Shown here: positions 1 to 56,841 of the stretch, one piece after another
How positions within the stretch are numbered: the first letter of the stretch is position 1
Layout of the letters: the number at the start of each line of letters is the position of its first letter
NCBI GenBank assembly: GCA_001820875.1
Contig: MHRF01000001.1
Span: 1 to 56,841, forward strand
Source: Candidatus Taylorbacteria bacterium RIFCSPHIGHO2_01_FULL_46_22b
GTDB taxonomy: Bacteria; Patescibacteriota; Minisyncoccia; Phycocordibacterales; DSPV01
Direction: 5' to 3'
Length of the DNA: 56,841 bases
Notes under the pieces: generated by a model
The model's database searches: none
What the model was told of the DNA's origin: nothing
Seen by the model: the letters and a program-made list of their open reading frames with translations, nothing else
Made by a program: the position numbers and the translations under genes

Positions 1-308
1 TCACCCCCCCTAAGCGTCGTAGCCTTGGTAGGCCATTACCCTACCAACTAGCTGATACTGAGCAGGCTCTTCATGGAGCAAAATTCTTTACCCAATCGCA
101 ATTTTGATCAACAGAATATTTCTGCGAACCAAAATTGCAACTGGGACTATCGGGAATTACCCCGTCTTTCGACGAGCTATGCCCGACTCCACGGTAGATT
201 CCTGCTTATTACTACCTCGTCTGCCGGTTGTCTTGCGACCCCCTTGACTTGCATGCCTTATCCACGCCGCCAGCGTTCATCCTGAGCTAGGATCAAACTC
301 TTAATAAA
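1..308 (-). rRNA. rrs: 16S ribosomal RNA, 5' portion (truncated by window edge)
   Basis: The minus strand reads the universal 16S start (AGAGTTTGATCCTAGCTCAG at 282-301) followed by GATGAACGCTGGCGGCGTG and GCATGCAAGTC, then variable region V1 and the conserved CTAGTTGGTAGGGTAATGGC block near 30-50. About 300 nt of the 5' end is present; the rest lies left of position 1. The 5' end at about 308 is estimated from the usual distance to AGAGTTTG. The gene has the same orientation as the 23S-5S unit but lies about 10.7 kb from it, with protein genes between, so the two are transcribed separately. Confidence 0.97.
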
Positions 309-580
309 AGGTCAGAGACCTTTTTAGATTTGAACGGAACAAAACAGAAAATGGTATTTTCAATTTTGTTGCCCAAAACATTTTGCTATGAATGTTTCAG
401 ACTTAGCTCTTTGCCCACAAAAATTTTGCATTCCGCGAAATTTCGGTGGGTTCGAATCATTTACTAGACTTTTCTACTCTTAGATTAGACTTACGTCCCC
501 CATTAATTTTGAAAGAATTAATGCGGGATACGCGATTTAAAAACCGCGCTTGCGCGAGGTCAAAAAATCGATACTTGCAC

Positions 581-611
581 TTTATATGTGTTCTCAAGAT
601 TCAGTTGTCAA
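581..611 (-). promoter_or_regulatory. probable 16S rRNA promoter
   Basis: On the minus strand TTGACA (606-611) is followed after an 18-19 nt spacer by ATATAA/TATAAA (581-587). It would give a leader of about 270 nt before 16S. The leader holds a GC hairpin followed by five T (540-560) and an AT-rich inverted repeat (510-532), probably leader processing or antitermination structure. The leuA terminator lies upstream, so 16S needs its own promoter. Confidence 0.55.
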
Positions 612-691
612 AGTTCAAGGATAGCGCCCTTTTTGAGCGCAGAGAGCCATTATACATAAGCCCCAGAAGCTGTCAAATGCGGCTAAAACAA

Positions 692-725
692 AGGAAAAGG
701 CCGGTCTCAAAAGAGTACCGGCCTT
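692..725 (-). terminator. Rho-independent terminator after leuA
   Basis: Perfect 9-bp stem AAGGCCGGT/ACCGGCCTT (698-706 with 717-725), 10-nt loop, then TTCC on the minus strand. It lies about 25 nt past the leuA stop and separates it from the 16S transcription unit. Confidence 0.85.
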
Positions 726-751
726 CGCAACACGACAACAACAGACAGGAA

Positions 752-2452
752 TCAGAAGCGGTTTAGAGCAGAAAGAACTGCGCACACGGAAGCAAGTTCA
801 ATACTCGTATCAACCCCTGCGCCCCAACGAGTTGGGCCGTCGACCATGCCAATTTTGACATAGGCGATTGCACTTGCACTCGTTCCTGCACTTAGGGAAT
901 GTTCTTTATAATCTGCAACCCCGAACATGCGCACGCCAATTGCCATCAGGGCGTGGGCAAAGGCGTCAATCGGACCATTGCCCAAACCAGCAACCTGAAC
1001 TGCGACTCCGTCTCGTTTCAAGGTCGCATTGCAACTAAACATACCACCAGTGGCTCCATCTGCGTGGAAATGTACAAGTGACCACGGAGTTTTGCGCTCG
1101 ACGTATTCTCTCCAGAACATATCCTTGAGTTCGGAACCAATGACTTCGCGGCCGAGTTTATCCACTTCATCGCTTGCAATAGGGCCAAACTCGCGTTGCA
1201 TGTCCTTCGGGAGTTCAAGACCGAATTCGGTTTCAAGCAGGTAAGCAATACCCGCCTTGCCTGACTGACCGTTTACGCGAACCGTCTCGCTATACTCGCG
1301 ACTGATGTCACGTGGATCAATGGCAAGATACGGAACATCCCAGTGTCTCCGACTCCCTGTTGCCCACTCCGCAAGTCCTTTCTTGATCGCATCTTGGTGT
1401 GAACCGCTAAACGCAGTGAAGACAAGCTCCCCTGCATACGGTTGGCGCTGTGGAACAGTCATGCCTGTTGTACGCTCGTACACTTCGCGCACAGCATTGA
1501 TATCCGAGAAATCAAGTTCCGGATCAATACCGTGCATGAAGAGATTGAGCGCTACCGTGACGATGTCAACATTACCAGTGCGTTCTCCGTTGCCGAAGAG
1601 CGTTCCTTCGACGCGGTCCGCACCGGCAAGCAGCCCGAGCTCCGTCGCCGCCACACCAGTACCTCGATCATTGTGTGTATGGAGACTCACGATGAGCGAA
1701 TCGCGCCACTTGATATTGCGACCCATCCACTCAATCTGGTCGGCATACACATTAGGCGTCGCAACCTCGACGGTATCGGGAAGGTTCAAGATCATCTTCC
1801 TCTCCGGTGTCGGTTGCCATACACCCATGACTGCCTCAGAGATTTCTCTCGCAAACTCAACTTCGGTTGCGGAGAAACTTTCTGGTGAATACTGAAGTAT
1901 GACTTCAGTATCTTGAAGTCGTGAGAGACGCTCCCTGATCCACTGCGCACCTTGCACAGCAATCCGAACGATTTCGGCTTGCGACTTCCCAAACACCACT
2001 CGGCGTTGCGCAGGTGAAGTGGAATTGTAGAGATGAATGATCACCTTCTTTGCACCCACAAGCGACTCGAAAGTGCGCTCGATCAATTCCTCACGAGCTT
2101 GTACGAGCACCTGAATCCACACATCATCTGGCACGAGATTCTCCTCGATAAGCCGCCGGATGAAAGCAAACTCGGTGTTTGATGCAGACGGGAAGCCAAC
2201 TTCAATCTCCTTGAAACCACACTTGACCAGTGTCTGAAAAAGTTCCAGTTTCTGATCGACAGTCATCGGATTCGCAAGAGCTTGATTGCCATCGCGAAGA
2301 TCTACGCTACACCAGATTGGTGCGCGAGTGATTATTCTGCTCGGCCATTGCCGATCGGACAGATTGACTGGCGGAAACGGACGGTATTTGCCTTGGATCA
2401 TTTTCATAACGGTAGGTAGGTTGACTGCTTGTTGTTGAAAGAACACTTTCAT
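752..2452 (-). CDS. leuA: 2-isopropylmalate synthase (long LeuA type)
   Basis: Condenses acetyl-CoA with 2-ketoisovalerate, the committing step of leucine synthesis. Seen: the HMGL-like TIM barrel with the catalytic/metal-binding motif DLRDGNQAL at residues 51-59, the metal-ligand motif HTHNDRG at about 258-264, the GTLFGNGERTGN loop at 284-294, and a C-terminal regulatory (LeuA dimer) domain from about residue 430. The 566-aa length and N-terminal extension match the actinobacterial-type long LeuA. I chose ATG at 2452 (MKVFFQQQ); an in-frame TTG at 2467 would add five residues. No leuB, leuC or leuD lies in the window, and such pathways are rare in reduced CPR genomes, so the gene is isolated here. 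Upstream is a leucine-rich leader peptide and attenuator, which independently supports a role in leucine supply. Confidence 0.95.
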   Translation of the reverse strand: MKVFFQQQAVNLPTVMKMIQGKYRPFPPVNLSDRQWPSRIITRAPIWCSVDLRDGNQALANPMTVDQKLELFQTLVKCGFKEIEVGFPSASNTEFAFIRRLIEENLVPDDVWIQVLVQAREELIERTFESLVGAKKVIIHLYNSTSPAQRRVVFGKSQAEIVRIAVQGAQWIRERLSRLQDTEVILQYSPESFSATEVEFAREISEAVMGVWQPTPERKMILNLPDTVEVATPNVYADQIEWMGRNIKWRDSLIVSLHTHNDRGTGVAATELGLLAGADRVEGTLFGNGERTGNVDIVTVALNLFMHGIDPELDFSDINAVREVYERTTGMTVPQRQPYAGELVFTAFSGSHQDAIKKGLAEWATGSRRHWDVPYLAIDPRDISREYSETVRVNGQSGKAGIAYLLETEFGLELPKDMQREFGPIASDEVDKLGREVIGSELKDMFWREYVERKTPWSLVHFHADGATGGMFSCNATLKRDGVAVQVAGLGNGPIDAFAHALMAIGVRMFGVADYKEHSLSAGTSASAIAYVKIGMVDGPTRWGAGVDTSIELASVCAVLSALNRF

Positions 2453-2464
2453 CTCGCTTTTTTC

Positions 2465-2568
2465 CAAAAGACGAAACGAAAACCGCCCTCCGACCCGAAG
2501 GTGGAGAGCTGGCCTGTAATCGTTAGTTCTGGTTTCTAGTTAACGAGCACGGGCAAGGTCTCCACCTT
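2465..2568 (-). promoter_or_regulatory. leucine attenuator: terminator with competing antiterminator
   Basis: On the minus strand, segment AAGGTGGAGA (2559-2568, inside the leader-peptide gene) is perfectly complementary to TCTCCACCTT (2498-2507). The latter is also the 5' arm of a terminator, GCTCTCC-A-CC-TTCG-GG-TC-GGAGGGC, which has a UUCG loop and is followed by GGTTTTCGTTTCGTC just before the leuA start. The two pairings exclude each other. By analogy with known leu and ilv attenuators, a ribosome stalled at the leucine codons would favour the antiterminator, and free translation would favour termination. The arrangement is seen; the mechanism is inferred. Confidence 0.85.
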
Positions 2569-2626
2569 TTTTAAGGAGGAGGCCGAGAAGCAATGTTGTA
2601 TTCAATTTGTGCCCGTTTGAGGTCAT
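2540..2626 (-). CDS. leuL: leucine-rich leader peptide of leuA (28 aa)
   Basis: A 28-codon ORF, MTSNGHKLNTTLLLGLLLKK followed by GGDLARAR and TAA. Residues 12-18 are LLLGLLL, encoded TTG CTT CTC GGC CTC CTC CTT, and eight of 28 residues are Leu (plus L8). It starts 7 nt after a -10 element, so the mRNA is probably leaderless. Its last codons form the antiterminator arm of the attenuator. It sits between secF and leuA. Family comparison: leucine leader peptides in enterobacteria and actinobacteria also carry a Leu run just before the attenuator. Confidence 0.85.
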   Translation of the reverse strand: MTSNGHKLNTTLLLGLLLKKGGDLARAR

Positions 2627-2633
2627 GGATAGT

Positions 2634-2661
2634 ATCTTACTCAATCTTTTTGTGGTGTCAA
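2634..2661 (-). promoter_or_regulatory. promoter of leuL-leuA
   Basis: TTGACA (2656-2661), 16-nt spacer, TAAGAT (2634-2639) on the minus strand. It begins 3 nt beyond the secF stop. The leader peptide ATG lies 7 nt after the -10, which fits a leaderless transcript. Confidence 0.7.
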
Positions 2662-2663
2662 TA

Positions 2664-3563
2664 TCATTTCTGCTTTCTGTGTTGCCACTTCTCCACAGTA
2701 ACCAAAAGAGGGCTACCGAGGAAAATTGAGGAATAAGTACCAGCAACAATACCGATAAGGAGTGCGAGAGTGAAATTGTGTGTTGCCACACCGCCAACAA
2801 AATAGAGAACAATGAGAGAGAAGACTACTGTCAACGAGGTGTTGATGGATCGAGTGAATGTCTGGCTGATGCTCTTACCAACAATCTGATCAAACGGTTC
2901 TTTTCGGCTCAAGCGCAAATTTTCACGGACGCGATCAAACACAACAATCGTATCGTGCACCGAGAATCCAAGGATCACAAGAATTGCAGTAACAAATAAC
3001 GAATCGATTTCAATTGTCGGATTAAAATAACCGAGAAGTACGAACACGCCGGTGGGAATAATAACATCGTGCGCAAGTGCGATGACTGCAATGAGGCCGT
3101 ATTTCCACGACGAAACCGGTTCAGAAACTTTTCGGAACGCAAACGCAATGAAGAGAATAATCATCACCAAGACCAGTACAATCGAGATGAGAGATTTGCG
3201 AGCAGATTCGGCTCCAAGTAGCGGACCAATAGAATCAAATCGGTCTTCGGTAAACTGCTGTTTGTCAGCCGAGAGCGCTGCAATTATTTGCTGGCGTTCC
3301 GGTTCAGTGAGACTGCGCATACGAATGATATACCCCGCATCGCCAATTGAGCGCACTGAAGGCTCTCCTCCAATCACCGTGGCGACAGCCTCCTGCACGT
3401 CTGATAATGCAGGTCGCTCTGTGGTATAAGTCACTTCAAGTAACGAACCTCCTTTGAAATCAATGCCAAGGTTGAATCCCCACACAAACATAGCCGCAAC
3501 AGAAAGGATAACGAGTATAATCGACACTGCATAGAACCATTTTCTGTGTTGAACGATAAACAT
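2664..3563 (-). CDS. secF: protein translocase subunit SecF
   Basis: Membrane partner of SecD in the Sec export machinery, which uses the proton gradient to help move preproteins across the membrane. The 299-aa protein starts with a membrane helix (about 10-30), then the family motif GIDFKGGSLLEV at about 33-44, a periplasmic P1-like domain, and five further membrane helices from about residue 128. The helix-4/5 region NPTIEIDSLFVTAILVILGF with SVHDTIVVFDRVREN is diagnostic of SecF/SecD. It follows secD with a 4-nt gap, so the pair is one transcription unit. Normal length for the family. Confidence 0.95.
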   Translation of the reverse strand: MFIVQHRKWFYAVSIILVILSVAAMFVWGFNLGIDFKGGSLLEVTYTTERPALSDVQEAVATVIGGEPSVRSIGDAGYIIRMRSLTEPERQQIIAALSADKQQFTEDRFDSIGPLLGAESARKSLISIVLVLVMIILFIAFAFRKVSEPVSSWKYGLIAVIALAHDVIIPTGVFVLLGYFNPTIEIDSLFVTAILVILGFSVHDTIVVFDRVRENLRLSRKEPFDQIVGKSISQTFTRSINTSLTVVFSLIVLYFVGGVATHNFTLALLIGIVAGTYSSIFLGSPLLVTVEKWQHRKQK

Positions 3564-3567
3564 ATTT

Positions 3568-4872
3568 TTATGAAGATGTTATGCCACTACCAAAAAGGAA
3601 TTTCATTACTCCCTCATGACGCTTATGGGAAAGCGCGAGCAAGAAGGAGCGAGTAACCGTGATAGCGGTGAACATACTTACCAGCACGCCTATGACAAAG
3701 ATAAGTGCGAAACCTTTGATAATCGACGTATTAGAAAACCAGAACAAAATGGCTGCGGTAATAATTGAAGAGAGATTTGAGTCTCGGATAGAAAGCCACG
3801 CGCGCGAGAATCCTTCGCGAATCACTCCGTCAACAGATCCTTTCTTTCTAAATTCCTCCTTCATGCGTTCAAAGATGAGGATGTTGGCGTCTACTGCCAT
3901 ACCGATTGATAGAATAAACCCTGCAATGCCTGCGGCGGTCAACGTAACCGGAATAAGCTTAAACAGCGCAAGCATAATCGCGGTATATACACCGAGCGCC
4001 ACCACTGCAAGAACTCCCGGAAGCCGATACCAGAGGATCAAGAATAGTGCGATAACAATGAAAGACCCGACGCCTGCACGCAAACCACCCGTCAGCGCTC
4101 CCTCCCCTAGAGATGCTCCAACTTTTTGAGTTGAAACCAGTTCAATCGGCACGGGGAGTGCTCCATAGTTTAAATCGCGGACTAGCGTTTTCGCTTCTTG
4201 CGGAGTAAATGTCCCACTAATCTGGGCACGGCCATCGGCAATTTGTTCACGGATCACCGGCAAAGAGATCGCCTCACCATCAAGGAAAATCCCTAACACC
4301 TCACCAATATGCGCTTTAGTTACCTTTGCAAATAAATCTTTTCCTTCGCTATTGAAAGTGAGCAACACATAGGGAGAACCTGTAGTTGGATCAAATTCAA
4401 CCTGCGCGCGTTGGACCAAACTGCCAGTTATACCCGTATCTTCAAACACTACCTGCGTCGTGGTTGCGCCTTGTACAGGAGGCTGTTCTTTCGCCAGACG
4501 AAACTCAAGCAACGGAGTTTTTCCAATCAAAGAAATCGCCTTCTCAATATCAGTAACTCCGGGAAGCTCTACGATAAGTTTCTGGCTAATCGTGCTTCCA
4601 ACTCCACCTGATTCAACTTGGACTAACGGTTCTGAAACTCCAAAGAGGTTAACGCGCTTTTCAATCACATCCCGAAGTGCGGACATAGAGGAATTAACAT
4701 CTGATGGTGCCACTTTAGAGATATCTGCCTTGTACACAAGATGACTGCCACCATTGAGATCAAGGCCTAATTTAAAGGCAAATCGGTTGTTTGCCTCTTC
4801 CGAGGAATAGACAAAATAGCCGACAAGCGCGGCTGCCAAAATGATTACTAGTGCAATAAGTCGATTCTTCAT
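3568..4872 (-). CDS. secD: protein translocase subunit SecD
   Basis: Export accessory subunit working with SecF at the SecYEG channel. 434 aa: N-terminal helix (about 5-23), motif GLDLNGGSHLVYKAD (about 37-51), periplasmic P1 head domain to about residue 260, then five C-terminal helices with the SecD signature GFILSIGMAVDANILIFERMKEE (read in two parts at about 316-338). Length is shorter than E. coli SecD but usual for many bacteria. It is the first gene of secD-secF; a 47-nt gap separates it from the epimerase gene upstream. Confidence 0.96.
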   Translation of the reverse strand: MKNRLIALVIILAAALVGYFVYSSEEANNRFAFKLGLDLNGGSHLVYKADISKVAPSDVNSSMSALRDVIEKRVNLFGVSEPLVQVESGGVGSTISQKLIVELPGVTDIEKAISLIGKTPLLEFRLAKEQPPVQGATTTQVVFEDTGITGSLVQRAQVEFDPTTGSPYVLLTFNSEGKDLFAKVTKAHIGEVLGIFLDGEAISLPVIREQIADGRAQISGTFTPQEAKTLVRDLNYGALPVPIELVSTQKVGASLGEGALTGGLRAGVGSFIVIALFLILWYRLPGVLAVVALGVYTAIMLALFKLIPVTLTAAGIAGFILSIGMAVDANILIFERMKEEFRKKGSVDGVIREGFSRAWLSIRDSNLSSIITAAILFWFSNTSIIKGFALIFVIGVLVSMFTAITVTRSFLLALSHKRHEGVMKFLFGSGITSS

Positions 4873-4919
4873 ACAGATAGTAGAGAACTATACCGTCCTC
4901 TCTTAAAAATTGCAATCAG

Positions 4920-5831
4920 CTATAACTTATTGATTTGCTTGAGCTCGGCAATACCTTTCTCGAAAGAAACTTCTGGTTTCCAACCAAGTAATTCCCGTGC
5001 GAGTGTATTATCTGCGCGCGTGTGACGCGGCTCCAGTCGAGGAGCGATGTGCTCCGCTGGACCTCCAATCAATTTGGCAACAGCATTCACTGAAAAATCA
5101 TTTCCTGCACCAATATTGAGAACTTCGCCCTTCCCCACCTTCTCACTTTTGGCAGCAAGTATATTTGCACGCACGACGTCAGATACATGAGTGAAATCAC
5201 GCGTCTGCTCCCCATCGCCAGTGATAGTCATTGGTTTGCCTGAAATCCGCTGCTGCAAAAACTTCCCAATCACGAGTGCATATGCACCTTCATTGTTCAT
5301 GCGAGGTCCATAGACATTGAAATAACGCAAAGAGACCGTTTCTATCTTATGAATTTCTGTCCACACCTGAGCATAGAGCTCGCCAACATATTTTTGCAAT
5401 CCATAGGGACTTTTTGGATGAGCAGACATCTTCTCGACAAGCGGGAGTACCGGTTGATCGCCATATGCAGAACTTGATGCAGAATAAATAACTCGACGTA
5501 CTCCCCCATTGACTGCGGCAGTCAACACACTAACCGTTCCACCTACATTCACTTCGTTGGTTTCAATCGGATGTTCAATTGAGTATTGAACACGAGGGAG
5601 GGCCGCAAGATGAAACACGAACTCTGCCCCTTTGATAATCGCAGATATGGCGGCAAGATCGCGGATATCATTTTCGTGATACACCACATCTTTATTTGCG
5701 TATGATTTTGGGGCCGGACGAATATCAATACTGTGCACTTCAAACCCCTCCTGCACCAATGCATCAGAGAGATGGCTGCCGATGAATCCTGCAGCACCGG
5801 TCACCACTACTTTTTTCTTTTTCGTTTCCAT
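4920..5831 (-). CDS. NAD-dependent sugar-nucleotide epimerase/dehydratase (SDR family)
   Basis: Extended short-chain dehydrogenase/reductase acting on a nucleotide sugar, probably UDP-sugar C4 epimerisation. Seen: Rossmann motif TGAAGFIGSH (residues 11-20), the SSSAYGD segment at about 118-124, the catalytic YxxxK as YGLQK near 143-147, and RYFNVYGPR at about 169-177. 303 aa, a little short for GalE, so the substrate cannot be fixed; GalE/WbpP-type epimerase is the best guess. It follows the sugar-transferase gene by 5 nt, so both probably serve surface polysaccharide synthesis. Confidence 0.85.
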   Translation of the reverse strand: METKKKKVVVTGAAGFIGSHLSDALVQEGFEVHSIDIRPAPKSYANKDVVYHENDIRDLAAISAIIKGAEFVFHLAALPRVQYSIEHPIETNEVNVGGTVSVLTAAVNGGVRRVIYSASSSAYGDQPVLPLVEKMSAHPKSPYGLQKYVGELYAQVWTEIHKIETVSLRYFNVYGPRMNNEGAYALVIGKFLQQRISGKPMTITGDGEQTRDFTHVSDVVRANILAAKSEKVGKGEVLNIGAGNDFSVNAVAKLIGGPAEHIAPRLEPRHTRADNTLARELLGWKPEVSFEKGIAELKQINKL

Positions 5832-5836
5832 ATCTA

Positions 5837-7183
5837 TTAAACGCCAGCGCGAGACATTAATTCCTTAATAGTCTTGAGCATTATAACAAGATCAAGTATC
5901 AAAGAGCGATTCTTGATGTAATAGAGATCATAGGAGAGCTTGTTTCGGGTCTCGGCTATGCCAATATCGTGGTGCGGGTGTTCACCATAAATTTGCGCCC
6001 AGCCCGAGAGCCCGGGTTTGATCAGATGGCGAATATTGTAATAAGGTATTTCAGCAGCATACTGTTTGACTGGACCCAAAAATTCAGGGCGCGGACCTAT
6101 CAGAGAGATGTCGCCCTTAATGACATTCCACAGTTGCGGCAGTTCATCAATTCGCGTTTTGCGCAAAAAAGCTCCGACACGAGTTACCTTATTTGAGGAA
6201 TTCTCCCACTTCCCTCCGTCGTTGGCAGACGTCATAGTTCTAAATTTGAAGAGTTTAACCGGTTTATTCCCCTTTCCAACACGTTCCTGTATAGAAAACA
6301 GAGGGCCTGCATGATCCAATTTGATCGCGCACCAAACAAAAGGGTAGAAAACAAGAGATATAACCCCAAGCACCGTCGACACGCCTATATCCATTACCCG
6401 TTTGATAAAGTCATACGTAAATTTGGGCCCGAGTGATATATTCTCAAGAAACCAGTTATATTGGAGGAGGGAGAGAGGAACGCGATCAAAAATATCTTCG
6501 TATACTTTATACATATCTATAAAGCGGACTTTCGAGAAAATAAGATTGTAGAGATGCGGCAAAATGGGCCCAACTTTCGGGCTGCGCAAATCCACTGCAA
6601 CAATCTGTATCCCTTCGGCATAGATCCGATCCAATACTTCGGTTTTGAAATCAATTTGATCGACTGCATCAAGGTCGACAGAAGAGACAAAATTAATCGA
6701 GTAGCGGGAATTATTGTTTACTTCATCGCGCAGTTCGCGCATCTCGGTGCCGCTTCCGATAAGCAACGCGTTCTGTTTGCGCCGCGAGCTAAATATCGGA
6801 TACCCATAAATCCGCCACAACAAAATCAATATGAAAGAAAGAGCTAGGTCAATGAATAGGTTGGTTTTCGGAGCGATGCCGAAATACGGAATAAAGTAGA
6901 AAAAGGCAATCGCAATAACAGTATTTACCAATAATGCGTTAAGAAGAAGAGAGGGTAAACGCCTCTTTAAGATAACGGTATGCTTCTCATATAGGCCGGC
7001 GATAAAGAAAACCACGAGCCACACAACAAAGAGAATAATGAATGGAGGGACGTGCAAAAAGAATATATCAGGGGTTGGAAACACCCCATAGCGAAACAGA
7101 AGCATGAGCCACAGGGCTGCAAATAATGCGCAAATATCACCTAAAAATAACAGTAATTTTTCGAAACGATTCGGAGCAACCAT
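5837..7183 (-). CDS. polyprenyl-phosphate hexose-1-phosphate transferase (WbaP/WcaJ-like)
   Basis: Initiates surface glycan assembly by moving a sugar-1-phosphate from a nucleotide sugar to undecaprenyl phosphate at the inner membrane. 448 aa with four N-terminal membrane helices (within about 8-128), a CoA-binding-like middle domain, a membrane segment near 270-290, and the C-terminal bacterial sugar transferase domain. Key motifs: KRVMDIGVS at about 256, KLFKFRTM at about 305, [20 protein letters not shown] then GPRP at about 332-355, all diagnostic. It is divergent from the GT4 gene with 35 nt between starts, and upstream of the epimerase, making a small glycan cluster. Confidence 0.93.
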
Positions 7184-7218
7184 AAGTCCTCATATTACAA
7201 TAAAAATAGCTTTAGGCA

Positions 7219-8403
7219 ATGGCTTATGGTAATTTAATAGACACAGTGGTTGAAACTAAAAAAACAAAAATTCTCTATGTGATCACCAAAAGCAACTATG
7301 GTGGTGCACAAAGATATGTCTTTGACCTTGCCACTTCCCTGCCAGAAGATCAGTTTGAAGTGCAGGTTGCACTAGGGGGAACTGGAGAAAAGGATGCGGC
7401 AACAGGAACACTCGAAAGTACATTAAAAGCCCGCGGAGTGAGAACTATCTTTGTGCGTTCATTCATGCGAGATATCTCGTTTTTTCGAGAGTTGAGTGTA
7501 TTCCGAGAATTATTGAGCATAATCAAAGGATATGACGTCGTACATCTCAACAGCTCGAAAGCGGGAGGTATTGGCGCGCTTGCCGCACGCTTCAATGGAA
7601 TAAAGAATATAATTTTCACCTCCCATGGCCTTGCCTATGATGAAGATAGGGGGATGTTGGCGCGTATAGCCATTTGGTTTGCTACGTGGGCAACCTGTTT
7701 GCTCTGCCACAAGGTTATTGTATTGTCTCAAGATAACTTCAAGCGAGCGAGGCGACTGCCTTTTTGTAGTAGAAAAATTACTCTGATACACAATGGAATA
7801 AAACCTGTTGAATTTAGGGATCGGGAAATAGTGCGAAGCAACTGGACACAACGATTTAATCTTTCCGTTACTAACAACACGATCTGGCTAGGAACCATAG
7901 CAGAACTCACCAAAAACAAAGGCCTCTCCTATACGCTTCAATCACTTTCGGAACTTCAAGAAACACATCCCGATTTTGTATATATGCTCATTGGAGACGG
8001 CGAAGAAAGAAGACAACTTGAAAGCCTCGTGGAAAAATACAACCTCGGAAAGAAAGTGAAAATCATAGGTTTTCTTGCAAATGCATCTGACGTACTTCCT
8101 GCCTTCGATATATTTACTCTCTCATCAGTTAAAGAAGGTCTCCCATACGTTTTGCTTGAGGCGGGATTGGCGGGATGCGCAGTAGTAGCAAGTCGTGTCG
8201 GTGGCATTCCCGACGTCATAGAGCATGAAGTCACCGGTCTTTTGGCAAACCCTAAAAATCCGGAGGAAATAAAGAAAAATCTCATTCGCTATGAGGATTC
8301 TGCTTTACGCACACGTATGGGAGATTCTTTAAAAACAAAACTGGCAAAAGAATTCTCGTTCGAAAAAATGGTTGAGAAAACAGTTTCCGTTTACGGAAGG
8401 TGA
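7219..8403 (+). CDS. GT4-family glycosyltransferase
   Basis: Retaining glycosyltransferase of GT-B fold, likely adding a sugar to a lipid-linked glycan at the cytoplasmic membrane face. 394 aa. Seen: N-terminal ITKSNYGGAQRYVFDLA (about 23-39, the GGA nucleotide/acceptor loop), HLNSSKAGGIGALAAR (about 110-125), and the C-terminal EX7E motif in KEGLPYVLLEAGLAG (about 312-326) followed by GGIPDVI. ATG at 7219 has an AGG 5 nt upstream; an internal start would lose the conserved N-terminus. Sits divergently beside the sugar transferase. Confidence 0.9.
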   Translation: MAYGNLIDTVVETKKTKILYVITKSNYGGAQRYVFDLATSLPEDQFEVQVALGGTGEKDAATGTLESTLKARGVRTIFVRSFMRDISFFRELSVFRELLSIIKGYDVVHLNSSKAGGIGALAARFNGIKNIIFTSHGLAYDEDRGMLARIAIWFATWATCLLCHKVIVLSQDNFKRARRLPFCSRKITLIHNGIKPVEFRDREIVRSNWTQRFNLSVTNNTIWLGTIAELTKNKGLSYTLQSLSELQETHPDFVYMLIGDGEERRQLESLVEKYNLGKKVKIIGFLANASDVLPAFDIFTLSSVKEGLPYVLLEAGLAGCAVVASRVGGIPDVIEHEVTGLLANPKNPEEIKKNLIRYEDSALRTRMGDSLKTKLAKEFSFEKMVEKTVSVYGR

Positions 8404-8408
8404 TGCCT

Positions 8409-8744
8409 TTACACTTCAAGTTCCGTCTGCCCGAGGCTCTTTAGATGATCAGGCAGAGACTCCTCAAGTCCCAACTCCTTGACGTGGGCTTTGATTTCTT
8501 CCGGACTACGAGTGTACGCAAGGTTTCCATGCTTTTCTGCCGCCTCATCGTGAGCTTGGATATACTCACTATCAGCAGCATCTTCTAGCCTTTTAAATTC
8601 TCTTGCTTTATCTTCTTCACCCAGTTCCTGAGCTCTATCTTTTCTTTCGCCATAAAACCAGCGTTTCGCACTAGCTATTTTTACCCTCTTCATAACATCA
8701 TCCTCTTGTTCAGCAGGAGTTCCTTCATTTCCAAAATTATTCAT
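8409..8744 (-). CDS. hypothetical charged protein (111 aa)
   Basis: Not recognised. The 111-residue product is strongly charged (many Glu, Lys, Arg, Asp), has no membrane segment or signal peptide and no cysteines, and is predicted by eye to be mostly helical, for example residues 18-75. It converges on the GT4 gene with a 5-nt gap between stops. Upstream 8745-8968 is AT-rich and holds no other gene that I can see. Confidence 0.6.
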   Translation of the reverse strand: MNNFGNEGTPAEQEDDVMKRVKIASAKRWFYGERKDRAQELGEEDKAREFKRLEDAADSEYIQAHDEAAEKHGNLAYTRSPEEIKAHVKELGLEESLPDHLKSLGQTELEV

Positions 8745-8968
8745 ATTAAAAATGTATTTATACTAATGACTTTTCCAGTTTAGCTTAAAAACTGCCTATA
8801 AATCAAGGCTCAGCAAAAAGTGCCTACACGCAACACTCTTGCTGTTTCTCTTTTCCCAAAATTAACTGTTCAAAATTTATAACTCCATTCCCATCATCAA
8901 CTCATGACGAATCGCCTCTTTGAGGAAATCTATAGATGTTTTATGTTCCGCATTCTACATTTTACGAC

Positions 8969-10132
8969 CTACACCCCCACCACCTCATTGTGTCCATCAT
9001 CTTTATGCATTGTCCGGCCATAGCGGCGCATGCCCATTAAAACACCGAGTCCCGCAAATTCGGTGATAAGGTGCGATCCTCCATAACTCATAAAAGGTAG
9101 TGTGATGCCCGTAATCGGTAAGAGGCCGATATTCATTCCAATATTAATAAAAATATGACTCCCGAGCATTACCGCCAATCCAAATCCAAACAAAACTTCA
9201 AAATTGGTCGCCCCGCGAATACTGTTTGCAAGCACTCGCCAGATCACCACCGCGTATAGCAAAAGTAGGATCAAAACACCGACAAACCCCCACTCTTCGG
9301 CAAATGCGGCAAAAATAAAATCGGTCTCATATTCCGGAAGAAAATTAAGGCGCGACTGGCTTCCCATACCTATCCCCTTGCCTAGAGATTCTCCCGAACC
9401 GACTGCAATCATCGATTGATAGGCATTGTATCCTGCTCCACGTATATCGGTCAGTGGATTAAGAAATGTTATGATGCGCTGTTTTTGATAGTCCTTGAAT
9501 ACATAAAACCAGAGACCGCCAAACACCAGCAAAAGAGAGAGGACAACCGCCAGCAAATGTTTTTTTGAAATACCTGAAATAAGTACTTGACCAAGCCAAA
9601 TACAAAAAATAATCATCGCTGAACCGAAATCGGGTTGAAGAAACACCAATATGAAGATAATGAGCGCATACAAGCCGGAAACCATAATATGCCGAACATT
9701 TGCAATTTCAATATGCCTCCGAGAAAAATATTTAGCCAAGATAAGTATGAGCACAAGCTTAATAGGATCAACTGGTTCAACCGAGAAAAATCCGAATGAA
9801 AACCAACTCTGTGCACCGCTCACTGCTCGCGCAAAAACCAAGAGAGCCAAGAGTGCAGAAACGGAGCCCAAAAAGAGTGTGACCAAAACCCATGTACGGC
9901 GCAAGAACCTAAAATCAATCCGACTGCACACAAGAAAAACAACAACGGAAACTCCTATCCATATCAACTGGCGAGAAAAAAAAGGGTTTTGCCCTTCAAA
10001 AGAACTCATAGTCAGAAGGCCTACAGCCAAAATGGGAAGTGTGGCTACAAACAAAGTCCAATCAATAGTTGCGTGTGATCCGAATACGCGACGGAACAAA
10101 TTTCCTATCCACACACGCGGAGCAATATCCAT
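8969..10132 (-). CDS. rodA: SEDS-family peptidoglycan polymerase RodA
   Basis: Membrane glycosyltransferase that polymerises lipid II during elongation, working with a class B penicillin-binding protein. 387 aa with about ten membrane helices. The large loop carries family motifs: DIRGAGYNAYQSMIAVGSG at about 230-248, GKGIGMGSQSRLNFLPEYET then DFIFA at about 252-276, and EEWGF. C-terminal GITLPFMSYGGSHL (about 342-355) matches the SEDS PxxSxGGS motif. RodA is preferred over FtsW from the LPEYETDFIF segment, but this is not certain. The start codon directly follows the stop of the upstream gene (no gap), so translation is probably coupled. Confidence 0.9.
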   Translation of the reverse strand: MDIAPRVWIGNLFRRVFGSHATIDWTLFVATLPILAVGLLTMSSFEGQNPFFSRQLIWIGVSVVVFLVCSRIDFRFLRRTWVLVTLFLGSVSALLALLVFARAVSGAQSWFSFGFFSVEPVDPIKLVLILILAKYFSRRHIEIANVRHIMVSGLYALIIFILVFLQPDFGSAMIIFCIWLGQVLISGISKKHLLAVVLSLLLVFGGLWFYVFKDYQKQRIITFLNPLTDIRGAGYNAYQSMIAVGSGESLGKGIGMGSQSRLNFLPEYETDFIFAAFAEEWGFVGVLILLLLYAVVIWRVLANSIRGATNFEVLFGFGLAVMLGSHIFINIGMNIGLLPITGITLPFMSYGGSHLITEFAGLGVLMGMRRYGRTMHKDDGHNEVVGV

Positions 10133-10903
10133 TTAATAGTTACTATCCGGATAAAGCAGCGGAATAATTTCAATACGCGCTGGTCTGAAATCAAACGGAT
10201 GGGGCCAAGAGAACTGTATAGGAGATGAGGAAAATCGCTTGATTTCATCGGCCACAGTTTCAGAAACCGCACGTGCATTGTCTGACTCATCATATACAAT
10301 CACCACCGTCCTCACGCCCCACACCGGTTGATCTGAATCATTCACCAACAAAGCCGTGATCAGCGGGTTCGTCGCGATATCAGACACGGTCTGCTGATGT
10401 ATGCGTATAATCGGAGGGAGGCGCGATACTTTATTCCACACTGGCTTCGCTTCAAAAACAAAGACGGTCCGAACAGGAGCGCGAGTACCTGTCTGTAGAT
10501 TTGTTTCTACAATCGGAACAATATGCCGAGGTGGAATATCCATCGTACCTGCACGTTCAGCAAGCAAAATATTTTTGTCGTCATAGAGTTTGAATACATA
10601 CGGCACCTCTTTTGCCTCACTCCCCTCATTTAAATTTTCTATGTATGCAACTGTATTATATAAACCTCGTGCAACCTCGAAAGATCTCTGCCAATTAACC
10701 GTCAAATCACGTGACTGATTCTTGCACAAAAGAGCGCATGAGCCTCCGCAATCCACACCAGTCTCATCCTGATTTTGTTTTCCATCAGTACAACTCGGCG
10801 CGGTATAGAGATGTGGAATGGAATACAAAGCAAAAGCACCCGCACCGAGCGCGACAAGAAAAATAAAAAAGAAAAGCTTCCTCTTTGATGCCCACGAAAT
10901 CAT
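10133..10903 (-). CDS. single-pass membrane protein with Cys motif
   Basis: Function unknown. 256 aa: a short basic N-terminus, one membrane helix at about 10-30, then an exported part beginning with a cysteine cluster, C-T-D-G-K-Q-N-Q-D-E-T-G-V-D-C-G-G-S-C-A-L-L-C (about 38-60). This resembles the cysteine module NQDETGVDCGG found in many secreted bacterial and eukaryotic proteins. The rest looks beta-rich (two Ig-like blocks about 65-150 and 175-250). It abuts rodA with no gap and shares a promoter, hinting at an envelope role. Confidence 0.75.
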   Translation of the reverse strand: MISWASKRKLFFFIFLVALGAGAFALYSIPHLYTAPSCTDGKQNQDETGVDCGGSCALLCKNQSRDLTVNWQRSFEVARGLYNTVAYIENLNEGSEAKEVPYVFKLYDDKNILLAERAGTMDIPPRHIVPIVETNLQTGTRAPVRTVFVFEAKPVWNKVSRLPPIIRIHQQTVSDIATNPLITALLVNDSDQPVWGVRTVVIVYDESDNARAVSETVADEIKRFSSSPIQFSWPHPFDFRPARIEIIPLLYPDSNY

Positions 10904-10910
10904 TGTTCTT

Positions 10911-10938
10911 ATGATATCAGATAGAGAGATTCGGACAA
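10911..10938 (-). promoter_or_regulatory. promoter of the Cys-motif protein-rodA pair (leaderless)
   Basis: TTGTCC (10933-10938), 16-nt spacer, TATCAT (10911-10916) on the minus strand; the ATG is exactly 7 nt after the -10, as at leuL and the TPR gene. Confidence 0.45.
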
Positions 10939-10991
10939 CAGAAAAACCGCCGGCTTAAAAAGACAGCGTACAATTTTGTGTTGAAGATTTA

Positions 10992-11106
10992 GTTTTGGCG
11001 GCTATCTACTCTCTCCATCAAAAGATGGATACCATCGACACTAGTGGGCTTAACTGCTCTGTTCGGAATGGGAAGAGGTGTTGCCCCACCGTCAAACCAC
11101 CAAAAC
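10992..11106 (-). rRNA. rrf: 5S ribosomal RNA
   Basis: Minus strand: terminal helix GTTTTGGTGG/CCGCCAAAAC closes the molecule, with the conserved GGGGCAACACC, CCCATTCCGAACAGAG and loop-E region between. It lies 46 nt past the 23S 3' end, same strand, as the last gene of the 23S-5S operon. T tracts at about 10955 and 10968 downstream may act in termination, but I see no convincing hairpin there. Confidence 0.95.
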
Positions 11107-11543
11107 TAAACCTTCAACTGAATCAAGTGCATATAGTAAGTGTGACACTCACATTTCCTAATAGGAAGATTCGACGAATTAGTATTCCTCGGCTTAACAC
11201 ATTACTGTGCGTACACCTAGAACCTATCAACGTGGTCATCTTCCACGAGTCTCAACGATTCCTAATCTTGAAGACGGCTTCGCTCTTAGATGCTTTCAGA
11301 ACTTATCCGTTCCCGACATAGCTACTCGGCAATGCTCTTGGCAGAACAACCGATAGACCAGAGGTCAGGTCTTTAGGGTCCTCTCGTACTACTAAAGAAT
11401 CTTCTCAAGAATCAACGCCTGCAGTAGATAGGAGACCAACCTGTCTCGCGACGGTCTGAACCCAGCTCACGTAACTTTTTAATTGGCGAACAGCCAAACC
11501 CTTGGGACCTTCTCCAGCCCCAGGATAAGTTGAGCCGACATCG

Positions 11544-11899
11544 TATATTTCCCCATTATTACTAACTCGTGCCTCAAAGAGGTCGAGCCCCGCGATCTGA
11601 AAATAATTTTCAGATCTTTGGAGTGGTATGGACTATATCTTCATCCTTTGCGTAAAACACAAAGGCGTTGGCGTTTTAGCCCGAATAATAAATTATTCGA
11701 ACTCTGACCTGAATGGTCAAGTCTCTACGGGGTCAATCAGCAAAAAGCTGACGACTTCCCACGGTATTGTCCATGGATTATTTACCCATGGAGTCCACCG
11801 TTATAAGCCAATAGTTTTGTTCTAGCGTAATTGGGTTCAACTCCAATAAACTACGCCAAAACGGCTAATACAATTACTTGTATGGAACCCCGAAATTTG
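11544..11899 (-). ncRNA. group I intron in 23S at E. coli position 2500 (no ORF)
   Basis: It interrupts the universal GGCACCTCGATGTCGG peptidyl-transferase sequence after U2500. P1 forms between exon ACCT and intron GGGGT, with the expected U-G wobble at the 5' splice site. Core elements on the minus strand: GGCTTATAACGGTGGA, ATACCGTGGGAAG, GACCCCGTAGAGACT (R/P7) and GATATAGTCC (S/P7). 356 nt, no reading frame. The core is clearly related to the L1931 intron. Oddity: the last intron base before C2501 is A, where group I introns almost always have G. Confidence 0.85.
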
Positions 11900-12449
11900 A
11901 GGTGCCGAACTCCGCCGTCGATATGGACTCTTAGGCGGAACTAGCCTGTTATCCCCAGAGTAGCTTTTGTCCGATGAGCTCCGGCCGCGTCTAATGCGTA
12001 CCGTCGGATCACTTAGTCCTGCTTTCGCATCTGCTTGGGATGTCCCCCTCACAGTTAAGCCAGCTTGTGCCTATACACTATCGGCACGGTTTCCATTCGC
12101 GCCTAGCTGACCTTAATGAACCCCTCCGTTACTTTTTAGGAGGGTAGCGCCCCACCAAAACTACCCACCAGGTACTGTCTCTCGTCGTTTTTGCCGACGG
12201 GGTTAGCATACAAATCAAAACAGAACGGTGTTTCATCGTCGGATCCATGCCACCCGAAAGCGACACTTCAAATCCTACCGTCTACGCTACGCAGTCAAAA
12301 TGTGTATGCAATACCAAGTTGTAGTAAAGCTTCTGGGGTCTTTTCGTCTAACTGCAGGTAACCGGCATCTTCACCGGTACTGTATTTTCACCGAACGAGT
12401 CCCCGAGACAGTTGCCCAGTCATTACACTATTCGTGCGCGTCGGAACTT

Positions 12450-13195
<746 letters not shown>

Positions 13196-14012
13196 GATTA
13201 TAGTTATCGCCGACATTCACCAGGGCTTACAACAATCACCATGAAAATCTTGCGACTCTCACAACGTCATTGTTTGACCTTCTGGCATTGGTCAAGTGTC
13301 ACCCCCTATACATCCTCTTACGAGTTCGCAGGGAGCTGTGTTTTTGATAAACAGTTGCCAGGCATACTTTCGCTGCGGCCACACGTGCCTTGCGGCAGTG
13401 CGGCAGGCCTTATTCCGAAGTTACGGCCACTTTTTTGCCGAGTTCCTTGGGGACCTCTCATTCGTTCGCCTACGTCTACTCGACGTGATCACCTGTGTCG
13501 GTTTGCGGTACGGTTCCTTCCTGTTTATGCTTAGAGAATTTTCTTGGAAGCGCGCTTTGTCTCATTCCTTTCCGCCGAAGCGGAAAAGTTTTCGCTGTGC
13601 TTGGAGTTCCTGCCTTGCGGCAAGGTGTGTCCGGATTTTCCTGAACACCCACCTGACACCACGAACATCAAATCCAATAATGTGCGAGACATACTGCACT
13701 CCGTCCTCCCAATCGCAACAGTGAGGAGTCACGGAATATTAACCGTGTGTCCATCGGGTCCGGCTCTCGCCATCCCCTTAGGGCCGACTAACCCTTGGCT
13801 GATCTTCATTGCCAAGGAAACCTTGATCTTTCGGCGTCCGCGATTCACACGCGGATTGTGGTTACTTGTGCCAACATTCTTACTTCCACACGCTCCAGAG
13901 TGGCTCACGCCTTCTCCTTCACAGCAGAGTGGAATACTCTCCTACCACTTGAAAGCTTCATTGATAGTCCCATCGTACTCGTTTCTTCACGAAACGAGTA
14001 CGATGGGCAGAT

Positions 14013-14089
14013 TGGTGGCTGTTGTGAGATTTTTACTCACAGTCTTCGCCTTAAGCGGGCGACGCTCTTGTGCATTGAGCTATACAGCC
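14013..14089 (-). tRNA. degenerate tRNA-Lys(CUU)-like element
   Basis: 77 nt with an acceptor GGCTGT/ACAGCC, discriminator A, encoded CCA, D stem GCTC/GAGC, anticodon arm TCGCC-CGCTTAA-GGCGA and T stem GTGAG/CTCAC. The shape is a normal tRNA with CTT anticodon, but three near-invariant features are lost: position 33 is G not U, the D loop AATGCACAA lacks GG, and the T loop is TAAAAAT, not TTCAAAT. The D-loop/T-loop contact could not form normally. It starts 3 nt after the CCA of the Pro-like gene. Probably a pseudo-tRNA, or a tRNA mimic kept as a processing signal. Confidence 0.6.
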
Positions 14090-14092
14090 AAT

Positions 14093-14220
14093 TGGTCGGG
14101 GCGGTTGGATTTGAACCAACGACCTCTGCCAGGAATTCAGGACTTGGCAAGCCGAAGGCTTGTATTCCCCAAACGCCACGACTCGACGGGCAGCACGCTA
14201 CCAAGCTACGCTACGCCCCG
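14093..14220 (-). tRNA. tRNA-Pro-like gene with a greatly enlarged anticodon loop
   Basis: Acceptor CGGGGCG/CGCCCCG with discriminator A and encoded CCA, D arm GCGTAGCTTGGTAGCGT, and T arm GTTGG-TTCAAAT-CCAAC are typical of bacterial tRNA-Pro. The anticodon stem CTGCC/GGCAG is intact but encloses 58 nt, not 7. The heptamer TTTGGGG, a proper Pro(UGG) anticodon loop, is embedded inside without a flanking stem. The extra sequence contains a CAAGCC-TTC-GGCTTG hairpin. It could be an intron-containing tRNA or a decaying or repurposed one. The insert is too short for a group I intron. Confidence 0.65.
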
Positions 14221-14235
14221 ACACTAGAGATTAGT

Positions 14236-14321
14236 TGGCGGATGGGACAGGAGTTGAACCTGCATGAGCTTGCGCTCGACGGTTTTCAAGACCGTTGCCT
14301 TACCATTCGGCACACCCATCC
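14236..14321 (-). tRNA. tRNA-Ser (UGA) inside the 23S helix 45 insert
   Basis: Minus strand: acceptor GGATGGG/CCCATCC, discriminator G, encoded CCA. The D arm has GCC/GGC with GG in the loop. The anticodon arm is ACGGT-CTTGAAA-ACCGT, with T33 and anticodon TGA. A long variable arm is GAGC-GCAA-GCTC, and the T arm is GCAGG-TTCAACT-CCTGT. All class II Ser features are intact, so it looks functional. It is transcribed only as part of the 23S precursor, since I see no separate promoter. Confidence 0.93.
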
Positions 14322-14987
14322 TGCCAATAAATCAAATGTACAAATTTTTTCTATCAATGAAGCTTTCAAGTCCTCAGTTTCGGTACCATGCTTAAGCCCC
14401 GATCATCTTCGGCGCAGAATCTCTCAATAAGTGAGCTGTTACGCTTTCTTTGAATGATGGCTGCTTCTAAGCCTACATCCTTATTGTCTGAGAAATTCCA
14501 CCACCTTGAGATGCACTGAGCATGGATTTAGGGACCTTAAATGGAGGTGCGGGCTGTTTCCCTTTTGACCAGTGGAGCTTAGCCCCCACGGTCTAACTGC
14601 GAAGCTGTGACTTTCAGTATTCGGAGTTTGATAGGTCTCGCGGTCTTTCGACCTGTCGGGACCTTCCAGTGCTCTACCCCTGAAAGGAACACTTCACGCT
14701 AGCCCAAAAGCTATTTCGGAGAGAACCAGCTATTACCAGGCTCGATTAGCTTTTCACTTCTTATCACAAGTCATCGGAGTGTATTGCACGGCACAACCGT
14801 TCGGGCCTCCATCTGTCTTTCGACAAACTTCACCCTGCTCATGACAAGCTCGCTCTGGCTTCGGGTCTGATGCATGCGACTGACGCGCTATTAACACTCG
14901 GTTTCCCTACGGCTCCGTCCGACCAGCGGACTTAGCCTTGCCGCGTGCATCAACTCGTTGGCTCATTCTTCAATAGGCACGCTGCTA

Positions 14988-15177
14988 CGGTTTGCACACT
15001 GTGCACTTAATAATGTTATCTGTTGAAAGGTGGGTGGGAGTCTCCGAGTAACCAGAGACTCCCACTTTTGCGGGTTACCCCAAGTGATGCACCGCAACGG
15101 TGCAACTTTCAGCTCTTTAGCTAAATGGAGGTCCGAACCCACGTTTCAACAGATAAAAATGCACACTGTGCAAACCG
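14988..15177 (-). other. intervening sequence in 23S helix 25
   Basis: Outer arms CGGTTTGCACA (14988-15005) and 15160-15177 pair over 17 of 18 positions. An inner stem joins 15016-15035 to 15137-15156. Between them are an 11-bp hairpin GTGGGAGTCTC/GAGACTCCCAC (15035-15066) and TGCACCG-TTG-CGGTGCA (about 15090-15106). Flanks match E. coli helix 25 (GAAACC...TACAAG on one side, GCGTGCC on the other). Helix 25 is the other classic site for RNase III-removed intervening sequences. No ORF or tRNA is recognisable inside. Confidence 0.75.
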
Positions 15178-15234
15178 CTGCAACTCCTTGTAAGCATATG
15201 GTTTCAGGTCTATTTCATCGCCCTTACCGGGCTG

Positions 15235-15271
<37 letters not shown>

Positions 15272-15812
15272 ATCTCCAAAAGTATTTAGCCTTACCGGTT
15301 AGTTCCGGCAGATTCCTCCGAGCCATTCGTGTCTCGAAGTACTTAAGAAAACCAGCAAAAAAGATTTTGAATTTTCGCTTACGGGGCTATCACCCACTGG
15401 GGCCAAGCTTTCCAGCTTGTTCAGCTAACACAAAATTTTGTAACTTTTCTCGCAATAAATTGCGACGCTGATTCCTTGCAACCCTGAACCTTAATGTTCC
15501 GATGCACCCGAAGGCACACCGAAATATTAAGGGCCAGTTTAGGCTTCTGCGCTTTCGCTCGCCGCTACTCACGCAATGACAATTGTTTTCTCTTCCTCCA
15601 GGTACTGAAATGTTTTACTTCCCTGGGTGCGCGCTCTCACCTTGCGGTGAAAGTCATCAAGGTTTACTTGATGGGGTTTCCCCATTCGGAAATCTCCGGA
15701 TCAAAGGTTGCTAGGCACCTCCCCGAAGCATATCGCAGCCATGCTACGTCCTTCATCGCCTTTTGGAGTCAAGGCATCCACCATACGCTCTTAGACTTCC
15801 TATTAGGAAATC

Positions 15813-16130
15813 TGAGAATCACTTGTCCGCCACATTCAATAAAGAATGTGTCGCGGACTTCTACTTACTTTACCTGCTCTTGATTCATTGTCTTTCTGCA
15901 TACTCTGCAGAAAGACGTCCGCCATGCATCCAAAGACCCCGAGTCACGTATGTGACTCAAGAAGAATGCTGACGGAATTAAATTGTCAAAGAATGGTCAG
16001 CCGGTAAATCCTTTTTGGGGATGAAAAATCCGCTCATTCTCGAGCGGTTTTGATACCAACAGCAAAATGCCGAGGGTTATCTTTTCCGCTTGGAATTGGT
16101 TGGATTAGGCATAATTTCTGAACATTTAGT
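15813..16130 (-). promoter_or_regulatory. 23S leader region, no gene
   Basis: About 310 nt between promoter and 23S. On the minus strand it holds, in order, a terminator-like hairpin CCGCTC/GAGCGG followed by ATTTTTC (16022-16047), the box CTTTGACAATTTAAT (15977-15991), and three local hairpins: GAGTCAC/GTGACTC, GTCTTTCTGC/GCAGAAAGAC and a GTCCGC/GCGGAC stem next to 23S. They probably serve antitermination and RNase processing. Confidence 0.5.
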
Positions 16131-16158
16131 AGTATAGCGAAAGACGAAAGGAAGTCAA
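16131..16158 (-). promoter_or_regulatory. promoter of the 23S-5S operon
   Basis: TTGACT (16153-16158), 16-nt spacer, TATACT (16131-16136) on the minus strand; near-consensus and correctly oriented for 23S. Confidence 0.75.
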
Positions 16159-16240
16159 GCGTTGCAAAGCGAAGAGCGATTAGCGAACAGAGGATAACAG
16201 GATAAGCATGATTCCAAGTTATTGAACCATAAGGGAATAC

Positions 16241-16268
16241 TTGACTTATCGTATATTAATGCTATTAT
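16241..16268 (+). promoter_or_regulatory. promoter of small gene 16278-16502
   Basis: TTGACT (16241-16246), 16-nt spacer, TATTAT (16263-16268). The ATG follows 9 nt after the -10, so the transcript is probably leaderless. Confidence 0.65.
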
Positions 16269-16277
16269 TATTTTTGA

Positions 16278-16502
16278 ATGAACACTACATCACCAGCTAT
16301 TCGCTGCCAGAATCGAATCCTCGTTTCGGTTATTGGCCAGTTCGAAAGACGAGGGTTCCGCAGAGCTACAGTGCAAATGGACACACACAAAGGGACTTGC
16401 ACTTTGAACTTTGCCGATCGCAGTCCGGCAATCAAACAAGTGCGCGATATTTTCAAGAGGCGCACTGTCCGCCGTTTCAAAGGGTTTTTGACAATCTCGT
16501 AA
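16278..16502 (+). CDS. small basic hypothetical protein (74 aa)
   Basis: Not recognised. The 74-aa product has many Arg/Lys (a run KRRTVRRFKG near the C-terminus) and two Cys, with no membrane segment. Several other frames are open here, so the choice rests on context: a near-consensus promoter places transcription at the ATG, and a strong plus-strand terminator follows the stop by 23 nt. It is divergent from the 23S promoter. A small RNA in place of a protein cannot be excluded. Confidence 0.55.
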   Translation: MNTTSPAIRCQNRILVSVIGQFERRGFRRATVQMDTHKGTCTLNFADRSPAIKQVRDIFKRRTVRRFKGFLTIS

Positions 16503-16524
16503 ACCTCCGACATGGAACACCAAC

Positions 16525-16562
16525 GCCCCGCAACGAATGTTGCGGGGCGAACTTCTTTTTTA
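16525..16562 (+). terminator. Rho-independent terminator
   Basis: Stem CGCCCCGCAAC/GTTGCGGGGCG (16525-16550) followed on the plus strand by AACTTCTTTTTT. It ends the 74-aa gene and, in the other direction, may also stop mscS-like transcription, though the minus side lacks a T run. Confidence 0.85.
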
Positions 16563-16585
16563 ACTATTCGCTTTTCGCTACTCTA

Positions 16586-17278
16586 CTACGCGTGATGATG
16601 CGGAAGATCCTGTTTAACCTTCTCAATAAACTTCGCTGCTGCATCCTGACCGCCAAGTCCAAACGAGAGACCAAGTGCAAGAGAGATTGCTACAATCACG
16701 CCCGTAAACAGCGTCTGCACAAATGCAGTCGCGATACCGAGCTGGAAGAGCGCTGCCAAAATGGCAAACACCCAGATTGACCAGCGGGTCACGCGGCCGG
16801 CAAATACCGCGGATTTGATTTCCGCCGCACGTGCTGCGCCAACAACCACTCGTTCCGAGAATTCTGCAATAACTGCCGCGACCAAAAGAATCAGTACAGC
16901 AACAATTACCTTCGGAAGATAAATTAACACAACCTGCTGGAGGAAGATCGTCACCTGTGTGAGTCCGACCACTTCAAGTGAAGCGACCAAAAACACAACG
17001 ATGATGAACCACTTCACTAATCCTCCCAAGAATCGGCCGGTATCAAGATTGAATCCTGCCTTACCAAGAAGTCCGTCGACTTTGGCACTGCGAAGAATGC
17101 TATCGATCTTGATTGATTTAACAACCTGACTGACCACCTTATCAATCACATTGCCAATGATCCAGCCGACAACGAGGATCAAAACCGCTACAATAAACTT
17201 AGGCAAAAATGCCGCTGTCCCCAACCAAACACCCTGCAGAGACTCGCGGAATATGCTACTCCATGTTTCTACCATCAT
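16586..17278 (-). CDS. MscS-related membrane protein with conserved TM-helix repeats
   Basis: 230 aa, with two similar halves. Each contains a helix of the type LPKFIVAVLILVVGWIIGNV (about 25-44) and LPKVIVAVLILLVAAVIAEF (about 122-141), the conserved helix of small mechanosensitive-channel-like proteins. A Gly/Ala-rich pore-like segment, VAISLALGLSFGLGGQDAAA, is at about 195-214. The soluble MscS beta domain is absent, so the product is shorter than true MscS. Start is ATG at 17278 or the next codon. Likely a membrane channel or related protein; the exact role is unknown. Confidence 0.75.
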   Translation of the reverse strand: MMVETWSSIFRESLQGVWLGTAAFLPKFIVAVLILVVGWIIGNVIDKVVSQVVKSIKIDSILRSAKVDGLLGKAGFNLDTGRFLGGLVKWFIIVVFLVASLEVVGLTQVTIFLQQVVLIYLPKVIVAVLILLVAAVIAEFSERVVVGAARAAEIKSAVFAGRVTRWSIWVFAILAALFQLGIATAFVQTLFTGVIVAISLALGLSFGLGGQDAAAKFIEKVKQDLPHHHA

Positions 17279-17433
17279 AATAAGAGAGACTTTTTCGAGT
17301 TCGAAACCCGAAAAGATCTGATTATTTACTAAAAAACGACCTAATAAAGATTACTAAAGGCGATACGCCTCTCTACATGATAGCACTCTGCTACACCACG
17401 AAAAAGAAGTGGCGGGGATAACTAATCCCTATT

Positions 17434-18033
17434 TTAGGCCTTTATTCCAAGCTTATTGAGCAAAACATGGTGCGGGTAATCAAAAATATCCCGTACCAGT
17501 CTATCGCTTACATTGAGACGATACTCAAATTCAACCCTTTCCAAAAGCACATAGTGGAGCTCACGCCCAATTTCAGACTCAAGCGAAGCAATAATGCGTT
17601 CAAGTATTCCTTTTTTAAGTTTTTCGCCCACCACCAATAAGTCGACTCGTGCTTCCCATTGTTGTAAAAAGACACCTGCAAGCACCACAAGCTTGAGTGT
17701 TCCTCCTCGACTGAGACGCTTGGCAATATCATGCACTCGCAACAAAATATTGTTTGCGAGTAAATTCCTCAACTGCGTCAAAAATAAAAAAGATCCGTTG
17801 AGCGTCCACCCTATTGTCCGAACTCGTTTATCCCCGAGCTCTTTAAAGTAAAACTTTCGTTTGATTAGACCGGCCTTTGCAAGTGCCACAAGTTCATGAC
17901 TCACTTCGCGAACTTTCCCTCGACACACAACCGCGGCAGTTTTTGCATCATAAATTTTATCTGGATTCAAAAGAAATTGACGCATCAGTCGTATGCGCAC
18001 CTTTCCTCCAAATAATATTTCGAGTGTTTCCAT
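17434..18033 (-). CDS. wHTH protein with nucleotidyltransferase-like C-terminal domain
   Basis: 199 aa. Residues 1-85 look like a winged helix-turn-helix (LFGGKVRIRLMRQFLLNPDK, then VREVSHELVALAKAGLIKRK recognition region and wing). Residues 108-160 resemble a minimal nucleotidyltransferase fold: KLVVLAGVFLQQWEARVDLL with VVGEKL, followed by a long helix. The usual GSxxxG-D-x-D signature is altered (AGVFLQ, then RVDLLVV), so catalysis is doubtful. This architecture is common in CPR genomes. Probably a DNA-binding regulator; target unknown. Confidence 0.65.
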   Translation of the reverse strand: METLEILFGGKVRIRLMRQFLLNPDKIYDAKTAAVVCRGKVREVSHELVALAKAGLIKRKFYFKELGDKRVRTIGWTLNGSFLFLTQLRNLLANNILLRVHDIAKRLSRGGTLKLVVLAGVFLQQWEARVDLLVVGEKLKKGILERIIASLESEIGRELHYVLLERVEFEYRLNVSDRLVRDIFDYPHHVLLNKLGIKA

Positions 18034-18187
18034 ATACTTGATGTTCGCACTATACTAGCAAACTATGCGAAAAAAAACATTGACAGTTCTGATAACGGAT
18101 TGCAAAGAGTCTCCAGTGAACTGCATTGACACTCACATCTAATGGGCGTAGCGTACTAGTGGGTACAACAACCCGTTTACCAAACAC

Positions 18188-18382
18188 ATGAACGTTCCTT
18201 GCAGACTCATCAAAGGGGAGCATGGTCTTGTGCTTCAAATCGCTGTAACAGAGGGGGTGACAGAAGCAGGAGTCTTGTTCCACACACTCGCTTCAAACCC
18301 AATCACGGCAACAATCACCAACAGTGAGTGGCAAGAACTCACATTACCCTCAAAGCTGACATTCACTGTGGAGAACGAATAA
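18188..18382 (+). CDS. small hypothetical protein (64 aa)
   Basis: Not recognised. 64 aa, Thr/Val-rich, probably beta, no membrane helix; it contains one Cys. A TTGACA with 17-nt spacer and TAGCGT lies upstream (18128-18156), a small GGGT/ACCC hairpin precedes the ATG, and a terminator follows within 25 nt. Those flanks are the main support. Confidence 0.55.
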   Translation: MNVPCRLIKGEHGLVLQIAVTEGVTEAGVLFHTLASNPITATITNSEWQELTLPSKLTFTVENE

Positions 18383-18402
18383 CCCCGCCCCTCTACGGAA
18401 AA

Positions 18403-18438
18403 CCGCCCGCGGCATTGCCTCGGGCGGTCTTCATTTTT
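18403..18438 (+). terminator. Rho-independent terminator
   Basis: Stem CCGCCCG/CGGGCGG (18403-18409 with 18421-18427) followed by TCTTCATTTTTAT on the plus strand, after the 64-aa gene. It converges with transcription from rplL. Confidence 0.75.
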
Positions 18439-18454
18439 ATACCGAACTTAAGAT

Positions 18455-18481
18455 TTATTTGAGAGCAACTTTTCCACCAGC
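18455..18481 (-). pseudogene. displaced relic of an rplL 3' end
   Basis: The minus strand reads AGGKVALK and stop, nearly identical to the L7/L12 tail AGGKVTLK, but with synonymous codon differences and an in-frame stop a few codons upstream. It lies about 215 nt past the real rplL stop, beyond a repeat element. It is very short, so homology is suggestive only. Confidence 0.4.
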
Positions 18482-18599
18482 CGTCGTCGCTCACTCCTCC
18501 TTGAGAATCTTACAGATTCTGTACACCTTGTGGATTTTTGATTCGCCTTCGGCTCTGAAAAACCTCACAAGGTCTTGCGCCGCTCCAAGCATTCGCGGC

Positions 18600-18670
18600 T
18601 CACCCTCGGTTCTCAACGCTCAGTCGCTGCTCTCCGATACGGGGAACTCTCGTTCCCCGACCCCCTCCCA
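18600..18670 (-). repeat. dispersed intergenic repeat, copy 1
   Basis: Minus strand: GGGAGGGGGTCGGGGAAC, a GGGGAAC/GTTCCCC hairpin, GGAGAGCAGCGA, then GCGTTGAGAACCGA. A second copy is at 42312-42392. Both lie just downstream of a minus-strand gene's stop, after an inverted-repeat hairpin. Confidence 0.6.
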
Positions 18671-18723
18671 GAGCCGGCGAGTAACCTTGAAATATTATTT
18701 CAAGGTTACTTTTCCGCCGGCTC
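18671..18723. repeat. long palindrome spanning the rplL stop codon
   Basis: GAGCCGGCG plus AGTAACCTTGAAATA (one arm) mirrors TATTTCAAGGTTACT plus CGCCGGCTC (other arm) with only small interruptions. One arm is the last 8-9 codons of rplL; the other follows the stop. It would form a strong hairpin at the mRNA 3' end and looks like a template-switch duplication. Confidence 0.75.
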
Positions 18724-19105
18724 CTTCGATTTTCTTCTTTAGGTCTTCTGCTTCCTCTTTCTTCATACCTTCCTTCAAAACTTTCGGTGCGCCATCAACA
18801 AGATCCTTGGCTTCTTTTAGTCCAAGAGCGAGTGCCTCTTTGACTACTTTGATGACTGCGATCTTGGTCGCGCCACCATCAGTAAGTTCAACGGTAAACG
18901 CTGTCTTCTCTTCGCCCGCTGCTGCTGCACCCGGTGCCGCCACTGCGACTGCCGCTGCAGATACGCCAAACTTCTTCTCGAGAAACTTCACCAAGTCATT
19001 CAGATCAAGTACGCTCATCTGTTCGATGGTCTCGACAATTGATTTGAATTTTGCCGGTGTCTCGACCGGAGCCGCAGCTGCCGGATTTTGTGTTTCGTCT
19101 GCCAT
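18695..19105 (-). CDS. rplL: 50S ribosomal protein L7/L12
   Basis: Stalk protein that recruits translation GTPases. 136 aa: N-terminal dimerisation domain preceded by an Ala/Pro-rich extension (residues 1-20), the Ala-rich hinge [20 protein letters not shown] (about 48-67), and the C-terminal domain [20 protein letters not shown] onwards with [20 protein letters not shown]. Ends AGGKVTLK. It follows rplJ by 12 nt, the standard order. The last codons lie in a long palindrome. Confidence 0.97.
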
Positions 19106-19117
19106 ACTAATATGTGA

Positions 19118-19606
19118 TTATGCCGACTTCTTTCCAGCTACCGCGTTGAGTGCGATAACCAGTCCCTGAATCGGCGAATTGATAATATTTACTACCTGTG
19201 CCAAGAGCACTTCTCGCGATGGAATCTCGGCAATGATAGTCATCTTTGCTTTATCAGCAAAAACACCTTCAAAAATACCGCCGAGAATTGAAAGTTTCCC
19301 TTCAAGTTTTTTCCCCACTTGCAGTACTTCACGTGCTGGCGCAAGCATATCTTTGCCATAGGCAAGCATCACTTGGCCGGTGAGTGAAGGAATTTCTCCA
19401 AATGAGTGCGCCGAAAGCGTTTTTGCCAATAATGTCTTTTTCACCGTAAGCAAGGTAACTCCAACCGCACGCATAGCTTTGCGAGCAGCAGTTACCTCTC
19501 CTACTGTCAATTTATTGAAGCCGGCAAAAACAACAGATTTTGCATCTTTCAATACCGCGTCAATCGCCTGTAATGCTTCTGCTTTTTGTGTTTTACTTTT
19601 AGCCAT
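19118..19606 (-). CDS. rplJ: 50S ribosomal protein L10
   Basis: Stalk base protein anchoring L7/L12 dimers to 23S rRNA. 162 aa. N-terminal QAIDAVLKDAKSVVFAGFNK and LTVGEVTAARKAMRAVGVTL match the rRNA-binding domain; KTLLAKTLSAHSFGEIPSLTG follows; the C-terminal helix is short. ATG at 19606. It is preceded by an L10-type leader with attenuator and a consensus promoter, so autoregulation by L10-L12 is likely. Confidence 0.96.
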   Translation of the reverse strand: MAKSKTQKAEALQAIDAVLKDAKSVVFAGFNKLTVGEVTAARKAMRAVGVTLLTVKKTLLAKTLSAHSFGEIPSLTGQVMLAYGKDMLAPAREVLQVGKKLEGKLSILGGIFEGVFADKAKMTIIAEIPSREVLLAQVVNIINSPIQGLVIALNAVAGKKSA

Positions 19607-19717
19607 TTATGAAACGAAAAAAGGCCTGTTAAGGCCCAAAGTCGCATCCGTCTTAAGACAGACACTCGACCCTCTGCAGGACTTACTGTTCGCCTGCGTT
19701 CTTTGGGCAATAAAAAG
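19607..19717 (-). promoter_or_regulatory. L10 leader RNA with attenuator terminator
   Basis: A leader of about 110 nt before rplJ contains several short paired segments (GCAGG/CCTGC, GTCTTAAGAC) and ends in a terminator GGCCT-TAAC-AGGCC followed by TTTTTT (19615-19637). Position and layout match the ribosomal protein L10 leader family, in which L10-L12 binds the leader to control its own operon. Confidence 0.75.
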
Positions 19718-19746
19718 ATATTACTCGATTATTCCACAGCTGTCAA
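19718..19746 (-). promoter_or_regulatory. promoter of rplJ-rplL
   Basis: TTGACA (19741-19746), 17-nt spacer, TAATAT (19718-19723) on the minus strand; near-consensus. Confidence 0.8.
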
Positions 19747-19752
19747 TTGAAT

Positions 19753-19786
19753 TAAAAATGATCGCCCCCGCGCAAAGCGCGGGGGC
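19753..19786 (-). terminator. Rho-independent terminator of the TPR operon
   Basis: Stem GCCCCCGCGC/GCGCGGGGGC with AAA-type loop (19764-19786), then GATCATTTTT on the minus strand. It follows the 183-aa ORF. Confidence 0.8.
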
Positions 19787-19799
19787 AGAATGGAAAACA

Positions 19800-20351
19800 T
19801 CAACGGACACACTGGATGAGGCTGCGGACAGCTTCGATAATCTCCGAAGAGATAAACACGGAAGCGTTCGTGTCCCCCACAAGTCCCGACCCTTTGTTTG
19901 GGAAATTGACCCAATCGTGTTCGCGATAAAACTTTCCCATGACACTGGTCAGAGTGTGGAGAATCCCAAATGCGCCACGCAGGTCTTTGGTAGAGAAATT
20001 GCAAGACCATTTTGTACAACTCAAAAGATCTGGGTGTACGACGACAGTCGAGACAATCCACGGGAAACCCCGCTGGCTAAGAGGCAATTGATCTGCACCT
20101 CGTTGCGGTTGATAAGAGATGTGGACAACAAGAATCGTGTCCATTTCCTCCGCCCCATTTCTCAAAGCGAGCGAAGGGGCCGTCCCCGCAAGATTCACTC
20201 CAGAGACCTGTACTGTCCGACCACTTTCAGAAGCCCACGGAGGACGACCGTGCGTATCGAGAGATTTCAATGATTGAAGTTGCTGAGACATCTGACGTCT
20301 TTGTGACGCCGACAGAGCGACAGGAGGTGTCAAGGTAAATGATTGTTTCAT
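19800..20351 (-). CDS. hypothetical protein (183 aa)
   Basis: Not recognised. I start it at ATG 20351 (MKQSFTLTPP) because GAAAGGG lies 7 nt upstream; the frame stays open 27 codons further. Residues 10-25 are Gln/Ser-rich (SASQRRQMSQQLQS), residues 85-115 look beta-rich (TILVVHISYQ, IVSTVVVHPD), and it has no membrane helix. It is last in a same-strand series behind the TPR and 56-aa genes and ends just before a terminator, which supports it being real. Confidence 0.6.
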   Translation of the reverse strand: MKQSFTLTPPVALSASQRRQMSQQLQSLKSLDTHGRPPWASESGRTVQVSGVNLAGTAPSLALRNGAEEMDTILVVHISYQPQRGADQLPLSQRGFPWIVSTVVVHPDLLSCTKWSCNFSTKDLRGAFGILHTLTSVMGKFYREHDWVNFPNKGSGLVGDTNASVFISSEIIEAVRSLIQCVR

Positions 20352-20469
20352 GGAGACCCTTTCAAGGTTACGGTCCATGCAGGAATTGCACGGTCCAAAG
20401 GGGATGTTGCACCAAATTGAGAATATGGTCAAGTCTTAGGGAATCCAACTTCTGACGTTCTTGCCAAGG

Positions 20470-20640
20470 TTACTGACCTTGTGCAGATTGAAGAGAGGGT
20501 TCCACCGTCTCTCCTCCACTCCAATACGTCACTGCAATAAGAATGAGAAAACCGACAAAAATAATCCCGAGAAATTGAAAGGACATACGAAAGAATGTCC
20601 GATCAAATAGTTTCAAAAATCGGCGCATTTGGTCATGCAT
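20470..20640 (-). CDS. small single-pass membrane protein (56 aa)
   Basis: 56 aa: basic N-terminus (MHDQMRRFLKLFDRTFFRMS), one membrane helix of about 20 residues (FLGIIFVGFLILIAVTYW), and a short polar tail. The ATG overlaps the TPR stop as TAATG, a typical translational coupling. No homolog is recognised. The N-in orientation is suggested by the positive charges. Confidence 0.65.
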   Translation of the reverse strand: MHDQMRRFLKLFDRTFFRMSFQFLGIIFVGFLILIAVTYWSGGETVEPSLQSAQGQ

Positions 20641-21353
20641 TATAATGTCCCTAACAATTGATTAAAGAATGTAGTGTTTCCAGTCTTCTTTTTCCCCTCT
20701 TCCGCAAGAGCACGAGCCTTCGTAGGGTTCTGTAGCGCATCGCGGTAGAACGAAAAGAGTTGCTCGTAGAGGTAAAGCTGGGGTGAGACTACTAGCGCGC
20801 GCTTGAAATATGTTTCTGCAGACGTGAAATTTTTGAGGTAGAAGCCATTGAGGAAACCTAGATTTCCCAAAATGATGTAGTTGTTAGGTGAAAGTGTGAG
20901 TGCATACTCCCATGCTTCCTGTGCTCCTGTATAGTCGGAAATCATTTGCCAAGTGAGTCCAACTTCTATCCACAGCTCAACAGAGCGAGGATTTTTTTTC
21001 AACGCCGTATTGAGATCTTTTAATTTGTTATTAAAGAAACTTTTTGCTTCTTCGGGGTAATCCTTCGGAAAGGCTATTGTCCTCTCGAGAACCGGAGCAG
21101 GGCCTAATGCTTCGATAGGAACCTCTTCTACATCCACCTTGCCTCCAGGGGGGATGACAAATTCGACACCTCCTATGTTCACCGTGGTAGTAGCATTATT
21201 TCCTTCCCCATCGTCAACGGGACCTCTAAAAAAAGATTCTTGGTTGAGTACATACCAACCCAACCCTCCAAGTGCAAGTAAAAAAAGGGTGATTCCAATC
21301 ACCAGAGGCTTTTTGTTTTTGTTCTCTTCTGTAATTTTTGTTTCGTTTTCCAT
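20640..21353 (-). CDS. membrane-anchored TPR protein
   Basis: 237 aa from ATG 21353. A polar N-terminus is followed by a membrane helix (about 17-37, PLVIGITLFLLALGGLGWYV). Then comes a short linker with VNIGGVEFVIPPGG, and tetratricopeptide-like repeats from about residue 110 (LNTALKKNPRSVELWIEVGL; YALTLSPNNYIILGNLGF; FKRALVVSPQLYLYEQLF). Probably a scaffold outside the membrane. The start is fixed by a promoter whose -10 lies 7 nt upstream. Overlaps the 56-aa gene by one base. Confidence 0.8.
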   Translation of the reverse strand: MENETKITEENKNKKPLVIGITLFLLALGGLGWYVLNQESFFRGPVDDGEGNNATTTVNIGGVEFVIPPGGKVDVEEVPIEALGPAPVLERTIAFPKDYPEEAKSFFNNKLKDLNTALKKNPRSVELWIEVGLTWQMISDYTGAQEAWEYALTLSPNNYIILGNLGFLNGFYLKNFTSAETYFKRALVVSPQLYLYEQLFSFYRDALQNPTKARALAEEGKKKTGNTTFFNQLLGTL

Positions 21354-21360
21354 GAAGCAC

Positions 21361-21389
21361 ATTATAGGATGGGCTTACCTCTAATGCAA
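21361..21389 (-). promoter_or_regulatory. promoter of the TPR operon (leaderless)
   Basis: TTGCAT (21384-21389), 17-nt spacer, perfect TATAAT (21361-21366), then 7 nt to the ATG on the minus strand. Confidence 0.75.
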
Positions 21390-21415
21390 AACCGCCCCCA
21401 AAAGGGGGCGGTTTT
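21388..21415 (-). terminator. terminator of the surface-protein gene
   Basis: AAAACCGCCCCC/GGGGGCGGTTTT stem with a 4-nt loop, ending in TTTT on either strand. It follows the surface-protein stop by about 50 nt and overlaps the -35 of the TPR promoter. Confidence 0.85.
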
Positions 21416-21463
21416 GAAGCCTTCCTACTCACACTAGGTGTGTGAGTAGGATCACAAGATGGC

Positions 21464-24400
21464 TTAGTTCGAACGAGTCTGCGTGATACCCGAGCTCGGG
21501 AGACCTGGGAGACCAAAACCGTTGGTCCAGTCAGTGTCAACCAAGGCAGAGGTCGTTGTGGAGTTTGGAGACCACACAAAGTTCTGCGCAAGTGTCATAG
21601 CAGTAGATGTTGCCAAGAACTGCTGAGCTGTTGACGATGATTGACCACTGTTTGAGTTACAGGTCGGAGCCACTGTCGTGCTGTCGTAATCACAGAAGAC
21701 GAGCAGTGGAGGAGCTGATGGGAACGCGCTATCACCCGTAAGAGTTGTAGTGAGTGACCATGAGGCACCTGAACCAGTACCACCCGTCGAGCGAACCTCG
21801 AAGTATCGAGTCTGACCAGCAGGCACTTCAATGAAGGTCGCTACAGCCGCACTTGTCTGCGGAGTGATTGACACTGCAGTCAAGGTCGGTGCAACGTTGC
21901 TCGCGCTCAACTGACCGCCAGAGCTCACACCTGAAATCGGTTGTGAGTACGAGCTGTCAGAGAATCCGAACACGTTAACTCCTGTTGGGAATGCTGCGTA
22001 GTTCGTTGATGACGTAGCAACGGTGAAGTTAATTTCAGCAATGCTGATTGAACCTGCGCTGCCTGCCGTTACCTTGAACCGTAAGAGCTTGTTATCAGCC
22101 GCACCACTTGACCCAAGAGTATCTAGAGCAAGGGTTGGGTATGACTTGAAGACACGAGCTCCTGCAACCGCAGTACTACCAGTTGAGTTGATCGTAGCGC
22201 CTGAGCCGACACCAGTACCATAGGTATTAGTGTTGCTTTCTACGTTAACCGCAACCAAGTGACCGCTGACGTTAACCGCTTCTGAAGAACCGATTGCCGA
22301 CAAATTACCTTTGATGGTAATCGTCTTGTCAGTGTCTTTAGGAAGGCTAACTGGGCTGGTGAGGGTCGAAGTTGCAAGAACATTCGAACCGGTAAAGACT
22401 GCTGTACCAACTTGAGTTGCACCATCCCACAGAGTTACTTGAACGAGATCAGAAGAAGAACTTGAAGCGGTATTGGTAAGTCTCAAACCAATTCGCTGAA
22501 GGTTGATAGAGTCGTTCGTCGCGCGGAATTTAGCGACACCAAGAGTGACACCTGTTGCACCAGCTGAAGTGATAGTGTAGCCAGGACTTGAAGCATCGGT
22601 TGATACTGCAAGTGACGCTGTGCCAACTGTCATCGCTGCGCCTGTGCCAGCTCCTGTCGGGGTAACGGTTTGTGATGATGTCACACCAGTAACCGAGGTT
22701 GCCCAATCAGTCAGAACGTCTGTTGACGTCATTGACCAAGTGAAGGCACCTGTAGCCGCTGATGAGATGTTACATTTCACTCCAACGGTCTTGATTGTCC
22801 CTTTTGCAACAATAAGAGCGCTGTCAAGTGTGAAGCTTTCCGCGCCAGCATTTGCCGCTGTCGGGTTGATCACATTTGAACCAGTGTTCAGAGGAGTTGC
22901 TCCATCGAAGAGCTGACAACCGCTGACCGTGGTGTACGTACCTGCTCCTGCAGTAAGCGTAAGAGGAACGTTTGAGAAGCGTACATCCTCACCTGACTGT
23001 GAAGCGTCAAACTGGAGGTTCGTGAACAAGTGTCCAACGGTACCCGCAATAACAGCCTGTGCAGCAGGATTTGCTGACGCAGTAACGACAAGATCTGCTG
23101 TGCGGATAGTCATCGGGTTCATCGTCACAAGACCGATACCTGACAAGCTGATTGCATTGCCAGTTGTCTGACCAGTGATTGTTGTCCATCCAGATGATGG
23201 AGTGGTTGAAGCCGTAAGAGTGTCACCATTTGTTGAATCGACATCAATCTTACCTTTGAGGGTATAAGTTTGTTTGCCGAGTGGGAATGTGATGGTGTCG
23301 GTGAAGGTAACTCGCTGATGAGTTCCTGCGACATCGGTTGCATCAACTGGACCTGCGACTACTGCACCATTTCCATCAACAAGTGAAACACTTGTGAGGA
23401 GACGGGTCGTAGCATCTGCACTACCGAAGTTGAATTCGAAGATTGTTGATTGAACCGAGATTGCTTCACCTTTGAGATCAGTGGTGAAACCACCGAGTGA
23501 TTGATTCGGAACATTCACCGCAACATTCTGCGCAGCAACGCTAACTGCGTTGGTGACTGTGGTCACTGAACCCGCAGAAACGGTGATAGTTGAACCGCTA
23601 AACCACGGAGTTCCAGCTGAACCTGAAGTGGTGCCATCCGAAGTGATGAACTGTGAAGCGGTAGTTGCAGCAGAAGCCGTATTTCCACCTGGGACTGGGG
23701 TGATTCCATACATGAAGGTCTCACCTGACACATAGAGATCCGTGGTCTTGTAGATGTCGAACTGTACCGTTCGAGCTGCAGAGCTCGAGCCGACAAAGTC
23801 TCCTTCTACAAATATATCTTTCGAGAATCCTTTGGAGATGACGATACCTGAACCGAAGTTAGTTGTGTAGTACTTGCCGTCGGCCGAAAGGGTCGTCGGG
23901 TACTTCACTCCATCAACTACAGTTGTGATGTTCGCCAAATCTCCTGCTGATGCTGAACCAGACTGGTTCCAGCGGATTGAACGAATTCTGATGTCTTCGT
24001 TCGAACCAGCAAGAACGCGGATACCCGCGAATCGGAATCCAGTCGTACCAATGTTCTGGCTTGAAGCTACGTTTGGATCAAAAGATGAAACGTAGGTCGT
24101 TGCTGAACCGAGTACTAGGGTTCCGTTGATGACCTGACCAGTACCGGTGATTGGCAATGAGCCAACTACTGGAGCGCTGGTGTTGATTGAAGTCACCTGG
24201 AAAGCCGGTACCTCACCTGCATGAAGTGCAAGAGTTGCGATTACTGCCATGTTGCCACCAATCGTCAAAGTTCGGCTTGTGCCTGCTTTGATGACGAACG
24301 GTTCACCAAGACTTGCTTGATGATTTGAGTTCAAGGTCTTTGCAACACCGATCTGGATTCCGTTCTCATCCAAGAGAACGACACCAGCAAAGCTAACATC

Positions 24401-25045
24401 TTGGGCAGGACCCACACGAGTTACTGTTACTGAATTCACAGTCACGTCGGATGCACCGGCCGTAAGTGTGAAGGTAGTGAACGGAACGCGTGAAGCACTT
24501 CCCGGAGCCAACTGCGGAGCTGGCTGTGTAGCTGCTGAAACTGCGAGTGTTGATCCAGCTGGAGGAACAGTTGTTCCGCCAGTTGTTCCGCCAGTCGTGC
24601 CGCTCATCGAATTGAGAGCTGCGCGAGAGATCGGACCGACAAATCCTGCAGCAGGAGAAATACCTGATGCGGCTTGCCACTTAATAACTGCAGCTTTTGT
24701 GAGTGCTCCAAAGTATCCCATCGAAACGCCCGCAGGCATGGTGAGATAACCTTTTGACACTAGAATCTGTTGTAATGCAGTAACATCCGCACCGGTTGAT
24801 CCGATGGTGAGGTTAGCACTAAAGACGTGACCTGAAGCTGAAGAGCTGCTACCACCTTGTACTGTTGAAAGTTGTGATTGCAGACCTGCAATTGTCGACA
24901 ATAGACTATTGATCTGTGCGGTGAGTTCCTCAATAGTTGCTGCTTGAGCTGGTGACACTGCGCCACCAACCACAAAAGCAAGAGCCATTGTGATACCCAA
25001 CGCGATCGCGACGAACTGCTTCGTTTTTGATTTTGTTGAATTCAT
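21464..25045 (-). CDS. large secreted surface protein with peptidoglycan-binding domain
   Basis: 1193 aa from ATG 25045 (MNSTKSKTKQF); the frame opens six codons earlier. Signal peptide about 1-36, hydrophobic core FVAIALGITMALAFVVGGAV, cleavage near AQAA. Residues about 37-60 form a short coiled coil (IEELTAQINSLLSTIAGLQS). A PG_binding_1-type domain spans about 75-150 (LTIGSTGADVTALQQILVSK, then GYFGALTKAAVIKWQAASG). The remaining 1000 residues are Ser/Thr/Gly/Ala/Val-rich beta modules, with almost no Cys except near the C-terminus. The composition is typical of S-layer-like or adhesin proteins common in Parcubacteria. A long structured 5' leader and a strong terminator suggest high expression. 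Probably the main envelope protein, held by the cell-wall-binding domain. Confidence 0.85.
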   Translation of the reverse strand: MNSTKSKTKQFVAIALGITMALAFVVGGAVSPAQAATIEELTAQINSLLSTIAGLQSQLSTVQGGSSSSASGHVFSANLTIGSTGADVTALQQILVSKGYLTMPAGVSMGYFGALTKAAVIKWQAASGISPAAGFVGPISRAALNSMSGTTGGTTGGTTVPPAGSTLAVSAATQPAPQLAPGSASRVPFTTFTLTAGASDVTVNSVTVTRVGPAQDVSFAGVVLLDENGIQIGVAKTLNSNHQASLGEPFVIKAGTSRTLTIGGNMAVIATLALHAGEVPAFQVTSINTSAPVVGSLPITGTGQVINGTLVLGSATTYVSSFDPNVASSQNIGTTGFRFAGIRVLAGSNEDIRIRSIRWNQSGSASAGDLANITTVVDGVKYPTTLSADGKYYTTNFGSGIVISKGFSKDIFVEGDFVGSSSAARTVQFDIYKTTDLYVSGETFMYGITPVPGGNTASAATTASQFITSDGTTSGSAGTPWFSGSTITVSAGSVTTVTNAVSVAAQNVAVNVPNQSLGGFTTDLKGEAISVQSTIFEFNFGSADATTRLLTSVSLVDGNGAVVAGPVDATDVAGTHQRVTFTDTITFPLGKQTYTLKGKIDVDSTNGDTLTASTTPSSGWTTITGQTTGNAISLSGIGLVTMNPMTIRTADLVVTASANPAAQAVIAGTVGHLFTNLQFDASQSGEDVRFSNVPLTLTAGAGTYTTVSGCQLFDGATPLNTGSNVINPTAANAGAESFTLDSALIVAKGTIKTVGVKCNISSAATGAFTWSMTSTDVLTDWATSVTGVTSSQTVTPTGAGTGAAMTVGTASLAVSTDASSPGYTITSAGATGVTLGVAKFRATNDSINLQRIGLRLTNTASSSSSDLVQVTLWDGATQVGTAVFTGSNVLATSTLTSPVSLPKDTDKTITIKGNLSAIGSSEAVNVSGHLVAVNVESNTNTYGTGVGSGATINSTGSTAVAGARVFKSYPTLALDTLGSSGAADNKLLRFKVTAGSAGSISIAEINFTVATSSTNYAAFPTGVNVFGFSDSSYSQPISGVSSGGQLSASNVAPTLTAVSITPQTSAAVATFIEVPAGQTRYFEVRSTGGTGSGASWSLTTTLTGDSAFPSAPPLLVFCDYDSTTVAPTCNSNSGQSSSTAQQFLATSTAMTLAQNFVWSPNSTTTSALVDTDWTNGFGLPGLPSSGITQTRSN

Positions 25046-25107
25046 ACGATTAATATCTAACAATAATTATTTTTCTTTTTTGATTTATTCAAAAAGAAAA
25101 ATTGCGT

Positions 25108-25153
25108 GGAACAGTTGAGATCGGCTTCGACACTTGCCTTACTTTACTGTTCC
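25108..25153 (-). promoter_or_regulatory. structured 5' leader of the surface-protein mRNA
   Basis: Minus strand: GGAACAGT (25146-25153) pairs with ACTGTTCC (25108-25115), enclosing a GGC-AAGTGTCGAA-GCC hairpin. It lies in the 135-nt untranslated leader. It may stabilise the message or regulate it; it matches no riboswitch I know. Confidence 0.45.
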
Positions 25154-25186
25154 GGTTAATAACCAACTTTTTTACACGGCGATTCA

Positions 25187-25214
25187 GTTATAACACTAAA
25201 CACCGTGGTCTCAA
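25187..25214 (-). promoter_or_regulatory. probable promoter of the surface-protein gene
   Basis: TTGAGA (25209-25214), 16-nt spacer, TATAAC (25187-25192) on the minus strand. The region 25215-25480 upstream is non-coding and AT-rich, and holds a TTTGACAATTTAAT box (25343-25356) shared with the 23S leader. Confidence 0.5.
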
Positions 25215-25483
25215 CCCAAATCTTTCAATCTCCTCTCGACAAAGAAATTAAAAGTTAGTTGACTAGAATTTAGACCGAGTTACATTCTTTTGGCGACCAA
25301 AAAGGGATAAGGAAATCCAGTTATTTTTTTCTTCTATTTCTTATTAAATTGTCAAAGTTCCTGTCATTCAGGAAGACGGAACCTGCCTCGTAAAATTACC
25401 AGGTACGGCTAAACCGTATGTAGTGCCTGCGTAAGATTATATATTCCTTAGGGAAAGCTGTAAAAGGAAAATGTGGATAACTA

Positions 25484-25509
25484 GCAAAAAAACCCTTATC
25501 TCACAAGGG
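25484..25509 (-). terminator. terminator of the wHTH gene
   Basis: CCCTT/AAGGG stem with 7-nt loop, followed by seven T on the minus strand; about 105 nt past the stop at 25615. The stem is only 5 bp. Confidence 0.55.
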
Positions 25510-25614
25510 CAGATGCTAATTATTCATTTATACCTTTTTGTGGCATCCGCTAGCAGTAAAAACTTCCTAGTGACTTATCACAGGTTCTCATAAAAGGGTT
25601 ATAAAGTCAACGAC

Positions 25615-26460
25615 CTAGGGCTTTACAGGAGACTCCCCATTCTGTATAGGTAGAAAGTACTTACTCCATCTTCGATCCCCCTCCTTTTTTATCATGTCCG
25701 TTTGGACCAAAGAGATAAGCTCTCTTTGTATAGTTTTCTCACTCACCCCTTCAATAACATAGAGAAAATCTTTAACACTAAGTTTTCTACCTGTCCTTAA
25801 TAAATCCATAATCTTAGTCCTACGTTCAGATTTAGAAATTGTGTTATTTATTGACGATACTTGAGAAATCCTATCAATAGGTAGTTTCAAGACTGTCTTT
25901 TTGTCATCTAACTGTCTTTTATGTCCTTTAGTGTCCTTTATAAAGGCCTCTAACCTATCGTTTGCATTTAAATAAACACCTGTGCGCCTATCTTCTTTTA
26001 TCGCAGATCCAAGTAATATATCCGCAGTACGCGATACTGAATCTTCTAATGGATTCTTCTTTTTCATTTTTTCCGATATCAAAAGCAATCTGCTTATTTC
26101 ATTAGAAAGTAAGCGGTAATTCATAAGTGAAATCTGTTCAGAAAGAAGAGAAACCTCCAAAAAAGACAGGAGCTCAAGTGTTCTTTTGGTGAAACCCAGC
26201 GTAAAATGGTCATCTTCAAATGCTGTAAGAGGTGATACTAGTATAAAAGACAATATCTCAACTGACAGTGTCCTGATTTTATTTTTTAAAGGATTTGTAT
26301 CGGACATCAAATCAGTAACCAAAAAGACAGCTGCAGCTAATCTCTCTGTCTTTCGATGCATGAATATAAAATCAGCTTTCAATTCAGGGACATACTTCTC
26401 TAACTTATTTTGTCCTAAAGATATGTCTTTTATAGATTCTTTTTGTTTTTCTATGTCCAT
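25615..26460 (-). CDS. hypothetical protein with C-terminal winged helix
   Basis: 281 aa. The N-terminal two thirds is helical with no recognised domain (residues 1-150). Residues about 215-270 look like a DeoR/DprA-type winged HTH: RRTKIMDLLRTGRKLSVKDF, then VSEKTIQRELISLVQTDMIK and the wing KKEGDRRWSKYFL. Probably a DNA-binding regulator. Low GC and AAA/GAA-rich codons resemble its flank more than neighbouring housekeeping genes. It is divergent from ftsK, and a 9-bp inverted repeat lies in the shared upstream region, a candidate self-operator. Confidence 0.65.
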   Translation of the reverse strand: MDIEKQKESIKDISLGQNKLEKYVPELKADFIFMHRKTERLAAAVFLVTDLMSDTNPLKNKIRTLSVEILSFILVSPLTAFEDDHFTLGFTKRTLELLSFLEVSLLSEQISLMNYRLLSNEISRLLLISEKMKKKNPLEDSVSRTADILLGSAIKEDRRTGVYLNANDRLEAFIKDTKGHKRQLDDKKTVLKLPIDRISQVSSINNTISKSERRTKIMDLLRTGRKLSVKDFLYVIEGVSEKTIQRELISLVQTDMIKKEGDRRWSKYFLPIQNGESPVKP

Positions 26461-26482
26461 AATGTCTATTAGAAAAATCGGC

Positions 26483-26512
26483 TTGTTATATTAGATGTCC
26501 CATATATAACAA
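26483..26512. promoter_or_regulatory. inverted repeat, candidate operator between wHTH gene and ftsK
   Basis: TTGTTATAT (26483-26491) and ATATAACAA (26504-26512) are perfect inverted repeats separated by 12 nt. They sit 23-52 nt upstream of the wHTH gene and overlap a possible -10 (TAATAT). The half-site spacing of about two helical turns fits a dimeric regulator. Confidence 0.5.
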
Positions 26513-26692
26513 TCTCTTTAATTAAATACAACATTGACCGTAAGAAAAGTTCATGCGCAAATACACACCGAAGACTCTTAAACAACCTTTCAACCAATAC
26601 AAAGAGGTAAAATTGAAAAGAAATTACTGCTAGTGCGGTAAAAAGCTTTAAATTCGGGCATTTTAAAGTGTATAATTATCCCTACACACGTT

Positions 26693-28915
26693 ATGGCGCG
26701 TAAAAAAGAGAAAGGTGGTGGAGAAAAAATAAAGAAACAGAGCTTGAAGAGCGAGACTGTTCAGGCAATCATTTCTGTGGTCAGTTTTGCTGCGGCACTA
26801 TTTCTTACACTTGCCGCATTTGGAAAAGGCGGGGTCATGGGAGATGTAACTTTCCACTGGCTTTCAATTCTTTTGGGTGTCGGTTATTTCCTCTTTCCTC
26901 TTATTTTGGTTATGTTTTCGATCGCGACACTCAAAGCAATACACACTGAATTTTCAATTGTAAAACTAATCGGAGCTATTATCTTTTCTCTCGCTGGTCT
27001 CGGAATGGTAAGTATGATATTCACCGGACGCGGAGGCATTATAGGAAATGTGTTGTCCACCCCAATACTTACACTTTTCGGTTTTGGTGCCGGAATGCTC
27101 ATCTTGTTCGCCATATTAATTGTCTGCACCCTTATTGTCTTCGACACTGGTATTAATCTTGCTCGCCTCTTTGCTCTGATTAAGAGGTTGTTTGGAGGAA
27201 AAAAAGTTGAGGAACTGAAAGAAAACTCTGACGAGGAAGATGAGTCTGACGAAGTTGAAGATTCTGAAGAAGAGGATGAGGAAGAATCTGAAGAAAATCT
27301 CCCTGAAGAAAAACCTGAAAAGGAAGTTCGAGTACACACAGGAGTCTCGACCAAGAAAGATCTTGGCGATGAGAATTTTGCGGTCAATCAAAAATACCGG
27401 CCTATGATCCGCAAATTCGTACCCATTCCCCTGTCTCTATTGGAAAAGGATCGTGGTACACCCGGTGTAGGTGATATAAAAGCAAACGTAAATATCATAA
27501 AACGTACACTTCAGAATTTCGGCATTGATGTGGAGATGGACGAAGTGACCATCGGACCCACTGTCACGCGCTATGCGCTTAAACCGGCTGAAGGTATTAA
27601 ATTGTCGCGCATTGTCGGACTCCAAAATGATCTCTCGCTTGCCCTTGCAGCGCATCCCCTGCGCATTGAAGCACCCATACCTGGGAAATCACTTGTAGGT
27701 ATCGAGGTTCCGAATAGCACGAAGTCGACTGTTGGACTTGCATCGATGTTCTCCGATGACGAATTTACCGCCTCGGACAAACCTCTTTTGGTAGCACTGG
27801 GAAAAGCTATCGCCGGCAAAAGCACTTTCGGCAACCTTGCAAAAATGCCTCATCTGCTCATCGCAGGAGCAACTGGTTCAGGAAAATCAGTTACTATTCA
27901 CGGCATTATTACTTCCCTTCTCTACCGCAACTCCCCAGAACACTTGAAACTCATCATGATTGATCCAAAACGTGTTGAGTTGACCATGTATAACAAAATC
28001 CCACATCTCTTAACTCCAGTCATCACTGAAGCAAAGAAAGCTATTCTTGCACTCAAATGGACAGCAAAAGAAATGGATCGGCGATATGACGTGCTTGAAG
28101 CAGAGTCTGTGCGAGACATCCAGTCCTACCATAAAAACGTCCTCGAACCTGCCTTAAAAAAGCTTGAAGGAAAAAAACCAGCCGAGGTTACAGAGGCTAA
28201 AATACCTGAAACGATGCCGTACATGGTTGTGGTTATTGATGAACTCGCCGACATTATGACCACCTACCCACGGGAACTCGAAGCCGCAGTAGTGCGCATC
28301 GCGCAGATGAGTCGTGCAGTAGGTATTCATCTCATTCTTTCTACACAGCGCCCAAGTGTCAATGTCATCACTGGCCTCATAAAGGCGAATGTGCCTTCAC
28401 GCGTTGCGCTCCAAGTCGCTTCGCAAATTGATTCCCGTACCATTCTTGATACCAGCGGGGCTGAAAAACTCCTTGGTGCCGGAGATTTGTTGTATCTATC
28501 AGGGGATATGTCAAAACCATCGCGTCTGCAAGCCCCGTATATTTCAGAGTCTGAAGTAAAGAAAGTGGTGAAATTCCTCACTGATTCGTATGCTGATGTG
28601 CTCAATGACGAGATCAATCTTACCGCCCCAACCGAAAACAATATTTTCCAAGCCACGTTCGACAGTGATGCATCAATGGAAGAGGAAGATGATCTTTACG
28701 AAGCGGCACGCGAAGAGGTCTTACGTGCAGGAAAAGCATCGACTTCGTACCTACAGCGAAAATTGTCGGTCGGCTATGCACGGGCAGCACGCTTGATTGA
28801 TTTACTGGAAGAACGTGGCGTTATCGGAGTGGGACATGGAGCAAAACCTCGCGAGGTTATCGGTGCAACCGGCACTCCATCGCAAGAAGAACCTCCAGTT
28901 GAACCGACCACATAA
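26693..28915 (+). CDS. ftsK: DNA translocase FtsK
   Basis: ATP-driven DNA pump at the septum, coordinating chromosome segregation with division. 740 aa: four membrane helices (about 24-45, 55-78, 92-112, 128-152), a very acidic linker (about 172-210, rich in Glu/Asp), the alpha/beta motor with Walker A AGATGSGKS (391-399) and Walker B VVVIDELADIM (about 514-524), and the C-terminal gamma winged helix (about 665-715, KASTSYLQRKLSVGYARAAR), which reads KOPS-like sites. Length and order match SpoIIIE/FtsK. A TATAAT at 26671-26676 lies 16 nt before the ATG. Confidence 0.97.
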   Translation: MARKKEKGGGEKIKKQSLKSETVQAIISVVSFAAALFLTLAAFGKGGVMGDVTFHWLSILLGVGYFLFPLILVMFSIATLKAIHTEFSIVKLIGAIIFSLAGLGMVSMIFTGRGGIIGNVLSTPILTLFGFGAGMLILFAILIVCTLIVFDTGINLARLFALIKRLFGGKKVEELKENSDEEDESDEVEDSEEEDEEESEENLPEEKPEKEVRVHTGVSTKKDLGDENFAVNQKYRPMIRKFVPIPLSLLEKDRGTPGVGDIKANVNIIKRTLQNFGIDVEMDEVTIGPTVTRYALKPAEGIKLSRIVGLQNDLSLALAAHPLRIEAPIPGKSLVGIEVPNSTKSTVGLASMFSDDEFTASDKPLLVALGKAIAGKSTFGNLAKMPHLLIAGATGSGKSVTIHGIITSLLYRNSPEHLKLIMIDPKRVELTMYNKIPHLLTPVITEAKKAILALKWTAKEMDRRYDVLEAESVRDIQSYHKNVLEPALKKLEGKKPAEVTEAKIPETMPYMVVVIDELADIMTTYPRELEAAVVRIAQMSRAVGIHLILSTQRPSVNVITGLIKANVPSRVALQVASQIDSRTILDTSGAEKLLGAGDLLYLSGDMSKPSRLQAPYISESEVKKVVKFLTDSYADVLNDEINLTAPTENNIFQATFDSDASMEEEDDLYEAAREEVLRAGKASTSYLQRKLSVGYARAARLIDLLEERGVIGVGHGAKPREVIGATGTPSQEEPPVEPTT

Positions 28916-28916
28916 C

Positions 28917-29273
28917 ATGGCCCGCATTGATACGCGATCAGCATTAAAGTTTAGTCTGATAGCTATCGCTCTCCTTACCCTACTCATCTACGGCTATTTT
29001 CAAGCCTCAAGTATCATCACAGGACCTGTATTAACTATCTCCTCTCCTCGAAATGGTCAAACAGTCTCTTCTACGTCTCCAAGCGTGCTCCTCGAGGGCA
29101 CCGCTACAGGAGTATCTTTCCTCACCATAAATGGACTCCAAGTATTTACCAACGAAAAAGGCATCTTTGCAAGAAAATTGTTGCTTACCGAAGGCTATAA
29201 TATAATTACCGTTGAGGCACAGGACAAGTTTAAACGATCCGTTAAAAAGGAGTTACAGTTAATCGTACGATAA
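28917..29273 (+). CDS. membrane-anchored Ig-like domain protein (118 aa)
   Basis: One base separates the ftsK stop from this ATG. One N-terminal membrane helix (about 10-32), then a beta domain with [40 protein letters not shown] and [20 protein letters not shown], matching the glucodextranase-B/Ig-like fold that often decorates secreted proteins. Likely exported and membrane-tethered. Co-transcribed between ftsK and recA; partner unknown. Confidence 0.75.
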
Positions 29274-29284
29274 TAAAGTCTCTA

Positions 29285-30313
29285 ATGAAAAAAAAGGAGC
29301 CAGCACCGGAGAAAAAAACTATGACGGGCATTGAAGACACTCTCAAACAGATAAAAACGAAGTTCGGAGAGGAATCTATTATGATGCTTGGCGATAAGCC
29401 GCGAGTGGACATTGATGTTATCCCTACTGGATCTATTGGCCTTGATGCGGCGCTTGGAGTAGGAGGTGTCCCCCGTGGGCGTATTATCGAAATATTTGGA
29501 CCGGAATCATCGGGAAAAACAACGCTCGCCCTCCACATTGTTGCTGAAGCACAGAAAAAGAGTGGTGTGTGTGCGTACATTGACGCGGAACACGCAATGG
29601 ATCCGGAATATGCAAAGAAGCTTGGGGTGAAAATTGAACACTTGCTTATCTCTCAACCGGACACCGGGGAACAGTCGCTTGAGATCGTGGATAGCTTGGT
29701 TCGATCGGGTAAAATCGATGTCATCGTCGTTGATTCAGTGGCAGCACTCACTCCGAAAGACGAAATTGAGGGAGACATGGGCGCAATGCATGTTGGCAAG
29801 CAAGCGCGGCTTATGTCCCAAGCTCTGCGCAAACTCACCGCAATCGTCGCCAAATCAAAAACGATTGTTATCTTCATCAACCAAATTCGCATGCAAATCG
29901 GAGTGATGTTCGGCAACCCTGAAACCACCCCCGGAGGAAAAGCACTCAAATTCTATACATCAGTGCGCATGGACATCCGGCGCATTGCGCAAATCAAGAA
30001 AGGAGAGGAAGTGATGGGCGGACGTGTGCGGGTGAAGGTCGTAAAAAATAAAGTTGCAGCGCCTTTTAGACAGACTGAATTTGATCTGATGTACAACGAA
30101 GGAATCTCGCGTGAAGGAGAAATTCTCGCGCTGGGAGAAAAATTTGGAATTGTAAGTAAATCATCCGGCGGCAGTTATGAATATAAACCGGAAAACGGTG
30201 AAGGTCTCAAGCTCGGTCGCGGATATGACGCTGCACGTCAATTCCTCAAAGACAACAAGAAAGAGTCTAACGAAATCCTCAAAGTCATAAAAGAGAAGCT
30301 CAAAGAGATCTAA
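29285..30313 (+). CDS. recA: recombinase RecA
   Basis: ATP-dependent strand-exchange protein for homologous recombination and SOS induction. 342 aa. Walker [10 protein letters not shown] (72-80), the family motif [20 protein letters not shown] with [20 protein letters not shown] (loop L2 region, about 185-215), and [11 protein letters not shown]-type C-core (here [16 protein letters not shown]). The start at 29285 gives a Lys-rich N-terminus; ATG 29324 ([10 protein letters not shown]) is possible. It follows the Ig-like gene by 11 nt. Confidence 0.97.
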
Positions 30314-30314
30314 C

Positions 30315-30542
30315 ATGGATATAAATAGTCAACTCAAAGCGCTTTGGAAAGCCTTCCCCTTTTGGGGCAAAGGAGCCTTGATTGGCCTTGCGATCGCACT
30401 ACTCCCCGTCCTTGGGCATTTTGGAGGGCTAGTGATCGTCGGTGCAATCATTGGCTGGGCGTATGGAAAAGCGAAGAGCAAAAAGGAGTCAACTGCCAAT
30501 ACACCTCATTCCGATATTCAGCCACCAGCAACAATCGCCTAA
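30315..30542 (+). CDS. small membrane protein downstream of recA (75 aa)
   Basis: One nucleotide separates the recA stop from this ATG. 75 aa with a hydrophobic stretch of about 30 residues (GALIGLAIALLPVLGHFGGL then VIVGAIIGWAYGK), which fits one long or two short membrane helices, then a polar Thr/Pro-rich tail. No family recognised. The tight spacing suggests coupling with recA. Confidence 0.65.
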   Translation: MDINSQLKALWKAFPFWGKGALIGLAIALLPVLGHFGGLVIVGAIIGWAYGKAKSKKESTANTPHSDIQPPATIA

Positions 30543-30568
30543 CAAATCCGCAAGGACTATGAGCTAAG

Positions 30569-30597
30569 TTGCGAATTTTGAAAAGATCGGCTACAAT
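30569..30597 (+). promoter_or_regulatory. promoter of efp
   Basis: TTGCGA (30569-30574), 17-nt spacer, TACAAT (30592-30597). Confidence 0.65.
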
Positions 30598-30602
30598 GCC
30601 TC

Positions 30603-30619
30603 TGCCTTCGGGCTTTTTT
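30603..30619 (+). terminator. short terminator-like hairpin before efp
   Basis: GCC-TTCG-GGC followed by TTTTTTATTTT. It sits between the efp promoter and gene, so it is either the end of the recA operon or an efp leader attenuator. The 3-bp stem is weak. Confidence 0.4.
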
Positions 30620-30653
30620 ATTTTCTATTCGCTAATCGCTTTTCGCTTATTTT

Positions 30654-31223
30654 ATGGCAATTCTTCAATATAACGAAGCTACCGTAGGAACATTTATTGT
30701 CTATGAAGGACAGCCCTATGAAGTCTTGGAAGCTCATGTCTTCCGCATGCAACAGCGAAAACCGGTAAATGCAACCAAGTTACGAAATCTCATCTCGGGT
30801 AATGTCGTCCAGCACTCATTTGGGTCCTCCGACAAAATGGAAGAAGCTGAACTTGAGACCAAGTCAGTTAAGTATCTTTATACAAACAAAGGAGAATATT
30901 GGTTCTGCGAGGAGAAAGATGCGGCAAAACGATTTAAACTTGAACACGTAATGCTCGGCGACGGAATTCGATTTATTAAGACCAACACACTTGTCGATGC
31001 GCTCATCTTTGAAGAAAAGATCATTGGCATCAAGTTGCCAGTCAAAGTTGAATTGAAAGTCACCGAGGCACCACCAGCAGTGAAGGGTGACACTTCAAAA
31101 GGAGCACTCAAAGAAATCACACTTGAGACCGGAGCCACGATCAACGCTCCCCTCTTCATCAATGAAGGCGAAACGGTGCGTATCAATACGCAAACTGGCG
31201 ACTACGTCGAGCGTGCAAACTAA
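30654..31223 (+). CDS. efp: translation elongation factor P
   Basis: Binds stalled ribosomes between P and E sites and speeds peptide bonds at polyproline. 189 aa, three beta-barrel domains: KOW-like N-domain (1-65), middle OB domain, C-terminal OB domain ending GDYVERAN. The domain-I tip, normally PGKGQA with a modified Lys or Arg at position 34, reads RMQQRKPV at 31-38, so position 34 is Gln, followed by Arg35-Lys36. No epmA/earP/ymfI homologue is in the window. Its stop overlaps the stop of the convergent DUF62-like gene. Confidence 0.95.
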   Translation: MAILQYNEATVGTFIVYEGQPYEVLEAHVFRMQQRKPVNATKLRNLISGNVVQHSFGSSDKMEEAELETKSVKYLYTNKGEYWFCEEKDAAKRFKLEHVMLGDGIRFIKTNTLVDALIFEEKIIGIKLPVKVELKVTEAPPAVKGDTSKGALKEITLETGATINAPLFINEGETVRINTQTGDYVERAN

Positions 31224-32011
31224 TTGAGAGAAAAAACTTCTCCGCTTGAAACTTTAAGCACCTGTGCGGCAGATTTTCCCTGTTGCACAATTTCAAGAAA
31301 CCACTGGTCTCCAAATCCAGAACTCCCAATAACAACGGCGAGTGTTCCGTCTGGAACTTCTGAAAGGTGGCGATAAAACGGAAGCACCCCTTTGTTTGTG
31401 TTAAGTTCTGTGACCCTCTCTCCAAATGAAGTGTCGACGAGTATTGTACTCTTACAATTCCCAAAATTATCCACCCACCAGATAAAATCAGACGGATCGG
31501 TTTCTTGAGAAATCTCGACTGTTTTCGACGGTAATGTGTTTCCCGCACAGATGTACCCCGCAACAAATGGAAGAAAATCAAAACTACGAAACTGGGTGTG
31601 TGCTGATTCTCTGTATTGAGCTTCAGAAATATATCCTGATGCACGCATCTTTTCCAGAGACTCTTGGTAATCAAAAATAGAGACTGAAGTCACTAGTTTA
31701 AAACGAGAAATAAGTGAGAGTGTCTGACCGCTAAACGACACGAACAGTTTCACCTTGCCAATAGAAAAGTGGCAAAACGGCGTACCATTCCCCCATTTGC
31801 GCTCACTACCATTTCGTGGGGCCACATTACATAAAATAACGCCTTCAGAACTCCCGTACGCATCAAGTACGTCAATAAGATTCCCTGCGGCCTCTTTATC
31901 CGAACCAACCCCAATAAAAGATACGGGTGCATTGAAACAAGCGCCTACGCGCGCAATAATACGACCTCGTGCATTCTCATCTCTACAATCATTAATTACA
32001 CTGACATACAT
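31220..32011 (-). CDS. SAM hydroxide adenosyltransferase-like protein (DUF62 family)
   Basis: 263 aa. The N-terminal half (VSVINDCRDENARGRIIARV, then VSFIGVGSDKEAAGNLIDVL) and the C-terminal barrel segment with FIWWVDNFGNCKSTILVD (about 170-187) match the fold of S-adenosylmethionine hydrolases related to fluorinase/chlorinase. The usual N-terminal TDFG signature is replaced by NDCRDEN, so substrate and activity are uncertain. Convergent with efp, with stop codons overlapping by 4 nt. A terminator for rpsR lies between its start and rpsR. Confidence 0.6.
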   Translation of the reverse strand: MYVSVINDCRDENARGRIIARVGACFNAPVSFIGVGSDKEAAGNLIDVLDAYGSSEGVILCNVAPRNGSERKWGNGTPFCHFSIGKVKLFVSFSGQTLSLISRFKLVTSVSIFDYQESLEKMRASGYISEAQYRESAHTQFRSFDFLPFVAGYICAGNTLPSKTVEISQETDPSDFIWWVDNFGNCKSTILVDTSFGERVTELNTNKGVLPFYRHLSEVPDGTLAVVIGSSGFGDQWFLEIVQQGKSAAQVLKVSSGEVFSLN

Positions 32012-32035
32012 ATATAATTTGAAGTAAATAATAAA

Positions 32036-32062
32036 AGAAAAAACCCCGCATCGGAGGGGGTT
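32036..32062 (-). terminator. terminator of rpsF-ssb-rpsR
   Basis: AACCCC/GGGGTT stem (32042-32062) followed by TTTTTTC on the minus strand, about 90 nt after the rpsR stop. Confidence 0.75.
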
Positions 32063-32154
32063 AAAAACGAAACACCAAAAATCCCCTCCGTATTCAGGTC
32101 ATCATTTCCATCATCATGTTTGAGTTTCGACCGAAGGTCATACAGCTTGATTGT

Positions 32155-32358
32155 TTATCTTGCTGTATAAGGCAACAATCCCAAGAAGCGAGCACGCTTG
32201 ACTGCAAGCGCTACTTGGCGCTGCAAAGTAGCCGAGACCCCTGTTCGCTTTCGAGAGATGATGCGTCCGTAGGGATTCAAGAAATTCTTAAGCATCTCGA
32301 CATCTTTATAGTCGACATGCTGAATTGCTGAAAAGTTTGGTGTGTTGCTTATAGTCAT
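32155..32358 (-). CDS. rpsR: 30S ribosomal protein S18
   Basis: Platform protein that pairs with S6. 67 aa with the family core [20 protein letters not shown] (16-35), [20 protein letters not shown] (36-55) and [10 protein letters not shown]. Third gene of rpsF-ssb-rpsR, 9 nt after ssb, the standard order in many bacteria. Confidence 0.96.
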
Positions 32359-32367
32359 GATGTTAAT

Positions 32368-32808
32368 TTAAAATGGAATGTCATCTGGATTTACCTCTTC
32401 TTGTGGATATTCAATTGCATCCGCCGGCTTGCTCTCTCCTTTCTTTCCTCCTGCTTCGCTTGAAGGTGAGCTGCTTCCGCTTCCCCGCGGACCAAACTGC
32501 ACCCGATCTGCGACAATCTCCGTTCGATATTTTTTCTGACCATCTTTATCGTCCCAACTGCGAGTCTGCATACGTCCTTCAACCAACACCGAGCTTCCTT
32601 TCTTGAGATACTGCGCTACCAATTCTGCCTGCCTCCCAAACACTACTACGTTATGAAAATCTGCTTGTTCTTTCTTGTTGCCATCCTTATCCTTGTACAC
32701 TCGATTTGTCGCAACAGAAAAAGATGATACTTGTATGCCTGACGGGAGGGACCGGAGTTCCGGATCTCGCGTCAAATTTCCGATAATCAATGCTTTATTG
32801 AGAAACAT
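32368..32808 (-). CDS. ssb: single-stranded DNA-binding protein
   Basis: 146 aa. N-terminal OB fold: KALIIGNLTRDPELRSLPSG (5-24), VSSFSVATNRVYKDKDGNKK, EQADFHNVVVFGRQAELVAQ, KKGSSVLVEGRMQTRSW. A Gly/Ser-rich linker leads to the acidic tail ending NPDDIPF, which recruits repair and replication proteins. Lies between rpsF and rpsR. Confidence 0.97.
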   Translation of the reverse strand: MFLNKALIIGNLTRDPELRSLPSGIQVSSFSVATNRVYKDKDGNKKEQADFHNVVVFGRQAELVAQYLKKGSSVLVEGRMQTRSWDDKDGQKKYRTEIVADRVQFGPRGSGSSSPSSEAGGKKGESKPADAIEYPQEEVNPDDIPF

Positions 32809-32812
32809 ACAA

Positions 32813-33289
32813 TTATTCTACCACCAACTCCTCAATCGTCTTGTCGATTTCAGCTTCGGTCATCTTCGGAGCATCCGGCTTTGGTGTTTCCTTGTGAACA
32901 GTCTCTTTGCGCCAGAATTGCGGACGAACTGAAAGTTTGGTCTCGCGATCTACTTTAACAATCAAAAAACGGATCAAGCGATTCTCCTGTTCAAGCGTCT
33001 TTTTGAGATCGGCAAGCGTACTTGCACCAAGCTCAAACTTCACCCATCCAAAATAGGCGGTCTGGTACTTTTCATTCTTTCCTTCATGCTGACGAACAAC
33101 GGTATAGGCAAGCGGACGGAATTTCGGATATTCATCAGAGATAACAAAAGCACCACGCTGTTCAAGAGCCTGCTTTATATGGCTTACCACCTCGGCTATT
33201 TTGTCTTCAGCGACATGCGGAGAAACAAGGTACGCAACCTCGTATACGCGAGTCTGTCCTTTTTCCTCTGTATTTTGTTCAGAAACCAT
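32813..33289 (-). CDS. rpsF: 30S ribosomal protein S6
   Basis: 158 aa from ATG 33289 (MVSEQNTEEK); a start six codons earlier is possible. The S6 fold starts YEVAYLVSPHVAEDKIAEVV, with the sheet segments PLAYTVV, AYFGWVKFEL and IRFLIVKVDRE. It has an acidic C-terminal extension of about 35 residues after the core (PKPDAPKMTEAEIDKTIEEL), longer than typical S6. First gene of rpsF-ssb-rpsR. Confidence 0.94.
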   Translation of the reverse strand: MVSEQNTEEKGQTRVYEVAYLVSPHVAEDKIAEVVSHIKQALEQRGAFVISDEYPKFRPLAYTVVRQHEGKNEKYQTAYFGWVKFELGASTLADLKKTLEQENRLIRFLIVKVDRETKLSVRPQFWRKETVHKETPKPDAPKMTEAEIDKTIEELVVE

Positions 33290-33354
33290 AGGCTTACAGA
33301 CTAACATACCACCGTTAATGAATCAAGAAATAGAGTCGTAGGTACCACACGATG

Positions 33355-34176
33355 CTAAAACGGCATCCCGAACACTCGACTCGCGTTTGAAAGTATTTGT
33401 GTACGCACAATCTCTTCATCCAATCCCTTAATCTCTGCAATCTTTTTAACTACCTGTACCACAAAGCTGGGTTCGTTGCGCTTCCCTCGATACGGAGCGG
33501 GAGCGACATACGGCGCGTCGGTCTCGGACATAATCCGATCAAGCGGAAGATACTTAATCACTTCATGGTAACTGTCAGCAAACGTAATGACACCCGTAAA
33601 AGAAAACGTACATCCCTGATCAAGGAAAGGTTTTGCATCTGCAATCGTGCCTGCAAAAAAATGAAGGTTCCCTGTCACTTTTGCGTGTGCTTTGAAAATC
33701 TCATGAGCGTCTCGATACGCATTTCGGATATGCATCATCAATGGTTTCTTCACGCTGTTGGCAAGCGCAATCTGGGCTTCAAATGCACGCACTTGCTTTT
33801 CTTTGGTATCTGCATCCAAACGGAAATAATCGAGACCACACTCTCCGATTGCAACTACTTTCGGATGCTCCGCCATCTTTTTATAGACAGCATCGTCAAA
33901 CACTTCGCCCCGTGAAGTAAATTCCTGTCCCCCTTCCCCTAACTCTTTCTCGTCATGAAACGATTTGGCAGTATGAATCGGATGCAAACCGATTGCGGCG
34001 TACATATGCTCATTTTGTTCAGCAAGTTCAATTGCTTGTGCTGATGTATTTGCTTGTGTTCCCACATTAATCACACCCACTCCTGTATCTTGCATGCGGG
34101 CAATCACGGCATCGCGATCAGCATTATATGCCGCGAAGTTCAGATGGGTATGTATATCAATATATTTCGGAGCCAT
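33355..34176 (-). CDS. tatD: TatD-family metal-dependent DNase
   Basis: 273 aa TIM-barrel hydrolase. Metal ligands: HTHL (residues 9-12, first two His), GECGLDYFR (about 112, Glu), MHIRNA (His), FFAGT in place of the usual H-FSG, and SETDAPYVAP (about 215, Asp). Likely 3'-5' exonuclease/AP endonuclease acting on DNA, possibly also D-aminoacyl hydrolysis as reported for some members. Two nt separate its start from the ATP-grasp stop; these two genes and metG form a run. Confidence 0.93.
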   Translation of the reverse strand: MAPKYIDIHTHLNFAAYNADRDAVIARMQDTGVGVINVGTQANTSAQAIELAEQNEHMYAAIGLHPIHTAKSFHDEKELGEGGQEFTSRGEVFDDAVYKKMAEHPKVVAIGECGLDYFRLDADTKEKQVRAFEAQIALANSVKKPLMMHIRNAYRDAHEIFKAHAKVTGNLHFFAGTIADAKPFLDQGCTFSFTGVITFADSYHEVIKYLPLDRIMSETDAPYVAPAPYRGKRNEPSFVVQVVKKIAEIKGLDEEIVRTQILSNASRVFGMPF

Positions 34177-34178
34177 AT

Positions 34179-35018
34179 CTATTTGGCTAGTGATACAAGT
34201 ATTTTCTCATACATTAGAGTTACAGGCTCGTCCCCGTTGCCACGGATAAAAATTGAGAAGTCGGGACGGGAATTTACTTCGAGTAAGTGCAGGTTTCCTT
34301 GCTTGTCTTCAATGACATCAAAACCACCGAAGTGTATCGGGAACGCTTTGAAACTCGGCGCGAGAAAACGAGTAAGTGTTGCTACAAGTGTGGTATCAGA
34401 AATTAAAACGGCTTTTGCTCCCTCCCAATGCAGAGGACTTAGATTTCCTGTAAATACTGCATTTGAATTATCTTTGAGATACGCAAGAACAACCTGCCCG
34501 TCAAAACAGATAACTCGGTACTCCGCAGACGATTCAATATAATCTTCGGCTAGTGCAATGTAATCGTAGTCACTTGAATTTTTTTGAAAGATTGCTGCAA
34601 TAGCTGTTTCAACTTCCTCTTTTGTTTTACACAGAAAAACGTGGGTGCCGTGTGAACCACTATTCATCTTAACAATCATCGGCAAAGAAAAGTTCTTAAA
34701 TATATCGGCAACAATCTCCTTTTCCGAAGAAAACTCTCGAAAGGGTGCGTACTGAATTTTTTGATAAGCTGGGTCAAAATATGCCTTGGTCTTTGGCATG
34801 GAGATCGCATCTTTTAAGACCTTATAAGTAAACTCCTTATCTTTGCAGATTTGATCAATCACCCCCTGATTAAACGGAGTTGCATAATTTGAAAACCAGA
34901 GTGTCTCCCCTTTCACGTTAACTGAAATAAGATTTCCATTGGGATCATGTTCGACAGCCGGCAAAGAGAGCCGTGCGCATGCGGCCTTAATACAGCGGAT
35001 ATTGGACAAGCTTTGCAT
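34179..35018 (-). CDS. ATP-grasp (RimK-like) ligase
   Basis: 279 aa. ATP-grasp features: IVKMNSGSHGTHVFLCKTKE (about 132-151, Gly-rich ATP loop), EDYIESSAEYRVICFDGQVV (about 183-202) and the metal-binding FDVIEDKQGNLHLLEVNSRP (about 242-261, ending ExN). Closest in layout to RimK/D-Ala-D-Ala-ligase-like enzymes that add an amino acid to a carboxylate. Substrate unknown. The window has no carrier peptide or amino-acid pathway gene near it. Between metG and tatD. Confidence 0.75.
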   Translation of the reverse strand: MQSLSNIRCIKAACARLSLPAVEHDPNGNLISVNVKGETLWFSNYATPFNQGVIDQICKDKEFTYKVLKDAISMPKTKAYFDPAYQKIQYAPFREFSSEKEIVADIFKNFSLPMIVKMNSGSHGTHVFLCKTKEEVETAIAAIFQKNSSDYDYIALAEDYIESSAEYRVICFDGQVVLAYLKDNSNAVFTGNLSPLHWEGAKAVLISDTTLVATLTRFLAPSFKAFPIHFGGFDVIEDKQGNLHLLEVNSRPDFSIFIRGNGDEPVTLMYEKILVSLAK

Positions 35019-35028
35019 GCGAATTATC

Positions 35029-36483
35029 TTACTCTTTCCGCGGGAAAAGTGGAGTACTGGGCGTTTTATTTTCCTTGATGTATTTTTTCATCTTGACAGA
35101 TGTGTCTGGGAGAATAGGGTTGAGCATGCGAGCAACGGAGTATAGCTTCACTACCAACTCGCTGATTATTTTTTGACCCCTGTCCTTATCTGCCTTCACG
35201 AGCTTAAATGGCTGATCTTCCTGAATGCGTTTATCTATTTCTGTGATAGCCGCCCAAATGCAATCAACTGCTTTGTTAATCTCAAATTTTTCAAGATAAG
35301 AGAAGTACTCGGTCATATCTTCCCATTCGGGTATGACCGCCGGTGCTTCCAAATTTGCCTCGGCCATCTTCATAACCCGCGATACCAAATTCCCCAGTCC
35401 ATTGGCCAAATGGGCATTATACGCTTCTCGAAAGCTCTCGAGGGTAATATCCCCGTCTTCAAATGGAGAAATGTGGCGAGCAAGGTAATAACGAACAGCT
35501 TCAGCCCCGTACTCCTCAATTAACTGAAGTGGGTCAATCACATTGCCAAGCGATTTGCTCATCTTTTTACCTCCTGAAGTGATGAACCCGTGCACAAATA
35601 GTGTTTTGGGAAGCGGAATACCTGCCGAAAGAAGCATCGCGGGCCAAATAGCAGCATGAAAGCGTAAAATATCCTTTCCAATCACATGGACATTGGCCGG
35701 CCAAAATTCTTTATACAAACTATCTTCTGTGCGGCCAAACCCAAGTGCCGAAATATAATTCGACAACGCATCACACCAGACATACATCTTCTGACTTGAA
35801 TCATTGGGAACAGGAATACCGATAGAAACGGTATTGGCTGGTCGAGAAAAACTTATGTCTTCTAATCCCCTATCAAGAAGCGCGAGAATTTCATTGCGTC
35901 TCGAATCGGGAACTATCTTAAATTCATTGCTACTGATTTTTTCTTTTATCGCTTCCGTATATTTAGACAGTTTGAAAAACCAATTTGTCTCTTCCAACAC
36001 TTGGGGTAACTCGTTATGATCCGGACATTTGCCGTCTACTAAATCTTTTTCGGTAATGAATGACTCATGTCCCACACAATAGAGACCCTTGTATGAACGT
36101 TTCTCCAAATCTCCTGATTTGTTGATTCTGTTCCAAAGTTCGATCGCTCCAGAGTAATGATTTATTTCATCAGTCGTGCGAATAAACTGATCGTAAGAAA
36201 TCCCTAATTTAGAAAAAAGGTCTTTAAAATTTCCAACAATTTCGTCTAAATAGTCCTTTGTACTCTTTCCAGCTACCGTAGCAGCCCGAACCACTTTTTC
36301 TGTATTCTCATCGGAACCCGTCAAAAAATACGTCTTGTCTCCCTTCAGACGATGATAGCGCGCCAAAATATCGCACACGGTTGTCGTGTATGCGTGTCCC
36401 AAATGCAGACGCGCATTTGGGTAAAAAATAGGAGTGGTAATGTAAAAAGAGTGACTATCGCTGTTCGAAGATTTTTTCTCCAT
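35029..36483 (-). CDS. metG: methionyl-tRNA synthetase
   Basis: 484 aa class I synthetase charging tRNA-Met. HLGH (27-30) is the HIGH motif, in YPNARLHLGHAYTT. The connective domain keeps CVGHESFITE and CPDHNE, with only two Cys, so zinc binding may be partial. KMSKSLGNVIDP is at about 304-315. The anticodon helix bundle follows, with no C-terminal EMAP-like dimerisation domain, giving the short form. It is upstream of the ATP-grasp gene (10-nt gap). Confidence 0.97.
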   Translation of the reverse strand: MEKKSSNSDSHSFYITTPIFYPNARLHLGHAYTTTVCDILARYHRLKGDKTYFLTGSDENTEKVVRAATVAGKSTKDYLDEIVGNFKDLFSKLGISYDQFIRTTDEINHYSGAIELWNRINKSGDLEKRSYKGLYCVGHESFITEKDLVDGKCPDHNELPQVLEETNWFFKLSKYTEAIKEKISSNEFKIVPDSRRNEILALLDRGLEDISFSRPANTVSIGIPVPNDSSQKMYVWCDALSNYISALGFGRTEDSLYKEFWPANVHVIGKDILRFHAAIWPAMLLSAGIPLPKTLFVHGFITSGGKKMSKSLGNVIDPLQLIEEYGAEAVRYYLARHISPFEDGDITLESFREAYNAHLANGLGNLVSRVMKMAEANLEAPAVIPEWEDMTEYFSYLEKFEINKAVDCIWAAITEIDKRIQEDQPFKLVKADKDRGQKIISELVVKLYSVARMLNPILPDTSVKMKKYIKENKTPSTPLFPRKE

Positions 36484-36496
36484 AATACGCGGTCAA

Positions 36497-37585
36497 TTAC
36501 GCGGAACGCGCTGAATGTAGGTTGGTAACTTTTTGCTTCTGAAAATCATCTAGAAGCTCGACAAGCACCGCCGCAACTGGCACAGAAAGAATAATACCGA
36601 GCACCCCAGCAACTTTGAATCCCACGATGAGCGCTAAAATCACGAGAATTGGCGGTATGCCAACAATCTTCTTGACCACCAAAGGATAAATGAGATGGTT
36701 CTCAAATTGGTGGATGATGACATAAAACCCAACCACAAGAAGTCCTTTAGTCAGCCCCCCATCGATTAACGCGATCATAGTGCTCGGAATTGCAGCAAGT
36801 ATAGGGCCGAATACCGGAATAATTTCAAACGCCGCGGCAAGCAGAGCAAGCAAAAGTGCGTTGCGTACACCAAGAATCATAAGGCCGAGATACACCATAA
36901 TGCCAATGAGAATTCCCAAGAGTAGTTGTCCTTGGAGCCACCGGCCAATTTTGTCCTGCGATCTACGCCACAAATCAACAACATAGTCTTCATACTTACT
37001 CGGTGCCACTATGCGCAAGAATTTTGCAATACCATCTTCCTGTACCGCAAGATAAAACGAAAGGACCACAATCAATATCAAACTAAACACTCCACCGAAA
37101 ATTCCCGCGAGAGTTTCGATAAAACCTTGTGACGTTTTGATAAAGGTCGTATTAAAACTATTGACGAGATCTTGCAACGAAAACGTATCTGCCAACCCGA
37201 GCGATTGCGCCACGGGAGCAGAAGATGCAAAGTCGCCCTTGAAAGGATTCCAAACACTTATGGTATTCACATAATCAGGAAGTTTCGAGAGCAAATCAGA
37301 AAGATCAGAGAACAGAGACGGCACAAAGAAATAAAATACTCCCGAGAACAGTGCTATCAGTAACACATAAACGGCAATTACCGAGAGCGTGCGGGCAATG
37401 TGATACTTCCCCATCCAGCGGATCAGAGGTTCAATCGCAGACGCAATTACAAGGGCAGTAAGCATCACGATCACTAAATCCTTCATGACATACAAAAACC
37501 AAAACAAAAGGAGGACAAGCACCGCCTTTATGATGGTGGCGGGTGTAATGTTGATATTTATCGGCCGCCCTGTATGGAGATCCAT
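36497..37585 (-). CDS. AI-2E/PerM family membrane transporter
   Basis: 362 aa, about seven to eight membrane helices. Family motifs: helix pair LVIVMLTALVIASAIEPLIR (about 32-51), LILIVVLSFYLAVQEDG (about 165), and AAAFEIIPVFGPILAAIPST (about 247-266), the conserved E-IP--GP signature. Members export diverse small molecules or ions; the AI-2 label is historical. Located 13 nt upstream of metG, probably same unit; cargo unknown. Confidence 0.9.
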   Translation of the reverse strand: MDLHTGRPININITPATIIKAVLVLLLFWFLYVMKDLVIVMLTALVIASAIEPLIRWMGKYHIARTLSVIAVYVLLIALFSGVFYFFVPSLFSDLSDLLSKLPDYVNTISVWNPFKGDFASSAPVAQSLGLADTFSLQDLVNSFNTTFIKTSQGFIETLAGIFGGVFSLILIVVLSFYLAVQEDGIAKFLRIVAPSKYEDYVVDLWRRSQDKIGRWLQGQLLLGILIGIMVYLGLMILGVRNALLLALLAAAFEIIPVFGPILAAIPSTMIALIDGGLTKGLLVVGFYVIIHQFENHLIYPLVVKKIVGIPPILVILALIVGFKVAGVLGIILSVPVAAVLVELLDDFQKQKVTNLHSARSA

Positions 37586-37625
37586 ACTCCCTATACTAAT
37601 ACGAAATGAGGGTTTTTAAAACTCG

Positions 37626-38900
37626 TTATGCTCCAAAAGAGAGTACCTTCAAAAAAGACTCCGATTCTTTGAACTTGCCTATAAGCGAGAAGTTGAGGTT
37701 CTGGTTCACAAACAACTCTCGTGCAAGTTTCTGGATATCTTCCGCTTGTACCGCTCTGATTTTCTCTTGCACCTGATCGGGTGTCTGAATGGGGCGGTGC
37801 ATGATTTCCTGATAGCCAAAAACATCAGCTACTGCATCAGATGTTTCAAGAGAAAGGTACATGTTACCGATAAGCTGATCTTTGACTCGCGCCAACTCTT
37901 CAGTAGAAACCATTTCAGTCTTCAGACGCACACATTCTGCAAGTACGGCAGACATGACTTCAGTCACCCGCTTCTGATCAACACCTGCGGCAATTTCAAA
38001 ATATCCATGATCAGTAAACGGTTCATTCCCCGCACCTACGTAATATGCCGCACCAAGTTCTTCACGCACTTTCTGAAACAAACGCGAGCTCATACCGCCA
38101 CCAAGCACACCCGACAATACGCGTAAAATTGGATTACGAGGATCATGCACATCAAACGTGCGAACCCCCAACACAAAGTGCGCCTGATCCGTCTCCTTAA
38201 AAGAAACTTGTACCGCGGGAGCTGTCTGACGATCAATTACTTTTTCTTTTCCATCTTTTGCACCACGGTGTGCATTCGAGAAAATCTGTTCAATTTTTTC
38301 AGTTACTAGTTTTTCATCTACATCCCCTGCCACCACAATGACTGTTGCATCGGCAACATACTGTCGCCGGCGATACTCAAGCAATTGTTCTCGGGTAAGA
38401 GCACTCACGGTCTCCTTACTACCAGTAATTGCCCAACCAGCAGGAGTATCACCATAGAGAAGTTCGGCAAAAAGTTCCTGAACTTTCTGGCGCGGGAGAT
38501 CTTCATACATATTTATTTCTTCAATAACGACACCCTTCTCGCGTTCAGCTTCGGCCGCCGGCAACGTTGAGTTGAGATAAATGTCGGAAACCACATCAAG
38601 CGCGCGATCAAAGTGCCGAGTCGCGCACTTTGCGTAGTACCCAGTGAATTCCTGCCCTGTAAATGCGTTAAATTGAGCCCCTACCGCATCAAGATCGCGA
38701 GTTACATGAAATGCTGATGGACGCTTTTGTGTGCCCTTAAAACACATGTGTTCGAGAAAATGCGAGATGCCGTTTATCTGCTTCGTCTCATATTTTGACC
38801 CCGCTTCAACCAACACCTCAACCGTTACAGTGGGGTGATCTTTCATCGGTACAATGAGCAACCGGATACCGTTGGATAGAACTTTTTTTGAAAACTTCAT
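37626..38900 (-). CDS. M16 zinc peptidase
   Basis: 424 aa. The inverted zinc motif HFLEH is at residues 47-51 with the downstream Glu in EKGVVIEEINMYED (about 120-133). The C-terminal half keeps GGGMSSRLFQKVREELGAAY, the R/Y pair that helps bind substrate. Two M16 halves make one clamshell monomer, as in the processing-peptidase-like bacterial group. No signal peptide is visible, so it is likely cytosolic. Its first 4 bases overlap the end of glyS (ATGA). Confidence 0.93.
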   Translation of the reverse strand: MKFSKKVLSNGIRLLIVPMKDHPTVTVEVLVEAGSKYETKQINGISHFLEHMCFKGTQKRPSAFHVTRDLDAVGAQFNAFTGQEFTGYYAKCATRHFDRALDVVSDIYLNSTLPAAEAEREKGVVIEEINMYEDLPRQKVQELFAELLYGDTPAGWAITGSKETVSALTREQLLEYRRRQYVADATVIVVAGDVDEKLVTEKIEQIFSNAHRGAKDGKEKVIDRQTAPAVQVSFKETDQAHFVLGVRTFDVHDPRNPILRVLSGVLGGGMSSRLFQKVREELGAAYYVGAGNEPFTDHGYFEIAAGVDQKRVTEVMSAVLAECVRLKTEMVSTEELARVKDQLIGNMYLSLETSDAVADVFGYQEIMHRPIQTPDQVQEKIRAVQAEDIQKLARELFVNQNLNFSLIGKFKESESFLKVLSFGA

Positions 38901-40219
38901 CCCAAAAGTTTCGTTAGGCGTTCGAGTAATTCAGCGATCGCCACCCGAGTCTGTATGCCGCTATCACGATCACGGACCGTAACGGTGTTATCCTTCTCTA
39001 ACGTATCGAAATCAACCGTAACACAAAACGGCGTACCAATTTCATCCTGTCGGCGATAGCGCTTGCCGATGTTGCCGTTATCATCGAATTCAACCGCACC
39101 GAATTCTTTCTTAAGCAATGCGTATACTTCACGCGCTTTTTCAACAAGTTGCGGTTTGTTTTTAAGCAAAGGAAATACTGCAATTTTGACCGGAGCAACT
39201 GCAGGGGCAAACTTCAAAAATGTCCGCGTTTCTCCCCCCATCTCATCTTCGGTATATGCAGAGGCAAGCACCGCAAGCATCGTGCGACCGACACCAAATG
39301 AAGGCTCAATACAATGCGGAGTAAATCGTTCTTTAGTATCCTCGTCAAAATATTCAAGCGGTACCGTACTTGCCTTGCTATGACTTCCCAAATCGTAATC
39401 GGTACGATATGCAAGGCCATACAACTCTTTTTTGCCAAAAGGAAAATCAAACTCAAAATCAATCGTGCGTTTACTATAATGTGCTCGCTCACCGTCCGGA
39501 ACTTCAAGTTCGTGGATATTTTCCTTCGGCAGGCCAACATCTTTGGTAAATTCCCAAACTTCTTTTCTGAATTCTTCAAACTTTTCTTCCCATTCGCTTG
39601 GTCGCACAAAATATTCTATTTCCATTTGTTCCAATTCGCGAACGCGGAACAGAAAATCACGTGGTGCAATCTCGTTTCGAAATGCTTTGCCAATCTGCGC
39701 GAGACCAAACGGCAGTTTTGGATGGAATGAATCGTATACATTTTTGAAATTCACAAACATACCCTGTGCAGTCTCCGGCCGAAGATATGAAATCGATGTC
39801 TCATCTTCAGTAGCGCCGATCTGCGTCTTAAACATCATGTTAAACTGTTTCTCTTCTCCAAGAGTACCACCACATTCAGTACACTTTTTCTTGTCTATTA
39901 TCTGGTCAGCACGAAAACGTCGTTTGCATTTTGCACATTCAACCAATGGGTCAGAGAACCCTCCGACGTGGCCGGACGCTTTCCACACATTTTGATTCAT
40001 CAAAATCGCCGCATCCATTCCGTACATATCCTCACGGTCAGTCACAAACCGTTTCCACCATAAACCTTCTATATTCTTTTTGAGTGCAACGCCGTATGGC
40101 CCATAATCCCATGTGCCTGCCAACCCACCGTAAATTTCAGAACCCTGATACACAAACCCGCGCCGCTTGCAGAGCGAGATTATCTTTTCCATTGTGTCAG
40201 GTTGTTTTGATTGAGCCAT
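38897..40219 (-). CDS. glyQS: glycyl-tRNA synthetase (dimeric, eukaryote/Gram-positive type)
   Basis: 440 aa class II synthetase. N-terminal KIISLCKRRGFVYQGSEIYG and GLAGTWDYGPYGVALKKNIE are the family signature; two zinc-type pairs CAKCKRRF and CTECGG are at about 98-121; motif 2 region FRNEIAPRDFLFRVRELEQM; motif 3 FGVGRTMLAVLA (about 313-324). The C-terminal anticodon-binding domain starts near 340. It charges tRNA-Gly as a homodimer, unlike the two-gene glyQ/glyS type. Overlaps the M16 gene by 4 nt, which suggests coupling. Confidence 0.96.
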   Translation of the reverse strand: MAQSKQPDTMEKIISLCKRRGFVYQGSEIYGGLAGTWDYGPYGVALKKNIEGLWWKRFVTDREDMYGMDAAILMNQNVWKASGHVGGFSDPLVECAKCKRRFRADQIIDKKKCTECGGTLGEEKQFNMMFKTQIGATEDETSISYLRPETAQGMFVNFKNVYDSFHPKLPFGLAQIGKAFRNEIAPRDFLFRVRELEQMEIEYFVRPSEWEEKFEEFRKEVWEFTKDVGLPKENIHELEVPDGERAHYSKRTIDFEFDFPFGKKELYGLAYRTDYDLGSHSKASTVPLEYFDEDTKERFTPHCIEPSFGVGRTMLAVLASAYTEDEMGGETRTFLKFAPAVAPVKIAVFPLLKNKPQLVEKAREVYALLKKEFGAVEFDDNGNIGKRYRRQDEIGTPFCVTVDFDTLEKDNTVTVRDRDSGIQTRVAIAELLERLTKLLG

Positions 40220-40256
40220 AAGTTGAAACTTTAACGCCTTAGGAAAACAAAAGCAA

Positions 40257-42215
40257 TTACTGCTCTACGTTACTTACATTAGATCCTCGATTGCCCGAAT
40301 CTTCGATATTCGTCTTCACAGCACCTGCATTATTCTTCAGTAATGTGCTCGTAAAACGATCTGTTCCGGTAATAACTGCGGGACCAACAAGCGCAGGAGA
40401 TGTGTTTACTTGGCTCAAACTTGCAACGAGGGAAACCTGAAATGCCACTTCGTGCGATGAGCTGTTGAAACCCGTTCCTGCTGGAATGTCTCCTGCATCC
40501 CAAACAATCTTCCGACTTAGCGGATCGAATGTCACCGACTCACTGCTCGGACTAATATTCCCAAGCCACGTGATATAGAGAGGAAGAACCGCTTCAACTC
40601 GCGCATCAGAAACGCTATTAAGCGTGTTAGTGATAGTCCATACGACTGTATATGTTGTATTCCGATCAGCTTTAGGAGGTATCGGCCCTTGGTTCTGAAA
40701 CGGTCCGGTAAAATAGAGACTGCGTTGGGCAACATTAAGGTTTGACGCAAGACGAATTTTTCGCGTGGCACTCGATATGATTTCCTCCGGCACATTGGAA
40801 TCTGACAGGCGGCGTGCTTTGACACTGATATCAAGAGAAAGTTCGTTGGTCTTTGAACCTGACACCAAAAGAGTGCTCACGGGCAATGAAGAAAACGAGA
40901 ATGAAACTCCTCCGTTTTCCGCAGGCTCAATGACCGAAAAGCTGTTCACGGTACTCTTATCCCACACAATCGTGTTGTCCACTGACCGATAAAATCCACC
41001 GTTAGTGCTCACAGACAAGCGATTCAAGGAATCACCGGAAAGCTTTGCTTGGATTTGCAAATCGACAATGCGATCGGGAAGATTGTTTGACCACGCAACT
41101 TGAGCATCAATCGGCTGTCCTGCAGGTATGACATACGGATCTTTTGTCGAGCCGCCCAAAGATAGAATAGCGCTGACAAACGGACGAGTTACCGTAATTG
41201 ACTGCGTAGAAGAAAGGAATGTGGTCCCGATAACTTTGCTGTCCTGTTTGTCGGGGAGTCCAAGATTAAACCTGAAATTCCGCTCTTCCCCTTCTTGCCC
41301 TTCTATCGTCCCATGAATGCGAATGACTCGATGATCAGCAGGATTAAGATCTCCCAAGAGGAAGATGTTGTTGCCGTACACTGGTGCTGGAGAACTCGAT
41401 GTATAGGTGAATCCGTAGGGGTAATCCACGCGAAGCATCAGTCCACTCACCACTGATGTTGCATTGGAGACAACATCAGCAGACAGCTCGACGTCCTTTC
41501 CACTAAACGCCTCTTTGACTGTATCAATCGAAAGCCGAACCGGCGCAGTTGAGATGAGAAGATCATAATAAAATTCTTTGAAATAGGTCGCACTCGAATC
41601 CTTCACCCGATACTCGACTGAAACAATAATGTGCTGGGTGCTGTCAGCCTCGCCGAAAAGCATTGCCTGCTTGGTGCGGCGAATTGTGTCGCCTGCAGGA
41701 ATACCATCAGCTTGCTCGCTGTCGCGCAATAATTCTTTTTGTTGATCGTCTGCCGTGCGCGTCCCTGGAGGATACTCGACAAGCAGATTCACGCTAGCAA
41801 GATCAATGTTGTTTTGATTGTGTATGACGAATTCAAATGAAAGTGGTTCCCCCGCCCCAATTGATGATGGTCCATTCACTGAAATGACCACATTATCTGT
41901 CGAAACCTTGTTCCATCCTCCAAAGAAAAAAAGTGCTCCAACAATAAGACAAATTCCAAAAAAACCTCCGGTCCCCAGTAAAATCTTTTTCATGAGCGCA
42001 CGATTCATAAAATGCTTGCTTGCGGGAAATGTATACCGAGTTGGGGGTTCATCAGCCCAATCGGCAGGCGGAGTTTCTGCCGGAGACGAAAAACTCGTAG
42101 CGCTATCTGCACTTGAATCCACTGTTTTTTCATCACGCGCATATAAACTCTTCTCAAGATTTCGAAGTTTATCATTATCAAAAGAAAAGTTCCTCTTGCC
42201 CGATTCGTCGGCCAT
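40257..42215 (-). CDS. membrane-anchored surface protein with Ig-like repeats
   Basis: About 652 aa from ATG 42215 (MADESGKRN). A cytoplasmic N-terminus of about 75 residues precedes one membrane helix (about 80-105, ILLGTGGFFGICLIVGALFF). The long outer part contains beta modules: GPSSIGAGEPLSFEFVIHNQ; VKEAFSGKDVELSADVVSNA; TTYTVVWTITNTLNSVSDAR. These resemble DUF11/CARDB-type adhesive domains. No enzyme motif. Likely an envelope protein presented outward. 37 nt upstream of glyQS. Confidence 0.75.
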   Translation of the reverse strand: MADESGKRNFSFDNDKLRNLEKSLYARDEKTVDSSADSATSFSSPAETPPADWADEPPTRYTFPASKHFMNRALMKKILLGTGGFFGICLIVGALFFFGGWNKVSTDNVVISVNGPSSIGAGEPLSFEFVIHNQNNIDLASVNLLVEYPPGTRTADDQQKELLRDSEQADGIPAGDTIRRTKQAMLFGEADSTQHIIVSVEYRVKDSSATYFKEFYYDLLISTAPVRLSIDTVKEAFSGKDVELSADVVSNATSVVSGLMLRVDYPYGFTYTSSSPAPVYGNNIFLLGDLNPADHRVIRIHGTIEGQEGEERNFRFNLGLPDKQDSKVIGTTFLSSTQSITVTRPFVSAILSLGGSTKDPYVIPAGQPIDAQVAWSNNLPDRIVDLQIQAKLSGDSLNRLSVSTNGGFYRSVDNTIVWDKSTVNSFSVIEPAENGGVSFSFSSLPVSTLLVSGSKTNELSLDISVKARRLSDSNVPEEIISSATRKIRLASNLNVAQRSLYFTGPFQNQGPIPPKADRNTTYTVVWTITNTLNSVSDARVEAVLPLYITWLGNISPSSESVTFDPLSRKIVWDAGDIPAGTGFNSSSHEVAFQVSLVASLSQVNTSPALVGPAVITGTDRFTSTLLKNNAGAVKTNIEDSGNRGSNVSNVEQ

Positions 42216-42311
42216 AGCCAAATTATAGCATGCAATAATAAAACTCTTTCCCCTTTATTCTCGAAAAGGAGAAAAACGTTGGGGTATTTGGAGTTTTATT
42301 ATTTTGAGAAC

Positions 42312-42392
42312 CTATCGGTTCTCAACGATCGCTTTAAGACTCGCTCACTGCTCTCCTCCACGGGGAAACTCCCGTTTCCCCGACCCCTTTCC
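42312..42392 (-). repeat. dispersed intergenic repeat, copy 2
   Basis: Minus strand: GGGAAAGGGGTCGGGGAAAC, GGGAGTTTCCCCGTGGAGGA, GAGCAGTGAGCGA, then CGATCGTTGAGAACCGA. It aligns end to end with copy 1 (18600-18670). It lies after recO and an inverted-repeat hairpin TTCGCGA/TCGCGAA (42396-42435). Confidence 0.6.
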
Positions 42393-42443
42393 CATTCTTC
42401 GCGATAAGATATCAATAGAATCGCGAAGAGTCACTCCGCAAAA

Positions 42444-43028
42444 TTAAAGGTGGCTTGCACCAAGCGATTCATTAATTGAACGCAGAAAAAGACCTCGATG
42501 GGTTTCCGCTTCCATAAGTACCGTGGAAGTCCATGCTCCAGTGAGCAAATCGCTTGAAAGCGGAGCGGTAGCCCCGATATATCCCAAGTTATAAAGTACT
42601 CGAAGCACGATAACTAGTTCCGTAGTGGGCAAAGAAACGGCAGGTGTGGTGACCAGAAATCGAAGACCTGCAACCAACGTGTCGAATAATGCGCAATTGC
42701 GTTCTTCTCCTTGAACTAGACGGCGAATGAGAAGAAAGATGTTCCCCAAAATACGAGAACGCGGTGCGTCAAAACAAAGAAGTGAGAAAAAATTGAGAGA
42801 AAGCTCCGCATTCGTGAGCCGCCACCCTCCCCTTCCTTGCACGAGATTAACTTTCACAAGCGAATACGGCTGGACACTGTAACGCAATTTTGATTTGAGA
42901 TGTCGGATCCCCTGCGCGGTAACCCGTATCAATCCGAACTCGCGGGAAAAAAGCGTGAGTTGCCGATCAGACTCACCTGAAGGCGTTGCGGAAAGCACAA
43001 CTGCGTCTGTTTCGTAGATGTGATGCAT
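42444..43028 (-). CDS. recO: DNA repair protein RecO
   Basis: 194 aa, slightly short for RecO (about 240). The N-terminal OB fold YETDAVVLSATPSGESDRQL, TLFSREFGLIRVTAQGIRHL and KSKLRYSVQPYSLVKVNLVQ is diagnostic, followed by an alpha-helical domain. The C-terminal zinc motif of many RecOs is missing. RecO loads RecA onto SSB-covered DNA; both recA and ssb are in this window. Confidence 0.9.
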   Translation of the reverse strand: MHHIYETDAVVLSATPSGESDRQLTLFSREFGLIRVTAQGIRHLKSKLRYSVQPYSLVKVNLVQGRGGWRLTNAELSLNFFSLLCFDAPRSRILGNIFLLIRRLVQGEERNCALFDTLVAGLRFLVTTPAVSLPTTELVIVLRVLYNLGYIGATAPLSSDLLTGAWTSTVLMEAETHRGLFLRSINESLGASHL

Positions 43029-43053
43029 GAGAGAAGCGAAAAGCGATTAGCGA

Positions 43054-43611
43054 TTAGCGATTAGAAAATTCTAAAATTGCATTGAGGGCGCTCGGAAGTT
43101 CAGTAACGCCATCGCTCATGCAGAAATGACCTTGTCCTTTTTCAAAAATCTCTTTTGCACCAAGTTTCTTAGAAAAATCTTTACTCTCCGCAACCGAAAT
43201 ATATTCATCGTTATCTGAATAAATGGTAACCGCTGTGCCCAGATGGCTTTTTACTTTTCCAAAATCAACCGGAGTTGAAACAAATTCAGAGATTTCAGGG
43301 AGATCCAAATCATTGGAAAATCCAGCAACAAATACACAACCGCCAATTTTAACGTTAGGTGAAATCTGTTCGATATATCGAACAATCGTGATGCATCCAA
43401 GACTGTGCCCTACAAAATAGGTATCTTTGTCAGGTACGCCCACCACTCGCGCAAGTTCGGCAAGCCACTCTGAAAATTTGGGATGCATGGTGTTCGGCAT
43501 TGTAGGCACAAACACGGTAAAGTCATGGTCAACAAGCGCATGCGTCAGCCATGGGAACCAATGATTTTGGGGAGTGCCCTCCCATCCGTGAATTAGAAAA
43601 ACTCGCTTCAT
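43054..43611 (-). CDS. RBBP9/YdeN-type serine hydrolase
   Basis: 185 aa from ATG 43611 (MKRVFLIHGWEG); the frame is open 28 codons earlier but that part overlaps a terminator hairpin. Small alpha/beta hydrolase: oxyanion loop HGWEGTPQNHWFPWL, nucleophile GHSLG (about 77-81), acid near FVSTPVDFGKV, and catalytic His in KGQGHFCMSDGVTEL. Substrate unknown, as for most of the family. Confidence 0.85.
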   Translation of the reverse strand: MKRVFLIHGWEGTPQNHWFPWLTHALVDHDFTVFVPTMPNTMHPKFSEWLAELARVVGVPDKDTYFVGHSLGCITIVRYIEQISPNVKIGGCVFVAGFSNDLDLPEISEFVSTPVDFGKVKSHLGTAVTIYSDNDEYISVAESKDFSKKLGAKEIFEKGQGHFCMSDGVTELPSALNAILEFSNR

Positions 43612-43634
43612 GGAGAAAGTATAACAAAGAAAAG

Positions 43635-43660
43635 GCGCCTCGCATCCTGCGAGGCGCCCG
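43635..43660 (-). terminator. Rho-independent terminator
   Basis: GGCGCCTCGCA/TGCGAGGCGCC stem followed by TTTTC on the minus strand, just past the stop of the 100-aa gene. Confidence 0.8.
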
Positions 43661-43670
43661 AAACTGAATC

Positions 43671-43973
43671 TCATGCAGCTTTGGCAAATGTCCAACGTCC
43701 ACGCTGAAACTTCACTTCCTCCAACTGACCGTTTCGGCCACGTTGCCGAAACACCTTGAATCTCAAGTCGCCGTCGTGCCGAGAACGAACAAGCTGGTTA
43801 ACTTCGGAAAAAGAACATTCGCGTTTGCGCAACTCCCTACCAAGCTCAACCGTGACCGCCCCTTCGTCTTGGCCGGAACGCTGACGGGAAAGAAATTCGT
43901 TGATGACTCCGTTGGTCTGTGAATCCAATGGCTGAACGAACCAAAAAGTGACACGCGCTGTCTTCGCCTTCAT
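43671..43973 (-). CDS. hypothetical basic protein (100 aa)
   Basis: Not recognised. 100 aa, basic (many Arg/Lys), soluble, probably alpha/beta: starts KTARVTFWFVQPLDSQTNGV, ends with KFQRGRWTFAKAA. An AAAGG sits 9 nt before ATG 43973. It has its own promoter, which faces the purB promoter, and its own terminator, supporting a real single-gene unit. Confidence 0.65.
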   Translation of the reverse strand: MKAKTARVTFWFVQPLDSQTNGVINEFLSRQRSGQDEGAVTVELGRELRKRECSFSEVNQLVRSRHDGDLRFKVFRQRGRNGQLEEVKFQRGRWTFAKAA

Positions 43974-43999
43974 ATTGCACCGCCTTTCTTATGCATTAG

Positions 44000-44028
44000 A
44001 GATTACCCAGAGTGGGGTCGAAAGTCAA
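44000..44028 (-). promoter_or_regulatory. promoter of the 100-aa gene
   Basis: TTGACT (44023-44028), 17-nt spacer, TAATCT (44000-44005) on the minus strand. Its -35 and that of purB form the palindrome AGTCAA-AG-TTGACT. Confidence 0.65.
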
Positions 44029-44030
44029 AG

Positions 44031-44058
44031 TTGACTCGACACAAACGATGCGTAGTAT
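44031..44058 (+). promoter_or_regulatory. promoter of purB
   Basis: TTGACT (44031-44036), 16-nt spacer, TAGTAT (44053-44058). A GCCGTCTATCAGACGGC hairpin (44081-44097) lies in the leader before the Shine-Dalgarno GAGAAAGG. Confidence 0.65.
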
Positions 44059-44122
44059 GGAAAACAGTTCAAACAAGTTCGCCGTCTATCAGACGGCCAT
44101 CACAAATGAGAAAGGCAAATCG

Positions 44123-45631
44123 ATGATACCCCGCTACACTAAACCCAAACTCACCCTCGTCTTCAGTACTTTTTACAAATACAATCGCTGGCAACAAGTT
44201 GAACTCGCGGTGCTTGAAGCACGAGCTGATGTCGGGGAAATCTCGCGGGATGACTGCGAGACAATTTGCAGGATTCTCCGAGACACACCTATTGACGAGT
44301 TGTGGATTGACGGAGAGGAAAAAAACTCCCGCCACGACTACAACGCATTCCTCGCCGAACGGCGCCGGCATCTCCCTAAACACCTTCAGCGTCTCTTCCA
44401 TGGGGACATGACGTCCTACGACGGAGAGGAGCCTGCCACTTCTTTGATCATGAAAGAAGCACTGGGCATCGTGATCAGTCAAGCGGAAGATCTTGAAGCG
44501 GCCGTGGTGCGACAGATACGAAAACATCGCTTCACTCCCCGTCTTGAACGCACACACAACCGAGGAGCTGAAATTCAATCGGTCGGGAGATTTTTCATTA
44601 CACTCCTTACCCCGCTCGCCCAAGCACGAAAAGAAGTCGTGTTCGCAAGAAATGCATTCGACCAGACAAAGCTCACCGGAGCAGTTGGTTCTGGGAGCGG
44701 ACCGAGACCTGCGGTGCGAGCCAAAGCACTGATGAAACTCGGACTCACTGAATTCGATGGTGCAACACAGATTATGCCCCGAACGATCCATTCGAAAGCA
44801 GCTAGTGCGCTTGCCGACCTTGCCTCTTGGCTTGAGAAAATGGCCCTCGATCTCTGGCTCGGAAGTCGTGACCCGTTCCCTGTCTATGAAGAACCGTTTG
44901 GGAAAGGACAGAAGGGCTCATCGGCAATGCCGTGGAAGAAAAACCCAATCACACTCGAGAAAGTTCGTGGATTGGCACGTTGGGCAAGAGCTTGCGCCGA
45001 AGCCATTCGTGCAAACATTGTCTCTCCTGAAGGCCGAGATATCTCTCAATCGAGCGTGGAACGGATCGCGTGGCCAGACTTGTGCCATACGCTCTACCAC
45101 ATGCTTGGTGAGATGATCAGAGTGGTGAACGGACTCAATGTGTATGCCGATAACCTTGCGCGAGAGATCGCCAACATGCGGGGCCTCTACGCAGGAAGTG
45201 TGGCAAAGGAACTTCTCGCAGAGTGGCTCAAAGATCGGTTCGACGCCGAAGAAGTATACCGGATGGTCCAACTTGCTGGCATGAACATCACTGAACCCAA
45301 AGGAGTTGCAGCAAAATACCGCGCGTGCAATGCTCCAAAGTCGCCAGATGAAGCTGACAAATGGACCGAGACTATGTGTCTAACTGTCTGGAATCCTCCA
45401 CCAGAGGACAAGCCGGACACATTGGAACTCATCATTCCAACCGGTGGTCTGCGTCCTTCGCCAATCCTCGATATCGCTCCGGAAACCATATCGGAATGGA
45501 ACAAAGCACTCCGCACACTGGTGACTGACAATGAGAAAATGCAACGGTGGTCGGAAATCTTCAAACCTTCCCACTGGTTCAGGCACGAGGAAGATCAATA
45601 CCAACGGGTACTCGGGGAATACCCCGCATAG
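44123..45631 (+). CDS. purB: adenylosuccinate lyase
   Basis: Fumarase-superfamily enzyme that releases fumarate from adenylosuccinate and SAICAR in purine synthesis. 502 aa from ATG 44123 (MIPRYTKPKL), chosen because GAAAGG lies just upstream and the promoter is at 44031-44058; the frame opens 37 codons earlier, but that part would precede transcription. Signature loop KGSSAMPWKKNPI at about 284-296 and GAVGSGSGPRP at about 195. No other purine gene is in the window, so it may serve salvage of IMP to AMP. Divergent from the 100-aa gene and followed by its own terminator. Confidence 0.93.
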   Translation: MIPRYTKPKLTLVFSTFYKYNRWQQVELAVLEARADVGEISRDDCETICRILRDTPIDELWIDGEEKNSRHDYNAFLAERRRHLPKHLQRLFHGDMTSYDGEEPATSLIMKEALGIVISQAEDLEAAVVRQIRKHRFTPRLERTHNRGAEIQSVGRFFITLLTPLAQARKEVVFARNAFDQTKLTGAVGSGSGPRPAVRAKALMKLGLTEFDGATQIMPRTIHSKAASALADLASWLEKMALDLWLGSRDPFPVYEEPFGKGQKGSSAMPWKKNPITLEKVRGLARWARACAEAIRANIVSPEGRDISQSSVERIAWPDLCHTLYHMLGEMIRVVNGLNVYADNLAREIANMRGLYAGSVAKELLAEWLKDRFDAEEVYRMVQLAGMNITEPKGVAAKYRACNAPKSPDEADKWTETMCLTVWNPPPEDKPDTLELIIPTGGLRPSPILDIAPETISEWNKALRTLVTDNEKMQRWSEIFKPSHWFRHEEDQYQRVLGEYPA

Positions 45632-45647
45632 CACCCGCAAACAATCA

Positions 45648-45685
45648 CGCCGCCTCCGACCAGTTCGGGGCGGCGGTTCTTTTTG
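45648..45685 (+). terminator. terminator after purB
   Basis: GC-rich stem (CGCCGCC/GGGGCGGCG-type, 45648-45677) followed by TTCTTTTTG on the plus strand. It may also serve the convergent 63-aa gene. Confidence 0.75.
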
Positions 45686-45794
45686 TATAAATTCAGACAA
45701 AAGAATAGAGAGGGTACGCGGTGCGTCCCTCCCTTTACTCATGAAAAGTCACCCGTTGGTTTTGCCGGTGGGTGGCCGGCTCCCGTTGTCCGAG

Positions 45795-45986
45795 TTACTC
45801 GCGGGTATTCTGGCCCACATGTCCGCCGGCGGCGCCGATGCTGTGCTTCTTCGCGTCCAAAGCATTCCGATTCGTAGCGGCGATCTGGTGCATGTTCGCG
45901 GCGGCGATGTTGTACGGGATCTGCACTGAGCGGCCTTGCGTCATCATGGTGGCCGGCGATGCGTGGGTGTAGGTATTTGGATTCAT
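45795..45986 (-). CDS. small hypothetical protein (63 aa)
   Basis: Not recognised. 63 aa (MNPNTYTHASPATMMTQGRS...), Ala/Asn/Gln/His-rich, no membrane helix. ATG at 45986; a GTG at 45998 is in frame. An overlapping plus-strand frame also exists. I prefer the minus strand because a TTGACC/TATACT promoter (46125-46154) points this way and is otherwise without a gene. Between them lies a long hairpin. Confidence 0.45.
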   Translation of the reverse strand: MNPNTYTHASPATMMTQGRSVQIPYNIAAANMHQIAATNRNALDAKKHSIGAAGGHVGQNTRE

Positions 45987-46042
45987 AGCTGTCTTCACTG
46001 CATGTTGTTGCGGTTTCTAACCTTTACGACTGCACGCCAACT

Positions 46043-46094
46043 CGTTGGACGTGCATCAGAAAGTCCAAAAAGACACTCTGATGCACGGCCAACG
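46043..46094. repeat. imperfect inverted repeat upstream of the 63-aa gene
   Basis: CGTTGG-ACGTGCATCAGA pairs with TCTGATGCAC-GG-CCAACG (46043-46060 with 46077-46094) around a 16-nt loop. It lies in the 5' leader of the 63-aa gene. Could be a regulatory hairpin, or a small RNA on its own. Confidence 0.6.
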
Positions 46095-46124
46095 TCCGAT
46101 TCCTAGGAACTGTTACTAACAGTA

Positions 46125-46154
46125 AGTATACGCCTCCCCCATTTCTTGGGTCAA
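46125..46154 (-). promoter_or_regulatory. promoter downstream of ileS
   Basis: TTGACC (46149-46154), 18-nt spacer, TATACT (46125-46130) on the minus strand. Confidence 0.55.
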
Positions 46155-46189
46155 GCTTAAGCTGTGTTTATCCACAGTGTATTTTTTAC

Positions 46190-49100
46190 CTAGTTTTTGA
46201 GTTCAAAATCCCCTGAAGATGAGCTACCGTGCATGATTGCCGACAGAGACGTCACTTTCTTTATTTCCATTTCAAATTCCTGCAACAAACCTGTTTTTGC
46301 GACTTCTGAAGAAGTCAGAAGTGTTGCCATTTCTCCCTGCTGTAATCCTTTTTCTTTTCGTAACTCCTGAATTGTTCGAATTATTTCGCGCACATCCCCT
46401 TCTTTCTTCAATTCAGGTGTTATTGCCACATCAAGCTCGACATCACCGGCGATTTTTTCATCAACCAAAATCTTCTTAACATTCACTTCGTCTTGTATCA
46501 AAGCCAGCAACTCTGCATTTTTTTGTATTCCAGATTCATTATTCTTTATTCGTAGTGTTGCAAGCGGTTGCCGAACTTTTATATTTGCTTTCGCCCGTGC
46601 TTCAAGCGCAAGCGAAACAACTTTTCTCACTTCTGACATATCTTCCAAAATACCCTGATCGCTTTTCGCTAATCGCTTTTCGCTTATGTTCCGCCACTCC
46701 TCCAAATGCACACTTTCTCTCTCCCCCTTTGCGCTCTGATAAAGATAATCAGCGAAGAACGGCGTAAATGGCGCCATGAGTTTTGAGAGCTCAAGTAGGA
46801 CAAACCGCGTCGTTACCAATGCACTTGCTTTGTCTTTTCCTTCTTCTTTAAACCGATCGCGAGAACGGCGGATATACCATTGCGACAAATCAGCGATGAA
46901 ATCACGAATCGCGCGGGCTGGTTCAAGTAATGAGTAACTCTCAAGCCCTTTGGTTACTTCTGCCGTAAGTTGGTTAAGTCGCGCAAGTATCCAACGATCA
47001 AGTATATGGAGCGAGAGATTTGAATCTGAAGGCAAGAGTTTCGAGGGAGAAGCTGGGGCATAGAGTTGGTAGAACGAAAGGACGTTGGATGCAAGGTTAA
47101 ATACTTTTTTCACGACTTCATCCACCGTCCGTTCATCAAAGTTCTTCGACTCTCCGGGCTGATTGATTGAATACATCCAGAACCGAAGCGGATCAGCTCC
47201 ATATTTCTCCATCATCAGTTGTGGATCAACTACATTGCCAACTGACTTCGACATCTTCTTCCCTTCTGCATCGAGAATATGCCCAAGACAAATTGAATTT
47301 TTGAATGCCTTCCCTTTTCCCATGAGCGCGCCAATAGCATGCAGTGTGTAAAACCACCCACGAGTCTGATCAATTGCTTCACAAATAAAATCAGCGGGGT
47401 ATTGCAATTCTCGTTTACCGAATGGAAAATGATCCTGTGCAAACGGCATCGAGCCTGAATCAAACCAAACATCCATGACTTCTTTCACCCGTCTCATCTC
47501 CCCCCCACACTCGCAAGGGAATGTAACGGCGTCTATATACGGCCGGTGCAAATCTAGTTCGAAATTCTCATTGCGCGGAATTTGCTTGAAAGTGTAGCGC
47601 TTAACTTCAGCATTATCGATAAACTCAACCCCGCGATTCTTTATTACCAGAGTCCCCCCGACATCAAGACCCTCCATAGCTGATTCCATCATCCAAATCA
47701 CCCCCTCGTGACTAACAATGAGTATTCGTTTCCCTTCGTATTTTTGGTCGATCTCTTTGAGAAATGCGCCAACACGATTTTTTGCTTCTTGTCGATTCTC
47801 GGCACCTTCGGGCGCTTTCAAAAAGATAATCGCACGCGGGTCATGACTAAAAAAAGAAATGTAGTCATCCACTGTTTTACCCTCATACGTCCCGAATCCA
47901 AGCTCGCGCAGACGATCATCAAATATAATTTTTTCGCGCGGATATCCGATTGCGTCTGCAATAATCTCCGCGGTTTCTTTCGTCCGCACAAAAGGAGAAG
48001 CGAAAACAACATCAATTTGTTCTTTTGAGAGCTTCTCTCCTGTTGCCTGCGCTTCCTCCTTGCCAAGTTTAGTCAAATGAAATTGCTTTGAAATATCAGA
48101 ATTGAGTGTGTTCTCCACGTTGTTCTCCGATTGTCCGTGACGCACCACAAAAAAATCGTTGCGCGGCTTTTTTGAAATATCTTCAATTGAACCTGCAACT
48201 TTCTGCTTCTTGCATTGTTCACACACCCACACAGGCAGAGGCGTTCCCCAATAGCGCTCGCGCGAGATCGCCCAATCTTTCACTTCTTTAAGCCACTCGC
48301 CAAATCGCCCTTCTTTGATATATGACGGTTCCCAATTGATGCTTTCGTTTTCTTTCACCAGTGAATCGCGCAAAGCAGACATTTTGATGTACCACGAATC
48401 GCGCGCGAAATAGATAAGCGGAGTTTTACAACGCCAACAATGCGGATAGCTGTGTTGATATTTTTCCTTGTGAAAAAGGAGACTCCCCGATGGCCGGTTG
48501 GCTAAATCTTTAATAATCGACACATCGGTTTCCTCCTGCTTCACAAACTTCCCGGCCAAGAATCCTGCTTCTTTTTTAAACGTCCCATCTTCATTTACCA
48601 AATGATATTTGGGCAAGCCAACTTTCGTTCCCAATTCAAAATCATCCTGTCCATACATCACTGCAGTATGCACAATTCCTGTTCCATCCGCGGTCGTCAC
48701 AAAATCCGCCGCATAGACTTTATAGGCATTCGTGAGTTTCACCTTTTCAGGACCCGAAATATTTTCTTTGATAAACGGGTAGAGCGGTTCGTATTCAAGA
48801 CCCACAAGGTCTTTTCCTTTGTATGTTTCGTTTATTGAATATTCTTTGTCTAAAATAGAAAGTCTTTCTGTCGCGAGAATATACTTTTCTTCACCCCCTT
48901 TCACACGCACGACAACATACTCAATATCCTTCCCAATTGCGAGTCCTACGTTCCCCGGCAATGTCCATGGCGTAGTTGTCCAAGCCAATAAAAAGGTGTT
49001 CTCTTGTCCGACAACTTTGAATTTCACCGTCACCGAAAGATCTTTAACATCTTGATATCCCTGCGCCAGTTCGTGCGAGGAAAGCCCCGTGCCACAACGC

Positions 49101-49648
49101 GGGCACCATGGCACCACTTTGTAATCTTTGTAGAGCAGGCCTTTGTCGTTGACTGTTTTTACAATATTCCACAATGACTCAATGTATTCCGGTTTATAAG
49201 TTATGTAAGGATTTTTGAGATCAACCCAATACCCCATCCGCTCGGTAAAATCCTCCCACTCGTGAACATATTTCCACACACTCCCTTTGCATTTCTCATT
49301 AAACGCCGCGAGACCATATTGTTCTATTTCTTTCTTTGATTTCAAACCAAGCTCTTTTTCAACAGCAATCTCAACGGGAAGTCCGTGGGTATCCCATCCC
49401 CCTTTCCGACGCACATGAAATCCGCGCATCGTTTTGTAGCGAGGGATCGCGTCCTTGAACGCGCGTGCTTCTAGGTGATGAATACCCGGTTTTCCATTTG
49501 CAGTCGGAGGACCCTCAAAAAATATAAATTCCCTGCCGGAATCCTTGTTTTTCTCAAGCGATTTTTCAAAAATCTGATGTTCACGCCAAAAAGAGAGCGT
49601 TGAAAGCTCTTGTTCGCTTAGCTTACTTTTTGCTGGTTTTTCACTCAT
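46190..49648 (-). CDS. ileS: isoleucyl-tRNA synthetase with an inserted histidine-phosphatase domain
   Basis: 1152 aa class I synthetase of the eukaryote-like type. HIGH region GPPTANGKPGIHHLEARAF (46-64), editing domain about 200-385 (WTTTPWTLPGNVG), KMSKSVGN (798-805), C-terminal anticodon domain. Between the zinc-type VCEQCKK (475-481) and the conserved DLHRPYIDAVTFPCECGGEM (699-718), where normal IleRS has about 20 residues, there are about 195 extra residues (about 496-690). They form a histidine-phosphatase (phosphoglycerate-mutase-like) domain with FFVVRHGQSENN (R503-H504-G505), FASPFVRTKETAEII, LRELGFGTYEGK and LIVSHEGV (H647). All catalytic residues of that family are present. A short dispersed repeat lies in the C-terminal coding region (46657-46685). 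What the phosphatase does here is unknown. Confidence 0.95.
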   Translation of the reverse strand: MSEKPAKSKLSEQELSTLSFWREHQIFEKSLEKNKDSGREFIFFEGPPTANGKPGIHHLEARAFKDAIPRYKTMRGFHVRRKGGWDTHGLPVEIAVEKELGLKSKKEIEQYGLAAFNEKCKGSVWKYVHEWEDFTERMGYWVDLKNPYITYKPEYIESLWNIVKTVNDKGLLYKDYKVVPWCPRCGTGLSSHELAQGYQDVKDLSVTVKFKVVGQENTFLLAWTTTPWTLPGNVGLAIGKDIEYVVVRVKGGEEKYILATERLSILDKEYSINETYKGKDLVGLEYEPLYPFIKENISGPEKVKLTNAYKVYAADFVTTADGTGIVHTAVMYGQDDFELGTKVGLPKYHLVNEDGTFKKEAGFLAGKFVKQEETDVSIIKDLANRPSGSLLFHKEKYQHSYPHCWRCKTPLIYFARDSWYIKMSALRDSLVKENESINWEPSYIKEGRFGEWLKEVKDWAISRERYWGTPLPVWVCEQCKKQKVAGSIEDISKKPRNDFFVVRHGQSENNVENTLNSDISKQFHLTKLGKEEAQATGEKLSKEQIDVVFASPFVRTKETAEIIADAIGYPREKIIFDDRLRELGFGTYEGKTVDDYISFFSHDPRAIIFLKAPEGAENRQEAKNRVGAFLKEIDQKYEGKRILIVSHEGVIWMMESAMEGLDVGGTLVIKNRGVEFIDNAEVKRYTFKQIPRNENFELDLHRPYIDAVTFPCECGGEMRRVKEVMDVWFDSGSMPFAQDHFPFGKRELQYPADFICEAIDQTRGWFYTLHAIGALMGKGKAFKNSICLGHILDAEGKKMSKSVGNVVDPQLMMEKYGADPLRFWMYSINQPGESKNFDERTVDEVVKKVFNLASNVLSFYQLYAPASPSKLLPSDSNLSLHILDRWILARLNQLTAEVTKGLESYSLLEPARAIRDFIADLSQWYIRRSRDRFKEEGKDKASALVTTRFVLLELSKLMAPFTPFFADYLYQSAKGERESVHLEEWRNISEKRLAKSDQGILEDMSEVRKVVSLALEARAKANIKVRQPLATLRIKNNESGIQKNAELLALIQDEVNVKKILVDEKIAGDVELDVAITPELKKEGDVREIIRTIQELRKEKGLQQGEMATLLTSSEVAKTGLLQEFEMEIKKVTSLSAIMHGSSSSGDFELKN

Positions 49649-49700
49649 ATAAAAGGAAAATGGCCGAATGTGTGATTTTTACCCCGTTGCAAAGCGTAAC

Positions 49701-49759
49701 TAAAAAGAAAACGCCAGTGGGGTACCTTACATTATATAGCAAGATACGACCACTGGCGT
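49701..49759 (-). terminator. terminator or leader hairpin between receiver gene and ileS
   Basis: 10-bp stem ACGCCAGTGG/CCACTGGCGT with a 29-nt loop, then TTTTCTTTTTAG on the minus strand. The loop contains TATAAT (49731-49736). It may end the receiver gene or act as an ileS attenuator. Confidence 0.55.
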
Positions 49760-49810
49760 CGAAAGTAGGTTTTGCAACTGGGGCTAGCACCTTGAAGACC
49801 GGAATTGAAC

Positions 49811-50206
49811 TCACCTCGAAGACTCTTTGCTCCACGCCGCAACCAAGGAACTGGCAAGATGTTTGTAGAAAACGGCGGATTTGAAATCAAGAGGCTTTGA
49901 CAGAAAACTATCGGCACCGGCGTGTCTCGCCTGTGGCCAGACTTCTGGTTTTTGTCCGCCGCTCATCACCACAATCTGCCCTACGTTGCACCGCACAGCA
50001 TCGGCAATGAGCAATTGCGATGTGCCATCCTCGAATTGCCAATCAATGAACGCAACGCTGATAGCTCCCGGCTTGTAGGAATGTAGTGCATCAAAACCTC
50101 CTCGAAGGGAAAAAGCACTGACCACCTGAAGTCCCACGTCTTCAAGTGCCTGTATGATGAGTTTCTTCAACGCCGCTTCTTCCTCGACAACAAGTACTTT
50201 CGTCAT
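49811..50206 (-). CDS. stand-alone response-regulator receiver domain
   Basis: 131 aa, a single CheY-like domain. Acidic pocket E8/E9 (VLVVEEEAAL), phosphoacceptor D55 (VAFIDWQFEDG), S82 (VVMSGG) and K104-P105 (FLSKPLD) are in place. No output domain. The region between D55 and S82 keeps the usual spacing. No sensor kinase is in the window, so its partner is unknown. Upstream of ileS, same strand, separated by a terminator-like hairpin. Confidence 0.85.
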   Translation of the reverse strand: MTKVLVVEEEAALKKLIIQALEDVGLQVVSAFSLRGGFDALHSYKPGAISVAFIDWQFEDGTSQLLIADAVRCNVGQIVVMSGGQKPEVWPQARHAGADSFLSKPLDFKSAVFYKHLASSLVAAWSKESSR

Positions 50207-50282
50207 AGTTCACTCACTTGGGTAGATGGTTTGTGTTTCGGGAACCAAAACAGATACTACAGAAAAACAATACAAAGGCAAG

Positions 50283-50315
50283 AAAAGGAAAGCGCCCCGC
50301 AGGATGCGGGGCGCC
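50283..50315 (-). terminator. Rho-independent terminator
   Basis: GCGCCCCGCA/TGCGGGGCGC stem (50291-50314) followed by TTTCCTTTTC on the minus strand, after the 132-aa gene. Confidence 0.8.
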
Positions 50316-50335
50316 GAAAGAGAGATTGGAGTGGG

Positions 50336-50734
50336 TCACTTCCCCGCCGACTTCTTTGGAAAAACAAACGGCACCAGTGCAAGCGCCATACTCTCCCTGT
50401 TCTTCTTCGTTACCAGTGCAGATAGAACACCACGCCAGTAAAGGCGTTGCTTGACGGCCATGCGTATCATAAACACATACTGGGCAAGCGCAAGAGGTAT
50501 CTCGACCTTGGGGAGACCTTCAGGGTTGCACTTGGGAAAATTCTCTGCACTGCCGATCTGGAGAACAATCTGTTTTCGGCGAGACTTGCACACACCTGGC
50601 TGTACCAGTTCCATCAGAGATGCCGTAAACCATTCGTCTCCCATTTGGAAGAACACTCGTTTCTCGGCTGCAAGCAGGAATCCGTCAACGAACTGGGAAC
50701 GGTGGATGTTTCTGGGTGTCGGTTTCTTTTTCAT
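50336..50734 (-). CDS. hypothetical protein (132 aa)
   Basis: Not recognised. 132 aa from ATG 50734 (MKKKPTPRNI), with AGAAAGACC upstream as ribosome-binding site; the frame is open earlier but that part lies before the promoter. Basic, soluble, Trp- and Lys-containing; mixed alpha/beta by eye (RVFFQMGDEWFTASLMELVQ, RKQIVLQIGSAENF). The same upstream motif precedes the 167-aa gene next to it. Own promoter and terminator. Confidence 0.6.
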   Translation of the reverse strand: MKKKPTPRNIHRSQFVDGFLLAAEKRVFFQMGDEWFTASLMELVQPGVCKSRRKQIVLQIGSAENFPKCNPEGLPKVEIPLALAQYVFMIRMAVKQRLYWRGVLSALVTKKNRESMALALVPFVFPKKSAGK

Positions 50735-50778
50735 ACCGTAAGGTCTTTCTGGGCTAGGGGTTAGGGTGAACTGAACAG

Positions 50779-50807
50779 AGATTACTTCTTTGACTTGAAA
50801 AGTCAAA
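50779..50807 (-). promoter_or_regulatory. promoter with overlapping palindrome
   Basis: TTGACT (50801-50806), 16-nt spacer, TAATCT (50779-50784) on the minus strand. The palindrome TTTGACTT/AAGTCAAA (50789-50807) covers the -35 and could be an operator. Confidence 0.5.
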
Positions 50808-50836
50808 CGAAAGCCCCCGCCAAAAACGGAGGGGGC
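50808..50836 (-). terminator. terminator after the 167-aa gene
   Basis: GCCCCC/GGGGGC stem (50813-50836) followed by TTTCGTTTG on the minus strand. Confidence 0.65.
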
Positions 50837-50853
50837 AGAAGGAACAAAGCGCG

Positions 50854-51357
50854 TCAGAGCGCGGGCACCGTAATGAGAGTGCCACCTGCTTGGAAAGAAG
50901 GGTACTCATCACAGGCAGGTATGGCATCAACAAACCATTTTTCACCACCTTGGTAGGAAATGAAGACGCCGCCCGAAAACTGCAGATGGTGAACCTGAAA
51001 GAAAATATCTGGTGCAGAAATGAGTAGGCTTTCAAGTCCAACGGTTCGTCGCGTCGCGATACAAAAGATGGTCCAAAACGACACTGGAGACCACCGATTG
51101 GCAAGAAACGCAAGGTTGCATTCCCATTTCGTAACACCAATGGTTTTGAAAACCTCGACGCGCGAAGACTGGAGGTTCGGTTCAACAATGTGGAGACAGT
51201 GCCGACCAAATCCAGGGCCCACGGAAAATGTGGTACGTTGCTGATCATCGAGAAAATTCTCCCCGATTGAGAACGCTTTTTCACCGAAGGGAGGAATGTC
51301 CAAACAGCCTACGGTTTGGAGTACGCCAGTTGGGCGCGGGGACGTTGTTGCTGTCAT
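50854..51357 (-). CDS. hypothetical protein (167 aa)
   Basis: Not recognised. 167 aa, soluble, rich in Phe/Gly/Ser with several Cys; probably beta-rich (VHHLQFSGGVFISYQGGEKW). ATG 51357 is preceded by AAGAAAGACC at normal spacing, the same motif as before the 132-aa gene. A second frame on the same strand (50754-51284) is open but lacks such a site. Downstream of argS by 79 nt. Confidence 0.6.
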   Translation of the reverse strand: MTATTSPRPTGVLQTVGCLDIPPFGEKAFSIGENFLDDQQRTTFSVGPGFGRHCLHIVEPNLQSSRVEVFKTIGVTKWECNLAFLANRWSPVSFWTIFCIATRRTVGLESLLISAPDIFFQVHHLQFSGGVFISYQGGEKWFVDAIPACDEYPSFQAGGTLITVPAL

Positions 51358-51435
51358 GGTGCAGGTCTTTCTTGGCTGAGGGTTTGGCTGAAGTTCGTCC
51401 CTTGTTTTACCTCAATATCACTGATTATGCAATGC

Positions 51436-53151
51436 TTACATTTTCTCTGGAATCTGAACGCCAAGTATCGAAAGTCCTGTTTCCATCACCATTCGAAACG
51501 CTTTCGTAAGCGCGATTTTATATGCAGAAGCAGAATCGCTTTTATCTACAATCTTTTCGTTCGCGTAAAAATTATTGAACGTACCTGCAAGCTCAATTAA
51601 ATAGGTTACCAAGTGATGTGGAGCATATTCCTTACCTGCTCGCTCCACTATTTCACTAAAATGCACAAGTGTGCGTTCAAGTGCAAAAACGCTTGTCGGA
51701 ACAGTTTGAACATCGGCAGACACACCTTCATTTTCCGCTTTTGAGAGAGCCGACTGTGCGCGAGTTGAGGCATATTGCAAGTATGGTCCTGAATCCCCTT
51801 CAAACGAAATTGATTTATCAAAATCAAACACAATGTCTCCCCCGATTGCCTGCCGTAAAATCGAATACTTTATTGCTCCGATACTTACCAATTCGCCGAT
51901 TGTCTTTTTAAGAACCGAATCATAGTCGCGATCTTTTATTTTCTCCTCAACCAATGTGTGAACTTGGCTCACCAGTGCATCAGCAGTAATCACATCGCCC
52001 GAGCGAGAAGACATCTTCCCGCTCGGGAGACGCAACATGCCGTGAGACAAGTGCTTAACTTTTTCAGCAAGTTTCGGATCTATCTGTTTGAATGCTTCAA
52101 GTCCTACAGTAAATACCGCATCCTGTTCGTTTGCGGTAATCACCACGGAAATGTCGGACGGATATTTCTTTTCTTTAGCAAGATGAAGTCCAAGCTCTTT
52201 TGCTTCATAGGTGGGAATCCCCTGCGAAGTGATGTACACCCGCGTATGAAGCTTAGGATTATATTTCTCGCCGTGAAATACGATCGCGCCTTCACTTGTT
52301 TCAAATATTCCTTTCTCCAGAAACTTTTTGACAATAGAAACTCCTGCTTCGGCCATCTCGCTCTCGAAGAAATAGAAATCAAATTTGGTGCCAAGTTTCT
52401 TGTACTGTGTCTCAAAATACTCCAGTGACACCTTTCTTCCCCAGTCATAGAGTTTATTCACTTCGCTGTCGGAACGGTCATAAATTTTCTTATTCAGTCC
52501 GTTGATATCTTCTTTGTGTCCATCTTCATACGCCGCAGCGCCAAGCGCATACGCATGTCCTAAATACCGAGCTTTGCCGGTCAAATCAAGCTTTTCAAGC
52601 GGGGTGCCTTCGCGTATTGGGACACTCTGCATTCCCCAGATGGCCTTCGCAACATGAAGTCCGACATCGCCCTGATAGCACGCACGCTTCACCTCTGCCC
52701 CCTGCGCCTCAAACAATCGTGCAATTGATTCACCGATCGTATTCGACATCAGATGCCCAATATGAAATTCCTTGAATGGATTCGGGTCGGTATATTCCAC
52801 CATCACTTTTTTGCCAGCAAGATTTTTGTTTTTCCCAAAATTTCCCTTGGCCGAGATAATCTCTGAAACCGCATCCGAAAGATATTTTCTTGAAAGAAAA
52901 AAGTTGATGAAACCTGCACCCGCAACTTCGATCTTCTCAATTCCCTCTGGTAGATTCCTCTGGAGTTCTGCGACAAGCTCTTTTGCAAACACTACTGGTG
53001 CTTTTTTGACCTGTTTTGCCACAACAAGTGCAACATTGGTCGCATAATCGCCGTGCTCAAAATCTTCAGTTCGCTCAACAGAAAAAGAAATGTCTCCAAG
53101 GGCTTCCCCTACGGATTGTGATATCGCTTTGTGTATCAAGTCCCGAATCAT
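51436..53151 (-). CDS. argS: arginyl-tRNA synthetase
   Basis: 571 aa class I synthetase. N-terminal Add-1 domain (1-105), HIGH motif in PNPFKEFHIGHLMSNTIGES (about 123-142), the SAM-like MLRLPSGKMSSRSGDVI segment in place of KMSKS (about 380-396), and the DALR anticodon domain from about 455, ending IVDKSDSASAYKIALTKAFR and LGILGVQIPEKM-type tail. Charges tRNA-Arg and needs bound tRNA for amino acid activation, as known for the family. Terminator 53182-53217 upstream isolates it from pgm. Confidence 0.97.
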   Translation of the reverse strand: MIRDLIHKAISQSVGEALGDISFSVERTEDFEHGDYATNVALVVAKQVKKAPVVFAKELVAELQRNLPEGIEKIEVAGAGFINFFLSRKYLSDAVSEIISAKGNFGKNKNLAGKKVMVEYTDPNPFKEFHIGHLMSNTIGESIARLFEAQGAEVKRACYQGDVGLHVAKAIWGMQSVPIREGTPLEKLDLTGKARYLGHAYALGAAAYEDGHKEDINGLNKKIYDRSDSEVNKLYDWGRKVSLEYFETQYKKLGTKFDFYFFESEMAEAGVSIVKKFLEKGIFETSEGAIVFHGEKYNPKLHTRVYITSQGIPTYEAKELGLHLAKEKKYPSDISVVITANEQDAVFTVGLEAFKQIDPKLAEKVKHLSHGMLRLPSGKMSSRSGDVITADALVSQVHTLVEEKIKDRDYDSVLKKTIGELVSIGAIKYSILRQAIGGDIVFDFDKSISFEGDSGPYLQYASTRAQSALSKAENEGVSADVQTVPTSVFALERTLVHFSEIVERAGKEYAPHHLVTYLIELAGTFNNFYANEKIVDKSDSASAYKIALTKAFRMVMETGLSILGVQIPEKM

Positions 53152-53181
53152 TCCGTTATATTAGCACTCCATATGTATAAA

Positions 53182-53217
53182 TAAAAAGAACGGGGGTAGG
53201 CGTAGAACGCGTACCCC
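53182..53217 (-). terminator. terminator upstream of argS
   Basis: GGGGTA-GG-CGT/ACG-CG-TACCCC stem (53193-53217) followed by CGTTCTTTTTATTT on the minus strand. It ends either the pgm transcript or a small RNA. Confidence 0.75.
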
Positions 53218-53450
53218 TCGTTATTGTGTCTCGGCAACACCAGCCCAGTTAAGGTTCCCCGCTGAAGGGGTGCTGAATAGAGTGCCTCTCAGATCCTTGT
53301 GCAGGATCAGTACACCTCGACTGCACCCAGCAAAGCTGGGTTGGGTCGAGGCGTTAGCAGGTGTTCGTAATGTAGGAGGTCTTCATCGCGATACCGCCAT
53401 GTCACCACCGACACAAACTGTGGTAGACCAGACAATCCTAAAACAAGAGG
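53218..53450 (-). ncRNA. possible structured RNA between pgm and argS
   Basis: No protein gene fits these 230 nt. On the minus strand there is a compound hairpin CCTCGAC-ACCCAGC-TTT-GCTGGGT-GTCGAGG (about 53305-53352), GATCCT-GCACA-AGGATC (53293-53309 area), CCCC-TTCAGC-GGGG (53258-53271), and a terminator at the end. It does not show the conserved cores of RNase P RNA, SRP RNA or tmRNA. It may be an unrecognised small RNA or a long pgm 3' end. No clear promoter. Confidence 0.4.
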
Positions 53451-53454
53451 GTGA

Positions 53455-54879
53455 TTAATCTAGTGCCTCTCCGTTTACACTGATTTTTGAATCCCAATCA
53501 ACTTCTTTATATGTGTGTAAAAGCTTATGCAAATATTGTTTGATCTCTTCGTATCGATTTTTTGTTTTTGCTTCAAATTTTATGGTGATATAGGGACCAT
53601 TTTGCGAATAACGTACCACAAACATCGCATCCGACAGTTCAAGCCTTATTCCGTCCCCTGCCCGCTCGTCATCAATAATTTCCGCATTCGGATAATCAGT
53701 CCGGAGCACTGGCGAGATCTTCTTCATTAATACCACTTTCTCTTTGTCAGAAACGTACAATTTTATTTCGGGACTTGATTCATAGTGTGGTATCGAAGCA
53801 ATAGCCTCCGACAAAGTCTGTCTGCTTCGCGACAAATATCGAAGTAATCGTAATGTTGAATACGCTCCATCATCATGGTTATAAAAATCTTTTGAAAAGA
53901 AAAAATGTCCAGACAACTCACCGATAAACGCGGCTTTTACCTCCTGATTTTTCTTCTTGAGAAAAGAATGCCCGGTGCGCCACATAAATGGCCTGCCGCC
54001 TTCGCGCTCAATCACCTCCTTCACCGCTTTTGAACACAGTGTGTTGTACATAATGGTTGATTTTGGATGGTCTTTGAGCACGTCTGCGGCAAACAGTGCC
54101 ACCAGTACATCGTTCCAAATGATTCCTCCCTTCTCATCAACAATACCGATACGATCTCCATCAGCATCATATGAGAAGCCGATATCGGCTTTGGCTTCTA
54201 GAACTTCCGCTCGTATTCGTTCTGCGATTTTTGACTCCGTAGGATCGGCTGCACCCTCAAAAAAATTGGGGTCAATCTCACAATGCTTTTCTATCACTTC
54301 ACATCCGGCCTTTCGCAAGAGTGCAGGGATAATCGAGCCTGCAGTGGTGCCGCTTGGATCCACCACTACTCGGAATTTATTTTCAATCGGTAGTCGTTTT
54401 ATCAAATCGCTAAAATATGCCTCTCTGATATCCATCACCTCAAGTTTCCCTTCTTTCCCCATCTCAATATCATCTCGAAGTGCTATATCGCGAAGTTCCT
54501 GCATTCCTTCGCTCACCAACGTCTCCGAAAAATCATTAGCAAACTTGCACCCATTAAATTCAGGAGGATTGTGAGAAGCTGTTATAAACACACCCCATTG
54601 ATTTTTCAGGTAGTACTGCGACCAATAAAATGTCCCCACCAGATTCATTCCGATATCAATGACATCAATTCCTGTTGATCGAATTCCTGCAATCATTGCT
54701 TGGCTGTACGCAGGGCTTGTTTTCCTCGAGTCTCTGCCGACAATAGCCCGTGAACCGCCACGGTGCTTTACATACGTGCCAAAAGCTTTGCCGATATGTT
54801 CAACAATAACCGGATTCAAATCTCGGTCATTTACCCCACGCAAATCATATGCACGAAAAATCTCGGGGTTGATCTTCAT
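53455..54879 (-). CDS. phosphomannomutase/phosphoglucomutase
   Basis: Alpha-D-phosphohexomutase supplying sugar-1-phosphates for glycans. 474 aa, four-domain fold: active-site phosphoserine in TASHNPPEFNG (100-110, S102), metal loop DADGDRIG (about 240-247), sugar loop GELSGHFFF (about 317-325), and the phosphate-binding C-terminal domain. AlgC/ManB-type, so mannose or glucose specificity cannot be told apart. Twelve nt downstream of glyA, same strand. Confidence 0.94.
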   Translation of the reverse strand: MKINPEIFRAYDLRGVNDRDLNPVIVEHIGKAFGTYVKHRGGSRAIVGRDSRKTSPAYSQAMIAGIRSTGIDVIDIGMNLVGTFYWSQYYLKNQWGVFITASHNPPEFNGCKFANDFSETLVSEGMQELRDIALRDDIEMGKEGKLEVMDIREAYFSDLIKRLPIENKFRVVVDPSGTTAGSIIPALLRKAGCEVIEKHCEIDPNFFEGAADPTESKIAERIRAEVLEAKADIGFSYDADGDRIGIVDEKGGIIWNDVLVALFAADVLKDHPKSTIMYNTLCSKAVKEVIEREGGRPFMWRTGHSFLKKKNQEVKAAFIGELSGHFFFSKDFYNHDDGAYSTLRLLRYLSRSRQTLSEAIASIPHYESSPEIKLYVSDKEKVVLMKKISPVLRTDYPNAEIIDDERAGDGIRLELSDAMFVVRYSQNGPYITIKFEAKTKNRYEEIKQYLHKLLHTYKEVDWDSKISVNGEALD

Positions 54880-54890
54880 ATACTGTTGAT

Positions 54891-56066
54891 TTAGCGGCTT
54901 CGCAATACCGTATCAATCTTACGCGCGATTGCGACGAAATCTTTTTCTTTCTTGCCGCGAGTAGTCTCTGGAGCACTGCCGAGACGAAGCCCAGATGGAT
55001 CTTTCGGTGTTCGAGTGTCAAAGGGAATCGTATTTTCATTCACAATGATTCCTGCCGCTTCAAGCTTGTCTGCTGCTTCCCGCCCACCAATTCCCTTTCC
55101 ATTCTGCCAAACATCAATCCGCAAAAGATGCGTTTCAGTTCCTCCTTCAACCACACGCCACCCGAGCTTACCAAGTTCATCCGCAAGCACTTTTGCATTC
55201 TTCACCACCTGCTCTGCATATTTCTTAAACGCCGGCGTACTCGCTTCTTTGAGGGCAACCGCAACTGCCGCAATTTGATTTACATGCGGCCCGCCCTGCA
55301 TTCCAGGGAATACTGCCCGATTGACCAATTTATTCAATTCCCGCTTGTCTTTACGGGTAAAAATCAGGGCGCTCCGCGGTCCGCGCAATGTCTTGTGTGT
55401 AGTGGTCGTTACCACATCAGCATACGCAAACGGAGGCGGGTAAACTCCTCCGGCAACCAGACCTGCAAAATGCGACATGTCTACCATTAGGTATGCCCCG
55501 CAAGCATCCGCAATCTCGCGGAATTTCTTAAAATCAATAACATGCGCATATGCAGTAAACCCCGCGACAATAAGCACTGGCTTTTCAGCGATTGCAATCT
55601 TCTGTATCTCTCCATAGTTGAGACGCTCGCTCCCCTTTTCCACAAAATACGGAACCTGCGTCCAAAATTTTCCCGTCACCGAAACTTTTTGACCATGCGT
55701 GAGATGTCCGCCATGCTCGAGCGCCATTCCCATAATTCTCCCTCCAAACGGCACAAGCCCTGTATACACCGCGACATTTGCCGGCGAACCGGAAAGAGGC
55801 TGAACATTCACTGACCACTCTTCAGGATTGAGCTTGAAAAGTTCGAATGCGCGTTCTTGTGCGAGACGCTCCACATCATCGACAACCCCCGTCCCGCGAT
55901 AGTAGCGGTGCCCCGGATATCCTTCAGCATATTTATTGGTGAGCTCCGAACCAAGCGCTTCAAGCACGTCTTTTGAGACATAATTTTCAGAAGCAATCAG
56001 ATTAATCACGCCTTTTTGGCGTTTGTTTTCAGCGGCTATAAGTTTCTTGATTTGAGTGTCTTTCAT
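54891..56066 (-). CDS. glyA: serine hydroxymethyltransferase
   Basis: PLP enzyme that interconverts serine and glycine and charges tetrahydrofolate. 391 aa from ATG 56066 (MKDTQIKKLIAAENKRQKG); the frame is open 31 codons further, but that stretch is encoded by a 7-nt tandem repeat and is not homologous. Motifs: NLIASENYVS (about 22-31), EGYPGHRYYRG (about 46-56), PLP-lysine VVTTTTHKTLRGPR (about 217-230). Short for GlyA (about 415) but complete. First gene of the glyA-pgm pair. Confidence 0.95.
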   Translation of the reverse strand: MKDTQIKKLIAAENKRQKGVINLIASENYVSKDVLEALGSELTNKYAEGYPGHRYYRGTGVVDDVERLAQERAFELFKLNPEEWSVNVQPLSGSPANVAVYTGLVPFGGRIMGMALEHGGHLTHGQKVSVTGKFWTQVPYFVEKGSERLNYGEIQKIAIAEKPVLIVAGFTAYAHVIDFKKFREIADACGAYLMVDMSHFAGLVAGGVYPPPFAYADVVTTTTHKTLRGPRSALIFTRKDKRELNKLVNRAVFPGMQGGPHVNQIAAVAVALKEASTPAFKKYAEQVVKNAKVLADELGKLGWRVVEGGTETHLLRIDVWQNGKGIGGREAADKLEAAGIIVNENTIPFDTRTPKDPSGLRLGSAPETTRGKKEKDFVAIARKIDTVLRSR

Positions 56067-56071
56067 AGTAA

Positions 56072-56102
56072 GGGTATAGGGTATAGGGTATAGGGTATAG
56101 GG
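56072..56102. repeat. 7-nt tandem repeat (GGGTATA, about 4.4 copies)
   Basis: Four full GGGTATA units plus GGG lie directly upstream of the glyA start, where a promoter or leader would be. On the glyA strand it reads CCCTATA repeats. Confidence 0.85.
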
Positions 56103-56161
56103 TTTTAGACAAAAAGAAAAGCTAAGGTAAATCGAGAAACAGAAACCTAATGGGTGCAAGG

Positions 56162-56190
56162 TTGACGTTATGTCCCAAGAAGACTAATGT
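56162..56190 (+). promoter_or_regulatory. promoter of the HIT-family gene
   Basis: TTGACG (56162-56167), 17-nt spacer, TAATGT (56185-56190). Confidence 0.6.
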
Positions 56191-56239
56191 CAGTCGCAGA
56201 AAACATCAACCGCAACCCGAGAAACCCAAGGAGGAGATC

Positions 56240-56841
56240 ATGAATCTTTCTTTGTTGCCCAAGCTGGAAGGATTGTCACCACGAGACGTGTTCATGCTTT
56301 TGAACGCCACCACATACGAACAGTTTGTGGATACGCGTGCAAAGTTACAAGCAGGAATATGCCAATTCTGCGGCGAAAACCCTTTGCATCACATTGTGGC
56401 CGAGAATGAGCACTGGCGTGCGTGGCCTAACCCATATCCTCAAGCCAATCACAAGCATCACTTTGTGATTGCAGTAAAACGTCACATTTACCACTTCAAA
56501 GAACTCACGCAAAGCGAACGCTACGCGCTTAGCGAGGTACAATTCGAACTGGTGATCAAGTTCGAAATTGAAGGAGGAGTATTTGGAATGCGCTTTGGTG
56601 AAGTGCAATTGAGCCTGGCAAGCGTACTACACTTGCACACCAACCTTCGCATCCCAGACCTCAGAGGTCCCGCGAGCATCGTCTTTGCGCGAAGCTACGG
56701 CGAAACACTCAAACGGATCTATGTGCTCGGGCTCTTCGAACGAATCCTGAGAGGAACTCCACTTGAAGCACTCGACTTCGATGATCAAAAGCTGGTTCGG
56801 GAACGCGAACAATGGCTCGGACACGGACCGGCAGTCCCAAT
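56240..56841 (+). CDS. HIT-family (histidine triad) protein, 3' end beyond the window
   Basis: Open to the right edge; about 200 residues visible. ATG 56240 follows a strong AAGGAGG at 56228-56234. A zinc-type CQFC (41-44) and HHIVAENEHWRAWPNPYPQA then NHKHHFVIAVKRHIYHFKEL (about 50-90) match the HIT fold. The triad reads VLHLHTNLRIP (129-139): H131 and H133 are kept but the third position is Asn. HIT enzymes cleave nucleoside phosphoramidates or dinucleotides using the middle His. The protein is long for a HIT and continues with a helical domain. Two odd features suggest a divergent subfamily. Confidence 0.8.
   Translation, partial: MNLSLLPKLEGLSPRDVFMLLNATTYEQFVDTRAKLQAGICQFCGENPLHHIVAENEHWRAWPNPYPQANHKHHFVIAVKRHIYHFKELTQSERYALSEVQFELVIKFEIEGGVFGMRFGEVQLSLASVLHLHTNLRIPDLRGPASIVFARSYGETLKRIYVLGLFERILRGTPLEALDFDDQKLVREREQWLGHGPAVP

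Follow-up and report, generated by a model that had tools for sequence, protein, structure and literature searches.

Few enzymes have been studied as much as aminoacyl-tRNA synthetases, and the presence of extra domains within them is known in kind. The nearest synthetases of the Protein Data Bank to the enzyme reported here were two type-2 isoleucyl-tRNA synthetases (IleRSs), IleRS2 of Priestia megaterium (8c8w) and the enzyme of Thermus thermophilus (1ile), with a Foldseek E-value of 3.8e-88. The scaffold, the editing motifs, the KMSKS motif and the anticodon-binding and C-terminal domains were shared with them, whereas a histidine phosphatase (HP) domain of about 195 residues occupied the place at which they carry a short linker between zinc ligands. 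Among other core information-processing enzymes, RNA polymerase has been described as hosting the lineage-specific insertional domains BEAN and HABAS, with polyphyletic insertion (PMC11515920).

The features of the locus under study are listed below; the window designates the whole stretch of 56,841 nucleotides that was analysed, and all coordinates refer to it.

51436..53151, minus strand: argS, the upstream neighbour of ileS (Pfam analysis of the window ORF)
46190..49648, minus strand: ileS, encoding a type-2 IleRS of 1152 aa with an internal HP domain
48212..48223, minus strand: first pair of zinc ligands, C476-x-x-C479 (sequence and alignment)
47576..48163, minus strand: inserted HP domain, residues about 496-691 (Pfam PF00300, AlphaFold and Foldseek)
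48134..48142, minus strand: RHG motif R503/H504/G505, with H504 as predicted phospho-acceptor (sequence and alignment)
47702..47713, minus strand: SHEG motif, residues 646-649, with H647 as second catalytic histidine (sequence and alignment)
47507..47515, minus strand: second pair of zinc ligands, C712-x-C714 (sequence and alignment)
47243..47257, minus strand: KMSKS motif (residues 798-802), C-terminal to the insert (sequence and conserved columns)

The ileS frame started with ATG, ran over 1152 codons with zero internal stops and was the sole IleRS gene of its genome (G000, 98.7% complete). The protein passed the NCBIfam ileS model TIGR00392 (904.9 bits for a cut-off of 621.4) and matched the Pfam domains tRNA-synt_1 (1.7e-116) and Anticodon_1 (4.9e-31). 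Sequence inspection, conserved columns and Pfam identified the HIGH-like motif GIHH, the KMSKS motif, the editing segments TTTPWT and GTGIVH and the anticodon domain, and AlphaFold modelled the full-length protein with a mean pLDDT of 89.8 and a pTM of 0.82. The window protein is predicted to be a working type-2 IleRS that would charge tRNA-Ile. The position of argS upstream of ileS was retained, with two small ORFs between both genes. Assignment to the mupirocin-resistance synthetases MupA and MupB was rejected (NF000257 and NF000258, 811 and 807 bits for a cut-off of 1900), as was assignment to ileS_w_GNAT (NF040702, 334 bits for a cut-off of 1999), Pfam giving no GNAT match in the window protein.

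An unusual organization was also observed in the 23S rRNA gene of the window (11158-15804, minus strand), which spanned 4647 bases versus a model length of 2925. It contained an ORF of 173 aa (12423-12944, minus strand) matching LAGLIDADG_1 endonucleases (1e-25), suggesting an rRNA intron. Two tRNA-like genes (14016-14089 and 14236-14321) lay inside it on the same strand; one of them was identified by ARAGORN as tRNA-Ser(UGA), and the site was near positions 1187-1231 of RF02541. To our knowledge, it is unusual for a 23S insertion to harbour a tRNA.

The HP domain of the window IleRS was delimited by His_Phos_1 (PF00300) at residues 500-665 (1.5e-35, 123 bits for a cut-off of 21.7). Since it lay between C476/C479 and C712/C714, presumed zinc ligands by analogy with established IleRS structures, the zinc-ribbon linker was interrupted. 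The initial annotation had claimed that a complete HP was inserted in an otherwise intact IleRS, with an RHG motif at 503-505 and a SHEG motif at 646-649, and both motifs were confirmed with their catalytic residues. Its preference for an insertion likewise held, an end fusion being excluded by the synthetase motifs present in frame on either side. The possibility of an assembly join, which it had raised, was eliminated by the recurrence of this architecture in independent assemblies, including that of a congener (L009) and most of some 40 genomes of the same order. The catalytic set of PF00300 was complete (R503, H504, R555, E582 and H647), and further conserved HP residues were found at N510, S551, E617 and R625. 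Modelled alone, the insert adopted an HP fold (pLDDT 92.7, pTM 0.91), the top PDB match of which was the phosphoserine phosphatase 4ij6 (TM 0.83); the lack of such a fold, the second condition under which the initial annotation would have failed, is thereby excluded. Taken together, these features suggest a catalytically competent branch-1 histidine phosphatase. Function-specific models all remained below their cut-offs on the window protein, namely those for PspA phosphoserine phosphatase (NF045917, 61 bits versus 350), CobC alpha-ribazole phosphatase (TIGR03162, 78.7 versus 162.9), SixA phosphohistidine phosphatase (TIGR00249, 35 versus 74.5) and archaeal-type dPGM (NF038349, 85.2 versus 225).

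A search for the same architecture in other ileS genes, also proposed in the initial annotation, was performed on 188 genomes drawn from the class of the window. An HP was embedded in the IleRS of 120 of them (a few on partial contigs), a related HP was encoded as a separate gene (trans form) in 11, and the remaining 57 had neither form, so that the module is dispensable. Most class genomes sampled thus carried an IleRS with an embedded and apparently active phosphatase. The architecture was found in most of the 40 same-order relatives searched, two of which (G031 and G024) had an uninterrupted IleRS of 974-980 residues. Outside the class but within the phylum, it was detected in 17-18 of about 180 genomes. 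Carriers among the matches listed in a contig scan included Wolfebacteria, Yanofskybacteria, Nomurabacteria, Peregrinibacteria and Kerfeldbacteria, which suggests that the window too comes from Patescibacteria; a contig of 8466 bases from a MAG labelled Spirochaetia (L142) was also among the carriers and is probably misbinned Patescibacteria. On this sequence evidence, the coupling of HPs to IleRS or valyl-tRNA synthetase (ValRS) appears recurrent in Patescibacteria, its restriction to the phylum being drawn from the matches listed only. The insert was the only HP of the genome in 60 of the 120 genomes with the embedded (cis) form, and the trans gene was the only one in 9 of 11. A single HP unlinked to ileS was found in 13 of the 57 genomes without a link, one of which (G183) carried it in ValRS. 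The status of sole HP fits a task tied to IleRS, but also a generic phosphatase housed there.

The trans form showed a characteristic gene order. In seven genomes with an insert-free IleRS, an HP ORF of 183-209 residues occupied the position immediately before ileS, with argS on its other side, and the upstream neighbour was argS by Pfam in 8 of 8 loci tested. The HP stop codon overlapped the ileS ATG as ATGA in three loci (L108, L109 and L111), suggesting co-production of both proteins. HP genes linked to ileS without being contiguous were found in L220, L221 and the Nealsonbacteria locus L172, and unlinked ones in G108 and G173. Trans and cis HPs had in common two subfamily-specific residues, N497 and an aromatic residue at 499. 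In addition, the trans HP of L112 grouped with the insert of L071 (support 93 in a quick tree, 94/76 in a careful one), and those of L220 and L221 grouped with the insert of L083 (support 86). Insert-free genomes often encode the same HP subfamily separately between argS and ileS, and the genomes form a natural series for a domain passing between a separate gene and an inserted module. As a distinct observation, an ordinary PhoE-like HP gene of Urinicoccus massiliensis (L199:6232-6840) began 3 bases past the end of the ileS frame.

Embedded HPs were not limited to the zinc loop of IleRS. All large synthetase ORFs found with an HP were IleRS or ValRS; seven ValRS proteins carried one HP and a single one (G270) carried two, in a part of the fold equivalent to that of the IleRS insert. 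The same genome encoded an IleRS of 1451 aa (L105:2638-6990) in which a GNAT acetyltransferase followed the WFESGAMP segment and an HP followed KMSKS, its ValRS with two HPs being found at L106. The IleRSs of Peregrinibacteria and their relatives contained two different HPs in tandem. First and second copies each formed a group of their own, that of the second copies being closer to PhoE and CobC. In a large HP tree built with a quick support method, the exact values of which are unsure, these second copies were separate from the main insert lineage (support 90), as was a second insert lineage comprising L027, L030, L036, L076, L081 and L084 (support 98). We read these HPs as stemming from several lineages, which would correspond to several independent acquisitions. 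A further ORF of 437 residues (L236:1867-3177, G392) had a C-terminal HP and an N-terminal part that was membrane-like and DedA-looking by appearance only.

The catalytic residues were conserved in nearly all copies. Residues R503, H504, G505, N510, S551, R555, E582 and H647 were invariant in 30 same-order inserts, and the catalytic R/H/R/E/H set was retained in 94-96 of 96 inserts, the gaps being due to truncated loci. It was likewise retained in 12 of 12 trans genes (three of them with Asp in place of Glu) and in 12 of 12 tandem copies (the acidic residue being E or D). In the ValRS copy of L099, a Ser was aligned at the position of the second catalytic His. A close pair of trans genes displayed a dN of 0.043 and a dS of 0.385 (dN/dS about 0.11); in close cis pairs, HP dN was well under dS, but dS was near saturation. 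Conservation of the catalytic residues excludes a degenerate HP and disfavours a purely structural role, an option that the initial annotation had left to the insert.

In the synthetase-core tree, genomes with the insert, with the trans gene or with none were scattered, and the starred branches cannot be reconciled with fewer than 19 changes of the insert label. The HP tree conflicted with the core tree at strongly supported groupings, L012 being placed with L019 (100/98) and L051 inside the L039/L143 group (98/90), and the module or its flanks have therefore recombined. The window gene (L001) and that of its congener L009 shared only 40% identity in the HP versus about 80% in the flanks, a pattern suggestive of an HP swap; this swap is not claimed, because sisterhood of the two HPs was not rejected by the AU test (p = 0.177). 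Identities between the IleRSs of L042 and L044 rose from 58% in the N-terminal part to 69% in the HP and 77% in the C-terminal part, which suggests mosaic recombination within the gene. Frequent gain and loss, together with fast HP divergence, could also reflect a permissive insertion site.

That a phosphatase predicted to be active works together with IleRS and ValRS is well supported by these comparisons. Restriction to these two synthetases and co-translation with ileS argue for a link to their reaction, and this link looks selected, since independent HP lineages have reached the same two synthetases and a single subfamily occurs both in cis and in trans. Our main reading, to which we give a probability of about 0.5, is that the zinc-ribbon loop of the window IleRS hosts a competent HP, one instance of a recurrent phosphatase tied to IleRS and ValRS, embedded or co-translated, that has a local clearing role. 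A phosphomonoester would be hydrolysed through a phosphohistidine at H504, with participation of H647, R503, R555 and E582. With low certainty, the substrate may be small, diffusible and phosphorylated, a compound inhibiting or reversing the IleRS or ValRS reaction or accumulating beside it; a nucleotide product and a phosphorylated mimic of the aminoacyl-nucleotide are candidates. Such a diffusible substrate is favoured over channelling from the synthetic site because HP positions vary (zinc loop, after KMSKS, in tandem or as a separate protein), and the clearing activity would stand outside the steps of aminoacylation proper. A further proposal can be put forward tentatively: IleRS and ValRS of Patescibacteria would possess an exchangeable third active site, in which a repeatedly recruited HP destroys a phosphorylated inhibitor or reverses a phosphate modification and thereby protects both enzymes. 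If true, tRNA charging would have a hitherto undescribed layer of self-protection or quality control.

The main rival to a local clearing role, possible but doubtful in our view, is a hosted metabolic phosphatase, for instance PspA-like or PhoE-like, whose job is unrelated to charging and which merely ended up inside, or on one transcript with, a highly expressed neighbour. Insertions would then simply be tolerated in the zinc loop, with an argS-HP-ileS cluster as donor. A generic cellular need is conceivable given that half of the cis genomes have no HP besides the insert; moreover, the trans gene adjoins argS as well as ileS, and the closest solved relatives act on small molecules. However, it is not readily explained in this way why HPs of several lineages entered one synthetase pair, ValRS included, why large synthetase ORFs with an HP were exclusively of these two types, why a sole HP unlinked to ileS was rare, or why start and stop codons overlap in a manner that suggests co-production. 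An unlikely explanation is that the HP reverses a phosphate modification placed on the synthetase or the tRNA by a toxin-like kinase or transferase, the synthetase carrying its own immunity. The fast divergence, the repeated gain, loss and replacement and the tandem HPs resemble an arms race, and HPs acting on phosphoproteins, such as SixA and PGAM5, are known elsewhere. Antagonism of a HipA-type kinase was nevertheless rejected, HipA_C being detected in none of the 188 class genomes, which leaves other kinases or outside attackers, and the HP resembled the small-molecule enzymes PspA and PhoE more than SixA.

Still less probable is the removal of pyrophosphate or AMP, which would pull aminoacylation forward in cells without soluble pyrophosphatase. 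Family I soluble pyrophosphatase (PF00719) was indeed not above cut-off in the window genome and in 148 of the 188 class genomes, i.e. about four fifths of them. Its presence was not associated with that of the HP (22 of 120 cis versus 15 of 57 HP-free genomes; Fisher p = 0.24), a result that concerns family I only and by which pyrophosphatase substitution was discarded; the restriction to IleRS and ValRS would also be left unexplained. We consider least probable of all a structural or allosteric domain that merely binds a phosphorylated metabolite, its catalysis being vestigial. An insertion in the zinc ribbon could change domain motion, and the Ser substitution in the L099 ValRS copy would agree with such a role, but the catalytic set was otherwise kept, both tandem copies included. 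The trans genes, which cannot be structural parts of IleRS yet keep the catalytic set, argue further against vestigial catalysis.

A literature search, beyond the reach of which most subscription papers lay, yielded no description of an IleRS or ValRS with an internal HP. New here are the separate-gene HPs beside ileS, the ValRS HPs, the tandem HPs, the one IleRS with its HP at another site, the existence of several HP lineages and the frequent status of the insert as sole HP of its genome. The occurrence of HPs in IleRS, in ValRS or next door suggests that an accessory reaction, not described so far, is coupled to tRNA charging, and that some phosphorylated compound or phosphate modification matters when minimal cells charge isoleucine and valine.

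With the small branch-1 HPs PspA (4ij5/4ij6), PhoE (1h2e) and CobC (6nru), the window domain shared the fold and the catalytic residues. It differed from them by its low identity (about 21-26%), by scores under every function-specific NCBIfam cut-off and by its location within a synthetase, and the insert subfamily had residues of its own, namely N497, often S or C at 517 (mostly G in others) and often W652. Like ileS_w_GNAT, the window protein combines an IleRS with a second enzyme domain, but this domain is a phosphatase instead of an acetyltransferase, and both occur together in the relative L105. A parallel also exists with BEAN and HABAS (PMC11515920): in both cases, domains were inserted polyphyletically into a core information-processing enzyme, while the host enzyme is a different one here and the insert is itself enzyme-like, with a conserved catalytic site.
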